A stretch of DNA of 64,000 bases from the NCBI GenBank assembly GCA_014377705.1, contig JACMPC010000057.1:1-64000 (forward strand). Direction: 5' to 3'. Of this stretch, positions 1 through 64,000 are shown in pieces. The notes under the pieces are model-generated. The model was not told the origin of the DNA. It saw only the letters and a list, made by a program, of their open reading frames with translations, and did no database searches. The translations under genes were made by a program, and so were the position numbers. Position 1 is the stretch's first letter; every line of letters starts with the position of its first letter. Source of the stretch: Dermatophilaceae bacterium. GTDB taxonomy: Bacteria > Actinomycetota > Actinomycetes > Actinomycetales > Dermatophilaceae.

Positions 1-268
1 GGTGTCGGCCCCGAGCACAGCTAGCTGAAGGACTCGGGGCGCGTTGACTACGTGCCCTCCTCAGACGACGAGTGCCGGGCTGCCTTCTTCGCGCTCAGTC
101 GCAAGGAGGGCATCATCCCCGCCCTCGAGAGTGCGCACTGCGTGGCGCACGCTCTGGTGACGGCGCGCGAGATGGGGGACCGGCACCATTCTGGTCAACC
201 TCAGCGGCCGGGGCGACAAGGACATGGGCTACGTGATCAAGAACTGGGGCATCGGAGACCCGTCCTGA
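1..268 (+). pseudogene. trpB: tryptophan synthase beta chain, C-terminal remnant
   Basis: Frame 1 reads [51 protein letters not shown] (TAG at 22-24), then shifts to frame 2: [28 protein letters not shown]. These are TrpB C-terminal motifs with a stop and a frameshift. Confidence 0.8.
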
Positions 269-398
269 GGTGCGAGGCATCGGGCCCGGGCCCAACGACC
301 TCCCAGCTTTCGAAGGCATCCGTCCAGTCGAGGCGATGGCCGCCGCTTGCTGCGGGTCCGGTCCGCTTTTCCTGGCCGGACCCCGTCCGCCGACACTG

Positions 399-983
399 TC
401 AGAACTCGCCGTTGACCAGCCCCATGACCTCGATCCTCCAGTCGTCGAAGCTCATCTTCGGCTCCTGGGCGAGCAGATCGGCCAGAGCCTGCTCACGGGT
501 CGGCTCGGCGCCCAGTGTCACTGCCCCGATGTGCTCAGCCAGCTCGTCGTGGGGGAGCACCCGAACCTGAATCTTTGTCGCTGACTTGTCAGCCTGGAAA
601 GCATCGGCGAGGACCTTCAACAACCCCAGCCTTGCAGTGTGGTCATCGGGTGCCGAAGCCTCGACAAGGGCGTTACCCCCGACCAGCACGACCCGAGCGT
701 CATCCGACATCGCCGGCAAGATAGCCGAGGCCGCACTGAAGCGGGCGAGCAGTCCGTCCTCCAGGAAGTTGCGCACCCGTTCAACAACGTTGTCACCGCG
801 CGCGGCCACATTCACCGGGAGCTGAACGTAGCCCCTCAGCGAGCCCGGCGCGATACCCGCCAGAGCCGCGTCCAGCTTTTCCAGATCATCGACTGAGATC
901 ACTTCGGTGCCCGCCTTGCGAAGGGCCTCCGAAACCTCAGCCACGCGTTCTGCCGCTCCCGTTACCAATACCGTCGAGACCAC
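399..983 (-). CDS. conserved actinobacterial hypothetical protein, Rossmann/SDR-like N-terminus ([14 protein letters not shown])
   Basis: 194-aa ORF with intergenic space on both sides and good coding character; no catalytic YxxxK seen. Confidence 0.65.
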
Positions 984-1059
984 TGTCTTTTCCCTTCTCC
1001 GTCGCTGTTAGCAGAGGCTAGCGGTCAAGCACGTCGTTGACCACCAGTAGTGTGTCCGA

Positions 1060-1848
1060 ATGACGGATGCACCCACGGACGACAACCCGACGGACTCACC
1101 GCCCGCAACCCATCGCCCCCTGGTGGTGCTCGACAAGGTCAACAAGCATTTCGGGGACCTGCACGTCCTCAAGGACATCGACCTCACCATCGGCGAGGGT
1201 GAGGTCGTCGTCGTCATCGGTCCGTCCGGGTCGGGCAAGTCCACCCTCTGCCGGACGATCAACCGGCTCGAGACCTTCGAGACCGGGACGATCGAGATCG
1301 ACGGTGTCGCACTGCCTGACGAGGGCAAGGAGCTGGCCAGGCTTCGCGCCGACGTCGGCATGGTCTTCCAGTCCTTCAACCTCTTCGCGCACAAGACGAT
1401 TCGGGAGAACCTCACCCTCGGGCCGATCAAGGTCCGCGGACTCGGCGTGGACAAGGCCAACGAGCGTGCCACGCAGCTGCTCGAACGGGTCGGCATCACC
1501 GAACAGGCTGACAAGTACCCGGCCCAGCTCTCCGGCGGCCAGCAGCAGCGGGTGGCCATCGCGCGCGCACTGGCGATGGACCCCAAGGTCATGCTCTTCG
1601 ACGAGCCGACCTCCGCCCTCGACCCGGAGATGATCAACGAGGTCCTCGACGTGATGACCGGCCTGGCCAAGGACGGCATGACGATGGTGGTGGTGACCCA
1701 CGAGATGGGTTTCGCCCGCCGGGCCGCCAACCGGGTGGTATTCATGTCCGGCGGGCAGATCGTCGAGGAGAGCACCCCCCAGGAGTTCTTCACCAACCCC
1801 AGATCCGACCGGGCCAAGGACTTCCTGAGCAAGATCCTCACGCACTGA
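1060..1848 (+). CDS. gluA: polar amino acid (glutamate-type) ABC transporter ATP-binding protein
   Basis: Walker [10 protein letters not shown], signature [15 protein letters not shown], Walker [15 protein letters not shown]; first gene of ATPase-SBP-permease-permease order. Confidence 0.9.
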
Positions 1849-1854
1849 CCCACA

Positions 1855-1884
1855 CGGGACTGCCGGCATTTGCGGGCAGTCCCG
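1855..1884 (+). promoter_or_regulatory. intercistronic hairpin between ATPase and binding protein genes
   Basis: 10-bp perfect stem CGGGACTGCC / GGCAGTCCCG, 10-nt loop, 6 nt after gluA stop. Confidence 0.6.
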
Positions 1885-2031
1885 GCAGTTCCCAGCACAT
1901 CACGACAATTCCCAGCAGTTCCCGGCACGTCACAGCCATTCCGGCGCATCCCTGCAGTCGCGTCACTCGTGTTACTCGCGTTTCTCGTGGATGCGCGCTT
2001 CCGTGCATCCACGCCAACTCAGGAGGAAACA

Positions 2032-2910
2032 ATGGGACACTCTCGAAAACTCGTCGTGGCGGGCCTTGCGGTCGCCGCTCTCACCCTGAGCGCCTGTGGC
2101 TCAGGCAGCACTGACGCACCGAAGGTGGCCGCCAAACCGAGCCTCGAGGCGGGCACGACCATGGCCAAGATCTCGGCAGCCGGCAAGATGAAGGTCGGCA
2201 CCAAGTTCGACCAGCCAGGATTCGGGCTCAAGGGCCTGGACGGCAAGCTCACCGGCTTCGACGTCGAGGTGGCCAAGATCATCGGCGGCGCGATGGGTAT
2301 CGACGCCGCCAACATCGAATGGGTCGAAAGTCCCTCCAAGCTCAGGGAAGAGCTGATCGAGAAGGGCAACGTCGACCTGGTTGCCGCCACCTACACGATC
2401 AACGACAAACGCAAGAAGCGGATCACCTTCGCCGGCCCCTACTACGTGGCGGGTCAGCAGCTGATGGTGAAGACCGACAACACCAAGATCAAGGGCCCGG
2501 CCGACCTGAAGGCCAACCCGGACCAGAAGGTCTGCTCGGTCACCGGCTCCACCCCCGCAGAGCAGGTCAAGCCGTATCTGGCCAACCCCGGCCAGCTGGT
2601 CCTGTTCGACGTCTATGACAAGTGCGCCAACGCCCTGCGCACCGGCCAGGTCCAGGTCGTGACGACCGACAACGTCATCCTGCTGGGCTTTGTCTCCAAG
2701 TCCGACAAGAAGTTCAAGCTGGTCGGTGAGCAGTTCACCAAGGAGCCCTATGGCATCGGCATCAAGAAGGGCGACGTCAAGTTCTGCGAGTTCATCAACA
2801 AGACCCTCAAGGACAACTCAGCGGCCTACCTCAAGGCCTGGGCGGATACGGCAGGCAAGGTCGAGGGCGCCGCACCGGCTGCGCTGCCGCCGGCCGCGCC
2901 CTGCGTCTGA
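2032..2910 (+). CDS. gluB: glutamate-type ABC transporter substrate-binding lipoprotein
   Basis: Lipobox LTLSACGSG; SBP_bac_3-type sequence (KLTGFDVEVAKIIGGAMG). AGGAGG-like SD just upstream of ATG 2032; the ORF track start at 1870 is too far upstream. Confidence 0.88.
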   Translation: MGHSRKLVVAGLAVAALTLSACGSGSTDAPKVAAKPSLEAGTTMAKISAAGKMKVGTKFDQPGFGLKGLDGKLTGFDVEVAKIIGGAMGIDAANIEWVESPSKLREELIEKGNVDLVAATYTINDKRKKRITFAGPYYVAGQQLMVKTDNTKIKGPADLKANPDQKVCSVTGSTPAEQVKPYLANPGQLVLFDVYDKCANALRTGQVQVVTTDNVILLGFVSKSDKKFKLVGEQFTKEPYGIGIKKGDVKFCEFINKTLKDNSAAYLKAWADTAGKVEGAAPAALPPAAPCV

Positions 2911-2929
2911 GCTGACCTGACGAGGCAAC

Positions 2930-2961
2930 GGGGGCGCTCGCCAAAGCCGGCGGGCGCCCCC
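2930..2961 (+). terminator. strong hairpin at SBP/permease junction (attenuator-like)
   Basis: GGGGGCGCTCGCC-AAAGCC-GGCGGGCGCCCCC, 13-bp stem with one G.U; no U-tract. Confidence 0.7.
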
Positions 2962-3068
2962 ATCCTCACCGACTTCCGGCAGTTCGCGCGTCGAACCGCC
3001 GGACCCACCGAAGCACTGACATCGAACACATCGAACACCGGACACATCGAAGAAAGGGGAGGTGACAG

Positions 3069-3719
3069 ATGGACGCGATCACCCAGAACCTCGACCTGTT
3101 CTGGAACGGGTTCCTGCGCTCACTCACTATCTGTCTGTGGGGTGGGGTCGGCTCGCTGGTCCTCGGGACGTTCATCGCCACGTGTCGCGTCGCCCCCGTC
3201 GCGCCGCTGCGAACCTTCGGCACGGCTTGGGTCACCGTCATCCGCAACTGCCCCCTGTCGGTGCTGCTGTTCATGTTCGCCTTCGGCCTGCCCGAGATCG
3301 GCATCAACGCCGAGTACTACTACTTCGGGCTCGCGGCCCTGATCATCTACACCTCTGCCTTCGTCTGTGAGGGCCTGCGTGCAGGCATCAACTCCGTCTC
3401 GGCCGGGCAGGCCGAGGCGGCCCGGGCGATCGGGCTGACCTTCACCCAGACGCTGACCCAGATCGTGCTGCCCCAGGCCTTCCGGACCTCCATCCCCCCG
3501 GTCGGCAGCGTGATCATCGCGATGTTCAAGAACTCCGCGGTGGTCGGCGCCTTCGGGGTGGGGCTCGACCTCTACAGCGTCGGTGAGTCGCTCACCAGCG
3601 CCCAGGGTTTTGCGGCACTGCCAGTGCTGACCGGTGTCGCCATCGGCTATCTGATGATCACCCTGCCCGCCGGCGTGGGCCTGGGCGTACTCGAACGAAA
3701 GGTGGCGATCGCACGATGA
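3069..3719 (+). CDS. gluC: amino acid ABC transporter permease
   Basis: Polar amino acid permease motif EAARAIGLTFTQTLTQIVLPQAFR. Confidence 0.88.
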   Translation: MDAITQNLDLFWNGFLRSLTICLWGGVGSLVLGTFIATCRVAPVAPLRTFGTAWVTVIRNCPLSVLLFMFAFGLPEIGINAEYYYFGLAALIIYTSAFVCEGLRAGINSVSAGQAEAARAIGLTFTQTLTQIVLPQAFRTSIPPVGSVIIAMFKNSAVVGAFGVGLDLYSVGESLTSAQGFAALPVLTGVAIGYLMITLPAGVGLGVLERKVAIAR

Positions 3720-4597
3720 GCACCCCCAGCGTCCTGTATGACGCACCCGGCCCCCGCGCCCGGCGCCGGGCCGCGGTCGGCGGCGCCTTCGCCAGCGTCG
3801 TGGGCCTGATCCTGACGGGCCTGGTCATCAAGCGCCTGGCCGACGCGGGCCAGTTCTCCGGCGACCTGTGGGGCCCGATCGTGAACCCCTCCAACGAGGA
3901 CTTCCCGGCCGTCTGGAACCTGCTCGCCAAGGGTGTCCAGGCGACCCTGACTGCGGCGGCACTGTCCATCACCTTCTCCCTGATCATCGGCGGAGTGGTC
4001 GGCGTGGCCAGGATGATGCTCGGCCGCAGGGCACGGATGCCGGTCGTCGCCCTGATCGAGCTGCTGCGCGGACTCCCGGTGGTGATCACGATCTACTTCG
4101 CCAGCCGGGTCCTGCCAGAGCTCGGCGTCGACCTGAGCGGGCTACCGGGTGAAGCCGGGCTATGGTTCCTGGTCATCGGTCTGACGGCCTACAACTGCGT
4201 CATCATTGCCGAGATCATCAGGGCCGGCGTTGCCTCGCTTCCGGGCGGCCAGCGAGAGGCCGCACTGGCAGTCGGGCTGACTCCCGGGGCGGCAATGCGA
4301 CTGGTGCTTCTCCCCCAGGCCGTCCGGGTCATGCTGCCGGCCCTGATCAGCCAGCTCGTGGTGATCCTGAAGGACACCTCACTAGCCGCGGTGCTGGCCC
4401 TGTACACCGAGCTTCTGCGACAAGGGAACCTGATCGCGCTCAACCTGCACAACCCGATCCAGATACTCTCCGTGGTCGCGGCCATCTTCATCCTGATCAA
4501 CTACAGCCTCAGCAGGCTGGCCACCTGGGTCGACCAGAGGTCCATCCGCACGACCCGGCCCAGGCGCGTGGAGCCGGCCCCGGCTAACGTCAGCTGA
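3716..4597 (+). CDS. gluD: amino acid ABC transporter permease
   Basis: EAALAVGLTPGAAMRLVLLPQAVRVMLPAL; 4-bp ATGA overlap with preceding permease. Confidence 0.88.
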   Translation: MSTPSVLYDAPGPRARRRAAVGGAFASVVGLILTGLVIKRLADAGQFSGDLWGPIVNPSNEDFPAVWNLLAKGVQATLTAAALSITFSLIIGGVVGVARMMLGRRARMPVVALIELLRGLPVVITIYFASRVLPELGVDLSGLPGEAGLWFLVIGLTAYNCVIIAEIIRAGVASLPGGQREAALAVGLTPGAAMRLVLLPQAVRVMLPALISQLVVILKDTSLAAVLALYTELLRQGNLIALNLHNPIQILSVVAAIFILINYSLSRLATWVDQRSIRTTRPRRVEPAPANVS

Positions 4598-4600
4598 CCT

Positions 4601-4682
4601 CGCTCACCGCGACGGGGGTGAGCGGACGCAACGAACGCACAAAAACAACGAAGTTCCTACCTGGCGAGAGGTAGGACCTTCG
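4601..4682 (+). terminator. double hairpin terminator after gluABCD
   Basis: CGCTCACC/GGTGAGCG (4601-4624), then CGAAGTTCCTACCT/AGGTAGGACCTTCG (4649-4682, one mismatch). Confidence 0.7.
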
Positions 4683-4811
4683 ATGCCCCCTCATTCTACC
4701 CGCAATTCCACAGTCGGATGACAGGGTGGCCGGGTCACCCGCGGCGAGGTGTGCAGCCACCGCGCCCTGGCGCGACGAGCGACCCTTTCAGCGGGCGGCA
4801 CGTCATACAAC

Positions 4812-4902
4812 GGTCAGCGATCTTGGTCAGCGATCTTGGTCAGCGATCTTGGTCATCGATCTTGGTCATCGATCTTGGTCATCGATCTCTGTCATCGATC
4901 TC
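4812..4902. repeat. 13-bp tandem repeat, 7 copies (GGTCAGCGATCTT / GGTCATCGATCTT)
   Basis: Direct reading; first 3 copies have CAG, next have CAT; last two diverge at the end. Confidence 0.95.
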
Positions 4903-4970
4903 GCCGGCGACACCACCGGTGAACGGGTCACGTCCTCAACATTCGCCGAAGAGCTCGGGAGGTCCCCGAG

Positions 4971-6224
4971 TCAGGCCAGGCCCAGTTCCTTCGCCTCTTC
5001 CCAGAGCTCGGTGCGCACGCTGGGATGAGCGGCATACTCGATCAGGTGATGGGCCTGCGTCTTCTCGTCATAGCCCAGCAGACGGGCCACGCCCTGCTCG
5101 GTCACGATCGCGGTCTGCTGGAATGAGGTCACCGGCTCGTCGAGCAGCGGGACGACCGCGGAGCAGTCCGCCTTCGGGTGCCAGCTGCGCAGGGCGATGA
5201 ACGCCTGGCCGCCGGGAGCGTGCATGGCACCGACGATGAAGTCTGTCTGCCCGCCATACCCTGAGTAGATCCTGGCGTTGATCCGTGAGGCGTTGGCCTG
5301 CCCGAAAAGATCGACCTCCAGCGCGGCGTTCACGCTTGTCATCTGCCGGTTGGCGGCGATCAGCGCCGGGCTGTTCGTCTTCTCCGTGCGCAGGAACTGG
5401 AGGCTGGTGTTGTGGTCCACCCAGTCGTACAGCCGGCGCGAACCGAAGCAGAAGGACGCGGTCAGGATGTGCTCCTCGTCAAGCGCATGGGCGTCGTGCA
5501 GGTCCAGGATCCCGTCGGAGAACATCTCGCTCCAGACCCGCAGGCCCTTGCGGGAGGCCAGCGCCCGCAGGGTGGAGTCAGGCACCGCGCCGATGCCCAT
5601 CTGAAGAGTCGCACCGTCATCGATCATGGCGGCAAGTCGATCCGCAATGACAAGGCTGGCGTCGTCCGGTCGGGCGTTGTGGGTGTCATCGAGCTCGAAG
5701 TCGATCTCGACAGCAAGGTCGACCGCGTCGGTCGAGATCTGCGAGTCGCCGTAGGTGTACGGCATCCGAGAGTTGATCACCGCGATCACCAGACCACCGC
5801 GGGCGCGGCAGGCCTCGACGGCCGCCGGAAGCAGGTTCACCTCGATCCCCATGCTGAGCACGCCGTCCTCCGGCGGGGCGCAGTGAAGCACCACGACATC
5901 CGGAGGCAGGGTCCGCCCGAAGAGGACCGGCACCATGGACAGCCGGCTGGGGACATAGGTCAGCGCCGGGTGATGACGCATGCCGGAACCCACGAAGCTG
6001 GTCTCGGCAATCACCCCGGCGCGCACCGGAATGCCAACCGGGGAGTTGAGCTGGAAGAGGCGATACCGCTCGATGGAGCGGTCAATGGCCTCTAGAGCCA
6101 GCCATGGCGTCGTTCCGTTGCCGCCCATCACCACTCGGGGGACGCCCTTGATGGCGCCCAGATGGGTTTGGAGCTCTTCGAGAGTAATCGTCTGCACGGC
6201 CCTATTGTGCCCGATGGCCGTCAC
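4971..6224 (-). CDS. acetyl-CoA hydrolase/4-hydroxybutyrate CoA-transferase family protein
   Basis: GMGGNGTT-like N-term, MGIGAVPDS, YSGYGGQTDF, VVTEQGVARLLG-type C-terminal motifs. Confidence 0.85.
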   Translation of the reverse strand: MTAIGHNRAVQTITLEELQTHLGAIKGVPRVVMGGNGTTPWLALEAIDRSIERYRLFQLNSPVGIPVRAGVIAETSFVGSGMRHHPALTYVPSRLSMVPVLFGRTLPPDVVVLHCAPPEDGVLSMGIEVNLLPAAVEACRARGGLVIAVINSRMPYTYGDSQISTDAVDLAVEIDFELDDTHNARPDDASLVIADRLAAMIDDGATLQMGIGAVPDSTLRALASRKGLRVWSEMFSDGILDLHDAHALDEEHILTASFCFGSRRLYDWVDHNTSLQFLRTEKTNSPALIAANRQMTSVNAALEVDLFGQANASRINARIYSGYGGQTDFIVGAMHAPGGQAFIALRSWHPKADCSAVVPLLDEPVTSFQQTAIVTEQGVARLLGYDEKTQAHHLIEYAAHPSVRTELWEEAKELGLA

Positions 6225-6245
6225 GACCCTTGACCGGCCAGCCTC

Positions 6246-6947
6246 CTAGTCCTGAGGTCGATGCCCCGGCTGACTCTGATGGGTCTGATGGGTCTGATGG
6301 GTCTGATGGGTCTGATGGGTCTGATGAGTTACCGCGAAGACGGCGGCCTGGGTGCGCCGCTCCATGCCCAGCTTGCCCAGCACGGCCGTGATGTAGTTCT
6401 TGACCGTCTTCTCGGCCAGGGACATGACCTCGCCGATCTGGCGGTTGGTGAGGCCCTCCGCCACGTGATCGAGGATTCGACGCTCCTGCGGAGACAACAG
6501 CCGCAGTCTCGGGTCCGCCCCCGCGTTGCTGGTCCACCCGCGGCGGATCCGGTCAACCGTCTCGGGATCGATCAGCATCTCCCCCGCCGCCGCCTTGCGA
6601 ATCGCCTCTATGAGCCCGTTCCCCTTGATGTCTTTCAGGAGGTAGCCCGCAGCCCCGGCCAGCACCGCCGTCGCGAGTGCCTGCTCATCGTCGAAGGAGG
6701 TCAGGATCAGCCCGGCGATCTCCGGGTCCACGGAGCGAACCTCCCGGCAGACGTCGATGCCCGAGCCGTCCGGCAGCCTGGCGTCGAAGATCGCCACGTT
6801 CGGACGCAGGGCGGGGATCCGGCGGCTGGCCTCGACCGCGGAGCCGGACTCTCCGACCACCTCGAAGTCGTCGACGGTCTCGAGGAGCTCGCGCAGCCCG
6901 CGTCGGACGATCTCGTGATCATCGAGCAGAAAAATACGGATCGTCAT
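6246..6947 (-). CDS. devR: LuxR/NarL-family response regulator (DevR/DosR-like) with (HQT)n C-terminal tail
   Basis: MTIRIFLLDDHEIVRRGLRELLE receiver; HTH LSPQERRILDHVAEGLTNRQIGEVMSLAEKTVKNYITAVLGKLGMERRTQAAVFA; adjacent DevS-like kinase. Confidence 0.8.
   Translation of the reverse strand: MTIRIFLLDDHEIVRRGLRELLETVDDFEVVGESGSAVEASRRIPALRPNVAIFDARLPDGSGIDVCREVRSVDPEIAGLILTSFDDEQALATAVLAGAAGYLLKDIKGNGLIEAIRKAAAGEMLIDPETVDRIRRGWTSNAGADPRLRLLSPQERRILDHVAEGLTNRQIGEVMSLAEKTVKNYITAVLGKLGMERRTQAAVFAVTHQTHQTHQTHQTHQTHQSQPGHRPQD
6275..6325. repeat. 9-bp tandem repeat GGGTCTGAT, 5 perfect copies plus partial, inside response regulator 3' end
   Basis: Direct reading; codes HQT repeats on the minus strand. 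Confidence 0.95.
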
Positions 6948-7157
6948 CTGGTCGCCTTCCCATGCCGGATGACACCATCATGAGCCATCGAGACCCCATC
7001 CAAACACGGTCCGCGACGGATCCACCCGCTCGCGTGCCGTCAGCCAAGCCGTCGTCCTCGCCGCCCGGGCAGGACCTGAACGAGGCAGAGGGTTGGGTGA
7101 CCCGCAGGTCACCGCTGTCGGCAGGCGGTTGCCGAAAGTGGTCCCAGCCGGACGCGG

Positions 7158-7757
7158 TCAGCCTTGAGGTGCCTTCGAGTCCACGTGTCGGACGCCCTTG
7201 ACGGACTGCGCGATCGAGATGGCGGCTCCCCGCTCACGTTCCGAGGCATTGCCCGTGACCGTCGCCATCCCGTCGGCGACCTCAACGTGCCAGGCGCCCA
7301 GGCCGGTCTCGGCAAAGGTCAGGGATATCTCGGCGGCAATCTCCTCGTCGGTGCGGGACATCGCCCGGATCACGTCGCTGCGACTGACGACTCCCAGGAG
7401 CTGCTCCCCCCGAACCACTGGCACGCTCTTCCAGTGGGTGCTGGCAAACGTGCGAGCCAGCTCGGCCACGTCGGTGTCCTCGCGCACCGTGTGCGGGTGA
7501 GGCGTCATCACCTGGCCCACGGTCACGAGCTTTGACTGGGTAGCCTGCCGGGAAGGGCGCGCGTGCGCCCTGGGGTCCGGCTCCAGATCCGTCCTGAGCA
7601 GATCAGCCTCGCTGATGATGCCCACCACGCGTCCGCCACCGTCGACGACCGGCAGGCCGGTCACCTTTGAGCGCGCCATCAGGTTCAGCGCATCCTCCAG
7701 CAACGCGCCCTCGAGCACGCTGTATGCCGGACTGGTCATGATCTCGCGGACAAGCAT
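7158..7757 (-). CDS. CBS-domain pair with C-terminal BON domain protein
   Basis: MLVREIMTSPAYSVLEGALLEDALNLMARSKVTGLPVVDGGGRVVGIISEADLL ... VKGVRHVDS; start chosen at 7757 rather than 7874. Confidence 0.8.
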   Translation of the reverse strand: MLVREIMTSPAYSVLEGALLEDALNLMARSKVTGLPVVDGGGRVVGIISEADLLRTDLEPDPRAHARPSRQATQSKLVTVGQVMTPHPHTVREDTDVAELARTFASTHWKSVPVVRGEQLLGVVSRSDVIRAMSRTDEEIAAEISLTFAETGLGAWHVEVADGMATVTGNASERERGAAISIAQSVKGVRHVDSKAPQG

Positions 7758-7870
7758 GTCGGCAACCCCTCTGAACGCAGCACACGGAAACACCAGCATG
7801 CCCTGCCCTGCTTCGTCCTGCCCGCTCAGCCCGAATGAGAGAGGAACAGTGACCAACCTCTCATGCACGA

Positions 7871-10137
<2,267 letters not shown>

Positions 10138-10170
10138 GAGACTGATCGTTGCGCGCCTGGGACGGCGGCG

Positions 10171-10190
10171 GCAGAGTCGAAAGTCCCGGT
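10171..10190 (-). promoter_or_regulatory. candidate DevR/DosR box upstream of USP gene
   Basis: Minus strand ACCGGGACTTTCGACTCTGC; core GGGACTTTCGACTC matches 11/14 of GGGACTWWAGTCCC. Confidence 0.4.
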
Positions 10191-10472
10191 ATGTCAATGA
10201 GCTCCATCGCGACCAGCAGGACCAGATGCCCTGTCTGTTCGCACCCGGATGGTCAGACTGAGCGGTGCAGCCGAACCCATCACGTGGACCACCGTCCACC
10301 TGCCGGCACTGGTCCGTGAGGGGTTCACCGGGCCCACCCGGTGCACTCAGGGCATCGCCGCACTGGCAGCCATCGCGCTGCGCGGCAGCGCCTACCTGCA
10401 GGAGGAGGTGCCGAGCACGCCCCGCCCTGCGGGGGTTCTCCCGGCACGACCCATCCCGCCCCCGGGACGTCT

Positions 10473-10547
10473 GCACACACACCGCGGCACACACATCGCG
10501 GCACACACACCGCGGTCGTCCCGCGGTCGCCCCGCGGTCGTCACGTG
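10473..10547. repeat. compound tandem array: 14-bp x3 (GCACACACACCGCG) then 11-bp x3 (GTCGTCCCGCG-like)
   Basis: Direct reading. Confidence 0.9.
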
Positions 10548-10647
10548 GTCAAAACCAAACCTGTTGTCGAATCAGTCTGTCCCAGGCGTGACCGGACAGA
10601 TAGCGTGTCGAAGAGGAAGCTTGGGCAGTTGTCGAAGGGGGGCCCCG

Positions 10648-12351
10648 ATGGCGTCGTTGGAGCTGGCAGCAGGCAGCCTGCGGGTGACCTACCCGGACAA
10701 CTACAGGGTGGGGCCACAGCGGCGCGCGCCGGGCGGCCGGGCAGCTGGCCCGTCGGCCTGGGCCGGGTCCGTCGGACCCACCAATGAGGTATCCGCGGTC
10801 CTGCTCGAGGCGTTCGCGGCCCAGGGCATGGATGTGGTTGAACCCTTCGAGCTCGAGCCCGCCACCCCCCATGCCCCGACCGGGCAGCGGGGGCAGTCGG
10901 AGTTGGGTGGGCGCCAGCCGAACCGTGCCGGGAAGGTACGGGTCTCGATGGACCTGCCGCAGGGCAGGGACGCCGTCATCCTGCTCGAACAGGACGGGCT
11001 CTTCTCGTGGCAGCTGCCCACTGGTCACGACACTGGTCACGACACTGGTCACGACGACACTGGTCACGAAGACACGGCGACGGCCCGTTTCGAGATCGAC
11101 GTGCGACCCGCCATGCCGGCCCGGCCGAGCGCACGGACCCGCCCTGCCCTCGGGCCTTTCGGCGACGTGGTCGTCGGCCGGCTGAAGGCGTATGTGCTGA
11201 CCTTCTCCTCCCGTTTCGTTCCCGGCGCGATCATGGCCTTTCTGGAACGGGACACCCGCCCATGCCTGGTCCTGATGACGAGCCCGGACCTGAGGAGCTG
11301 GGCGCACGCCGACACCCTGAGCCAGGTGAACCTGCCGGTCGGCCGGCCTGCCAGGATCCTGCTCTTCATCCACGGGACCTTCCAGACCACCGTCGGCAGC
11401 TACGGCGTGCTCACCTCGACAGCGCCGGGGCGGAAGATGCTGAAGGCCGCCGCCGACTCGTACGACGCGGTCATCGGCTTCGACCACAAGACCCTGAGCA
11501 GGGACCCGCTGGAAAACGCGATCGACCTGCAGTCCCGGCTGGACGCCCGGCACCTGGACCTCCCCCCGACGATCGACATCGTCTCGTACAGCCGCGGCGG
11601 TCTCGTAGCCCGCAGCCTGGCCGAGTACGTCCTGCCGTCATCGACCTGGCATGCGGGCATCGGCAAGATCGTCTTCGTCGGCGCGACGAACGCGGGGACC
11701 CAGCTGGCTGAACCGGAGAACTGGAGGACCCTGGTCGACCTCTACACCAACCTAGCGGCGGGTACGGCGCGGTCCATCGGGTTCGCCACCGGGTCAGCCC
11801 CGGCGGCCGAGATCGTGGGGGGCCTCGTCCGCGGGATCGGCGCGTTCGTGAGGTACCTGGTGTCGGCCGCCACCGTCACGGAGATGAGGATCCCTGGTCT
11901 GGCGGCGATGGAGCCCGGCGGCCCGTTCATCACCGCCATCAACGCAACCCAGCCGGGCCAGCCCGCACCCGGCACACCCTGGTACGTCGTCTCCTCGGAC
12001 TTCGAGCCGGCCTTGTTCGATGACCGGCATGAGCCGCCCGAGCTGCCACGGGAGCTGGTGGCCAGGCTGGCCGACGGCCTGGTGGACACGCTGATGGGCA
12101 CCAGGAACGACCTGGTCGTCGACACCGCGTCGATGTCGTCGGTGGACCTGCCGTCCGGGGGCGGGTTCATCAAGGACTCACTGGCCTTCGGTACGAACGG
12201 CACCGTCTATCACCTCAACTACTTCATCCAGCCGCAGGTCTGTCGTGCGCTGGTCGACTGGCTCAAGATCCGTGAGACCGCAGCTCCATCCATGAGACCG
12301 CATCAGCATGCCAGGGCAAGACCCGCGAGAGACCAACGAGAAGGAAGCTGA
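10648..12351 (+). CDS. large alpha/beta-hydrolase (lipase/PGAP1-like, DUF7379-type) with ~230-aa N-terminal extension
   Basis: LLFIHGTFQTTVGSYG oxyanion region; IVSYSRGGLVARSLAEY nucleophile elbow GxSxG-like (SYSRGG); start ATG 10648 chosen over 10249. Confidence 0.7.
   Translation: MASLELAAGSLRVTYPDNYRVGPQRRAPGGRAAGPSAWAGSVGPTNEVSAVLLEAFAAQGMDVVEPFELEPATPHAPTGQRGQSELGGRQPNRAGKVRVSMDLPQGRDAVILLEQDGLFSWQLPTGHDTGHDTGHDDTGHEDTATARFEIDVRPAMPARPSARTRPALGPFGDVVVGRLKAYVLTFSSRFVPGAIMAFLERDTRPCLVLMTSPDLRSWAHADTLSQVNLPVGRPARILLFIHGTFQTTVGSYGVLTSTAPGRKMLKAAADSYDAVIGFDHKTLSRDPLENAIDLQSRLDARHLDLPPTIDIVSYSRGGLVARSLAEYVLPSSTWHAGIGKIVFVGATNAGTQLAEPENWRTLVDLYTNLAAGTARSIGFATGSAPAAEIVGGLVRGIGAFVRYLVSAATVTEMRIPGLAAMEPGGPFITAINATQPGQPAPGTPWYVVSSDFEPALFDDRHEPPELPRELVARLADGLVDTLMGTRNDLVVDTASMSSVDLPSGGGFIKDSLAFGTNGTVYHLNYFIQPQVCRALVDWLKIRETAAPSMRPHQHARARPARDQREGS
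11020..11070. repeat. 12-bp tandem repeat ACTGGTCACGAC x4 (one 3-bp insertion), encodes TGHD repeats
   Basis: Direct reading; protein ...LPTGHDTGHDTGHDDTGHEDTA. Confidence 0.95.
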
Positions 12352-12352
12352 C

Positions 12353-13375
12353 ATGACCGCCGCGCCCAAGATGTGCTTCGACCGAATTCTCCCGCGGGAC
12401 ATGATGCGCCCGCGCCTGACGACGACGGCCCCGAACGGTCAGACGCGTGCGATATCGCCGCGCGGCAAGACCTGGCTCAGCGGCTCGACCCTGCGGGTAC
12501 GCTTCCTGGGTGGATCGGCCGCCGAGCGGGCCACCGCCCGCGAGCAGGCTCTCTGGTGGGGGGAGTTTGCGAACCTCATCTTCGACTTCGGCAGCGCGCC
12601 GGACGCCGAGATCAGGATCTCGTTCGACCCCGACGACGGCGCCTGGTCGTACATCGGCACGGACTCGCGGCAGATCCCGAACAACGAGGCGACGATGAAC
12701 CTCGGGTTCCTGGACGGCGGCACCGCGGCGCACGAGTTCGGACATGCGGTCGGCCTGGCCCACGAGCACTCCAGCCCCGCCGGCGGCATCGAATGGAACG
12801 AGTCCGTGGTGCTGGCAGCACTTGCCGGGGCGCCCAACTTCTGGGACGAGGCGACCACCCGGCACAACGTGTTCTTCAAGTACTCGGTCGACCAGATCAA
12901 CGGCACCGCCTTCGACCCTGACTCGATCATGCTCTACGCGTTCCCCGCGTCCTGGACCAAGAACGGGGTGGCCACCCACGCCAACGACATCCTGTCCGCG
13001 CTCGACAAGGAGTTCATCGCCGGCTCCAAGATGTACCCCAAGTCGGGCCCCGGGCCGGGCGCGGCCACCCAGCTCACCGTCGGCGCCGACCGGCTGAAGG
13101 CCGATATCGGCACGTCCGGCGAGGAGGACATCTTCCGGTTCACCGCCGCCCATGACGGCGTCTACCAGATCGACACCGGCGGCAAGACGGACGTCTACAT
13201 GAAGCTGTTCGGGCCGAACAGCACGACCGCGCTGATCGACGAGGACGACGACAGCGGGTACGGCCTGAACCCCCGGATCTCGGCCCAGCTGCTGGCCGGT
13301 GACTACTTCGTGCAGATCCGGCACTACGACCGCTCCAGCACCGGCACCTACACGATCGGGGTCAAGAAACGCTGA
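12353..13375 (+). CDS. matrixin-like zinc metalloprotease with C-terminal pre-peptidase (PPC-type) domain
   Basis: Zinc site HEFGHAVGLAHEH (HExxHxxGxxH); C-term DIFRFTAAHDGVYQIDTGGKTDVYMKLFG...YFVQIRHYDRSSTGTYTIGV. Confidence 0.85.
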   Translation: MTAAPKMCFDRILPRDMMRPRLTTTAPNGQTRAISPRGKTWLSGSTLRVRFLGGSAAERATAREQALWWGEFANLIFDFGSAPDAEIRISFDPDDGAWSYIGTDSRQIPNNEATMNLGFLDGGTAAHEFGHAVGLAHEHSSPAGGIEWNESVVLAALAGAPNFWDEATTRHNVFFKYSVDQINGTAFDPDSIMLYAFPASWTKNGVATHANDILSALDKEFIAGSKMYPKSGPGPGAATQLTVGADRLKADIGTSGEEDIFRFTAAHDGVYQIDTGGKTDVYMKLFGPNSTTALIDEDDDSGYGLNPRISAQLLAGDYFVQIRHYDRSSTGTYTIGVKKR

Positions 13376-13404
13376 CCCTGGACAGCTGCCCATTCAGGGC
13401 TGCG

Positions 13405-13435
13405 CGGGCAGGGTCGCCTGGAGCGATCCTGCCCG
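13405..13435. terminator. hairpin between convergent metalloprotease and S41 genes
   Basis: CGGGCAGGGTCGC-CTGGA-GCGATCCTGCCCG, 13-bp stem with one G.U. Confidence 0.65.
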
Positions 13436-13440
13436 ACCGG

Positions 13441-13480
13441 GGCGGGTTGCGGAGGCCCTTGGCGGGTTGTCCAGGCCCTT
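13441..13480. repeat. 20-bp direct repeat x2 (GGCGGGTTGCGGAGGCCCTT / GGCGGGTTGTCCAGGCCCTT)
   Basis: Direct reading, 17/20 identical. Confidence 0.85.
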
Positions 13481-15240
13481 CAGGACGTGTCGTGCAGGGT
13501 CTGGGCGCAGAAGTTGTAGAGGTCCTTGTTCCCCTCTAGCAGGTCCCGCCGGGTCGGCGCGTAGGGGATGCCGCGGATCCCCAGATCCTCGATCGGTATT
13601 CCGTCCGAGACGCCGGACCGGATCGCCCTGCGGATCGCCATGGTGAACTGCACACCGCCGGGCAAGGGGTCGAACGCGTATGGCGTGCTAGCCAGGGCGT
13701 CATTGAGCTGCAGGTCGCCCCAGACGTTCGCGCCGCCGGCCCCGGTCGCCTCGCCGATCGAGATCAGCGGACCGATGTCGTGGTCGGCCCATCCCGCGGC
13801 GAACAGGTCGCCCGAGGAGTACGTGTTCGGGTCGACCACGAGAGCCGCTGTGCCCGGATAGGTCCGGCCGATGTCCCGGCACCAGCTCGGGTCGGTCAGG
13901 GCGACGGGCTTGGAGTACACCTCGCCGGTCGAGACCGCATCGGTCAGGCTGTTGAGCCAGTCATCCAGCTCGAGGTGGTTGAACTCGCTCTCGGCCATCG
14001 CCCGGGTGACCGGCGTGGCGAGCAGCGAGAAGCGGGTCGGCTGAATCTCCCTGTCAGTGAACAGCTGTAGCAACCTCTCGGCCGCCCAGATCAGCCCGCC
14101 CGGGTTGCCCCGCAGATCGACGATGAGCCTGTCCTGGGGGAGAAGTTTCAGGAGCCGGTCCACCTCGGTGACGAAGGCCTCGTGGTCGTGCACGTCGAAG
14201 CTCCAGACCCGCAGGTAGCCGACCTCGGCGCGCCTGGCCCGCAACCCTTCGTGGAACGTCGCAGACACCCTGCGCGCAGACAGGACCTCGAGGAAGGACG
14301 TCTCGAGATCCTGGCCGATCGCCACTGCCGCGGGCTTGCCCGTCGCGGTGTCTCGCGCGCTGCCTCGCACCCCGTTGCCCGGCGACGACCTGCCGTGCAC
14401 CACCTTGGCTCGTGATGACCTGCCTGTTGACGTCTTGAGCCGGTTGGCGTCCCAGGTCTCCGGTGCGAACATCAGCGTCCTGGCCTTGCGGACCGACTCG
14501 GCCGAAGGATTCCAGGCGGCGCGCAGCGCACTCTGCGGGTTCTTGCCCAGCCTGGCCGCCGTGATGTCGACCACCCGCCAGGGCATGGTCACCTCGCGCA
14601 GCGAACGGCCCACCCTGAACCCGATGGTGACCTTGAGCTCATCCGGGGGCGGCCCGTAGTCCAGCGAGCGGAACGTCAGCGTCTCCAACGCCCGGGCGCG
14701 TCGGGCGTCGCGACGTCCTCCCGTCTCCTGGAAGGCGTACACGTCCACGGCCCGTGCCATCGGGACGTAGTTCCACGAGACCAGCTCCACCCCCTGCGCG
14801 AACCCCAGCTTCTTCATCGCGGGGGTGTTCGCCGTCCCGGCGAGCTTGGAGACGATGAACCTCGGCGCGTCCTGCGGCCCGTAGGACTCCACCAGGAAGG
14901 GCAGCAGCGCGACCTTGCCGCGCAGGCCGGACGGTCCGACATACCGCGTGTGCGCGTCCCGCAGGCCGGTGATGATCCCGGTGACCGCGAGGTGGAACTC
15001 TCCGTCGGTCATCTCGACGCACCGCTGACGCAGCAGGCGCAGGGCCTGCACCGGATCCGCCGCGTATCCCGCGCGTTTCTGGGGCAGGTGGCAGTACACG
15101 CCCTCGATCAGCGGAACCAGCGTGTCGACCACCCGGAGCCGGTCCTGCGGACCAAGCTCAGGCGTCAGGCCCTCACCCTTCAGCGCCTCACTCAGCCGAA
15201 CGCCCTTCTGGGCGATCGCTGACTCTCGACTCTGCGCCAT
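13480..15240 (-). CDS. S41-family (C-terminal processing/tricorn-like) peptidase
   Basis: DRLIVDLRGNPGGLIWAAERLLQLF and TAALVVDPNTYSSGDLFAAGWADHDIGPLISIGEATGAGG; start at 15240 with GGAGAG SD. Confidence 0.78.
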   Translation of the reverse strand: MAQSRESAIAQKGVRLSEALKGEGLTPELGPQDRLRVVDTLVPLIEGVYCHLPQKRAGYAADPVQALRLLRQRCVEMTDGEFHLAVTGIITGLRDAHTRYVGPSGLRGKVALLPFLVESYGPQDAPRFIVSKLAGTANTPAMKKLGFAQGVELVSWNYVPMARAVDVYAFQETGGRRDARRARALETLTFRSLDYGPPPDELKVTIGFRVGRSLREVTMPWRVVDITAARLGKNPQSALRAAWNPSAESVRKARTLMFAPETWDANRLKTSTGRSSRAKVVHGRSSPGNGVRGSARDTATGKPAAVAIGQDLETSFLEVLSARRVSATFHEGLRARRAEVGYLRVWSFDVHDHEAFVTEVDRLLKLLPQDRLIVDLRGNPGGLIWAAERLLQLFTDREIQPTRFSLLATPVTRAMAESEFNHLELDDWLNSLTDAVSTGEVYSKPVALTDPSWCRDIGRTYPGTAALVVDPNTYSSGDLFAAGWADHDIGPLISIGEATGAGGANVWGDLQLNDALASTPYAFDPLPGGVQFTMAIRRAIRSGVSDGIPIEDLGIRGIPYAPTRRDLLEGNKDLYNFCAQTLHDTS

Positions 15241-15250
15241 GACTTCTCTC

Positions 15251-16864
15251 CTACCGGTAGAACCGGGCCAGGTCGTCCAGGACGCCACCGTGGTAGCCCC
15301 TGCCGACGATCGAGTCGAGGAACTCGCCGTCATGGCTGAGCCCGGCCAGCGCGGGCACTGTGATCTCGTCGAGGTTCTTGGGTAGACCACCCAACGGCGT
15401 CAGGCCGGTCGGCATGTCCAGCGCCAGCCGCAGCGGCGGCTGGGGGACGGGCCGGCCGCCGTTGCGCGACCGGGCCAGGTACACCGATGCCATCGCCGCC
15501 TCCTGCCTCGTGCGCCCCTTCTCGATCTCGCGCATGGGGTGCCCCCGGACCACCTCCATCCGGGCGACCACGTCGTCCCACTCCCATGTGGCGCCGGGGT
15601 CGTCAGGCCGGGTCAGCACCATTGCCCGGGCCTCGCCGTCGACTGAGAGCGAGGTGGTGGCGGTCCCGTTCCTGCCTGCCCTGGCCATCAGCGCCGGCTT
15701 CCCGTACTGCGCCCGCCCGCCGATCACCACGAGCTCCACATCTCGCTCGCGGGCACTCAGCAGGGCCCGGAACGGGTCAACCCGCGGGCCGGCCCGGATG
15801 ACGAGCAGGTCACCCACCGCGCCCGGCTGGAGCCGGCCGACCTGGCGCTTCCAGGGGCGGGCGAGCACGTCCCCGGGGTTCGTGGTCACCATCCGCACGA
15901 GGTCGCTGTCGGACAGGCCCCACTGGTTCTCGTCGGAGACCAGGCGCGCCACCTTCAGCTCACCCAGCACGCTGCGAGTCCCGGAGGGACCCCAGTCTGA
16001 TCCGAGGCAGACCGTCTGTCCTGCCTCCATCGCCGCGGGCACGTTCGTCGTGGAGCTGTATAGCCACAGGTTCGAGAACGGCGACCACACGACGGCGCCA
16101 TGCCTGCGCCAGCCGGCGAAGTCCTTCGGGTCGATCGCGTTGCAGTGCACCGCGATGAAACGTTCCTGAAGACAGTCGGCCTTCTTGGCGTCATGGAACT
16201 CCTGCGCCACGACGGTGCCGACCTGTCCCTCCGAGCAGTGGTAGATGAACGCGCTGCCCTGCCGCATCCGGGCCGCCTTCTTCAGCAGACCCTCCGGGTT
16301 CAGCGTGAGGGTCGAGGCCTGGATGAGGTTGGTGTCGTGGGTGCCCCAGGTCTCGTCCTCCGCGTTCCGCACGACCCACCCGTCGCGTGGCCGGTTCTTC
16401 GGCGGTGAGCCCTGGATCGTGGTGGTGCCACCGACGATCGCCCGCGTCTCGGCATACGCCAGAAGCTCCTGCGGAGACGCCGTGATGAACGCGTATGCCG
16501 GCCACGTCACGCTGGCTGCGTAGGACTGGGCACCCGGCCAGGAGTTGTGGTGCAGGAACGGCTTGGCTTTGTCGCGGGTCTCCTCCGTCCACAGCGGCAA
16601 CGTGTTGTAGGCCAGATGGTTGTGCAGGTCGATCAGCCCCGGGAACACCAGCGAGCTCCCGACGTCGACCACCGGGGCCTTCTCGAAACCGGGCGGTGCC
16701 GCGGCATGGCCATGAGTGCCATGAGTGCCATGAGTGCCATGAGTGATGGCTGTGACCATCCCGTCGTCGCCGAGCCAGACCGTGCCGGCGAACGCGTCAA
16801 GCTCACCCTTGCTGACTTCACGGTCCGCCGAAAGCGGGACGATCCGGCCTCGAACAGCGAACAT
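15251..16864 (-). CDS. amidohydrolase family protein (imidazolonepropionase-like fold)
   Basis: VVDVGSSLVFPGLIDLHNHLAYN metal-binding HxH; CLGSDWGPSGTRSVLGELK; C-terminal LQPGAVGDLLVI. Confidence 0.82.
   Translation of the reverse strand: MFAVRGRIVPLSADREVSKGELDAFAGTVWLGDDGMVTAITHGTHGTHGTHGHAAAPPGFEKAPVVDVGSSLVFPGLIDLHNHLAYNTLPLWTEETRDKAKPFLHHNSWPGAQSYAASVTWPAYAFITASPQELLAYAETRAIVGGTTTIQGSPPKNRPRDGWVVRNAEDETWGTHDTNLIQASTLTLNPEGLLKKAARMRQGSAFIYHCSEGQVGTVVAQEFHDAKKADCLQERFIAVHCNAIDPKDFAGWRRHGAVVWSPFSNLWLYSSTTNVPAAMEAGQTVCLGSDWGPSGTRSVLGELKVARLVSDENQWGLSDSDLVRMVTTNPGDVLARPWKRQVGRLQPGAVGDLLVIRAGPRVDPFRALLSARERDVELVVIGGRAQYGKPALMARAGRNGTATTSLSVDGEARAMVLTRPDDPGATWEWDDVVARMEVVRGHPMREIEKGRTRQEAAMASVYLARSRNGGRPVPQPPLRLALDMPTGLTPLGGLPKNLDEITVPALAGLSHDGEFLDSIVGRGYHGGVLDDLARFYR
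16711..16746. repeat. 9-bp tandem repeat CATGAGTGC x4 in amidohydrolase 5' region (encodes THG repeats)
   Basis: Direct reading; protein ...ITHGTHGTHGTHGHAA. Confidence 0.95.
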
Positions 16865-17097
16865 GACAGCCCCCGTCTGGAACGTGGTGAGAAGCGTCTT
16901 TCGGATGTCAGAACACCACGTTCCTCCCCGCGCAATGCGAAGGCAATGGGTTCACGAGGGTAAGGTCATCGGATTGGTTCCGGCTGACGCAGGTCCATCC
17001 GGGGTCCCACAGGGGCTCTACGGTGACTGCCTTGCAGCCAGAGGTGTGCTCGACGCGAGACCTTGAACGGTTGCGTCGCCACCCACGACGCCGCCTG

Positions 17098-17132
17098 TGG
17101 CTGTTGAAGCAGTCTCGCTGCGTCAACAGCCA
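17098..17132. promoter_or_regulatory. large inverted repeat in divergent intergenic region (operator or hairpin)
   Basis: TGGCTGTTGA-A-GCAG-TCTCG-CTGC-G-TCAACAGCCA; 10-bp perfect outer arms plus 4-bp inner arms. Confidence 0.6.
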
Positions 17133-17209
17133 TCCACGTGCGCAACGAACGACGACCGGACATCGGTTTCGCCCATATTTCACCCATACTGCAGACGTAG
17201 GGAAACAAT

Positions 17210-18730
17210 ATCCACGCAGATCTTTATGTCAATGGTCAATGGCTCGACGCCATCGCCGGCGGCCGGCGAGAGATCCGGTGCCCCGCCGACAGAACACTGG
17301 TGGCAACGGTATCCGAGGGGACGCGTGCGGACTCCGTCACAGCGATCCGCGCCGCCCGCGCAGCCTTCGACCAGGGTGACTGGCCGCGAACCCCCGAGCG
17401 CGAGAGGGGGGCGCTGCTCCTTCGAGCGGCAGACCTGATGGTGCGCGACAAGGCAGCCTTCGCCCGGGCCGAGGCCCTGGACACCGGCAAGCGCCTGCTC
17501 GAGGCCGAGTACGACATCGATGAGGTCGTCAGTTGCTTCCGCTACTACGGCGGCGTCGCCGGCACGGATGCCGGCCGGGTGATCGACACCGGACGCCACG
17601 ACGCGATCAGCCGGGTGGTCCACGAGCCGGTCGGGGTCTGCGCCCTCATCACGCCGTGGAACTACCCGCTGATGCAGACCTCCTGGAAGGTCGCGCCGGC
17701 GTTGCTGGCCGGCAACACCTTTGTCCTGAAACCCAGCGAGCTGACGCCGTCCACCGCCATCCTCCTGATGCGTGTGCTGGAGGAGGCGGGACTGCCCGCA
17801 GGCGTCGCTAACCTCGTCCTGGGCGCCGGCGCCGAGGTCGGCGCAGTGCTGGCCCAGGACCCGGACGTCGACCTGGTGTCGTTCACCGGCGGCCTGGCGA
17901 CCGGCCGCACGGTGATGGCCGCGGCCGCGCAGAGCGTCAAGCGGGTCGCCCTGGAGCTGGGCGGCAAGAACCCCAACATCGTCTTTGCCGACGCGGACTT
18001 CGAGACGGCTGTCGACCTCGCTCTCACCGCGGTTTTCCTGCACTCCGGGCAGGTGTGCTCGGCCGGCGCGCGACTCATCGTCCAGGACGAGCTGCACGAC
18101 CGGTTCGTCGACGAGGTCGTCCGCCGGGCCAACCTCATCCGCCTCGGCGGGCCCTTCGACGAGCTCACCGAGACCGGCACACTCATCTCGGCAGCGCACC
18201 TGGCCAAGGTCACCAGCTATGTCGAGGGCGGTCTGGCCGAGGGCGCGGTGCTGCGCTGTGGTGGCAACCAGGCCCGGGAGGGAGCGCTGGCCAATGGCTT
18301 CTTCTTCCAGCCCACCGTGCTCGACGACTGTCACACCGGGATGCGGGTCGTCCAGGAGGAGTCGTTCGGCCCGGTCATGACGGTTGAGCGCTTCACCGAC
18401 GAGGATGACGCGGTGCGCATCGCCAACGACACAAAATACGGTCTGGCGGGCGCGGTCTGGACCAGCGACGCCGGCAAGGCGCAACGGGTAGCCGGGCGAC
18501 TGCGGCACGGCACGATCTGGATCAACGACTACCACCCCTACGTGCCACAGGCCGAGTGGGGCGGCTTCAAGCAGTCCGGTGTCGGCCGCGAGCTCGGCCA
18601 GGCCGGGCTCGCCGAGTACCGCGAGACCAAGCACATCTGGCAGAACACCCGCCCCGAGCCGCAGCACTGGTTCGGCGAGTCACTTTCTCGCCAGAGCCCG
18701 CTGCCGACAACCGAGGAGAGCTCACGATGA
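17210..18730 (+). CDS. betB: betaine-aldehyde dehydrogenase; homology extends upstream of any ATG/GTG/TTG
   Basis: [33 protein letters not shown] (upstream in frame), [39 protein letters not shown]; in-frame stop TAG at 17198; canonical start only at GTG 17300. Confidence 0.8.
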
Positions 18731-19854
18731 CCACGATGACCAGGCAGACCCAGCAAGAGTCCACCGCCACAGAATCACTGACAGGGACGCTGAAAGACAG
18801 CCAAGACAACCAAGACAGCCAGGGCAGCCAGGGTGCCGTGCAGCCGGCGATCTCGGTGCGCAACCTGTGGAAGGTCTTCGGACCCAACGCCGAGAACGTG
18901 CCGGGCACCCCTGAGCTCGCAGCCCTTTCGCCGCGCGAGCTGATGGACCAGGAGTCGTGCGTGGCCGCGGTGCGAGACCTGAGCTTCGACGTCGCACCCG
19001 GCGAGGTTTTTGTCATCATGGGCCTGTCGGGCTCCGGCAAGTCGACCCTGGTGCGCTGCCTGACCCGCCTGATCGAGCCGACCAACGGCGAGATCTTCCT
19101 GCAGGGCGAGGACGTGCTCGCAGCCAACGAGAAGGCGCTGCGCGACCTGCGTCGGCGCAAGATCTCGATGGTGTTCCAACACTTCGGCCTGCTACCGCAC
19201 CGACAGGTCATTGACAACGTCGCCTACGGCCTGGAGATTCGCGGTGACAGCAAGGCCGAACGGACCAGGCGGGCCCGCGAGGTCATCGACCTGGTCGGGC
19301 TCTCCGGCAACGAGCACTCCTATCCCGATCAGCTCTCCGGCGGCATGCAACAACGGGTCGGCCTGGCCCGGGCGCTGGCCGGCAAGCCCGAGGTCCTGCT
19401 CTTCGACGAGCCGTTCTCTGCCCTCGACCCGCTGATCCGCCTCGACATGCAGAACGAGATCATCCGGCTGCACAAGGAGCTCGGCAAGACGATGGTCTTC
19501 ATCACCCACGACCTGTCCGAGGCGCTCAAGCTCGGCGACCGGATCCTCATCATGCGCGACGGGGAGATGGTCCAGATCGGCACCGGACCCGAGCTCATCG
19601 GGGCTCCCGCCGACAACTATGTGCGCGACTTCGTCAAGGAGATCCCGTTCTCGGGTGTGCTGACCCTCCGCTGGATCATGCGCCCGGCCAAGCCCGGTGA
19701 GCTCCTGGACGGCCCCGAGCTCGGCCCGGACGTGGTGGTGCACGAAGCCGTAAGGCTGGTGCTCGAGTCCGACCACTCCGTCAAGATCGTCGAGAACGGC
19801 GTCCTGCTCGGTGTCGTGGGCAACCATGAGATCCTGCGCGTGGTCGCCGGCTGA
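18727..19854 (+). CDS. proV: glycine betaine/proline ABC transporter ATP-binding protein
   Basis: [45 protein letters not shown]; ATPase start at 18727. Confidence 0.88.
18796..18831. repeat. 9-bp degenerate tandem repeat x4 (GACAGCCAA), encodes [12 protein letters not shown]
   Basis: Direct reading. Confidence 0.85.
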
Positions 19855-21854
19855 TGTCCTCGACTGATCGCACGCTTGACACTGAACACACTGTGAACCG
19901 AGCTCGTATCCTGCGCTGGGGCTCCGCCGTCCTGGTGCTGCTCGTCTGGATGGTTGGCTTCGTGACCCTTCGGGGCCGCGACACGATGGCCCTGGCCCAG
20001 GCTGACCTGACCCCGCTGCATGAGCGGCTCAACGGCCTGAACGACGCGGTGAGCGCCGGGCGCAGCACCAACCCGCTGTTCATCTACTTCTTCGACGTGA
20101 TCCGCGCCGTCATCGACGCGATGGCGACCGCCGTCCAGGCATTCATCGCCCAGCCCGCGTTCGGGCGCCCGGTCCCCCTGATCGGGTGGCTCGGTGTGGT
20201 TGCCGTGGCGACGTTCCTGGCCTGGGCCTTCGGCAACGTCAAGGTGGCCTTGCTGACCGCCGCCGGACTGGCCGTGCTCGGCATGCAGGGGCTCTGGATA
20301 GAGAGCATGGACACCCTCGCGCTAACCGCGACGGCCGTGATGCTGTCGCTGCTGGTCGGGATCCCGCTGGGCATCTGGGCCGGGCTATCGGACCGGGTCA
20401 ACGCCGCCATGACCCCCTTCCTGGACTTCATGCAGACGATGCCCACGTTCGTCTACCTGGCGCCGCTGACCCTGGTCTTCCTGATCGGCCCAGCCTCCGC
20501 GGCGATCGCCACCCTGATCTATGCGGCCCCGCCGGTCATCAGGATCACCGCCCACGGGATCCGCGGCGTGCCGCAGGAGACGCTCAAAGCGGCCCAGTCG
20601 ATGGGCTCCACGCGGTTCCAGCTGCTGACCAAGGTCATGCTCCCGATGACCAAGCGCACCATCGTCATCGGGATCAACCAGACCATCATGGCCGCGCTGT
20701 CGATGGTGACCATCGCGGCCCTGATCGACGCGCCGGGCCTGGGACAGGTCGTCCTGAAGGCGCTTCAGTCCCTCGACGTCGGCACGGCCTTCAACGCCGG
20801 GCTCTCCATCGTCATCCTGGCGATCGTGCTCGACCGGGTGACCACCGCGGCCAGCGTCCGCAGCGAGCTGGCCCGGCGCAACCCGACGGGCCGCTCGAAG
20901 CGGCTTCGCCGCCCTGCCCTCGCGATCGGCGCCCTGCTGTCCGTGTTCGGCGTCTACATGTCGTACACCTACGTGTGGGCGGCGCAGTTCCCGGCCGACC
21001 CCGATCTCGGCGGCCCGATCAGACGGACCGCCGACACGACCTCGAAATGGGCTCAGCTGCACTTCAGCGGCGCCACGAACTCCGTCAAGGACACGCTGAC
21101 CGACAAGGCGCTCAACCCGTTCCAGATGCTGCTGACCGACTCCCCCTGGTGGCTGGTCTGCGCCGTCATCATTGCGCTGGCGCTGATCATCGGCAGCCGC
21201 CGGGCGGCGATCGGCGCGGCCATATGTCTCGCCGTGATCGTCGGCACCGGCATGTGGGCCGACACCATGACCACCCTGGCGGCAACCCTGGTGGCCACCG
21301 TCGCGGTGATGGTGCTCGGGCTGGTCCTCGGAGTCTGGATGGGTCGCAGCCCCCGCGCCGACCGCCTGATCAGGCCAACTCTGGACGCGGCTCAGACCAT
21401 GCCGGCCTTCGTCTATCTGGTGCCGTTCGTCGCGTTGTTCGCGGCCAGCAGGTTCACCGCGATCGTGGCAGCCGTGGTCTTCGCCGCCCCCATCACGATC
21501 AAGATCATCGCCGACGGGATAGCCGGTGTGCCCGGGGAGACGATCGAGGCAGCCACCGCCGCGGGCTCGAGCCGGTGGCAGATCATCAGCAAGGTCCAGC
21601 TCCCCATGTCCATGCGCACGATCGCCCTGGCTACCAACCAGGGGTTGATCTACGTGCTCTCTATGGTCGTGGTCGGCGGGCTGGTGGGGGCCGGCGCACT
21701 GGGCTACGACGTCGTGGGCGGCTTTCGGCAGAACAGCCTCTTCGGTAAGGGCCTGGCCGCGGGGCTGGCGATCGTGATGCTCGGCATCATGCTCGACCGG
21801 GTGACCCAGGCGGCCTCGCGCAAGGTCGACGTCACCAGCGCCGGACACCACTGA
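19854..21854 (+). CDS. proW: glycine betaine ABC transporter permease, two fused permease domains
   Basis: Two copies of PFLDFMQTMPTFVYLAPL... / PTLDAAQTMPAFVYLVPF... and GVPQETLKAAQSMGSTRFQ / GVPGETIEAATAAGSSRWQ. Confidence 0.88.
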   Translation: MSSTDRTLDTEHTVNRARILRWGSAVLVLLVWMVGFVTLRGRDTMALAQADLTPLHERLNGLNDAVSAGRSTNPLFIYFFDVIRAVIDAMATAVQAFIAQPAFGRPVPLIGWLGVVAVATFLAWAFGNVKVALLTAAGLAVLGMQGLWIESMDTLALTATAVMLSLLVGIPLGIWAGLSDRVNAAMTPFLDFMQTMPTFVYLAPLTLVFLIGPASAAIATLIYAAPPVIRITAHGIRGVPQETLKAAQSMGSTRFQLLTKVMLPMTKRTIVIGINQTIMAALSMVTIAALIDAPGLGQVVLKALQSLDVGTAFNAGLSIVILAIVLDRVTTAASVRSELARRNPTGRSKRLRRPALAIGALLSVFGVYMSYTYVWAAQFPADPDLGGPIRRTADTTSKWAQLHFSGATNSVKDTLTDKALNPFQMLLTDSPWWLVCAVIIALALIIGSRRAAIGAAICLAVIVGTGMWADTMTTLAATLVATVAVMVLGLVLGVWMGRSPRADRLIRPTLDAAQTMPAFVYLVPFVALFAASRFTAIVAAVVFAAPITIKIIADGIAGVPGETIEAATAAGSSRWQIISKVQLPMSMRTIALATNQGLIYVLSMVVVGGLVGAGALGYDVVGGFRQNSLFGKGLAAGLAIVMLGIMLDRVTQAASRKVDVTSAGHH

Positions 21855-21886
21855 TGAATGAGAAGCCAGCCACACGAACGACCGCA

Positions 21887-21916
21887 AACACCGACGACAG
21901 CAACACCGACGACAGT
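21887..21916. repeat. 15-bp direct repeat x2 (AACACCGACGACAGC)
   Basis: Direct reading, 14/15 identical. Confidence 0.85.
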
Positions 21917-21943
21917 GCATCAAAGGAAAGAGGGCGGCACGCC

Positions 21944-22948
21944 ATGACCAGATCGCTTGCCAGCAGATCCAGGCCGACCCGGGCCGTGGCGGGTCTGGCC
22001 ATCGCTGCAACCGCCCTCTCACTAGCCTCCTGTGGCGCCACCAAGGTCTCGGACATCTCCGCCGGCGGCGCCAAGGGCTCCAGCGCGAAGTGTGGCCAGT
22101 TCAACCTCGCTGTCAACGCCTGGGTGGGCTACGAGGCCAACGCCGCGGTGATCGCCTATGTGGCGGAGAAGAAGCTCGGCTGCACGGTGAAGCTGAAGAA
22201 CCTCGACGAACAGGTCTCGTGGCAGGGCTTCTCCACCGGTGAGGTCGATGCCGTGGTGGAGAACTGGGGTCACCCCGACTTGGTCAAGAAGTACATCACC
22301 GAGCAGAATGTCGCCCGGGACGCGGGGCTGACCGGCAACATCGGCAAGATCGGCTGGTACGTGCCGCCCTTCATGGTCAAGGCGCACCCGGACATCCTGG
22401 ACGGCAAGAAGCTCAACAAGTACGCCTCGCTGTTCAAGACCAGCGAGTCCGGCAGCAAGGGACAGATCCTCGACGGAGACCCGGGATTCGTCACCAACGA
22501 CGCCGCCCTGGTCAAGAACCTGAAGCTCGACTACAAGGTGGTCTTCTCCGGGTCCGAGGCGGCCCTGATCCAGAGCTTCCGGCAGGCTGAGGCGACCAAG
22601 AAGCCCATGATCGGGTACTTCTACGAGCCGCAGTGGTTCACCACGGAAGTGCCGGTCAAGAAGATCAGCCTCCCGGCATACAAGCCCGGCTGCGACGTCG
22701 ACCCCGCCAAGGTGGCCTGCGACTACCCGCTGTACAAGCTCAACAAGGTGGTCAGCAACACGTTCGCCACCTCGCACAGCCCTGCCTTCTCGCTGGTCAA
22801 GAACTTCAGCTGGACCAACGCCGACCAGAACGTCGTCGCCAAGTCCATCGCGGTGGACAAGATGCCCGCAGACAAGGCCGCCAAGAAGTGGGTCGACGCC
22901 AACCCGGACAAGGTCAAGGCCTGGCTTGTCGGAACAGGAGTGAGCTGA
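21944..22948 (+). CDS. proX: glycine betaine-binding lipoprotein (OpuAC family)
   Basis: Lipobox [32 protein letters not shown]; start at 21944 or 21854. Confidence 0.82.
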
Positions 22949-22949
22949 G

Positions 22950-24611
22950 ATGAGCACTACGTCATACGACTTCGTCATTGTCGGCGGTGGCTCGGCCGGC
23001 TGCGCGCTGGCCAACCGGCTGTCCGCCGATCCGTCCAACAGCGTCCTGGTCCTGGAGGCAGGCCGCAAGGACTCGCTCTGGGACGTCCTCATCCACATGC
23101 CGGCCGCCCTGCCCTTCCCGATCGGCAGCCGCTTCTACGACTGGAAGTACGAGTCCGAGGCCGAGCCGCAGATGAACGGCCGTAAGGTCGTCCACGCGCG
23201 CGGCAAGATCCTGGGCGGCTCGAGCAGCATCAACGGGATGATCTTCCAGAGGGGCAACCCGCTGGACTTCGAACGCTGGGGCGCCGACAAGGGGATGGAG
23301 TCCTGGGACTACGCCCACTGCCTGCCCTACTTCAACCGGATGGAGACCTGCGTCGCGGCGAACCCCGACGACCAGCGCCGGGGTCACCACGGCCCGCTCG
23401 TGCTGGAACGCGGACCGGCGACCAACCCGCTTTTCGACGCCTTCTTCAAGGCCACCGAGCAGGCCGGCTACCCGCGCACCGACGATGTGAACGGGTACCG
23501 CCAGGAGGGCTTCGCGCAGTTCGACCGGAACATCAGCAACGGGCGCCGGCTCTCCGCAGCCCGGGCGTACCTGCATCCGGTGATGGACCGTCCCAACCTC
23601 ACCGTGCTCACCCGCGCCATGGTGACCAAGGTGCTCTTTGAGGGCAGGACCGCCGTCGGCGTCGAGTACCACCGCGGCCGGGGCGCGACCCAGACGGTGA
23701 GCGCCGCCACGACCATCCTGTCCGGCGGAGCGATCAACTCCCCGCAGCTGCTTCAGCTCTCAGGGGTGGGCAACGCCGTGGACCTGTCCAGGCTCGGAAT
23801 CGACGTGGTGCATGACCTGCCCGGCGTCGGGGAGAACCTGCAGGACCACCTTGAGGTGTACATCCAGTACGCCTGCAAGCAGAAGGTCACCATGCAGAAG
23901 TACCTCAAGCACCGCTACAAGCCGTGGCTCGGGGCCAACTGGCTGTTCCGGCGCAAGGGCCCGGCCGCGACGAACCACTTCGAGGGCGGCGGCTTCGTCC
24001 GCGGCAACGAGGACGTCGCGTACCCCAACCTGATGTTCCACTTCCTGCCGATCGCCGTCCGGTATGACGGGTCGTCCCCGGACGGTGGCGAGGGCTACCA
24101 GGTGCACGTCGGCCCGATGTACTCCGATGCCCTCGGCTCGGTGAAGATCACCAGCAAGGACCCCAAGGTCTACCCGGCCCTGCGGTTCAACTACCTGTCG
24201 ACCGACCAGGATCGCCGGGAGTGGCTCGAGGCCGTGCGGGTTGCCCGCACCATCCTGACCCAGCAGGCCATGGACGAGTTCAACGACGGCGAGATCTCGC
24301 CCGGCCCGTCGGTGCAGACCGACCAGGAGATCCTCGACTGGGTGGCCAGGGACGCGGAGACCGCGCTGCACCCGTCCTGCTCGCTGAAGATGGGCGTGGA
24401 CGAGATGTCGGTCGTCGACCCGCTGACCATGGGCGTGCACGGTCTCGAAGGGCTCAAGGTGGTGGACGCCTCGGTCATGCCGTACGTGACCAACGGCAAC
24501 ATCTATGCGCCGGTGATGATGCTGGCCGAGAAGGCGGCCGACCTGATCCTGGGCACCACGCCGCTGCCGCCGTCCGACGCGGGCTTCTACCGGCACAAGG
24601 TGGTTGCCTGA
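22950..24611 (+). CDS. betA: choline dehydrogenase (GMC oxidoreductase)
   Basis: [22 protein letters not shown] site; [21 protein letters not shown]-term HPSCSLKMG...[25 protein letters not shown]. Confidence 0.92.
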
Positions 24612-24684
24612 CCCTGAACCCTGGCAAGAGGTTTCAGGATCAGGCTCGAACACAGTCAGGCTCAGGGGCTGGGACAGTCCGGCT

Positions 24685-25686
24685 CTAGCGCGGTCGGTGC
24701 CGCCGTATCTCGCGTGCGACGGCACCGGCCCCTGCCTCCCCCATGACGATCGTGTAGTGGTTGACGTCCGGCACCTCCCGGATCGCCACGGCGGGCAGCT
24801 CGGTCTTCCAGCGCCTGATCTCGCGCGGGCTGTAGAGCCCGGGCGTCTCGTTCATCAGTCCGCGGGGCGCCGTCAGTAGCGTGACCGGCTTGCCCAGCCC
24901 GTCAGGGGCCGCGAGCTCGGCGAGCGCGGCCAGCAGCACTCCTCCGCTATACAGGTCCATCGAGTCCTGCCTGACCGCCTCCAGCGAGGCAGACGGGCGC
25001 AGCTCCGGCTCTATGCCGGTCAGGTCATAGCCGGCGTACTCGGCGACGTCCTGGTTCCACTGCGCGCCGGCGAAGGCGGGGTGCTGCTTCCAGAACTCCA
25101 GGTATGCCGCCACGTCCGGAAACGTCATGGTCAGACGGGCCGCGGCAGGGCCGAGCGTGGCCGTGAGCAGGTCCTCCTTGCTGATGCCGGCCGGGATGGC
25201 CAGCGGCAACCCGCCATCAACCAGGAGCACCTCACTGAACCGACCGGGATACAGCTGGGCGGCGACGACCGCGACGAAGGCGCCCATCGAGTGGCCGACG
25301 AGCAGGGTGGGCGGCAGGTCCAGCGACTCGATCACGGCCGCCAGATCGGCCGCGTGACGGGCCATGCCGTACGGCCCGGGCAGCCCGGCGCTGCGACCCC
25401 GGCCGCGCAGGTCGGGCGCGATGAGACGCACCCTGGGACAGGCCCGGGCGATCGGCGCCCAGGCCAGGTGAGACGCGGTGATCCCGTGGACGGCAAGAAC
25501 AGTCGGCACCGTCGGGTCGTCCGGACCCCACTCGGCGACGCGCAGCGCCCCACCGTCCACCGGCACATCGTGGACGCGGTACCTCGTGGGCGGTTGTAGC
25601 GTCGTGCGCGGGTGGAGCGTCGTGCGCGGTGGGAGCGTCGTGCTCGGGGGAACGTCACGCTGCGTCGATGTCAAAGTCCGCTCCAT
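24685..25686 (-). CDS. alpha/beta-fold hydrolase
   Basis: VLAVHGITASHLAW, LLVGHSMGAFVAVVAA, catalytic His VPDVNHYTI. Confidence 0.82.
   Translation of the reverse strand: MERTLTSTQRDVPPSTTLPPRTTLHPRTTLQPPTRYRVHDVPVDGGALRVAEWGPDDPTVPTVLAVHGITASHLAWAPIARACPRVRLIAPDLRGRGRSAGLPGPYGMARHAADLAAVIESLDLPPTLLVGHSMGAFVAVVAAQLYPGRFSEVLLVDGGLPLAIPAGISKEDLLTATLGPAAARLTMTFPDVAAYLEFWKQHPAFAGAQWNQDVAEYAGYDLTGIEPELRPSASLEAVRQDSMDLYSGGVLLAALAELAAPDGLGKPVTLLTAPRGLMNETPGLYSPREIRRWKTELPAVAIREVPDVNHYTIVMGEAGAGAVAREIRRHRPR
25592..25645. repeat. 18-bp tandem repeat x3 (GGTGGAGCGTCGTGCGC-like) in hydrolase N-terminus
   Basis: Encodes TTLPPRTTLHPRTTLQPP on minus strand. Confidence 0.9.
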
Positions 25687-25854
25687 CTGTCGGGAGATCC
25701 TCTTTGGGGTGCAGTCCAGAATGCCGTTGATCGACCGGTCGAATTGTCTCTGGACGACCCCGCTGAGGGGAAGGTACTTTGTCGAAAGAAGTCGTCCGGG
25801 ATTGACGAGCCCGGCATCGAGTTGTCCGACGAGCACCAAGGTCCGGGGGAACAC

Positions 25855-26230
25855 ATGGCGTCGACGGAGCTCCCGAGCTGGTTGTTTCTGACACCGATGC
25901 GTGGCGCGAGTGGCTCGCCGCCCATCACGAGGGGGCGACGGGCGTGTGGCTGGTGCTCGCCAAGAAGGGCACCACCGGCCCGACGACCCTCACGTACGAC
26001 CCGGCCGCTCACGGAGGCGCCGTGCCAGGGCTGGATCGACGGGCAGGCACAGCGAAGGGACGAGGGCCCACTGCCTGCGGTTCACGCCCCGGCGAGCCTG
26101 CAGCCTGTGGTCGGCACGCAACGTCGGCATCGTCACCGCCCTAAGCCATCCCCACCGGATCGAGAAGTTCGTTTGGATGCTCGCGCGCGGCGAGACCGCC
26201 CACCCGCAGAAGCGCAAGCTCGACTCGTGA
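25855..26230 (+). pseudogene. YdeI/OmpD-associated-family protein, frameshifted and internally deleted
   Basis: Three frames in succession: ELVVSDTDAWREWLAAHHEGATGVWLVLAKKGTTGPTTLTYD / EAPCQGWIDGQAQRRDE / LRFTPRRACSLWSARNVGIVTAL-IEKFVWMLARGETAHPQKRKLDS*. Confidence 0.75.
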
Positions 26231-26573
26231 GGAAAGACTCCCTTCGCTGCCGCCCCGCGGCCCGAGGTGCCAGAGGCAAGAACGCCTGACCCCCGGCCAG
26301 CCGCTGGATCCTCCGCCTCGTCGCTGAGGCCCCCGGGCACCGCGTGCTGGGAGTTCCCGGCGAACGAGACCCGTGAAATCTCCTAGCGCCGTCAACGAGA
26401 TGCCCAAACACCCAGCCGATGCCGCACGCGCCCTCCGGATCCAAGCGGTTAGCCGGAATCCCGTGGCGGCAGGTGATAGGTGCCGGCAGGAAGAACCGGA
26501 GCCGTCACACTGCTCTGAGCTCGACTCTCAGTTCCGCGAGTTGTGGCCTGACGCTGCCATCACCTGCCCCACC

Positions 26574-26621
26574 GCCGACAGCCGGGCAGCCGCCGACAGC
26601 CGGGCAGCCGCCGTCAGCCGG
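26574..26621. repeat. 18-bp tandem repeat x2.7 (GCCGACAGCCGGGCAGCC) just 3' of fadD-like stop
   Basis: Direct reading. Confidence 0.9.
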
Positions 26622-28368
26622 CGTCGAAAGTGTCCATCGCCTCGACTCGCTGGCGCACCTGCCGGCGGATGATCTTGCCGACCTGAGAACGCGGGAGGTC
26701 CTCAAGGACCACGACCCGGCGCGGAACCTTGTATCCCGCCAGCCGTTCGCGTGCATAGGCGCGGACGTGCGCGGTGTCGATGGTGGCACCGGCCACTGGC
26801 ACGATCGCGACGACGACATCCTCGCCCGAGTCACCACCTGCCGGAATGCCGACCACAGCCAGGTCCTCGACCTCGGGGAGCTCCCGCAGGACATGCTCGA
26901 CCTCGGAGGGATAGACGTTGAAGCCGCCGGTGATGATCAGCTCTTTGATCCGGTCGACGATCCGGACGAAACCGTCAGCGTCCGCGATCGCGATGTCGCC
27001 GGTGCGCACCCAACCGCCGGGCAGGAGTACCGCGGCGGTCTCCTTCGGGCTGTTCCAGTAACCGGAGAAGACCTGCGGGCCGGCGATCAGCAGCTCACCC
27101 GGCTCACCTATCGGGCGGTCCTGGGACGTGTCGTCCTGATCGACGATGCGAATCCTGGTGGAGGGGAAGGGCACGCCGACTGTCCCCGGCCGGCGGGTCG
27201 GCGCCGCCGGGTTGCCGAGCGAGATGGGCGAGGTCTCGGTCATCCCGTAGCCCTCGACCAGCAGCCCTCCACTGACCGACTCCCAGGTCGTGACGACATC
27301 CGGCGGCAGCGCCATCGCACCAGAGATCGCATAACGGATCGTGCTGAGGTCGGTGCGACCATCCCTGGCCGCGGCGGCCAGCCGCTCGTAGATCGGCGGG
27401 ACGGCGGGCAGGAACGTCGGGGGCCGGCGTTTGATCGCCTCGATCATCTGGCCCAGGTCGAAGCGGGGCAGCAGCACCATGGTCGCGCCCATGCTCATCG
27501 TGTAGGTCAGGCACAGCGTCAGCCCATAGGCGTGGAAGAGGGGAAGAACCGCGTATACCGTCTCCTCGCCCTCGTTCAGGCCAGGCATCCAGGCGCGCCC
27601 CTGGGCTGCGTTCGCCTGCAGGTTCCGGTGGGTCAGGACTGCCCCCTTGGGGACCCCGGTGGTACCACCGGTGTACTGCAGCAGCGCGACGTCCTCCGCG
27701 CCCGGCTGCGGCAGTGCGGCGTCGATCCGAGGACTCGAGGAGGTGACCTTCTCCCAGCTGAGGACATCACGCGGCACCGGGCCGGTCATTGCACTCCGGG
27801 AAGCGCGTGCCTTGGGGACCGGTAGCAGCAGGGCGAGCCGCTTGCGCCAGGGCAGGGCTCTGGAAAGGTCGACCGCCAGAATGATCTGGACGGAGGTCCG
27901 CGCACGCAGGCCGTCGATCACCGGTGCGGTCTTGTCCCAGCACACCACGACGGTCGCACCGCAGTCGGCCAGCTGGTGCTCGAGCTCAGGGGCGGTATAT
28001 AGGGGATTGTGTTCAACGACGATGGCGCCCAGCCGCAGGACGGCATAGAAGGCCACCACGTGCTGCGGGCAGTTCGGCAGCACCAGGGCCACCCGGTCCC
28101 CCGCGCGCACCCCCTCGATACGCAGGGCGTTGGCAGCGCAGCTCACCTGGTCGGCCAGCTGGGCGTATGTCGTCTCCGCGCCAAAGAAGTCGAGCGCAAC
28201 CCGGCTGCCGAAGCGCTTGCCGCTGGCCGCGAGCATCTCGGGCAGCGACCCGCCCGGGACCACGACCTCGGGGTCGACGCCCGGCGCGTAGCTCGCCAGC
28301 CACGGCCGCCCGCGCAGGGGGCTTGGATCCTCCCCGAGCTCCGACACCTTGGTGCGTTCAGTCTCCAC
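26614..28368 (-). CDS. long-chain fatty-acid--CoA ligase (AMP-binding)
   Basis: LQYTGGTTGVPKGAVLTHRN; GYGMTETSPIS; TGDIAIADADGFVRIVDRIKELIITGGFNVYPSEVE; GTG start 28368 with GGGGAG SD. Confidence 0.88.
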   Translation of the reverse strand: METERTKVSELGEDPSPLRGRPWLASYAPGVDPEVVVPGGSLPEMLAASGKRFGSRVALDFFGAETTYAQLADQVSCAANALRIEGVRAGDRVALVLPNCPQHVVAFYAVLRLGAIVVEHNPLYTAPELEHQLADCGATVVVCWDKTAPVIDGLRARTSVQIILAVDLSRALPWRKRLALLLPVPKARASRSAMTGPVPRDVLSWEKVTSSSPRIDAALPQPGAEDVALLQYTGGTTGVPKGAVLTHRNLQANAAQGRAWMPGLNEGEETVYAVLPLFHAYGLTLCLTYTMSMGATMVLLPRFDLGQMIEAIKRRPPTFLPAVPPIYERLAAAARDGRTDLSTIRYAISGAMALPPDVVTTWESVSGGLLVEGYGMTETSPISLGNPAAPTRRPGTVGVPFPSTRIRIVDQDDTSQDRPIGEPGELLIAGPQVFSGYWNSPKETAAVLLPGGWVRTGDIAIADADGFVRIVDRIKELIITGGFNVYPSEVEHVLRELPEVEDLAVVGIPAGGDSGEDVVVAIVPVAGATIDTAHVRAYARERLAGYKVPRRVVVLEDLPRSQVGKIIRRQVRQRVEAMDTFDAG

Positions 28369-28518
28369 GTGATCTCCCCAGCCTCGAGCCCATCGTGACC
28401 TGTCGAACGAGGGTCGGCACGACGCAACAAGAAGCACAGTACTCAGCCCTGTTGGACAGGCTCCCCTTGGCTCACACAGCGGGAATCGCTGGCTGCGACG
28501 TGTTCGGGATACAGCCGG

Positions 28519-29100
28519 TCAAGGCGCCTGGTTGGTGAACTGGAACTGCACCCGCACGCTGTTGTCGAGCCGGACCATCAGCGTGGAGTCACTGAGGGAC
28601 CAGCGGTCTGGGACCAGGAACATCCGGTCGTCGCCCTGGGTGAGGAGCCGGAGGTGCCGGTAGCGATAGTGGAAGGTCTGCCCGGCGGACGGGGGCAGCG
28701 ATTTCGTTGATCCCCGGCGAGGTGAGGAACAGGCGCTCCCTGGTGTCCAGGATGACGCTGGGCAGCTCGTCCAGATGCAGCGCCCGGTACTGCGCCAGTT
28801 CCAGTCCGGACCACTGCGCCACGGTCGCCGTGGCCCAGAAGATGCTGGCGGCGACCGCGACCAGGATGAACACGCCCACCGCCGGTCGCAGCGGTGGGGT
28901 CGACGGCAGCTCCAGTGACAGCGTCTGGGCCTGGTCGCGCACCTACCCGGCGAAGTTCTTGCGGGAGTCCGAGGTGAAGTCCGTGCCCTGGACCTGGCCC
29001 TGCAGGGACAGGATCACCGGCGGGTTTTCGAGCAGCTCCGTCTCCCTCTACCGTAGCGGCTTGATTGACAGGTCACAGGTGAGATCGGATCCTCGGAAGA
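28519..29100 (-). pseudogene. single-TM hypothetical protein with two in-frame TAG codons and a frameshift
   Basis: Reads ...LSIKPLR*RETELLENPPVILSLQGQVQGTDFTSDSRKNFAG*VRDQAQTLSLEL..FILVAVAASIFWATATVAQW..LTSPGI then shifts to AGQTFHYRYRHLRLLTQGDDRMFLVPDRWSLSDSTLMVRLDNSVRVQFQFTNQAP*. Confidence 0.55.
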
Positions 29101-29776
29101 CGTGACCCGCACTGGTTTGCCTCTCGCAGGAGAGGCTTCCCGACCTGGATACCGCGGGCACGAAGCGCGCGCCGGTGACCTGGACGCCGAGCTCCTCCGG
29201 GATCGCGTCCGAGGACTGGACCCGGGTCACGTGGATGCACTGCGCATCGTCGCCGTCCCGGGAGAACCCGTCCAGGTCCCCGATCGGCAGCGAGGCCACA
29301 GAGAAGCCAGGCTTGTCCGCTGCGGAGGCTTGCGGCTGTTCCAAGCCGTGGCGTTCTCCATCGACGGAGCGTCCTCGGTCGCTGTACCGGCGACCGCCAC
29401 CGGCACACCCCGGTCGCCTCTTGAACGCGCGGCCAAGGTGTGGAGGAACACCCCGGGCGGACCCAGGCGAGCTGCGGCCTTTGACATCGGAACCCCCAGG
29501 GCCTGAGGATGACATCGGGGCTGTACAGGTTTGTGCTGGTCTTAGATTAGCGTTCGGAGTGCGCACCACACCGGTTGGCGAGTGGTCAATCTGCGGGTGA
29601 GCCTGCCAGTCAGTCTGCGGTCCATCCGTGTCACCATCCGGGCGCTCCGCGTCCCGGCGCGAGTCCCCCTCACGCAGCCCGCGCCATACTGGCATCGGCC
29701 AGGGCAGTCAGCACTGGTGCCAGCAGGGACCCACGGGGAAAGCCCGGTCGGGTCACCCCGAGGAAGGCTGTCAAGG

Positions 29777-32011
29777 TCACCCGAGAAACTCGCCCAGGTC
29801 TGCGAGGTCGACCGCGCCGGGATGCATCACCACCACCTCGAAGCCGGTCCCGGCTGGTCCACGGCTGACCAGCTCGATGGCCGCGGGAACATCCGATGCC
29901 GGGCCCGGCATCGCGAGGAAGTCGCCCTGACCAAAGCCACAGCCGGATGCCTGCACGTCCAGCAGCTGGTCGGGGGTCTCGATCCCCTCGCAGATCGACA
30001 CCAGGCTCAAGGTCTCGGCGAGCCGGATGACAGCAGGCAGGAACTCGGGGTCCTCTGTGTTGTCCTCGCGCGGGTGCAGGAACGCCTGGTCGATCTTGAC
30101 CATGTCCACCGGCAGCTGGCGCAGGTGGCTCAGCGAGGAGTAGCCGGTCCCGAAGTCGTCGATGGCGACCCGGACGCCGTGGGAGCGCAGCTCTCGAAGG
30201 GTCTGGCGGCCCCGCTCGACCAGCAGCACTCCTTCGGTGACCTCCAGAACCAGGGCCGACGGCGGCAGGTCGTGATCCTTCAGTGATCGCACGATGCAGG
30301 AGGCGAACTCCTCATTGTCGAGCTGGAGGGGGGACACGTTAACGCTGACGTAGACCTCGACCCGCCGGGAAGACCGCCATTGCGCGAGGTCGGCGCAGGC
30401 ACGTTCGGTCACCCAGTGACCAAGCTCGTGGATGAGCCCGGTGTCCTCGGCGACCTGGATGAAGTCGGCGGGCGACACGTCGCCGAGCTGGCTGTCGGTC
30501 CAGCGGGCGAGCGCCTCGAGACCAGCCACGGCTCCGGTGCCCAGGTCGACGATGGGTTGGTAGGCGAGACTGATCAGGCCGTCGGCGAGCGCGGTCTGCA
30601 GGGCCTCCCTGAGCCGGAACCTGTTCATCGCCGTCGCAGCCATGGTGGGCCGGTAGAGCACGTGACGACAGCGCCCCTGGAGCTTCGCCTCGTACATGGC
30701 GAGATCCGCGTCGCGCAGCAGCGTCTCTGTGGTCTCATGCGCTCCTGCGATGGCGATGCCGACACTGGCGCCAATGGTCAGGGTGCGCCGGCTGAAGTCC
30801 ACCGGGATCCTGCTCAGGGCGCTGATCACCCGGTCGCCCAGGGCGGTCACCTGCTCAGGGGTCACATCCTCGACCAGCAGGGCGAACTCGTCGCCGCCGA
30901 CGCGCGCGGCTGTGTCTCCGTCGCGGGCACAACCCTGCAGGCGCCTGGCAGCGGCAGCGATCACCTCGTCGCCACAGGCATGGCCGAAGCTGTCGTTGAC
31001 GGTCTTGAAGTTGTCGAGGTCGATGAAGAGCACCGCGATCTGACGCGACGGGTGTCTGCGAAGAGCCTGACCAACCCGGTCCCGAAAGAGCTTACGGTTG
31101 GGCAGACCGGTGAGCGCGTCGTGAAGGGCCTGGTGCTCCAGACGCTCCTCCAGAAGCTTCTCCCGGGTCACGTCCACCATCACGCCGTGCCAGGTCGCAT
31201 GGCCCGCTGCGTCCCACAGCAGGATCGCGTCGTCTCTCACCCATACCGTCGATCCGTTGCGGTGACGCAGGCGGTAGGTGTCCGAGTAGGCCTTGTCCTC
31301 GGCGCTCTGGATAAGCAGGTCTCTCTCTTCGGCCAGCGCACTCCCGGCCAGGTCCTTCGACTGCCGGTCGTGCGGGTGGAGGAGCTGCACCCACAGGCCC
31401 GGATCGGCCATCCACTCGCGGGTGGTGAAGCCGAGAATGGACTCGATCTGCGGGCTGACGTACAACCATCTGCCCTGTGGCCCGGGCTCGGCGACATACA
31501 CGATCGCGGGCACCCGCTCGACCTGCAGCAGGGAGCGCTGCTCCGCCGAGCGCGTGTCCCTGGCGACCTTTCGGCGCTCGGTAAGGTCCTGGGTCACGCT
31601 GATCGCATGGTTCGGGTTACCGTCGGCATCCCGCACCAGAGACACGGTATGGGCCACCCACAGGGTTCCGCCGTCCTTGCGGACAAACCGCTCGTCGGTG
31701 GCGAACCGTTCGCTCGCCCCGCCGACCAGCTCGGCGAACCGATCGAGGTGGGCTGCCAGGTCATCGGGATGTATGAAGGTCGTGACGGCGTTGTCCGCGA
31801 ACTCCTCGCAGGAGTACCCGAGCGAGTCTCGCAACACCTCGTTGGTCGAGGTTGTGCGGCCGTCGAGGTCAAGGACGCCGATACCGACCGGTGCCGCGTC
31901 GAAGGCCGGCTCGATGCGACCGTCGCGCCCTCCCAGTCCCGCGTCCGCAGCTCCGGTACCCGCCGCGGGTCCGTCCTGGAACGACGGACCGGCGCTGTCG
32001 TTGCTGTCCAC
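29777..32011 (-). CDS. PAS-GGDEF-EAL diguanylate cyclase/phosphodiesterase
   Basis: Two PAS modules; GGDEF motif RVGGDEFALLVED; EAL motif GLEALARW, DDFGTGYSSLSHL. Confidence 0.9.
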   Translation of the reverse strand: MDSNDSAGPSFQDGPAAGTGAADAGLGGRDGRIEPAFDAAPVGIGVLDLDGRTTSTNEVLRDSLGYSCEEFADNAVTTFIHPDDLAAHLDRFAELVGGASERFATDERFVRKDGGTLWVAHTVSLVRDADGNPNHAISVTQDLTERRKVARDTRSAEQRSLLQVERVPAIVYVAEPGPQGRWLYVSPQIESILGFTTREWMADPGLWVQLLHPHDRQSKDLAGSALAEERDLLIQSAEDKAYSDTYRLRHRNGSTVWVRDDAILLWDAAGHATWHGVMVDVTREKLLEERLEHQALHDALTGLPNRKLFRDRVGQALRRHPSRQIAVLFIDLDNFKTVNDSFGHACGDEVIAAAARRLQGCARDGDTAARVGGDEFALLVEDVTPEQVTALGDRVISALSRIPVDFSRRTLTIGASVGIAIAGAHETTETLLRDADLAMYEAKLQGRCRHVLYRPTMAATAMNRFRLREALQTALADGLISLAYQPIVDLGTGAVAGLEALARWTDSQLGDVSPADFIQVAEDTGLIHELGHWVTERACADLAQWRSSRRVEVYVSVNVSPLQLDNEEFASCIVRSLKDHDLPPSALVLEVTEGVLLVERGRQTLRELRSHGVRVAIDDFGTGYSSLSHLRQLPVDMVKIDQAFLHPREDNTEDPEFLPAVIRLAETLSLVSICEGIETPDQLLDVQASGCGFGQGDFLAMPGPASDVPAAIELVSRGPAGTGFEVVVMHPGAVDLADLGEFLG

Positions 32012-32082
32012 GATCTCCCGTTCTCCGGTGGGGTGTGCGTGCCTTGTAGAGAGAAAATACAGTCAGGGTCCGATGTATATCG

Positions 32083-32100
32083 GGCGTTTGGCCAAACGCC
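32083..32100. promoter_or_regulatory. 18-bp perfect palindrome GGCGTTTGGCCAAACGCC upstream of GGDEF-EAL gene
   Basis: Direct reading; adjoining imperfect dyad CCGATGTATATCGG at 32070-32083. Confidence 0.6.
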
Positions 32101-32322
32101 TGGCGCATACGGGTGAAAGCCGGTCCAAAACGACGCGGGTTGACCTCGGCCGGGCATCTCGCCGGGGACGGGGCCATCGCTGCTTCCGGACGAGGCGCGA
32201 CTGGCAGCCTGGGCGCTCGTCGCCATCGGCTGGGGCGCGGCAGTGGTAGAGCAAGACACGGCGACCAGAGTCGTCCGCCGTCCAGGCGATGCATCAGATC
32301 ACAGGGCGCAACCTTGTCCTCG

Positions 32323-33666
32323 TCACGTCTCGCGACCTGCCGGGGCAAGCTCTCCGGGGCCCGGGGCTTCGAACTCACTCCCCGGGACCTCGCGGTCGTC
32401 CGGACGAGTGCGAGGGATCTTGGTGACCACGGTGAGGACGATCGAGACCAGCGCGATTCCGGCGATCACCGTGTACCCGAGCGTGTAGCTCTTCGCGCCG
32501 CCGATGAGCGAGGCGATGATGAGCGGGCCCATCACTCCACCCAGGCTCCAGCCGAGAATCATCAGGCCGTAGATGGCGCCGGCGTGACGCACGCCGAAGT
32601 AGTCGCCGGCGGTCGCGGGCATGGTGCCGAACGCGCCTCCGTAGCAGAGGTAGATGACCGCGGCGAGGATGAAGAAGAGCACCATGTTGCCCGCATGGGG
32701 GATGAGCAGCAGGCAGATGCCCTGGAGCCCGAGCATCGCGGCGAACGCCGGCATCCGGCCCGTGCGGTCCGAGACCACCGCCCACAGGATCCGGCCGCCC
32801 CCGTTGAAGATCGCGAGCGCTCCGACCAGACCCGCGGCTCCGGCGGTGGTGTAGCCGGCGATGTCGGTGGCGCTGGCCGCGGCCTGGGAGATGAGCGCGA
32901 TACCGGCGGTCACGTTGAGGGTGAGCAGCGCGGTGAGCAGGTACCACTGCGGGGTGTGCAGCGCCTCCTTCCCGGTGTACTCCCTGCCGCTACCGATGAC
33001 ACGGCCGCCGGTGGCCGGCGCGAAGCCCGGGACGGCATACCCCCCTGGCGGGTTGCGGAAGAACGATGCGCCGATCAGCGAAAGGAGCATGTACCCGATC
33101 CCCAGTGGCAGGAACGCCCTCGTCGGCATGTCCTTGTTGCTGTCGATGAGGCGCTGGGCGATCGGCGACGTCAGGACGGCACCGAAGCCGAAGCCGCCGA
33201 CGGCCAGCCCGGTGATGAGTCCCCTCTTGTCGGGAAACCACTTCTGAAGCATGGCGATCGGGACGATGTAGGCGAAGCCGAGACCGAAGCCACCGATGAG
33301 CCCATAGCCCAGGACGAGCAGCCAGAGCTGATCTTGGCTGCGCGAGAACGACGCGAGGATCACGCCGGCGCCGTAGATGACCCCGCCCAGCAGCGCGACC
33401 GGACGCGGCCCCCGCTTGTCCTGCAGACGCCCGCCGACGTAGGAGCCGACGAAGATCATGCCGATCGCCACCTCGAACGGCAGCGCGCTCTGCATGGTGC
33501 TGAGCCGGAACGGCTCGGCGACGCTCAGGGCCTTGCCGAACACGCTCCACGCGTACACGGCGCCGATCGAGAACTGCAGCAACAGGGCCGCGCCGACCAG
33601 CCACCAACGTCCCCTGGTCGGATCCTGCTCGCGTGCCGTGGTCGTTCGGGTGCCCTCGGTGGCCAT
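32323..33666 (-). CDS. OFA-family MFS transporter
   Basis: 12-TM pattern; WWLVGAALLLQFSIGAVYAWSVF and FGFGAVLTSPIAQRLI. Confidence 0.8.
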   Translation of the reverse strand: MATEGTRTTTAREQDPTRGRWWLVGAALLLQFSIGAVYAWSVFGKALSVAEPFRLSTMQSALPFEVAIGMIFVGSYVGGRLQDKRGPRPVALLGGVIYGAGVILASFSRSQDQLWLLVLGYGLIGGFGLGFAYIVPIAMLQKWFPDKRGLITGLAVGGFGFGAVLTSPIAQRLIDSNKDMPTRAFLPLGIGYMLLSLIGASFFRNPPGGYAVPGFAPATGGRVIGSGREYTGKEALHTPQWYLLTALLTLNVTAGIALISQAAASATDIAGYTTAGAAGLVGALAIFNGGGRILWAVVSDRTGRMPAFAAMLGLQGICLLLIPHAGNMVLFFILAAVIYLCYGGAFGTMPATAGDYFGVRHAGAIYGLMILGWSLGGVMGPLIIASLIGGAKSYTLGYTVIAGIALVSIVLTVVTKIPRTRPDDREVPGSEFEAPGPGELAPAGRET

Positions 33667-33673
33667 CTCGCTC

Positions 33674-34048
33674 CTACAGTCGAGCCCACCGTACGTCCGG
33701 CCGCCACCCGACCACCGGCCGGCCTCTGCGCGCGAGTGCGCACCCCCGCGCGACGGGTGGTTCTGGCGGGACGTGCTTCGTCAGCCCGCGACGCACCGCC
33801 TCCCCGCCGACCTGGGCGATCAGGTCGGAATCTCCGCAGACCACGAGCTGGGTCTGGGCGCGGCTCAGGCCGACATACAACTTCTCCCTGGCCCGTGAGA
33901 GGTCGCGGAAGCCGTTGACTGCGAGCACGACGACCGGGCGCTCGAGGCCCTTGAAGCCCAGCACGTGGCCGTAGAAGACGTCTTCCGCAGCGAAGAAGTC
34001 CGCCCAGTAGGCGTCCACGCCGACCCCCTCGACCATCTCAATCTGCAC
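33674..34048 (-). pseudogene. C-terminal fragment of superfamily I (UvrD-like) helicase
   Basis: FKGLERPVVVLAVNGF...AREKLYVGLSRAQTQLVVCGDSDLIAQVGGEAVRRGL; no Walker A or N-terminal domains upstream. Confidence 0.65.
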
Positions 34049-34289
34049 CGGGTGACGTCTGGCCAGGAAGGGCCAGTCGGTCGCCCTCGTCTGCTGCCCA
34101 GGCTTCGACCGCCGCCTCAGCGCTGGCGTAGCCGCGGCCTATGGACTCGAAGTGGATGTCCCTGGCGGTGAAGCCGCCTACGCGATCACCACTGATCGTC
34201 CCCACGTGCTTGCCAGCACAGCATACGTGCCAGACCCATGGGGAGTACTGCATCAATGTGATGCCTGAGTCGTCCGGCAGTTGCATCAT
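34038..34289 (-). CDS. small hypothetical protein
   Basis: MMQLPDDSGITLMQYSPWVWHVCCAGKHVGTISGDRVGGFTARDIHFESIGRGYASAEAAVEAWAADEGD. Confidence 0.4.
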   Translation of the reverse strand: MMQLPDDSGITLMQYSPWVWHVCCAGKHVGTISGDRVGGFTARDIHFESIGRGYASAEAAVEAWAADEGDRLALPGQTSPGAD

Positions 34290-34749
34290 GGCGAACTCGA
34301 TTCGGTGGTCCTTGACTGGATGACACTGGCTACCTAGGGTCGGCGGCAGCAAGTGGCAAGGCCGTCGCCGCCAGGGTCTGGGCAGCTGGGACTGCAGGCT
34401 ACACCCGAGACACCCCCGCTGAGCAGCAAGTTTGTCCACTTTTTCGACCGACCGACAAGGCCCCCACGCCCCGGATCAGCTTTAGCCCATCCGTCCGCGC
34501 AGGGGTGCGCTGGCTGACACCCGGGTTGTCCTGCCCCGAGATGGATCTTCACGTCCTGGGCCATAAGCCGCATCGAGCGCGTCTGGCTAAGGACGCTTCC
34601 ACGTCCACTCAGCCAACCTCTCACTGCCCGCCAGAAGATGGTCGAGTGCACCACGATTTGGGCAACCCTCTATGGGCCTTCTACCATCAGGTGAACGGTA
34701 ATCCATGATGAGAACGCCGAGTAGACGACCGTTGTCCAGAGGAACCCAG

Positions 34750-34923
34750 ATGGCCGAGGCCAGAACGCCGCCGGAGCCCAGGTGCCCCATCCGGCCCGGT
34801 GACCCGTGCTCGCTGTGTGTGCCGGGAGCCAGCGGACCGCAGGACTGCGGCCTGGTCTCCCTGGTCATGTCCGACCCTGACCTTCGCGAACGGCTGCACG
34901 ACCTCCGCACCGCCGCTGTCTGA
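34750..34923 (+). CDS. small conserved actinobacterial protein (DUF6767-like)
   Basis: RCPIRPGDPCSLCVPGASGPQDCGLVSLVMSDPDLRERL. Confidence 0.5.
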   Translation: MAEARTPPEPRCPIRPGDPCSLCVPGASGPQDCGLVSLVMSDPDLRERLHDLRTAAV

Positions 34924-35188
34924 CTCTCCCCCGCCATGTACTCCGGACCGGCGCCCGACCAGACTGAGGTCATGCGATCTCGTGCGATACCCCTTTCCTG
35001 GCCGCCTCGACACACCCTTCTGATCAGCCGGGTCGTCGGTACAACTGGGTGTCACCCTCCATCCTGAGGTCAGGGCTCGTCGAGTTCACCGATATCTGGA
35101 TGATGCGCGAGATGCTGTTGAACCTTCGCGACCGAGCCGAAGGGCGCGGCGTGCAGACGGGGGCGATGCAAGATGCGAACGGTTCGGC

Positions 35189-35626
35189 GTGAGCTGGGAC
35201 GAGTACATCCGCGCGGTGGTGCGAATCGAGCTTGGCGACGGTCTCGTGCAGATCGCACCAGCCCCACCGGGCCGCGCCGACGGCACCTTCCCTGACGTCC
35301 CCCACCACGTGCTGTATGTCGTGACGGCCTTCAACCCGGGAGGACTCGTCAGCCCGGAGCCGGCGAACCAGCAGGCGCACACAGCCCTGATCCGCCGGCT
35401 CGAGGCTGACCACGTCACCTATCGGGAGGCCTCCGGGGGCGACCCCGGCTGGACCCGCACCGAGACCGGCTTCGCCGTGGTCGGGGTCGACGAGGCCTAT
35501 GCGAAGGCACTCGGTCGTGACTTCGGCCAGGACGCAATCTTTGAGTGGACTCCCACCGAGCTGTCTGTGCTCGCGTGCGACGGTGAGCGACGCTCCTCAG
35601 CCGGTTGGGTCATGACAGCTGTGTGA
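35189..35626 (+). CDS. DUF3293 domain-containing protein
   Basis: VVTAFNPGG...NQQAHTALIRRLEA..W.EPGFAVVGV..A.ALGRDFGQDAIFEWT. Confidence 0.7.
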   Translation: MSWDEYIRAVVRIELGDGLVQIAPAPPGRADGTFPDVPHHVLYVVTAFNPGGLVSPEPANQQAHTALIRRLEADHVTYREASGGDPGWTRTETGFAVVGVDEAYAKALGRDFGQDAIFEWTPTELSVLACDGERRSSAGWVMTAV

Positions 35627-35645
35627 ATCCGGGCACCGTCATATC

Positions 35646-35984
35646 TCATGTGTGCCCGTCACCAAGAAATCTTCTCGCCCAACCCCCCGTGCAGGTGGAA
35701 ACTTGCGGGGCAGGGCACTCAAGGGGGCCGCCTCCACCCGCAACCCGCGGCCGACAGCGACGAAGGCAGCAACCGCCGTGGCCCCCGGCCTCGGACATCC
35801 CACTCCACACCCCTTCGTCCTGGTGGGCCTCGATCGCCCAGGCAAGGCAGATCGCAGCAACCGTGCAACGGCGGCATACGGCCTTTGCGGCCTCGATCTG
35901 GAGAACCGCGTGTCGCGTGTCGCCGATCGGGAAGAAGAGCTCGGGACTCTCGTCCAAGCAGGCAGAACTGTTGCGCCAGGTCAT
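35646..35984 (-). CDS. WhiB-family transcriptional regulator
   Basis: WRNSSACLDESPELFFPIGDTRHAVLQIEAAKAVCRRCTVAAICLAWAIEAHQDEGVWSGMSE: four Fe-S Cys and GVWxG turn. Confidence 0.85.
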   Translation of the reverse strand: MTWRNSSACLDESPELFFPIGDTRHAVLQIEAAKAVCRRCTVAAICLAWAIEAHQDEGVWSGMSEAGGHGGCCLRRCRPRVAGGGGPLECPAPQVSTCTGGWARRFLGDGHT

Positions 35985-36211
35985 CAGGTCGGGGCTCCTT
36001 GAGTACGATGCGGAAGGTGAGTGCAACTGATCAGTTCCGGGCACATCGCACGGTAGCCAGTGGCCACCCACCCGGAGCTCGAGGCCTGAGCCTCCTTGCA
36101 CATAGCGTCTCGCCTTCCCGCTGCATCTCATCCAGCACATGGTGGAGATTGGTTACACATGTGCTCGGTGAGTCGCCGTTTGCTCGGCAAGTTGACGTGC
36201 AGGTGGGCGGC

Positions 36212-36862
36212 TCAGCTGCCCGCTTTCGGGGAGTCGCCGGTGAGGTCTTCGGGTGTCAGCCCGGCCAGGGTTTCGCTGATCGACACCGGGGACCTGAACT
36301 GGCGACGGCCAAAGGCACGCAACAGTGAGTGGAGCTCTTCGCCGAGACCCCGGGGCGGCAGGTCGATCGCGTATTCGACGGCCTCGTCGTCGCTCGCGGC
36401 GACCCGGACGCCGACCCGGATGTCCTTCAGCAGCCCGGCCACTGCCACGTTCTCAGCCGCGACCAGGCCGGTGAAGCGGTGGACGCCCTCCTGTCGGGCC
36501 CGATCCGCCAGCCGGGTCAGCAGCTCGGTGCCGAGACCCCGTCGCTGCCACTCGTCGATGACGGTGACGGCCACCTCGGCCCCCTGCGAGTCGTGCAGGT
36601 GCCGGATGTAGCGAGCGATGCCAAGGCCGCGGCCATCCACGGGATTCACGGCGCCGAACGCCTCGTGGTTGTGATGGTCGATCTCGGTGAAGTAGCGCAG
36701 CTCTGCGGGAGACAGGCTGGACTTGCCGGTGAGGAACCGCAGCTGCCGGGACTCGACACTCAACCGGGCGAAGCCGTCAACCAGCAACGGCGAATCCCCG
36801 GACCGGACCTCTCGGATGTGCACGACCGAACCATCGCGCAGACTCACGTCGTTGCCGTTCAT
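36212..36862 (-). CDS. GNAT-family N-acetyltransferase
   Basis: VTVIDEWQRRGLGTELLTRLADRAR acetyl-CoA binding motif. Confidence 0.8.
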   Translation of the reverse strand: MNGNDVSLRDGSVVHIREVRSGDSPLLVDGFARLSVESRQLRFLTGKSSLSPAELRYFTEIDHHNHEAFGAVNPVDGRGLGIARYIRHLHDSQGAEVAVTVIDEWQRRGLGTELLTRLADRARQEGVHRFTGLVAAENVAVAGLLKDIRVGVRVAASDDEAVEYAIDLPPRGLGEELHSLLRAFGRRQFRSPVSISETLAGLTPEDLTGDSPKAGS

Positions 36863-36926
36863 CGCGCCAAGTCTGACACCTGTGACCCCACGGGCTCATC
36901 CGCTCAGCACCGGTGTGGGGCAGGAC

Positions 36927-37169
36927 TCAGCGTGGACGCCTGCCAGTCCTGGCCGGGAGCCGCCGGCGCCACCGGATCAATCCCCACAACGCCAGGACAA
37001 GGGCCAGCAGGATCATCGCGGGCAGCAGAGCCGGCCTGCCGGTGAGCTCCAGAAACACGGTCAGCACGAAAACCGCGAAGACCCAGAAACCGAGAATGCC
37101 GATGAGGATGTCGAAGTCCTCCCCGGAGCGAACCTTCTGAGTGTTCAGTCTCGCGGAGTCCGGGTCCAC
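36927..37169 (-). CDS. small 2-TM membrane protein, translationally coupled to ABC permease
   Basis: GTG start overlaps upstream stop as TAGTG; VDPDSARLNTQKVRSGEDFDILIGILGFWVFAVFVLTVFLELTGRPALLPAMILLALVLALWGLI. Confidence 0.55.
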   Translation of the reverse strand: MDPDSARLNTQKVRSGEDFDILIGILGFWVFAVFVLTVFLELTGRPALLPAMILLALVLALWGLIRWRRRLPARTGRRPR

Positions 37170-38062
37170 TACTTGACCGCTCCGGCCGTCAGCCCGGCCA
37201 CGATCTGCTTCTGGAAGACCAGCACCATGATCACCAGCGGGATGGTGACGATGGTGGCGGCCGCCATCACCGCGGTGTACGGCTCCTGGTGCGGCTGCGA
37301 CCCGCTGAACGAGGCGATCGCGACGGTGACGGTCTGGGTCTGGCCGTTGGACAGCTGGCTGGCGATCAGGAACTCGTTCCACGAGGTGATGAACGCCAGG
37401 ACCGCCGTCGTGAAGACGCCCGGCGCCGCCAGCGGCATGATGATCTTGCGAAAGGCCTGCGACTTGGTGCACCCGTCGATGCGAGCCGCCTCCTCGAGCT
37501 CCCAGGGCATCTCCCGGAAGAACGAGACCAGGATGTAGATGGTCAGCGGCAGTGCGAACGAGATGTACGGGATGATCAGCGCCTGGTAGGTGCCGATCCA
37601 GTTGAGGTCGGTGAAGAGCTGGAACAGCGGAGTCACCAACGCCACGCCAGGGAACATCGAAGCGGCCAGGATGAACCCCAGGACCAGGTACTTGGCCCGG
37701 AAGTTGAGCCGTGCCAGCGCATACGACGCGAAGATGCCGAACATGAGCGAGATGAAGGTGGTGATGATCCCCACGATGAGGCTGTTGACCAGGGCACGGG
37801 CCAGGTGGTTGCCCGTGTCGGTGGAGAACGCGGCGCGAAAGTTGTCCAGGGTGACGTGACTGAAGAAGGGGGTCGCGTCGTAGGTGAAGCCGACATCCCG
37901 GAAGGCAGTGACGACCATCCAGTACGCGGGTAGCAGACACCAGATGGCGATGAGAGCGGCGAAGACGTAGGTGCGCCGCGACTCCCATCGCTTGCGGTTG
38001 TGAGCCTTGCGGTTCACGTGGGCGCCGGGCTCGGTGTCCTGGGTTGCGGTTGCAGTGGTCAT
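37169..38062 (-). CDS. carbohydrate ABC transporter permease (MalG-type)
   Basis: EAARIDGCTKSQAFRKIIMPLAAPGVFTTAVLAFITSWNEFLIA. Confidence 0.88.
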   Translation of the reverse strand: MTTATATQDTEPGAHVNRKAHNRKRWESRRTYVFAALIAIWCLLPAYWMVVTAFRDVGFTYDATPFFSHVTLDNFRAAFSTDTGNHLARALVNSLIVGIITTFISLMFGIFASYALARLNFRAKYLVLGFILAASMFPGVALVTPLFQLFTDLNWIGTYQALIIPYISFALPLTIYILVSFFREMPWELEEAARIDGCTKSQAFRKIIMPLAAPGVFTTAVLAFITSWNEFLIASQLSNGQTQTVTVAIASFSGSQPHQEPYTAVMAAATIVTIPLVIMVLVFQKQIVAGLTAGAVK

Positions 38063-39099
38063 TTCGCCTTCCCCCTGCCGCTCACGGTGGTGGTTTCAAC
38101 GGCATTGACTCCGAGGGCCTTCACGAAGATGAGAGCCACCAGGAAGATCAGGATGAACGTGATGGTCGACAGGGCCGAAGCGCTGTTGAAGTTCCCGCTC
38201 CTGATCTCCTGGACCACCAGGATCGACAACGTGGTCGTGTTGTTCGCACCCCCGGTCATGATCTGGGGCAGGTCGTACATGCGCAGCGCATCCAGGGTGC
38301 GGAACAGCACCGCGACCAGCAGCGCCGGCTTCACCAGCGGCAGCGTGATGTGCCTGAAACGCTGCCAGGCCGTCACCCCGTCGACTTTGGCGGCCTCGTA
38401 GACGTCAGCGGGGATGATCTGCAGGCCGGCAAGGATCAGCAGGGCCATGAAGGGTGTCGTCTTCCAGACATCGGCGATGATGATCCCCGCCCGGGCCGGG
38501 TTCTCACTGCCGGTCCACAAGATCGAGGTGCCGAACATCTTGTTGGCGATGCCCTCGAAAGCGAAGATGAAGAACCACAGCTTGGCGGTCACCGCCGTGG
38601 GGATGGCCCAGGGCACCAGGACCGAGGCCCGTAGCAGACCCCGTCCGCGGAAGGTGCGCGCCATGATGACTGCCATCCCGAACCCGATCGCGGTCTCGAG
38701 GATGACGGTCACCACGGTGAAGAAGAACGTGGTGCTGATGGAACTCCAGAACTGGGCGCCCAGTGTGCCCGGCGGGCAGGGGACGCTGACCCCGCCGGCG
38801 GTGCACTGCTGCAGGATCCAGTGCGTGTAGTTCGCGATCCCGGCAAAGCCGCCGGCCACGAACAGGCCGGTGGCCGAATCCAGCCCCGCGTCCTTCTGAA
38901 AGGACTGGAACACTGCACTGACGACCGGATACAGGATGACAATGGTCAGCACCACGATGCTCGGGGCGATAAGCATCGATGCCGCCCTGCCCTGGGTGGC
39001 TTCCTTGCGGACCATATCCCCCTTGTCCGGGTTCGGCGGGGATCCGGCTTGACCGCTCTCGAGGTCGGTGCCGGACTGCGGTTCAGTAGACATGCCCAC
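38059..39099 (-). CDS. sugar ABC transporter permease (MalF-type)
   Basis: EAAKVDGVTAWQRFRHITLPLVKPALLVAVLFRTLDALRMYD. Confidence 0.88.
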   Translation of the reverse strand: MGMSTEPQSGTDLESGQAGSPPNPDKGDMVRKEATQGRAASMLIAPSIVVLTIVILYPVVSAVFQSFQKDAGLDSATGLFVAGGFAGIANYTHWILQQCTAGGVSVPCPPGTLGAQFWSSISTTFFFTVVTVILETAIGFGMAVIMARTFRGRGLLRASVLVPWAIPTAVTAKLWFFIFAFEGIANKMFGTSILWTGSENPARAGIIIADVWKTTPFMALLILAGLQIIPADVYEAAKVDGVTAWQRFRHITLPLVKPALLVAVLFRTLDALRMYDLPQIMTGGANNTTTLSILVVQEIRSGNFNSASALSTITFILIFLVALIFVKALGVNAVETTTVSGRGKAK

Positions 39100-39157
39100 T
39101 CCTTGCCACGCGGGCCAGATCGCCCCTGGGTGTTGGACTCACACGTATCCGTATCCC

Positions 39158-39193
39158 CTGCTGTGACTGCTGTGACTGCTGTGACTGCTGTGG
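39158..39193. repeat. 9-bp tandem repeat CTGCTGTGA x4 abutting hairpin
   Basis: Direct reading. Confidence 0.95.
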
Positions 39194-39227
39194 GTGGGCC
39201 GACACCCACCCACCGCAGTCACAGCAG
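39176..39227 (-). terminator. 23-bp-stem hairpin at SBP/permease junction
   Basis: CTGCTGTGACTGCTGTGGGTGGG-CCGACA-CCCACCCACCGCAGTCACAGCAG, 22/23 paired. Confidence 0.8.
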
Positions 39228-39262
39228 TGCTGAGATCACTCAGCTGAGATCATTCAGTCACA

Positions 39263-40540
39263 TCACTGGGCGCCAGCGGCCTGGATGGCCTTCTGCATGT
39301 TGGCCATCGCCTTATCCACCGGCACCTCACCCTTGATCGCGCCGTAGGCATTGTCCTGAACCGCCTTCGACACCGCCGGGTAGAACGGGGTGACAGGACG
39401 AGGAACCGCATTCTCCAGCGAGGTCTTCAGGACCGGCAGGTACGGCGACTTCGCAGCCAGCGCGGGATCGTCATACAAGGCCGTCAGGATGGGAGCCAGA
39501 GATCCCTGGGAGACGAACGCCTTCTGCTGTGCGGTGCTGGTCAGGAACTTCAGGAAGTCGGCGGCCGTCGCCTTGTTCTTGGAGTAGACGCTGATCGCCG
39601 CGTTGTGACCACCAAGGGACGATGCGCCCGGGCCGGTGACGCCGGGAAGTGGCGCCATCGCAAAGGTTTCCTTGACCTTGGACGAACCATCGGTCTTGGC
39701 CAGGTTGTACACGTAGGGCCAGTTGCGCAGGAACATCAGCTTGCCGTTCTCGAAGGCCAGCCGTCCCTCCTCTTCCTTGAAGGTGATGGCCTCCTTCGGG
39801 ATGTTCCCGTTGGCGTAGGCGGTCGCCAGGTTCTGGAGGCCCTTCTTGGCGTCGGCGCTGGTCACCGTTGCCTTGCCGTCAGTGCCCAGGATCGTGCCCC
39901 CGGCAGAGTTGACAGCCTCGGCCGAGTTCACCGTCAGGCCCTCGTACTTGAAGAACTGGCCGGCGTAGCAGCCGATCTTCTTGGCCTTGGCGATCGTGCA
40001 CATGCCCATCATCTCGTCCCACGTCTTGGGGGGCGTCGGAACGAGGTCCTTGCGGTAGTAGAGGATGCCGCCGTCGGTGGTGACCGGCGCGGCGTACATG
40101 ACCTTGTTGTAGGTCGCGGTCTTGACGGTGGACGGAAGCATTGCCGACGTGTCGAGGGCCTGCTTGCCTTTCAGGGGCTGCAGCCATCCCTTGGCCGCGA
40201 ACTCCGCAGTCCAGATGACGTCAACGCTCATCACGTCATAGTTGGGGTTCTTGGCCTGAAAATTCTGGACGAGGTCGTCGTGCTGCTGGTCGGCGCTGTC
40301 TGTCTGCTCCTTGAAGGTCACCTGCTCCTTCGGATGCGCGGCGTTCCAGGTGGCGACCAGCGGCTTGACGACATTGCTGTTGTCCTTGCCCTGGACGTAG
40401 GTGATCGGACCACGGCCAGCCAGCCCGCTGGCGGCCGGGCCGGTGGCCGTACCACCGGTGGTCGAGCTGCTGCAGGCCGTGAGCACTAGGGCGACCGCCC
40501 CCAGCATGGCGACGGGTGCAAGTTTCATCGAGCGCTTCAT
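39263..40540 (-). CDS. sugar ABC transporter substrate-binding lipoprotein
   Basis: MKRSMKLAPVAMLGAVALVLTACSSS signal/lipobox; SBP_bac_1-type sequence. Confidence 0.88.
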   Translation of the reverse strand: MKRSMKLAPVAMLGAVALVLTACSSSTTGGTATGPAASGLAGRGPITYVQGKDNSNVVKPLVATWNAAHPKEQVTFKEQTDSADQQHDDLVQNFQAKNPNYDVMSVDVIWTAEFAAKGWLQPLKGKQALDTSAMLPSTVKTATYNKVMYAAPVTTDGGILYYRKDLVPTPPKTWDEMMGMCTIAKAKKIGCYAGQFFKYEGLTVNSAEAVNSAGGTILGTDGKATVTSADAKKGLQNLATAYANGNIPKEAITFKEEEGRLAFENGKLMFLRNWPYVYNLAKTDGSSKVKETFAMAPLPGVTGPGASSLGGHNAAISVYSKNKATAADFLKFLTSTAQQKAFVSQGSLAPILTALYDDPALAAKSPYLPVLKTSLENAVPRPVTPFYPAVSKAVQDNAYGAIKGEVPVDKAMANMQKAIQAAGAQ

Positions 40541-40705
40541 CTCGTGCTCTCCTCTTGGGGACAGTCCGCACAACCTGTGGCCGCACGGTGGAAGGGATGC
40601 TACTCGCACCAGTGGGCTTCATTGCAGGGCCTGGGAGAGTTTTGCTCCCTCTTTATGCGCAATCGTTACAGGGAGTCACCCGTCCGTCAGCGGGGCGGCC
40701 ACCAT

Positions 40706-43700
40706 CTACAGGGGCGTGCTGCCCGACGTGCCGGAAAGCTGCTCTCGGTATTCCGGGGTGGCCAGCTGTTGCGCGCCCAGCCGCGCTGCCTCTACCCGAG
40801 CAGGCATATCCAGCCGGGCCGTGGGCTCCTCGTTCCCGGCAGTGGAGACGAACTTCTCGATCGCAGCGAGTCCCGCGTCGGCTCGGGCGCTGGCTGCTGC
40901 CTGCTTGGCATCCAGCCGCTGCGCGTACCACTGCGAGGCCAGGACCGCCTCGCGGGTGAACATGACCCGGAACTCCGGCGAGCCCAGGCCCCATCCCTGC
41001 GCGGTGGACCCCTCCGCCATGATCTCCAGCAGCGCCCGTAGCGGTGGGATGGCCAGTGAGATCGTGCCGTCCTGGAAGTACGAGCGCGCCACCCGCTCAT
41101 GTGTGGTCACGATCGTGGCGATCGACTCGGCGAAGATGCCCACGTCCTGAAGCTCCGGGCGCAGCATCTCCGGGGTGAAGACCACATCCGGATGCAGGAA
41201 GATCCGGCCGAAGTACTTGGTGGCCAGCGTGTCTGTCATCCGATAGCCCAACCTGCTGGCGGGCACGCGCTTGCCGTCATGCTCGAAATCGGTCAGCTTC
41301 TCCAGGGCGCCCTCGGCGATGAGGTTGCGGGCATTCCTCTCGCGGGCGGTCATCCGCGAGAAGAGCTCCGGCACGAGCAGGGAGAAGTCATGGTCCACCC
41401 GCACACGAGGCCCGACGTATCCGGCCGCGGACACCCAGCCGTCGTAGCCGGTGAGCGCGTAGGACAGCACCGAGGCGTTCAGGTCGATGATGGCCGGCAA
41501 GGCGTTGAAGGGGCCCTTGGTCAGCGCGCCCTCCGAGCCAGCCCCGGTGGTGGACGGGGACTTGCCGGTCATCGACGAGATGAACTCCATGAACAGCTCG
41601 GGCACCTCCATGTAGTGCAGCGGGTTGTACGAGCACAGAGGTGGCACCGACCCGTCGGGAGGGTTGTTCCGCCGCCCGGCGGCGACCACCTCCACCGGCA
41701 GCAGCAGCGGCGCCCCAGACGGCAACCGGCGAACCAGGCGCGCGGACAGCTCAGCGACTGCAGTGGCTTTGGCATCGGTACGGTCCGGTCGCTGCTGCAG
41801 GTAGCGCGGGTTCTTCGAGGGCTTGCCCTCTACCAGCCGCGGGTTGGCCGAGCTCACGAAGTACGCCGGGCCTTCGCCCTCGGCCGTGTCGGCGAATCGG
41901 CTGATCATCTCCGCCATCGGCTCGCTGAAGGCGCTGAAGGCCACCGCATCGTCGCGCATCGCGATGGCATCGGCCCGGGTCAGAGGCTCGAAGTTGGACA
42001 GGAACGTCCCGGGGGTGGAGATGTCGAGCTCGGCCTGCGTGTCGTAGCCCCGGTTGATGGCGTCGTCGGGGCGCTGGAACAGGAGGTCCTCGCAGTTCTG
42101 CACGAGCTTGTACGACCGCGCGGCATCCAGTCCCAGCTGACCGCCCGGCACGACCGTGGACGCGGTGATGTCGTCCTGGGTCTGCACCTTCACCGCCGGT
42201 GAGAAGTCGTGGCGAAGGCTGAACAGGCGCGGAGATCCGTCGGGGTTGTAGCCGACCCGCAGCATGTTGATCGTTACCCTGCTGCCGTCCAGTCGCAGCC
42301 TGCTGCCCTGACGACCGTCGACGGCCACGACGCTGAAGTGGCTGCGCCAGTCGTCCCCCCATTCCGGGCGGTAGGAGCGCTTGACCACATAGACCAGCTC
42401 CCTGTTGGAGGGCGGGATGTGGTCGAGCCAGGCGTTGTAGTCGGCGTGGTACTCCGACCGCGACGGGGTGAGCAGCTTGATCACCGACCCGATGGAGCGT
42501 TCCTCCGACAGGATCGACCGGTCGTCCTGGCCGTTCCTGGCCGGGTCGAGGAAGCGTCCGGAGAAGTCCTCGTCCAGGATCGCGGCGACCGAGTCCATAT
42601 CGGCATCGAAGTCCGGGACGTACTGAGACCCGAAGATGAACGCATCGGTGATGGCCTTGGAGATCTCCGACTTGCCGCCACCGGAGACCGTCGCCGGCTT
42701 GTGGCACGACGTGGACTTCGGCACGGTGCCGATCAGGCTCCACGCCGCCGGGTCGTCGGGCTGCTGGGCGATCTTCACGCGGTAGCCGTTCGGGCTCAGG
42801 TAGACTTGGTCGGCGCGCAGAGGGATCGACTGGCTCTGGCCGTCGGCTCCAGACCAGGACACGGTCATGGCGCGCAGCGAGTAGTGCGGGGTGGCCGGCA
42901 CCAGCACGATGTGCGGCTGCTGCAGGTCGAGGGCATGCCCCTGCGGCTGGGCCGCGAACCGACCCGGATCGCGTTCGAGGACCTCAGCCAGGGTGTAGGA
43001 GCCAGCCGAGGAGGTCTCCGTGTGCTCCCGGCCCAGGTTGTAGCTAGCGAAGACCAGCGCGCCACCGGAGTGCTCCTCCTCGGCGTTGCCGAACAGGTTC
43101 GCCGAGTAGGAGATCTGGGTCTTGACCTCCTTCTTGCAGTAGCCGAAGTAGGTGTCGGCGATCACCGTCACGATCACGCCGCGGGTGTCCCGGGCGCAGA
43201 TCTTGAAAGCGCGCCCGCCGTTGTACGGCTCGTCCTCCTGCTCCCAGCACATCCCGTCGCGCTTCTGGCGGTCGGTGGCCTGGCTCGCCGGGGGCAACCC
43301 GAGCTCCTTCTTCGTCAGCCGGGTCAGGTGCGGGGCGAGGATGACGCAGCCGGTGTGCCCGGTCCAGGTCTCCGGGGCCAGGGACGCGTCGTTCTCGGGC
43401 AGGTAGGGGTCGCCCCCGTTACCGAAGATGCCTTCCACGAAGTCGACGTTGGCAACCAGGCCACCGGGCACGATGAAACGGGTTTCCATCCGCTTCTCGC
43501 GCACGGAGCCGGGCACCTCCGGGGACACCAGAGGGCGAAGCTGCAGCGAGACGAAGCAGGCCGCCGGCTGCGGCTGGTTGGCCGTGTAGGGCAGGATCTT
43601 GTCGACCTCCGGTGGCTCGAACGCGCGGGCCAGCAGACGGGCGAACGCCACCTTCGGCACGGCGATCTTGTCATCGGGAATGGGAAGCCCGCCCTCAGCG

Positions 43701-44092
43701 ATATGGAAGACCCCCGCAGTGGTCCGGCGATCGTTGGCCGGGTTGTGCAGTACGCCGTTGACGAGCCGGTAGCTGCTCATCAGGGGCGAGGTGAAGCTGT
43801 CACCGTCGAAAGGCAGGGACAGGTCGCGGGCCAGGCCCGGCTCATCCAGCACCAGGGTTCGCCTCGGAAGCTGGGGGCGCTCACCGGTCTCGGCCAGGTA
43901 GTCGTCCAGAAACGCCTGGATTCGCCCGTCCGCGGCGCACAACCGGTCGGACAGCCGGCGGCTGAGCTCACGCTGATGGGCGAGGATCGGGCGCGTGAGC
44001 CTGGCCGACTCGGTGTCCTCGAACCCTTCGGGCAGGGGCAGCCCGAGCTGGGCCAGACGGAGGTTGATGGCAGCATTCTGGATGACGGGCAC
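40706..44092 (-). CDS. probable PPi-type phosphoenolpyruvate carboxykinase (~1128 aa)
   Basis: Size and the CHKPATVSGGGKSEISKAI segment recalled from the PPi-PEPCK family; recognition from memory. Confidence 0.6.
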   Translation of the reverse strand: MPVIQNAAINLRLAQLGLPLPEGFEDTESARLTRPILAHQRELSRRLSDRLCAADGRIQAFLDDYLAETGERPQLPRRTLVLDEPGLARDLSLPFDGDSFTSPLMSSYRLVNGVLHNPANDRRTTAGVFHIAEGGLPIPDDKIAVPKVAFARLLARAFEPPEVDKILPYTANQPQPAACFVSLQLRPLVSPEVPGSVREKRMETRFIVPGGLVANVDFVEGIFGNGGDPYLPENDASLAPETWTGHTGCVILAPHLTRLTKKELGLPPASQATDRQKRDGMCWEQEDEPYNGGRAFKICARDTRGVIVTVIADTYFGYCKKEVKTQISYSANLFGNAEEEHSGGALVFASYNLGREHTETSSAGSYTLAEVLERDPGRFAAQPQGHALDLQQPHIVLVPATPHYSLRAMTVSWSGADGQSQSIPLRADQVYLSPNGYRVKIAQQPDDPAAWSLIGTVPKSTSCHKPATVSGGGKSEISKAITDAFIFGSQYVPDFDADMDSVAAILDEDFSGRFLDPARNGQDDRSILSEERSIGSVIKLLTPSRSEYHADYNAWLDHIPPSNRELVYVVKRSYRPEWGDDWRSHFSVVAVDGRQGSRLRLDGSRVTINMLRVGYNPDGSPRLFSLRHDFSPAVKVQTQDDITASTVVPGGQLGLDAARSYKLVQNCEDLLFQRPDDAINRGYDTQAELDISTPGTFLSNFEPLTRADAIAMRDDAVAFSAFSEPMAEMISRFADTAEGEGPAYFVSSANPRLVEGKPSKNPRYLQQRPDRTDAKATAVAELSARLVRRLPSGAPLLLPVEVVAAGRRNNPPDGSVPPLCSYNPLHYMEVPELFMEFISSMTGKSPSTTGAGSEGALTKGPFNALPAIIDLNASVLSYALTGYDGWVSAAGYVGPRVRVDHDFSLLVPELFSRMTARERNARNLIAEGALEKLTDFEHDGKRVPASRLGYRMTDTLATKYFGRIFLHPDVVFTPEMLRPELQDVGIFAESIATIVTTHERVARSYFQDGTISLAIPPLRALLEIMAEGSTAQGWGLGSPEFRVMFTREAVLASQWYAQRLDAKQAAASARADAGLAAIEKFVSTAGNEEPTARLDMPARVEAARLGAQQLATPEYREQLSGTSGSTPL

Positions 44093-44399
44093 ACCTCATT
44101 GTCTGCCTTACTGATGCGCCTACGCCAGTGCAGACCTCCCTCACGGGTAGCGGCGTCCCCGCTGAGCGCGATACCCCACCGATCCCAGGAGCGGCACCCG
44201 ATCAGCGACCCACCCCACCGGCATGATCTGACGAGGCGGGTGCCGCGAGCCAGGGAGTCCGCAGCAAGCAAGCGGCAGGACTGCGGCGCAGACGATCAGG
44301 ATCCGACCGCAGGTCATTTCCTTGCCGTTTGGCCCGAGAAGGATTCGCCTGTGGACGCGGCGTCGTTCACAGGCGACGCCGGCGACGGCAGGACCGTCA

Positions 44400-45069
44400 C
44401 CTCCTCGAAGTGGTCACCGATCGAGGGCGGGTTCAGTCGTGTGCGTTCCCGGGCTCGACGGCGTCGCCGACGGCGATCGTGCCGGTTCCGAGCGGGACGA
44501 GCCGGGTGCCGAACCAGGTCTTACGGGGAAACCTGAGGTTCCGCACGACGATGGTGTGCGACCGCTGCGTGATGACCACGATCGACCCGCTCACACTCGC
44601 CTGCCCCTTGGTGGTGGAGGCGGCCGTGCGTTCACAGATCGTCGCCGGGCTCGTCCTCATCGGGGCCGTCACTGACCCGAAGGCGTCCACCTGGCCCCGT
44701 ATCCTCGGGCAGTGGCTCAGAACGGTGGCACAAGAACGCCTGGCTGGGGTGTCGGTGTTGATCCGGCATTACCGGTACACCGGCGCCGCCGCCATGGTTC
44801 GCGGCATGGATGCGATGCGCTGGCACCACACCGACCAAGGCCTCGCACGTCTCGACATACCCGTCGTGGTTATCCGGGGTTCCCGGGACCGGATCGCTTC
44901 GCAGGACTGGTCAGCCAGACTCTGCACGATCGCTCGCGGCCGCCTTCAGGTGGTCGGCGGTGCCGCGCACATGGTCCCCCTCACCCACCCCGAACCCGTC
45001 GTAGCGGCCGTCCGCGAGATCGCCTCCGCAGCGACTTCAGAGGGCCCCGGATCGGCTACCCATGTCTGA
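44400..45069 (+). pseudogene. chimeric remnant: MOSC C-terminal motif joined to N-terminally truncated alpha/beta-hydrolase
   Basis: VLRGNLRFRTTMVCDRCVMTTIDP (MOSC-like CDRCVxTTxDP) followed directly by VVEAAVRSQIVAGLVLIGAVTDP...IPVVVIRGSRDRIASQDW...GGAAHMVPLTHP. Confidence 0.5.
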
Positions 45070-45480
45070 CATGGGCGCTGCTGAATCGCCGCTTCGAGGG
45101 CGCCTCGCGAAGGCCAGGGCGGTGTGACGGATCCGTGAAGCCGCGGGCCAGAACCCTGCCACGGACGCTAGTCAGCCACCCGTGGTGGCCACCTCAGCGG
45201 TCCTCCCCGCGCTTGCCGAAGCCGCCGTCGAATGCCCCCGTGCCCGCCGCCGCACAGGTTCAGCCCACACAAGATCGGTTCGTAACCTCACCCTCACCGG
45301 CACGACCGGACACCCCATCGGCGGCAGATCCGGTGAACACTCGCCATCCTGGCGGGGCGGGTCAGCAGCCGCATGTGTGCAGGAAGTACGTCCGGCGCAG
45401 CCCCGCCTTGGATCGGTGTGCTGAACTCGGATCCCGGGCAGGACCGGAATGATGAGTCCGGCCGGGCAGTTGATGTCAGC

Positions 45481-46200
45481 GTGACCATCTGGGGATTCAT
45501 CGGAAGCGGAAACATCGGCACCACCGTCGCTCGACTCGCCTTGGCTGCAGGCCACGACGTCGTGCTCAGCAACAGCAGGGGGCCCGGGACCCTTGCCGGC
45601 CTCGTCGACGAGCTGGGTCCGCACGTCAGAGCCGCAACCCCGGCCGAGGCAGCCGAGGCGGGTGACGTCGTCGTCGTCACCATCCCGCTGCGCAACTACC
45701 CACAGGTGCCGGCCGAGCCGCTGCGCGGCAAGATCGTCATCGACACGATGAACTACTACCCGCAGCGCGACGGCAACATCACTGAGCTCGACGACGAGAC
45801 GACCACCAGCTCTGAGCTGCTTGCGGCCCACCTGCCGGACTCCACGGTGGTCAAGGGCTTCAACAACATCTCCTTCCAGCACCTCGCCGCTCTCCCCCGC
45901 CCCAACGGCGCCAGGGACCGAAGCGCCCTCGCCATCGCGGGCGACGACGATGATGCGAAGAAGGTCGTCGCCGAGCACCTGGACCAGATCGGTTACGACT
46001 CGCTCGATTTGGGACCCCTTGCAGAGGGTTGGCGCACCCAGCCCGGCACGGCGGCATACGGCCTCATGTATGCCCTGAACCCGCAGGTCTGGGACCAGGG
46101 CGCCCGCCCCGCGTCAGCGATCGAGGTCGCCGCGCGGGCTGCAGCTTCTCAGCGCCAGCACCACCCTCGTGATGCCCCGAGCACCACGCCAAGCCACTGA
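45481..46200 (+). CDS. NADPH-dependent F420 reductase/NADP oxidoreductase-type protein
   Basis: VTIWGFIGSGNIGTTVARLALAAGHDVVLSNSRGP; GTG start 45481. Confidence 0.75.
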   Translation: MTIWGFIGSGNIGTTVARLALAAGHDVVLSNSRGPGTLAGLVDELGPHVRAATPAEAAEAGDVVVVTIPLRNYPQVPAEPLRGKIVIDTMNYYPQRDGNITELDDETTTSSELLAAHLPDSTVVKGFNNISFQHLAALPRPNGARDRSALAIAGDDDDAKKVVAEHLDQIGYDSLDLGPLAEGWRTQPGTAAYGLMYALNPQVWDQGARPASAIEVAARAAASQRQHHPRDAPSTTPSH

Positions 46201-46225
46201 TGAGCCTGCCGACCGAAGCCGTCAC

Positions 46226-46246
46226 CACCACCATCACCATCACCCA
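46226..46246 (+). other. seven consecutive His codons in the frame of the PIG-L ORF, upstream of its likely ATG
   Basis: CACCACCACCATCACCATCAC. Confidence 0.85.
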
Positions 46247-46258
46247 GAATGGGCAACC

Positions 46259-47086
46259 ATGACCACGCCGCGTCACGGCAATGGCGCAGTGCCCGCAACG
46301 AGAGTCCTCGTCTGCTTCCACGCCCATCCCGACGACGAGGTATTCACCACCGGTGGTGTCATGCGCCTGGCCGCGGACGCCGGTCACCGGGTGGTGCTGG
46401 TGACCGCCACCGACGGCGCGCTGGGTGAGGTGCCGGACGGGTTGCTGGCCGAGGGTGAGCAGCTCGTCGACCGTCGGCGCCGCGAGCTGGAGACCTCTGC
46501 CCGGGCCCTGGGCGTGCACCGGCTGGAGATGCTCGGCTACCCGGACTCGGGGATGGCAGGCACTGCCGACAACGCCCGGGCCGACGCGTTCTGCAACGTA
46601 GATGTTGAGGTGGCCGCCTCGCGGCTGGCCCGACTGCTCGTCGAGGAGGGCGCCGACGTCCTCACCATCTACGACCCGAATGGCAACTACGGTCACCCTG
46701 ACCACATCCAGGTCCATGTCGTCGGGGTACGTGCTGCGGAGCTCGCCGGAATCACCCAGGTGTACGAGGCCACAGTCAATCGTGACCAGATGTCGAGGCT
46801 GATGGCCAGCAACCCGGAGTGGGTGGCTGAGAGTGCGCCGCCGGACATCTCGGAGCTCGGCCTGCCCGAGTCGGAGATCACCACCGTCGTGGATGTGCGG
46901 GCAGCGATGTCCGCGAAGCGCCAGGCGATGGCCGCGCACGAGTCTCAGGTGGGCGACTTCGGCCCCTTCCTGGCTATGCCTGCCGAGCAGGTCGAGGCCG
47001 CTTTCGGCCAGGAGTCCTTCCGCCGTCATGGTGGCGCCACGGGCGGGCGGGGTACGGCAACCCTTGAGACCGCACTCCCGCTCTGA
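46259..47086 (+). CDS. PIG-L/LmbE family deacetylase (mycothiol-type)
   Basis: HAHPDDEVFTTGGVMRL; YDPNGNYGHPDHIQVH. Confidence 0.85.
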   Translation: MTTPRHGNGAVPATRVLVCFHAHPDDEVFTTGGVMRLAADAGHRVVLVTATDGALGEVPDGLLAEGEQLVDRRRRELETSARALGVHRLEMLGYPDSGMAGTADNARADAFCNVDVEVAASRLARLLVEEGADVLTIYDPNGNYGHPDHIQVHVVGVRAAELAGITQVYEATVNRDQMSRLMASNPEWVAESAPPDISELGLPESEITTVVDVRAAMSAKRQAMAAHESQVGDFGPFLAMPAEQVEAAFGQESFRRHGGATGGRGTATLETALPL

Positions 47087-47143
47087 GGCGACCCGGCCGC
47101 TTCACCAAGATCACAGGTGCGACGCGCCGTCGATAATGGCGCC

Positions 47144-47584
47144 GTGGCCGACACCTCGCACCCTGGTGCCCGCTCCGACGACCGTGCCCAGCGCTACGCC
47201 GATGCCTTCCAGGATGAGACGCTCCCGTCGTTCCCGTTGGACCGGAACATGATTCGCCTGATGGTCGACCTCGTCGGCCAGCGCCCGCGGGTTATCGACA
47301 CCGGGTGCGGCGCCGGACAGGTGACCAAGATGTTGCGGAACTGGGGGTGCGAGGCGGTCGGCGTCGACGCGGCTGAGAAGCTCATCGAGCTGGCCCGCAC
47401 CGCCTACCCGGGTGTGGACTGCCCGGACGAGTTCGGAACGCTGCTGGGGTGCGCAGGTTTCGTCGAGCGCGTGCGGCTCGTCTGCCCCGCGCAGCCCGAC
47501 CTCAGGTATGTGGGAATGCCTGAGGCGCACCTCATCCTCCGGAAAACGGGACCGTCACTCGGGCCCGAGCCACTCGCACGATGA
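47144..47584 (+). pseudogene. SAM-dependent methyltransferase, internally deleted
   Basis: RVIDTGCGAGQVTKMLRNWGCEAVGVDAAEKLIELARTAYPGV then jumps to DEFGTLLGCAGF C-terminal-type sequence. Confidence 0.5.
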
Positions 47585-47705
47585 CCACCAGGCCTCGAAC
47601 GTGGACGTCACATGGCCCACACCCTGCAGGCCAGGCCGTTGCCTCGAACCAGTCCGGCCTGTGCCATCCGCACGACCTCTGACCCTGTTTGGACCCGCCG
47701 CCAAG

Positions 47706-48743
47706 TCAGACTTCCGTGACGTCGTGAGGTCCCTGGAGGTACTTCATCAAGCCGGCCGGCGCGTACTCGGAGTCCATCTTCTGACGCTCGAGCGCCGCGG
47801 ACCCGACGAGCTCATGCCCTTGCTTCCTCTGGCCTATCGGCCGCACAAAAGGTCGCTGCAGCCGATAGAAGGCCTTTCGTGACTCGTGGAGCTCCCCGAG
47901 GAGGTCGGGGCGGGTGGCTGCGAAGGCATCCTGCTCGAACTCCAGCCCGCATGAGCGTGCGCGCTCGACCATCCACCGCAGGGCGAGGTCCGAGAGTCCG
48001 GAGTTCGGATACCCGCCGCCCACGTCGCAGTGAACTCCGGTGAACCAAACCTGTTCAAGGCGCTGCTCACCGGCGTCGGGCTGCTGGCTCCAGAGCGTCG
48101 GCTCAAAGGGCCGGCGCCTCTCGTCGATCGCCAGGGCCTGGAACGCCGCATCGACCGTCGTGCTGAGGTCGACGTTGTGGAACTGCCATCGCCGGTTGAT
48201 CAGGTTCACCCAACGCATACCGCTCATCGGAATGCCGAGTGCGCCGACAGTGTCCCAGACGCCTACGAAGCGGATGCGGGTCTCGTGCGAGTACGACCGC
48301 CGGAACAGCTCGGACTCGATAGAGCGGGGGGCTGTTGCCGCATCCCGGTAGAGCGCATATGCCTCATCAACGAGGCCGGCGTGCTGGGGACGCAGAATCC
48401 CGGCGTTGCGGACCAGCCCCACCGTGCTGCGTGCGGTGAAAGCGCCGCGGCTGAACCCGAAGAAGTAGAGCTGGTCCCCCGGCTCGTAGCTCTCCACGAT
48501 GAAGCGATATGCACGCAGCACATCCCGCGACAGACCGAACCCGAACGCGCCCCCGCGCAGACGTTCGCCACGGTTGGAGCCAACCCCACGGTGGTAGTAC
48601 AGGACCTGGGCCGCACCTGCCGCGTCCTCCCGGGCCACCGCGCGGGCGACCTTGGTGACGTTGGTGGGACACTGCTTCCCGTCACTGGACTGGTCCGGCG
48701 TGTTCCAGGTGCCGTCGCAGCACACCACCAGACGCTTGGCCAT
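47706..48743 (-). CDS. DUF2235 domain protein (Tle1-like alpha/beta-hydrolase)
   Basis: KRLVVCCDGTWNTPDQ; LYFFGFSRGAFTARSTVGLVRNAG; NVDLSTTVDAAFQALAIDERRRPFEPTLW. Confidence 0.85.
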   Translation of the reverse strand: MAKRLVVCCDGTWNTPDQSSDGKQCPTNVTKVARAVAREDAAGAAQVLYYHRGVGSNRGERLRGGAFGFGLSRDVLRAYRFIVESYEPGDQLYFFGFSRGAFTARSTVGLVRNAGILRPQHAGLVDEAYALYRDAATAPRSIESELFRRSYSHETRIRFVGVWDTVGALGIPMSGMRWVNLINRRWQFHNVDLSTTVDAAFQALAIDERRRPFEPTLWSQQPDAGEQRLEQVWFTGVHCDVGGGYPNSGLSDLALRWMVERARSCGLEFEQDAFAATRPDLLGELHESRKAFYRLQRPFVRPIGQRKQGHELVGSAALERQKMDSEYAPAGLMKYLQGPHDVTEV

Positions 48744-49142
48744 GGCATCCCCCTTATTGACGGTGTCCGCGTCGTAAGCGTCGAGATCCTCCGTGATTCC
48801 TCGCTACGACAGAGCGCTCCTCGCCGCGAGAAGCTCACAGGGCAAAAGTCCCGCATGGGTGGGCTCAAGTCAATGGAAGTGCACGGAAACGTAGCCTCAG
48901 TCCTTGGCGTCGGAGGTGGGGTTCCAGTGCACGGGTCTGCCTGCCGACCACCATGATGCCGGCCCGAAGCCTTCGATAGCTCTCACGACATCGGTGGCGA
49001 CGCTCTCGAAGGTCATCCCCCAACGCTAGCGATGCAGCTCCGGGTTTGGGAGGCTCCCAGCAAGCGGAAGCAGGCATTGACGTGGGCGGCGGTTCCCCGG
49101 ACGAAAGACACGGTCAGCGTCACCGCGTCAGCGCCAATCGAC

Positions 49143-49184
49143 TGGTCATCGATCAGGTAGTCGTCGATCAGGTGGTCGTCGAGG
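49143..49184. repeat. 15-bp tandem repeat x2.8 (TGGTCATCGATCAGG) at mgsA 3' end
   Basis: Direct reading. Confidence 0.8.
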
Positions 49185-49650
49185 CGTTGTACTCCGCGCC
49201 GGTAGACGGTCGCTCCATGTTCGGGCGCGCCGGGATGTAGCTGCCGGTCATCAGCGGCGACGAGATAATCATGTCGGCGGTCGCCACGTTGGTGGCCACC
49301 GGCACGTTCCACAAGGTGGCCAGGCGCAGCAGCGCCTTGACGTCCGGGTCGTGCGGCTGCGGCTCGAGCGGGTCCCAGAAGAAGATCACGACGTCGATCG
49401 CGCCCTCGGCGATCTTGGCGCCGATCTGCTGGTCACCGCCCAGCGGGCCGGACAGAAAGCAGTGCACCTTCAGCCCGAGCTCGTACTGCAGCATGGTGCC
49501 CGTGGTGCCCGTCGCGGACAGCTGATGGTGGCGTAGTTGCCCCGCGTTGAACTCGGCCCACCGCAGGAGCTCGACCTTCTTGTTGTCGTGAGCGACCATC
49601 GCGATGCGGCGGCTGATCTGCGGCTTCTCGAAAGCAGGTGGGGCAGTCAT
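49168..49650 (-). CDS. mgsA: methylglyoxal synthase
   Basis: [77 protein letters not shown]. Confidence 0.95.
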
Positions 49651-50573
49651 CTCCGTATCCCCTCGGCTGGCGTCACGGACTGAACGCGGTCGTCGAGTGG
49701 CCGTTGCAGGAACTCGTCCGCTGCCTGCAGGATCTGCACGACCTCACGCCCGAAGTGAACGTCACAAGGGTGCTGCCACGGCCCGGGCTGATCCGCGGTC
49801 AGCGCCGAGATGCAGGCGCCCATCGCCTCCACCGAGGTGGTGGTGGCGTCGGGCATGGAGGTCTGACGATCCTCACCGAACAGCAGCCAGGTGCTTCCCT
49901 GGCTGCCGGGCGGTGCGGTCAGGGACAGCGACATGGTGCTGGCCGCACCGGACTCGTGGTGCAGCACGACCGTCACGGTGTCACCCTGACCCCGGTCGGC
50001 GACGACATGGGTCACCGGCCCGAGGGCAGGAAGCAGGATGGACAGGGCGTGCGGGCCGATGTCCCACAGGGAGCCGCGCTCACGGCGCCACGGGGAGCTG
50101 GCGTAGGGACTGCCGGGCCCGAAGATCGAGGCATACTTGCGGACGTACCCGGAGTTCCAGCCGGGCTCCTGCTGGACCTGCTCCAACCACTCGGCCTGCG
50201 CGGCGCAGTACCGGCTGGTGAAAAAGACCAGGGATCGGACACCCGCCTGGTCCACCGCCCCGACGACCCGGTCGGCCGCCTCGGAGGTGAAGGCCACCGG
50301 CTTGTCCAGCAACAGATGGCAGCCGCGGGCCGCCGCCCGGACAGCGAGCTCGCCCTGGACGTCCGGCGGCACCGCGAAGGCCACCGCGTCGACGTCGGCG
50401 AACATCTCGTCGACGTCCCGATAGGCCTCCGCGCCAAAGGAGTCGGCCAGCCCGGTCGCGCGCTCGAACGAGCGCCCCCACACCCCGACAAGCTCGGCGC
50501 CGGGGTGCGCGGCCAGGGCCGTCGCATGGGTCTCGCGGGCCCAGTATCCCGTCCCGACGAGTCCGAACCGCAT
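49647..50573 (-). CDS. Gfo/Idh/MocA family oxidoreductase
   Basis: [30 protein letters not shown]. Confidence 0.85.
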
Positions 50574-50575
50574 CA

Positions 50576-52012
50576 TCAGCCGTCCCTCTCGTTCCTGCCG
50601 TGCTGGTCGGCGATGAGCCGGCGGAACCAGGCAAAACTGGTCTTCGGGGTCCGCCTCTGGGTGGCATAGTCGATGTGGACCAGGCCGAACCGCTTGCCGT
50701 AGCCCTCTGCCCACTCGAAGTTGTCCATCAGCGACCAACAGTAGTAGCCGCGGACCTCGACCCCGGCCTCCACCGCATCCACGACGGCCCGCAGGTGGCC
50801 GTCCAGGTAGCGCACCCGGTCGGGGTCGTCGACGCGGCCGCCCGCGTCCACGACGTCGTCGCAGGCCCGGCCGTTCTCGGTGATGTAGATCGGCGGAAGA
50901 GTGGGATAGGTGTCGCGCAGCCACACCAGCAGCCGGGTCAAGCCCGCCGGCTCGACCGGCCAGCCCATGGCGGTGAGCTCCTCGCCGGGCTGCGGCACGT
51001 CCGCCGTGCCGAGGTCGTCGGCGGTGCGCAGAGCCGGGTCGGCCTGCCGGTAGGGCGCTTCCCTGACCCTGGACGGGAAGTAGTAGTTGACCCCGAGGAA
51101 GTCCAGCGGAGCGGCGATCGTGGCCAGGTCCCCGTCGTGAAGGAAACCGAAGTCGGTCAGGCCCGCATACGTCTGCCGGGCGAGCTCGGGGTAGCGCCCC
51201 GCCAGCACCGGGTCGGTGAACAGCAGGTTGGACTGCATCAGCGAGCGCTCGCTCGCCTCGATATCTGCCGCAGCGGTCGTCGCCGCGGTGACCGGCTGCA
51301 AATTCAGGGTGATGCCCACCTGCTGGCCCTCCCTCGCGTCAGCTCGCAGGGCCGCCACGGCAAGACCGTGACCGAGCAGCAGGTGATGGGCCGCGGCCAG
51401 CGCGCCCTCCCCCTCCTTCGCGCCCGGCGCATGCCGGCCGTTTGCGTAGCCGAGGATCGACGAGCACCACGGCTCGTTCAGGGTGATCCAGCGCTGCACC
51501 CGGTCACCGAGGTGGTCGTGCACCAGCGCGGCATACTCCGCGAAGCGTTGTGCGGTGTCACGACTGCGCCATCCCCCGACGTCTTCGAGCGCCTGCGGGA
51601 GGTCCCAGTGGTAGAGGGTGAGCGCAGGCGCGATGCCCTGTTCCAGCAGGGCATCGACCAGCCTGTCGTAGAACGCGAGTCCCTGCGGGTTCGCCGCTCC
51701 CCTGCCCAGCGGCTGGGTGCGCGGCCAGGCCACCGAGAGCCGGTAGCTGTCCACGCCGAGGTCGGCCATGAGTGCCACGTCCTGCGCATACCGGTGGTAG
51801 TGGTCGCACGCGACGTCACCGGTGTCGCCACCGACCACCCGGCCGGAGGTGTGGCTGAAGGTGTCCCAGATCGACGGCCCGCGACCTGCCTCGTCGACGG
51901 CTCCCTCGATCTGGTAGGACGCCGTCGCCACCCCCAGCTCGAAGCCGCGTGGCAGCTCGATGCCGCCGGACCGCCCGGATGCTTCTGTCAGCTCGAACAC
52001 CCGCTGTGCCAT
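50576..52012 (-). CDS. GH1 beta-glucosidase
   Basis: GVATASYQIEGA; TLNEPWCSS; IYITENG; GYYCWSLMDNFEWAEGYGKRFGLVHIDY. Confidence 0.95.
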   Translation of the reverse strand: MAQRVFELTEASGRSGGIELPRGFELGVATASYQIEGAVDEAGRGPSIWDTFSHTSGRVVGGDTGDVACDHYHRYAQDVALMADLGVDSYRLSVAWPRTQPLGRGAANPQGLAFYDRLVDALLEQGIAPALTLYHWDLPQALEDVGGWRSRDTAQRFAEYAALVHDHLGDRVQRWITLNEPWCSSILGYANGRHAPGAKEGEGALAAAHHLLLGHGLAVAALRADAREGQQVGITLNLQPVTAATTAAADIEASERSLMQSNLLFTDPVLAGRYPELARQTYAGLTDFGFLHDGDLATIAAPLDFLGVNYYFPSRVREAPYRQADPALRTADDLGTADVPQPGEELTAMGWPVEPAGLTRLLVWLRDTYPTLPPIYITENGRACDDVVDAGGRVDDPDRVRYLDGHLRAVVDAVEAGVEVRGYYCWSLMDNFEWAEGYGKRFGLVHIDYATQRRTPKTSFAWFRRLIADQHGRNERDG

Positions 52013-53955
52013 CAGTTCTCGTCCTCCGTCGTCGTCAGCTGCAACACCTTTACGCCGTATGGCGCGAGCTCGACCTGCTCGATCGGGTCGCCGCCCCCAA
52101 CCGGGATCAAGCAGCTCCCGGCCACCACCTTCGGATGTACCACGAGCGGGCCGTCACGCTCGCTGACCAGCCAGACGAACCGCCGGCCATCCTGGTGAAC
52201 CAGACCGTCGACGAGCACTTCCGGGCTGTCAACGGTCACCGCCGGCTCCACCCCGGCACAGTCGGCCAGCGCGGAGTACAGGCGCCACGTCTGCTCGGGG
52301 TTGACCCGCCCGCACGAGGCGGCGAGGTGTTCGAGGGGGTAGGTGCTGAGCACCATCGCCCCGGCGCCTCTGCGGCGCAGCACGATGGCGGGGCGGCCAT
52401 GCCCGTCCCTGGCCATCACCTGCCCGTCGGTGACCTCCACCGGCAGGAAGGCTCTGGCATTGGGCCCGCCCCCGACCCGGAAGCTGAGCGTCTCGCCGGC
52501 CTTGATCGACCCGAAGTCGACCTCGAACCGCAGCTGCGCCACGTCGTCCTCGATCGGGTCGACCAGGCCGTAGACGAGCTGATGGCGCACCCCGAACAGC
52601 TCTTCGGTGGCGGTCCACCACGGGCCACGCTGGAAGTCGCTCTCGCCGGCGCAGTAGGACACGTAGACCGTCGCGCCCGCCTCGGCCAGCTCGCCGAGCC
52701 GAAGCCACGAAGGACCGGTCAGCTGCTTGGTGGACGGGACGAGATAAAGCTTGTATCCCGGGACGATCCCGTCGCTCTCCCGGACGAAACCGAGTGCCAG
52801 GTCGGCCTCACGGGCGGCAATGTGCGCCTGCTCCAGCGCGCCGAACACCAGGGTGCGGTCCTGCTCCTCAGCCATCGGGTAGCCGGTCTCCAGGTAGGAG
52901 GAGACGACCAGCGCGGTCTGCGCCGGGACCCGCTCGCAGCCGGTCAGGTCGATCGCGTCCAGGACCCGGCCGAACTCCTGCAGCTCGATCAGCGGAGCCT
53001 TCGGGGCGCCATCGGCGGTGGTGATCCCGAAGTGCAGCTCGAACGGGTGGTGGCGGTAGGGATCCTGTGCGACCAACGGGTCGAAGTCGGTGTTGTTCCA
53101 GGCGATCCAGCCGGTCGCGCCTCCGAGCAGGGACAGGTGAAGCTGCTGACGGTAGTAGTGCCCGGAGCTCACCGCGGAGGCGAAGTCGCTGGAGACACCG
53201 AACTCCTCCAGGACCACGGGGCGCCCGCCCACTGCGGCCAGCTCGCAGATGAACGCCGACTTCAGGTGCTGGCGGCACACGTCGGTCTCCATCCGGTAGA
53301 CGTGCGGGCCCACGAAGTCGACCAGCGCCCCGAGCTCACGCACCGAGAAGCCGTTGTCGTGGCCGGTGACCTCGATCCCCCAGGCGCCGTCGCCGATCGA
53401 CACCGGCTGGGTCCCGCCGCCGGCCCGGACCGCCTGGACCATCAGCTCGGCCCACGCGGTCACGGCCTGCTGCGGGGCCTCCATGCCATAGATGGGCATC
53501 TCGTTGGAGATCAGCCACCCCGTCACCGCCGGGTGATCTGCCCAGCGCTCGACCACGTTGCGGATGTACCACGCCTGCTCGGCCACCATCCAGGTGTCGG
53601 AGTACAGGTCGCGGCCCTGACGCCAGGCAGGGTCCCAGTTCTGGCCGGACATGTGGCCGACCAGAAAGGTCGGGATGGTGGTCAGGCCCAACTCGGCGTG
53701 CAGGTCAAGAAAGTCACCGAAGTGGGCGAGCAGTGCCTCGTCCAGCTGGTGCGGTGCGGGCATGACGTCCGGCCAGTAGAGGAAGGACCTGGTCATCGTC
53801 AGGCCGTGGTCGCGCAGGGTGGTGAGCTCCTCGCGGACGACCGAGGCGTCATACCGGCTCCACATCAGCGGACCGCCCGCGCGCGACCAGAAGTTGGCGC
53901 CGAGCCAGCTGACCGGCATACCGGCATGGTTGACCTTGGCAAAGTTGCGATGCAT
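52012..53955 (-). CDS. glycoside hydrolase, TIM-barrel (cellulase/beta-galactosidase-like, clan GH-A)
   Basis: GWLISNEMPIYG acid/base-type NE motif and VVLEEFGVSS nucleophile-type motif. Confidence 0.75.
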   Translation of the reverse strand: MHRNFAKVNHAGMPVSWLGANFWSRAGGPLMWSRYDASVVREELTTLRDHGLTMTRSFLYWPDVMPAPHQLDEALLAHFGDFLDLHAELGLTTIPTFLVGHMSGQNWDPAWRQGRDLYSDTWMVAEQAWYIRNVVERWADHPAVTGWLISNEMPIYGMEAPQQAVTAWAELMVQAVRAGGGTQPVSIGDGAWGIEVTGHDNGFSVRELGALVDFVGPHVYRMETDVCRQHLKSAFICELAAVGGRPVVLEEFGVSSDFASAVSSGHYYRQQLHLSLLGGATGWIAWNNTDFDPLVAQDPYRHHPFELHFGITTADGAPKAPLIELQEFGRVLDAIDLTGCERVPAQTALVVSSYLETGYPMAEEQDRTLVFGALEQAHIAAREADLALGFVRESDGIVPGYKLYLVPSTKQLTGPSWLRLGELAEAGATVYVSYCAGESDFQRGPWWTATEELFGVRHQLVYGLVDPIEDDVAQLRFEVDFGSIKAGETLSFRVGGGPNARAFLPVEVTDGQVMARDGHGRPAIVLRRRGAGAMVLSTYPLEHLAASCGRVNPEQTWRLYSALADCAGVEPAVTVDSPEVLVDGLVHQDGRRFVWLVSERDGPLVVHPKVVAGSCLIPVGGGDPIEQVELAPYGVKVLQLTTTEDEN

Positions 53956-53985
53956 CAGCAGTTCTCTTCTCTTACACGCCGGAGG

Positions 53986-54828
53986 CTATTTGACGGAGCC
54001 GGAGGTCAGGCCGGCGACCAGGTACTTCTGCAGGAACAGGAAAGCGAGCACGATCGGCAGGCTGACCACCAGCGAGGCGGCCATCACCTGGTTCCAGTAG
54101 ACGTTGATCTGGGTGGAGTAGTTCTGCAGCCCGATGGACAGCGTCTTGGTGGTGTCGTTGGTCATCTGCGAGGCGAACAGGATCTCGCCCCACGCCGTCA
54201 TGAACGCATAGACCGCAACGGCGATCACCCCGGGCCGGGCGGCGGGCAGCACCACCCGGAAAAGCGTTCCCAGCGTTCGGCATCCGTCCACCCTGGCGGC
54301 CTCGTCCAGCTCTCGGGGTATGCCCTCGAGATAGCTGGCGAGCATCCAGATCGAGAACGGCAGCGAGAACGTCAGGTAGGTGACGATGAGGCCGACCCTG
54401 GTCTGGTATAAAAACGTGAACCCGAGGTTCTTGTCGATGTTGACGAAGATCAGGAACAGCGGCAGCAGGAAGAGGATGCCGGGGAACATCTGGGTCGCGA
54501 GCACGGTGCCGGTGAAGGTCCTGCGACCGAAAAAGCGATATCGGGAGACCGCGTACGCCGCGAAGATCGCGATCAGGACGCTGAACACGGTCGAGACCAC
54601 GGAGACGACCAGGCTGTTGACGAAGTACCGCGCGAGCGGGACGGTGCTCCACATGTCGATGAAGGGGCTGATGGTCGGGCGCTCCGGCCACCAGGTGAAG
54701 TCACCCTGCACGTCGCCCAGCGGCTTGATCGACGAGGTGAGCATGACGTAGAGCGGGATGAGCGTGAACAAGCCGAGCACCAGCACGACGACCACCCGGA
54801 ACACGCGGAACGAACGGGGCTCATGCAC
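53986..54828 (-). CDS. carbohydrate ABC transporter permease (MalG-type)
   Basis: EAARVDGCRTLGTLFRVVLPAARPGVIAVAVYAFMTAWGEILFA. Confidence 0.9.
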   Translation of the reverse strand: MHEPRSFRVFRVVVVLVLGLFTLIPLYVMLTSSIKPLGDVQGDFTWWPERPTISPFIDMWSTVPLARYFVNSLVVSVVSTVFSVLIAIFAAYAVSRYRFFGRRTFTGTVLATQMFPGILFLLPLFLIFVNIDKNLGFTFLYQTRVGLIVTYLTFSLPFSIWMLASYLEGIPRELDEAARVDGCRTLGTLFRVVLPAARPGVIAVAVYAFMTAWGEILFASQMTNDTTKTLSIGLQNYSTQINVYWNQVMAASLVVSLPIVLAFLFLQKYLVAGLTSGSVK

Positions 54829-55807
54829 GACGGCTCCTCCGGTTGGTGATGAGCAGATAGGCGCCGGTGACCACCAGCAGGAACAGCAGCAGCAGCACCG
54901 ACATTGCGGCGCCTAGGCCGAAGTTCCAGTTGACGAACGAGTTGTCGTAGATGTGGATCGAGATCAGGTCGGCGGAGGCCGGTGGTGTGGCGCCGAAGAG
55001 GACGAAGGGGGTGTTGAAGTCGTTGAACGTCCACAGGAACAGCATCAGGATGAGCACCACGTTGACCGGGCGCAGCATCCCGAGGGTGATGTACCGGAGC
55101 TGCTGCCACACGCTGGCGCCGTCCACTGCCGCGGCCTGGTAGACCTCGTCCGGGATGGACTGCATCCCCGCCATGATCATCAGGAAGGCGAAGGGCCAGG
55201 ACCGCCAGAGGGCCACGACCGCCATCGAGACGAAGGCGTTGTTGCCGATCAGCCAGAACGGCGGGCTGTCCACCAGGTGGAGGTTGGTCATGAGGACGTG
55301 GTTCACCAAACCGTTGTCCCGCTGGAGCATAAAGCTCCAGGTGATGACGCCGGCGTAGATCGGCAGTGAGTAGGGGATGAGGAAGATCGTCCGCAGGCCG
55401 CCACGACCGCGGAATCCATTCTGCAGGACGGCTGCCGCGGACATCCCGAAGAGCCACGCGAGCCCGACGACGATCAGCGTGTACAGGATGCTGACCGTGA
55501 AGGAGTGCAGCAGCGCCTGGCCGATCGGGCGGGAGAAGTTCACCGCGATCTTGTAGTTGCCCAGTCCCACGAACGGCGCCTCAGACCAGTTGGCGATGAA
55601 GAACTGGGTGAGCTGGATGAAGCTCATCCAGATGCCCACGAGCATCGGGATGATGTGAATCGTCAGCTCGAGCAGGATCGCGGGCAGGACGAGCAGGTAT
55701 GGCGTCGAGCCCTTCCAGCGCGAGCGGCGGCGCCGCCGGGCCGGCGCCGTGGCTGGCACACCGGCCGTTGAGTCCGCACTGATGGGGTCGATCGTCGTCA
55801 CGGGCAC
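54821..55807 (-). CDS. sugar ABC transporter permease (MalF-type)
   Basis: QAAAVDGASVWQQLRYITLGMLRPVNVVLILMLFLWTFNDFN. Confidence 0.9.
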   Translation of the reverse strand: MPVTTIDPISADSTAGVPATAPARRRRRSRWKGSTPYLLVLPAILLELTIHIIPMLVGIWMSFIQLTQFFIANWSEAPFVGLGNYKIAVNFSRPIGQALLHSFTVSILYTLIVVGLAWLFGMSAAAVLQNGFRGRGGLRTIFLIPYSLPIYAGVITWSFMLQRDNGLVNHVLMTNLHLVDSPPFWLIGNNAFVSMAVVALWRSWPFAFLMIMAGMQSIPDEVYQAAAVDGASVWQQLRYITLGMLRPVNVVLILMLFLWTFNDFNTPFVLFGATPPASADLISIHIYDNSFVNWNFGLGAAMSVLLLLFLLVVTGAYLLITNRRSRRA

Positions 55808-55831
55808 CGGGCTCTCCTTGCCTCACAGGGC

Positions 55832-55867
55832 GCCCCCGGCCGCGCAGAGCAGCAGCCGGCCGGGGGC
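55832..55867 (-). terminator. hairpin at SBP/permease junction
   Basis: GCCCCCGGCCG-(14 nt)-CGGCCGGGGGC, 11-bp perfect stem. Confidence 0.7.
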
Positions 55868-55884
55868 AGGGTCACGGTCTCAAG

Positions 55885-57204
55885 TCAGCCGGTCGCCATC
55901 TTGTCCTGAGCCTCCTGCATCGCCTTGGTGATGTCGGCGGTGGTGACATCCTTGCCGGTGGCCGCCTGGGCGAGCAGTCCGTTGACGGCGTTGCCGACGT
56001 TGGTCTCGAACGCGGACTCGGAGGGGACGAGCGGGAGCGGCTCGGCCTTGGTGGCCAGGACCAGTGCGAACGCGGCGGCTTCGGTCTTGTCATCGGTGAA
56101 GTTCACCGTGCCGCCCTTGACCACCGGAAGCGCCGTGAACGGCTTGTCGAGGATGGCCTGCTCCTGCGCGCTGGTCAGGAACTTGACGAGCTTCAGGGCC
56201 GCATCCTGGTTCTTGCTGTTCTTGAAGATCGACAGGTTGATCCCGGCCACGAAGCTGGCGACGTCCTTGCCGCCGGCGGGCAGCGGGCTGGGCGTCGGGA
56301 TCGGCACGACGCCGTACTCGCTGGACTTCATGCCATCGGCCTGCAGGGTGTTGTCGGCGTTGTTCTGGCTCATCAGCATCGCGGCCTTGCCCTTGGCGAA
56401 GTCACCGGGCGCCTCCGGACCGTTCTTGTACTGCACGTTGGACGGGTTGACGACCTTGTCCTTGCCGAGCAGGTCGACGTACTGCTTGACACCGGCGACC
56501 ATGCCCGGTGAGGTGAACGTCGGCTTGCCGGCGGCGTCGAAGGGCTGCCCGCCGTTCTGACGGCCGAAGATCCAGGCGAAGTGCACGCTCTCGGTGTAGC
56601 TGCCGCCCTCGAGGACCATGCCGTACTGCTTCTTCGCCGGATCGGTGAGCTTGGTGGCGGCGGACTGCAGCTCCTGCCAGGTGGTCGGCGGCTTGAGCCC
56701 GGCGTCGGCGAACATCTTCTTGTTGTAGTACAGGCCATAGACCAGTCCGTACAGCGGCACCGAGGTCACCGGCTTGCCTGCCGCCCCTCCCGTGGCGAAT
56801 GAGGCCGGGACGAACTTGTCCTGACCCCCGATGGCCGTCAGTGCCTTGGCGTCGAAGGGCATAAACGCGCCGGTCGCCTGCAGCGAGGAGGCCCAGGTGT
56901 TGCCGATGTTGAGCACGTCCGGGCCCTGGCCACTGGTCGTGGCAGCGAGGATCTTGTTCAGCAGGTCCGGCCACCCGATGACGGACAGGTTCACCTTGAC
57001 GCCGGTCTGCTTCTCGAACTTCGCGAGCTCCGGGCCGAGGACCGCCTTGTCGTTCTCCAGGCTGGTGCCCTGGTTGCTGGCCCAGTAGGTCAGCGTCTTT
57101 CCCCCGCCAGAGCTGCTCGTGGTGCTCGTCCCTCCACCCGAGCATGATGCTGTGGCGGTGAGCGCGAGGACCGTGACGACGGTGCCGATCAGACGAGCCT
57201 TCAT
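55885..57204 (-). CDS. sugar ABC transporter substrate-binding lipoprotein
   Basis: MKARLIGTVVTVLALTATASCSGGG lipobox; extracellular SBP family 1. Confidence 0.88.
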   Translation of the reverse strand: MKARLIGTVVTVLALTATASCSGGGTSTTSSSGGGKTLTYWASNQGTSLENDKAVLGPELAKFEKQTGVKVNLSVIGWPDLLNKILAATTSGQGPDVLNIGNTWASSLQATGAFMPFDAKALTAIGGQDKFVPASFATGGAAGKPVTSVPLYGLVYGLYYNKKMFADAGLKPPTTWQELQSAATKLTDPAKKQYGMVLEGGSYTESVHFAWIFGRQNGGQPFDAAGKPTFTSPGMVAGVKQYVDLLGKDKVVNPSNVQYKNGPEAPGDFAKGKAAMLMSQNNADNTLQADGMKSSEYGVVPIPTPSPLPAGGKDVASFVAGINLSIFKNSKNQDAALKLVKFLTSAQEQAILDKPFTALPVVKGGTVNFTDDKTEAAAFALVLATKAEPLPLVPSESAFETNVGNAVNGLLAQAATGKDVTTADITKAMQEAQDKMATG

Positions 57205-57272
57205 GTCGACTTCCCTGGGTTCTTGTTGGGGTGGGCGATGAACTGATATCACCCGAGACTTCTCCCATTGAA

Positions 57273-57291
57273 CGCTTACCCGGTTCAGTTG
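57273..57291. promoter_or_regulatory. candidate LacI operator upstream of SBP gene
   Basis: CGCTTACCCGGTTCAGTTG; 17/19 match to site upstream of lacI-type gene. Confidence 0.5.
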
Positions 57292-57352
57292 TCACCCCAC
57301 GTTACCGAACTGGTACGAAGCCTTGAGGTTCCAATCCCCGCCGCCCCGATTC

Positions 57353-57384
57353 GTCCGGGTAGTCCGGGTAGTCCGGGTAGTCCG
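57353..57384. repeat. 9-bp tandem repeat GTCCGGGTA x3.5
   Basis: Direct reading. Confidence 0.95.
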
Positions 57385-57415
57385 CGGTTCCTGCTGGCCC
57401 GACCCGCCCGGCCCC

Positions 57416-58459
57416 TTACGCCGGCGGTGCCGTCGTCTCGCGCACGTTGAGAGTCGAGGCGGGAAGCTGCATCCTTCCGCGGTTACGACCGTCGACCAGG
57501 TCGAGGAGCATCGAGGCCGCCAGCGCCCCGTAGGCCGGAGTATCCCGCCACAGCGCAGTCACGGCCGGGTGGACGAGTGTGGTCAGATAGGAGTCGTCCC
57601 AGCTCACCACGGACAACTGAGCCGGCACCGGCACGCCCAGCGCCGAGGCCACCCCCAGCCCTGCCAGTGCCATCACATCACTGGCGTACACGATCGCAGT
57701 GGGTGGCCCCGGCTGGTCGAGCAACCGCCTTGTCACGTCGGCGGCCTGGGACCCGGTGTACTCCGCTTCATGCGTCTCTACGACGACGCCCAGGGTCTTG
57801 GCAGCGCGACGGACGCCACGTCGACGCGTCCGCTCGTGCACGAAGCGCGGCGGACCGCTGACGTGCGCAATCCGCCCGTGCCCCAACGAGACCAGGTACT
57901 CCATGACCTTCGTGGCATCCGCCCCCTGGTCCGTCCACAGGCAGGGAAGGCTGCTGCCCTTGATCGGGCCTCCGCACAGCACCGCGGGCAGGCCGAGCCG
58001 TTCCACCGCACTCAGTCTCAGGTCCTGATGCCGCTCGTCGACGAGGATGACGCCATCGACCCGCCGCTCCCCCCACCACCGCTCGTAGGTGTTGATCTCC
58101 GCCTCCGGATGCTCGCCGATGACTCGCAGAAGCAGGCTCGAACCTCGCTCGGTCAGAACCTTCTCGACCCCCGAGAGGAAGTGGATGAAAAAGGTCTCGA
58201 TGGTCAGCAGGTCGGATGGCCTGGAGAGCACCAGCCCGACCACGCCCGTCTCCGCGCCGGACAGCGCACGCGCGCTGCTGCTCGCGTACCAGCCCAGCTC
58301 CTTCGCCAGTGCGAGCACCCGCATGCGCGTCTCCGAGCTCACCCCCGGCTGCCCGTTGAGCGCGTAGGAGACGGCTGCCTTGGAGATGCCCAGCCGTTTG
58401 GCCACGTCCCCCATGGTTGCCCGGGGTATCGGTCCCACCCCGGAGGACACCTTCACCAT
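57416..58459 (-). CDS. LacI-family transcriptional regulator
   Basis: ATMGDVAKRLGISKAAVSYALNGQPGVSSETRMRVLALAKELGW HTH/hinge. Confidence 0.92.
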   Translation of the reverse strand: MVKVSSGVGPIPRATMGDVAKRLGISKAAVSYALNGQPGVSSETRMRVLALAKELGWYASSSARALSGAETGVVGLVLSRPSDLLTIETFFIHFLSGVEKVLTERGSSLLLRVIGEHPEAEINTYERWWGERRVDGVILVDERHQDLRLSAVERLGLPAVLCGGPIKGSSLPCLWTDQGADATKVMEYLVSLGHGRIAHVSGPPRFVHERTRRRGVRRAAKTLGVVVETHEAEYTGSQAADVTRRLLDQPGPPTAIVYASDVMALAGLGVASALGVPVPAQLSVVSWDDSYLTTLVHPAVTALWRDTPAYGALAASMLLDLVDGRNRGRMQLPASTLNVRETTAPPA

Positions 58460-58527
58460 CACGACCCCCTCCCTGCTCGTCGCTGGCACTGTCAGGACGC
58501 CGCTGGTTCCGCACGGCCATGCCTATT

Positions 58528-58546
58528 CTACTGAACCGGGCAAGCG
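58528..58546. promoter_or_regulatory. candidate LacI operator upstream of regulator gene
   Basis: Minus strand CGCTTGCCCGGTTCAGTAG. Confidence 0.5.
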
Positions 58547-58687
58547 CAGGGACATCGAATCCCGTTAGCCGTGCGGGGTTTCACCTGCCGCCATGGCCTT
58601 GTGTCGTGAACCTTCTGTTGGGTATACCTAAGCATTCATGGTCAGTGGCGACCGCCGACTGGCCTCATGCCATCAGGGGAGTGCGAC

Positions 58688-59143
58688 ATGCAGGACGTGA
58701 GCCAGCCGGCGGTGCAGGGCGCTATCCGGCTGATCTTTGAGCACGACGCAGACGGGGTGCGCCTGGTCCTTCAACAGGCGGTGAACCTGGCGGTCACCGG
58801 CTTCGACGTCCACCCCGACGTCCGACCCGGACACTACGTGGAGATCCGGGACGCAGCCGGAACCGCGCTGACCCGGGTTCCCGTCCACACGGCCTTCACC
58901 GGCAGCACCGAGGTCTTCCCCGAAGACCACGGCGAGCCCATCACGCGGGTCGACGCCTCGGGCCAGCCGGGGGCGTTCACCGTCGTGGTGCCCGCTCCCG
59001 AAGCGGCAGCCCAGATCGCGGTGGTGCGCATCGCACCGGCGGCCCCGAGCGCCCCGAAGCCGGGGGCCGAGATGCGCAGTCCCGCTCCGGCCGAGCCGGA
59101 GGTCACGGACCTCGCCAGCTTCCCGATCGAACGAGCGAAGTGA
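58688..59143 (+). CDS. hypothetical protein, partner of M64 peptidase
   Basis: 151-aa ORF (MQDVSQPAVQGAIRLIFEHDADGVRLVLQQAVNLAVTGFD), 10 bp before next gene. Confidence 0.7.
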   Translation: MQDVSQPAVQGAIRLIFEHDADGVRLVLQQAVNLAVTGFDVHPDVRPGHYVEIRDAAGTALTRVPVHTAFTGSTEVFPEDHGEPITRVDASGQPGAFTVVVPAPEAAAQIAVVRIAPAAPSAPKPGAEMRSPAPAEPEVTDLASFPIERAK

Positions 59144-59153
59144 GGACCCGGCG

Positions 59154-61061
59154 ATGACCACTGCAGACGGTTCCGTCATCGGGACGACCCAGATCTTCGG
59201 GTCCGCCCCAGCCAACCGTGCCTTCAACGTGGTGCTCTTGGCTGAAGGCTTCACCGCCGCTCAGCAGGCTGCCTTCGACACCGCCTGCGCAACCTTCCTG
59301 ACCGCCTTCCGCACCACCCCGCCCTACGACGAGCTCTCCCCCGCCATCAACGTCTTCAGGGTCAACGTCAGCTCAACGGACTCCGGCGCCGACGACCCGA
59401 CCTCGGCCGGAGGGACCGGCGCGACTGCACGAACCTATTTCGATGCGTCCTTCGGCGGCAACGGGATCCGGCGGCTGCTGATCTGCAACAACACCACAGC
59501 CCTGACGGTGGCCGCCGCCCAGGTGCCGCAGTTCACTGTCGTCCTGGTGGTGGTCAACTCGGCGGTGTACGGCGGCAGCGGTGGATCCATCGGCACCTAC
59601 TCCCTGGCTGTTGGCGCGACCGAGATCGCGCTGCACGAGATGGGGCACACCGCCTATGGCCTGGCCGATGAGTACCCCTACTACGCCGGTGGAGCCGAAA
59701 CCGGTCACGACCACCACCCCGCGACCGAGCCGACGGAGCCCAACGTCACGATCAACTCGGCTCGGGCCACCCTGAAGTGGGGTTGGGCGGTCGCTTCCAC
59801 CACAGCCATCCCGACGATGAGCAACCCCGACTGCAGCACCGTGGACAGCCGTCCCAGCCCGGTCCCGGCCGGCACCGTCGGCCTGTTCGAGGGAGCGCAC
59901 TACTACCACTGCGGCGCCTACCGGCCCGAGTACGACTGCAAGATGCGCAACCTCAGCGTGCCGTTCTGCCACGTCTGCCGACAGGTCATCTGGAACCGCA
60001 TCGAGCCGCTGTCGACCCTGCCGGCCCGGGACCGCACCCCGATCAGCGTGGTGGCCCGGTACCCGGAGCACCTCGACGTGTTCGCCGTCGCCGCCAACGG
60101 GCGCACCATGTCGGACTGGTGGGACCGCAGCAGCGGTTGGGCCGGCTGGTTCCAGGTCTCCGGCGGCATCGCCTCGCCCGGCGGGCACGGATCACCGGTC
60201 ACCTCGATCGCGCGATACTCCGGGCACCTGGACCTGTTCGTCGTCGGCACCGACAACCGCATCTACAGCTGCTGGTGGGACGTCTCGGGCGGCTGGTCGA
60301 GCTGGTTCGCCCTGGGTGGTCTCATCGCCGCCACGGGCTCAACGGTCAACGTGGTGGCTCGCTACACCGACCACCTGGACCTGTTCACCACGGCCTCCGA
60401 CGGCAAGATCATGTCGACCTGGTGGGACGCCCGCTCGGGCTGGGCCGGCTGGTTCCAGGTCTCCGGCGGCGTCGCTGCGGCCGGGGCCACGGTGACCGCG
60501 ATCGCGCGATATCCGTTCCATCTCGACCTATTCACCGTTGGCACCGACAACCGGATCTACAGCTGCTGGTGGGATGACCGTTCGGGCTGGTCGGGCTGGT
60601 TCCAGCTGGGGGGCCTGGTCGCCCGGCCGGACTCCACCGTCACCGTCCTCGCCCGCTACCCCGACCACCTGGACCTGTTCACCACGGCCTCCGACGGCAA
60701 GATCATGTCGACCTGGTGGGACGCCCGCTCGGGCTGGGCGGGCTGGTTCCAGGTCTCCGGCGGCGTCGCATCCCCCGGATCGCCGGTGACCGCGATCTCG
60801 CGCTACTCCAACCATCTCGACCTGTTTGTCGTAGGCACCGACAACCGTATCTACAGCACCTGGTGGCACGACACGACCGGGTGGGCCGGCTGGTTCAACG
60901 TCTCGGGCGGCATAGCCAAACCGGGCAGCGAGGTGGCCGCGATCTCGCGGGTCACCGAGCACATCGACGTGTTCGTGGTCGGCTCCGACGGCATCGTCTA
61001 CAGCACCTGGTGGGACGGCTCCGGCGGCTGGGCCGGCTGGTTCCAGCTCGGCATCACCTGA
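59154..61061 (+). CDS. M64-type metallopeptidase with C-terminal seven-repeat PLL-like beta-propeller lectin
   Basis: FNVVLLAEGFTAAQQAAFDTAC; zinc site HEMGHTAYGLADEY; seven ~49-aa repeats RY..HLDLF..G.DNRIYS.WWD..GGWAGWFQ. Confidence 0.85.
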   Translation: MTTADGSVIGTTQIFGSAPANRAFNVVLLAEGFTAAQQAAFDTACATFLTAFRTTPPYDELSPAINVFRVNVSSTDSGADDPTSAGGTGATARTYFDASFGGNGIRRLLICNNTTALTVAAAQVPQFTVVLVVVNSAVYGGSGGSIGTYSLAVGATEIALHEMGHTAYGLADEYPYYAGGAETGHDHHPATEPTEPNVTINSARATLKWGWAVASTTAIPTMSNPDCSTVDSRPSPVPAGTVGLFEGAHYYHCGAYRPEYDCKMRNLSVPFCHVCRQVIWNRIEPLSTLPARDRTPISVVARYPEHLDVFAVAANGRTMSDWWDRSSGWAGWFQVSGGIASPGGHGSPVTSIARYSGHLDLFVVGTDNRIYSCWWDVSGGWSSWFALGGLIAATGSTVNVVARYTDHLDLFTTASDGKIMSTWWDARSGWAGWFQVSGGVAAAGATVTAIARYPFHLDLFTVGTDNRIYSCWWDDRSGWSGWFQLGGLVARPDSTVTVLARYPDHLDLFTTASDGKIMSTWWDARSGWAGWFQVSGGVASPGSPVTAISRYSNHLDLFVVGTDNRIYSTWWHDTTGWAGWFNVSGGIAKPGSEVAAISRVTEHIDVFVVGSDGIVYSTWWDGSGGWAGWFQLGIT

Positions 61062-61095
61062 GAGCAGGACCCGTCCATCAGCAGTGCCGCAGAAA

Positions 61096-61143
61096 GCGAC
61101 GCACCCGCGAGTCAGCGTCCCCGCTGACCCGCGGGTTCGTCGC
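61096..61143. terminator. 22-bp-stem hairpin between convergent genes
   Basis: GCGACGCACCCGCGAGTCAGCG-TCCC-CGCTGACCCGCGGGTTCGTCGC, 20/22 paired. Confidence 0.75.
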
Positions 61144-61160
61144 GCCTTGCCGACCAGGAC

Positions 61161-62795
61161 TCAGCCCTGCACGCGACTGCTGTGACCCGCCCACTCGGCT
61201 TCGCGCAGCTCGACCTTGCGGATCTTTCCGGTCGCGGTCTTGGGCAGCGACTCGACGATCTCAACCTGGTCAGGCGCCTTGTAGTGGGCGATCTGGGTCC
61301 GGACGTGCGCGATGATCTGCGCCGCGGTCGGGGGGGTCTCGCCGGCCCGGACCACGACGAAGGCCTTCGGGCGCTCACCCCACTTCTCGTCCGGGTGGCT
61401 GACCACCGCGACCTCGAGCACCCCGGGGTAGGAGTCGATCGCGGCCTCGACCTCGATCGTCGAGATGTTCTCACCACCGGAGATGATGATGTCCTTGGCG
61501 CGGTCCCGCAGCTCCAGGTAGCCGTCCGGGTGCCAGACCCCGAGGTCACCGGAGTGGAACCAGCCACCGCGGAAGGCGTCAGCGGTGCCCTCGGGATCCT
61601 CGAAGTATCCCTTCATGACGTTGTTGCCGCGCATCACGACCTCGCCCATCGTCTCCGCGTCACGCGGCACGTCCTGCATGTGCTCGTCGACCACGCGGAT
61701 GCCGTCCGTGACGATCATGCCGACACCCTGGCGGGCCATCAGCCGGCTGCGCTCCCTGATGTCGAGGGCATCCCAGCCGACCTGCACCTCGCAGACGGTG
61801 TACGGCCCGTAGGTCTCGGTCAGGCCGTAGACATGCACGAGCTTGGCGCCGATCCCGGTCATCGTCGAGATCACCGTCGGGCTGGGTGGGGCTCCGGCCA
61901 CCGTGACCACGATCTCGCGGTCCAGGGTGTGCACCCGCGACGAGCTGGCGATGGACACCAGCACCGTTGGCGAGCCGTTCAGGTGGGTCACGCCCTCCTT
62001 GTCGAACAGGTCCCAGATCACGTCGGCGTCCACGGCCCGCAGGCAGACGTGGGTCCCGCCGATGGCTGTGATCGCCCAGGCCGTGCACCAGCCGTTGCAG
62101 TGGAACATGGGCAGCGTCCACAGGTAGCGGGTCCGCCCCGTGTGCTGGGAGTGGATGATCTCCGAGAGTGAGTTCAGGAAGGCGCCGCGGTGGTGATACA
62201 TCACGCCCTTGGGCCGGCCGGTGGTTCCCGAGGTGTAGTTGATCGAGATCGTCGAGCGTTCGTCCTCCACCGTCCAGGGCAGCGACTCATCGTTACCCAT
62301 CGCCAGCAGCTGGTCATAGCTGAAGCCGGGGACCGTGGGAGATGGCTGCACGCCACCGGCGGGGTCGGTGACCGTGACCACATGCCGCAGCTCGGGCAGA
62401 TCCCCCAGGCCCGAGTCGACAAGGTCGTGCAGCGCTGCGTCCACGACCAGCACCGTGGCGCCGGAGTGCTCAAGGATGTACTTGACCTCCGGCGGCGCCA
62501 GCCGCGTGTTGATCGCCACCAGGACTCCCCCGGCCAGCGGGACGGCGAAGTTGGCAACCAGCATCTCGGGGATGTTCGGCATCAGGTAGGCCACGCGGTC
62601 ACCGGGGGTGACGCCGCAGGCCCGCAGCGCGTGCGCGACCCGGGTCACCTCGGCGGACAGCTGCGTGTAGGTCATCCGTCGCTCGCCGTAGACCACCGCT
62701 TCCCGATCAGGGAACACCTCCGCGGAGCGGCCCAGGAAGGCCAGCGGGGTCAGAGGCGTGGACCAGACATCGGGGCTGGCGGTCGTCGCGGTCAT
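61161..62795 (-). CDS. acyl-CoA synthetase (AMP-binding)
   Basis: INYTSGTTGRPKGVMYHHRG; GLTETYGPYTVCE; SGDLGVWHPDGYLELRDRAKDIIISGGENISTIEVE. Confidence 0.9.
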   Translation of the reverse strand: MTATTASPDVWSTPLTPLAFLGRSAEVFPDREAVVYGERRMTYTQLSAEVTRVAHALRACGVTPGDRVAYLMPNIPEMLVANFAVPLAGGVLVAINTRLAPPEVKYILEHSGATVLVVDAALHDLVDSGLGDLPELRHVVTVTDPAGGVQPSPTVPGFSYDQLLAMGNDESLPWTVEDERSTISINYTSGTTGRPKGVMYHHRGAFLNSLSEIIHSQHTGRTRYLWTLPMFHCNGWCTAWAITAIGGTHVCLRAVDADVIWDLFDKEGVTHLNGSPTVLVSIASSSRVHTLDREIVVTVAGAPPSPTVISTMTGIGAKLVHVYGLTETYGPYTVCEVQVGWDALDIRERSRLMARQGVGMIVTDGIRVVDEHMQDVPRDAETMGEVVMRGNNVMKGYFEDPEGTADAFRGGWFHSGDLGVWHPDGYLELRDRAKDIIISGGENISTIEVEAAIDSYPGVLEVAVVSHPDEKWGERPKAFVVVRAGETPPTAAQIIAHVRTQIAHYKAPDQVEIVESLPKTATGKIRKVELREAEWAGHSSRVQG

Positions 62796-62823
62796 GAGTC
62801 CTCCGTGTACAGGCGCGCCTCGG

Positions 62824-62853
62824 GCGCATGGGGTGATGGCGCATGGGGTGATG
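62824..62853. repeat. 15-bp tandem repeat x2 GCGCATGGGGTGATG
   Basis: Direct reading. Confidence 0.9.
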
Positions 62854-62948
62854 AGGCAGTCTTACCCCAGTTTGCAGTGGGTTGCAGGGCGGAACGAACC
62901 CACGCGAGCCAGGCGGTCATATCTGCCGTTCGGCGGGTTGCCACAGCC

Positions 62949-63248
62949 TCAGTCGGGTTCATTGACGATGGCGAAGTCGCAAAGCACGTAGGCTCCCGGC
63001 GAGCCACCGACCCACCGTGCCGCGTCGGGCACGGCCGGCAGCCGATTGACGGACATCTGCAGCGGTGGCTCGTCCGGCTGGTACGTCGTGCCCGCCGGGT
63101 AGTCCCTGCCGGAGGTCCGGCTCATCTCGGTATGGCAGCCCATCACCGCACGGACCACCCTGGACTCACCGGTGATCTCCAGCACCCGCCCGCCGAGGTC
63201 GAGGTTCACCACCTGGCCGGGCCACCGGTGGAAGCCAGTCTCACGCAC
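62949..63248 (-). CDS. hypothetical protein
   Basis: 99-aa ORF MRETGFHRWPGQVVNLDLGGRVLEITGESRVVRAVMGCHTEMS. Confidence 0.45.
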   Translation of the reverse strand: MRETGFHRWPGQVVNLDLGGRVLEITGESRVVRAVMGCHTEMSRTSGRDYPAGTTYQPDEPPLQMSVNRLPAVPDAARWVGGSPGAYVLCDFAIVNEPD

Positions 63249-63323
63249 CGGGCAGAGGTCAGGGTCTCCCGTCTAACCGGTTGGGAGTCGGTGGACATCG
63301 CTCCATTCTCCAGGATCACCCGG

Positions 63324-63860
63324 GTGAGGACGATCGGGATTCTGGGCGGCATGAGCAGCGTTGCCAGCGCTGAGTACTACCGGCGAGTCAACGCCGGCGT
63401 CAACGCGCGCCTCGGTGGCCATTGCGCGGCGGAGGTGGTGCTCTACAGCGTGGACTTCGCCATGGTCGAAGCCTTTATCCGGCAGCAGCGGTGGGACCAG
63501 CCCGCGGAGTACCTCGCCGAGCGGGGGTGCCGGCTCGAACGTGCCGGCGCGGACTTCGTGATCCTGGCCACCAGCACGATACACAAGGTGGCCGGCCCTG
63601 TGCAGGAAGCCCTCGGCATCCCGCTGATCCACATCGTCGATCCGACCGCGGATGCGGCAACCGCTGACGGAGCGAGGACCCTGGGACTGCTGGGCACCGC
63701 GTCGGTCATGGAGGCTGACTTCTACCGTGGACGGTTCGTCGACCACGGGGTCGAGGTCTTGGTCCCGGCGGGTCAGGACCGCGCCCTGGTCCATCGTGCT
63801 GTGGCGATCAGCCTGGGACTGTATCCCTTGAACACAGAACGGGTTTCAGAGCTGGGCTGA
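63324..63860 (+). CDS. aspartate/glutamate racemase family protein, C-terminus appears truncated
   Basis: VRTIGILGGMSSVASAEYYRRVN; DFVILATSTIHKVA; ARTLGLLGTASVMEADFY; ends VHRAVAISLGLYPLNTERVSELG. Confidence 0.7.
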   Translation: MRTIGILGGMSSVASAEYYRRVNAGVNARLGGHCAAEVVLYSVDFAMVEAFIRQQRWDQPAEYLAERGCRLERAGADFVILATSTIHKVAGPVQEALGIPLIHIVDPTADAATADGARTLGLLGTASVMEADFYRGRFVDHGVEVLVPAGQDRALVHRAVAISLGLYPLNTERVSELG

Positions 63861-63878
63861 TTCCTCGGGGCACGATCT

Positions 63879-63898
63879 GGACCAGCTCGCGCTGGTCC
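63879..63898. terminator. hairpin between convergent genes
   Basis: GGACCAG-CTCGCG-CTGGTCC. Confidence 0.5.
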
Positions 63899-63963
63899 GA
63901 AAGAGCCGCCGGGCGTCGCCGGGCGCCGCCAAGAAACGGCTGCCGACCGCCTCCCCTTAGAAC

Positions 63964-64000
63964 TCAGCGGTCGGTCTGGATGAGGTAGCCCGCCCCGTTC
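63964..64000 (-). CDS. C-terminal end of a gene running off the window
   Basis: Minus strand GAGYLIQTDR*, convergent with the racemase gene across a hairpin. Confidence 0.3.
   Translation of the reverse strand, partial: NGAGYLIQTDR

Follow-up and report, generated by a model that had tools for sequence, protein, structure and literature searches.

The NTP-dependent multi-effector conflict systems described by Kaur et al. 2020 (PMC7159879), which also feature EAD coupling, use pairs of a caspase and an alpha/beta hydrolase and, in rare cases, a DNA glycosylase as effectors. Amidohydrolases are not mentioned in the text of that paper, and the term S41 occurs in its citations only. The genes considered here lie in the window, a stretch of 64,000 nucleotides (contig JACMPC010000057.1, positions 1 to 64,000) from a Dermatophilaceae bacterium. 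They encode an alpha/beta hydrolase (A), an astacin/myroilysin-type metallopeptidase (B), a CPAF-like S41 peptidase (C), and a predicted deaminase-type amidohydrolase (D). The original prediction tentatively assigned all four to one conflict-system cluster. The best explanation of the present data, to which we give a probability of about 0.48, is that A-B and D-C form two independent convergent operons encoding hydrolases of the conflict-effector sort, with D-C being part of a module of glycosylase, amidohydrolase, and S41 peptidase.

All four open reading frames are intact and arranged as two convergent pairs of hydrolytic genes, as predicted (Table 1). Their codon-position GC content (GC3 of 0.87-0.94 vs. 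GC2 of 0.50-0.52 across A-D) indicates that they are real genes, and purine-rich Shine-Dalgarno-like stretches are found immediately 5' of B and C. A-B and D-C are each spaced as co-transcribed genes are, making both pairs candidate two-gene operons. A scan of the 104 bp across which B and C converge finds no intrinsic-terminator-like site. All four proteins keep their catalytic residues, which are conserved among homologues, and none begins with the strongly hydrophobic segment expected of a signal peptide, in agreement with the original prediction. Short tandem repeats at window positions 11019-11075 and 16709-16745, with units of 12-15 bp and 9 bp, enlarge loops rich in His, GHDTGHDTGHDDTGHED in A and THGTHGTHGTHG in D, and the aligned homologues are without them. 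The genes flanking A-D encode a histidine kinase, a response regulator, a CBS protein, and glycine-betaine functions. The last of these, at window positions 17300-24611, are ordinary glycine-betaine genes for a betaine-aldehyde dehydrogenase, an OpuA-like ABC transporter, and a GMC oxidoreductase.

Table 1. Positions of the four genes and their principal features in the window.
Feature	Position	Strand	Length	Remark
Gene A	10648-12351	+	567 aa	ORF list
A, DUF7362	10672-11205	+		Pfam
A, DUF7379 alpha/beta hydrolase	11359-11943	+		Pfam
A, S315	11590-11592	+		Candidate catalytic triad
A, D488	12109-12111	+		Candidate catalytic triad
A, H522	12211-12213	+		Candidate catalytic triad
Gene B	12353-13375	+	340 aa	Start 1 nt past end of A
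B, conserved N-terminal Cys8	12374-12376	+		Candidate cysteine switch
B, metzincin motif HEFGHAVGLAHEH	12731-12769	+
B, Met-turn SIMLY	12923-12937	+
B, C-terminal PPC domain	13124-13321	+
B-C gap	13376-13479		104 bp	Between convergent 3' ends
Gene C	13480-15240	-	586 aa	ORF list
C, E551	13588-13590	-		Catalytic residue
C, S475	13816-13818	-		Catalytic residue
C, H97	14950-14952	-		Catalytic residue
Gene D	15251-16864	-	537 aa	Ends 10 nt upstream of C

Protein A matches the Pfam families DUF7379 (2.9e-64) and DUF7362 (2.1e-19), consistent with its earlier description as a lipase-fold protein with an N-terminal region and a DUF7379-like domain. The candidate triad S315-D488-H522 is invariant across five homologues in an alignment. 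The structure model of A is poor (pLDDT 50), and its Foldseek matches to esterases, with marginal E-values, were set aside. DUF7362 is rare, occurring in 2 of 248 genomes sampled from the order and 1 of 397 from the phylum, with the genome under study among the matches in each, so that the sampling of A relatives is shallow. A relative with 63% identity is found in UBA4719 (L004), where it has the same upstream genes as in the window: a CoA-transferase, a response regulator, a CBS protein, and a sensor kinase. This upstream stretch of the window (4971-9619, with a NarL-type regulator and a GAF-HisKA_3 kinase) is syntenic with positions 3064-8109 of L004, and in both places it looks like a two-component stress/dormancy-type cluster adjoining A. 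B, C, and D are absent beside the UBA4719 gene, and a C relative is absent from that whole genome. Other A relatives include a DUF7362-DUF7379-DUF7363-CHAT fusion with a C14 caspase downstream (L006), a gene neighboring EAD8-nSTAND1, EAD8-CHAT, and NACHT genes (L005), and a DUF7379-CHAT fusion adjoining a SIR2-AAA gene (L010). The suggestion that DUF7379-like domains recur beside CHAT or caspase proteins therefore holds for these relatives, but not beside A in the window.

Protein B was originally called matrixin-like. The matrixin model scores under its cut-off, and an astacin/myroilysin-type identity is preferred: Pfam reports Astacin M12A (4e-8) and a PPC domain, and the closest solved structure by sequence in the PDB is myroilysin (3e-42). 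Both the HExxHxxGxxHE motif and the Met-turn of the M12A astacins are present. The N-terminal cysteine, a candidate cysteine switch, is kept in all five relatives compared. An NCBIfam match to 'beta-glucuronidase AbsR1' (141 bits vs. a cut-off of 650) is not accepted as a function, and a literature search for that name found no paper. Relatives of B found by search are mostly isolated astacins without homologues of A, C, or D, and no A-B pair was found outside this window. A relative with 60% identity on a cyanobacterial plasmid of Kovacikia (L008) is split by a frameshift and lies ~1.6 kb from an amidase-caspase protein. At that locus, positions 3357-6341 encode amidase_2 and caspase domains in a single protein.

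Protein C matches Peptidase_S41 in Pfam (9e-15), and alignment, structure model, and Foldseek agree on an S41 fold with a serine, an N-terminal histidine, and a glutamate. H97, S475, and E551 are conserved in an alignment of 12 sequences, although one truncated relative does not extend to the H97 position. The model has a mean pLDDT of 77.5, and its best Foldseek match is mature CPAF (E-value 2.6e-23). The score of C against the NCBIfam CPAF equivalog is 37.8 bits vs. a cut-off of 250, so C is CPAF-like and not a CPAF. A second S41 gene, 36-37% identical, is found on contig C5 of the same genome (L024, 2992-5884), with a single-domain UDG-like gene upstream.

Protein D matches Amidohydro_1 (1.6e-14) and falls in the guanine deaminase/ATZ-TRZ branch of the amidohydrolases, whose HxH, HxxE, H, and D metal/acid set it retains. 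The metal site is complete (H81, H83, H209, E212, H240, and D290) and invariant in 13 homologues. From these motifs, D is predicted to be a deaminase-type enzyme. One relative has a lipoprotein-type N-terminus (L070), so its site of action may differ. On an Azospirillum plasmid, a 938 aa protein (L044, 5690-8506) carries a D-type amidohydrolase in its C-terminal half and no identified family in its N-terminal half, and is followed by two subtilase ORFs.

D and C recur together. They are fused as one ~1190 aa protein in genomes G490 and G648, occur as a fusion broken by one stop in G582, are adjacent genes in G591, and share one operon on a Variovorax plasmid with a P460-like gene between them. 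In phylogenetic trees, the D of the window is sister to that of G591 (support 100/100), and its C groups with those of G591 and Variovorax (100/99), pointing to descent shared with a glycosylase-bearing copy, that of G591. A two-domain gene of the UDG superfamily adjoins D or the D-C fusion in G490, G582, G591, G449, and G648. Overall, a UDG-superfamily gene lies within 5 kb at 6 of the 8 actinobacterial C/D loci sampled, for which the chance expectation, computed from four UDG matches per 3.8 Mb, is ~4e-11, with the loci not fully independent because five are from one class. This count leaves out Variovorax, where the UDG match of the neighboring gene is weak (E-value 0.008, below cut-off). 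In another class, the two-domain UDG is present in 1 of 257 genomes, G789, which is also the sole genome there with a D relative; the two genes are 2.1 kb apart, with a metzincin gene between. The motifs GQEGAQDE and HPG are invariant in this UDG family, which matches the solved Blr0248 (5gn2, 1e-26), which we take to be BdiUng. No two-domain UDG was found on plasmids, and tblastn finds no UDG in the window. In this genome, the UDG within 5 kb is found instead on contig C5, where the UDG-like gene beside the second S41 gene is borderline at the Pfam cut-off. D-C together with the UDG is, with little doubt, a real conserved module. Literature searches on DUF7379, on DUF7362, on UDG with S41 and amidohydrolase, and on S41 and amidohydrolase with antiphage returned no description, and the glycosylase-amidohydrolase-S41 gene set is apparently undescribed.

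The quartet itself does not recur. No second locus with all of A-D was found, and the best C-D relatives have neither A nor B beside them, just as the UBA4719 A is without B-D. The four genes are thus not co-conserved, which refutes the proposed four-gene system and leads us to reject the quartet as one conserved unit. Because relatives of A and of C-D occur in conflict-type contexts, support for the conflict-system reading rises for each pair, with our confidence in it at about one half. The idea of a single cluster gains nothing from them.

One of these contexts is that of G449 (L035), where genes for a subtilase, an alpha/beta hydrolase-like protein, a small protein, a caspase (C14, 7.5e-15), the UDG, and the amidohydrolase follow one another on one strand with short gaps. 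PADLOC gives defence-type matches for the subtilase and the caspase. The alpha/beta hydrolase-like protein is so named for its SHGWNN motif and its 42% identity to a protein at L052, which has weak Pfam alpha/beta-hydrolase matches. The small protein (138 aa, 12658-13074) has a central hydrophobic helix and is encoded directly 5' of the caspase. On Rhizobium and Sinorhizobium plasmids, the neighbors of D relatives include AbiH, RmrA, a helicase, and a match to PD-T7-1; on an R. johnstonii plasmid, a D relative is near IetA and a subtilase; and on a Massilia plasmid, one is near a PDC-S26 candidate. Some plasmid contexts are of a GMC oxidoreductase/ferritin-like type rather than plain defence. 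D itself belongs to no PADLOC system, although Iet, PD-T7-1, AbiH, and RmrA are plasmid neighbors of its relatives. D is not known to be required by any of these four. No PADLOC model of a known or candidate defence family matches A-D, and no PHROG family matches A-D or the UDG. The D-C fusion is also without a match in phages or viral contigs, which leaves no direct phage link, and a phage origin was rejected.

Apart from conflict, C and D, with or without the UDG, could have a physiological role in clearing bases and proteins that are damaged or modified. In that case, the glycosylase would excise deaminated bases, the amidohydrolase would process those, and the peptidase would clear damaged protein. 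By family, the relatives of the UDG are enzymes of DNA repair, and U, Hx, and Xan are possible substrates of BdiUng-like enzymes (PMC8307549). The branch in which D falls includes guanine deaminase, and at L068 and L069 S41 relatives occur singly in housekeeping surroundings. Such a role nevertheless appears unlikely, since a patchy distribution (C relatives in 5 of 397 actinobacterial genomes), plasmid carriage and PADLOC-matching neighbors of D relatives, and a caspase/subtilase operon such as that of G449 would all be unusual for housekeeping repair.

The P460-like gene between the Variovorax C and D, the related gene after the R. johnstonii D, and the GMC and ferritin-like genes that come next at plasmid loci raise another prospect, namely scavenging of peptides, lipids, or heterocycles, or small-molecule synthesis with these oxidoreductase-type plasmid partners. 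The PPC domain of B, typical of secreted proteases, and the lipoprotein-type D relative also fit this picture. We consider it quite improbable, as A-D are without signal peptides, neither pair includes a transporter or pathway enzymes, and DNA glycosylase and caspase partners are a misfit for catabolism. Decay is a further alternative, in which A has long been in place, B and D-C were acquired separately, and the window copy, having lost its partners, is inactive as a unit or a set of chance neighbors. The upstream neighborhood kept by the UBA4719 A where B, C, and D are absent, the lack of any locus with all four genes, and the missing UDG of the window are all compatible with it. Four intact ORFs with complete catalytic sites, a strong GC3 bias, and the operon-like spacing of A-B and D-C speak against it, and we consider it improbable as well.

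Under the preferred reading of two operons of conflict-effector hydrolases, a sensor or upstream protease would be triggered first. The glycosylase would then remove bases from DNA, D may have bases, nucleotides, or a signal derived from them as its substrate, and C may cleave proteins of the cell or of an invader. A would contribute a hydrolase of lipase/esterase type, and B a zinc protease held latent by its N-terminal cysteine. Acting in the cytosol on DNA bases, nucleotides, proteins, and lipids, the combined hydrolases would incapacitate a cell that is infected or damaged. We infer the substrates, latency, trigger, and antiphage function alike. Neither glycosylase, caspase, nor sensor NTPase is found beside the window genes. 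The window copy may therefore be a reduced set, or it may rely on distant partners such as those encoded on contig C5, where an S41 gene and a glycosylase gene lie together.

More tentatively, the glycosylase, deaminase-type amidohydrolase, and CPAF-like S41 peptidase could constitute an undescribed conflict system common to actinobacteria and proteobacteria and partly fused, deploying base removal, deamination, and proteolysis jointly, with subtilase, metzincin, and caspase as exchangeable protease partners. If the module does serve defence or self-destruction, base excision, deamination, and CPAF-type proteolysis would be combined in one gene set, and the list of known effectors would grow by two enzyme families. 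The occurrence of CPAF-type peptidases in bacterial conflict outside Chlamydia would be a further implication, with operons and one-protein fusions offered for testing.

The module UDG differs from the BdiUng-like Blr0248 in being ~600 aa long with two UDG-like halves and is absent from the window, but is its sequence relative across the N-terminal UDG domain. C differs from the Chlamydia S41 peptidase CPAF in sequence (17% identity), gene context, and the absence of a secretion signal, but shares its fold and its Ser/His/Glu catalytic set. B is without the signal peptide of myroilysin, a bacterial astacin with a cysteine switch, and has a C-terminal PPC domain, but resembles it in its catalytic domain, metzincin motif, and conserved N-terminal cysteine. 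Relative to the systems of Kaur et al. 2020, the window genes have no adjacent MoxR-vWA, STAND, or GTPase core, and no caspase or CHAT partner is found beside A. The small protein of L035 is not identified as EACC1, as PF19953 has no match there; it is similar in layout alone to the EACC1-caspase two-gene system from the same work. The likeness to those systems lies in the use of alpha/beta hydrolases and peptidases as effectors, in the A relatives with a CHAT fusion or with EAD8/nSTAND1 neighbors, and in L035, which unites a caspase, an alpha/beta hydrolase, and a glycosylase.
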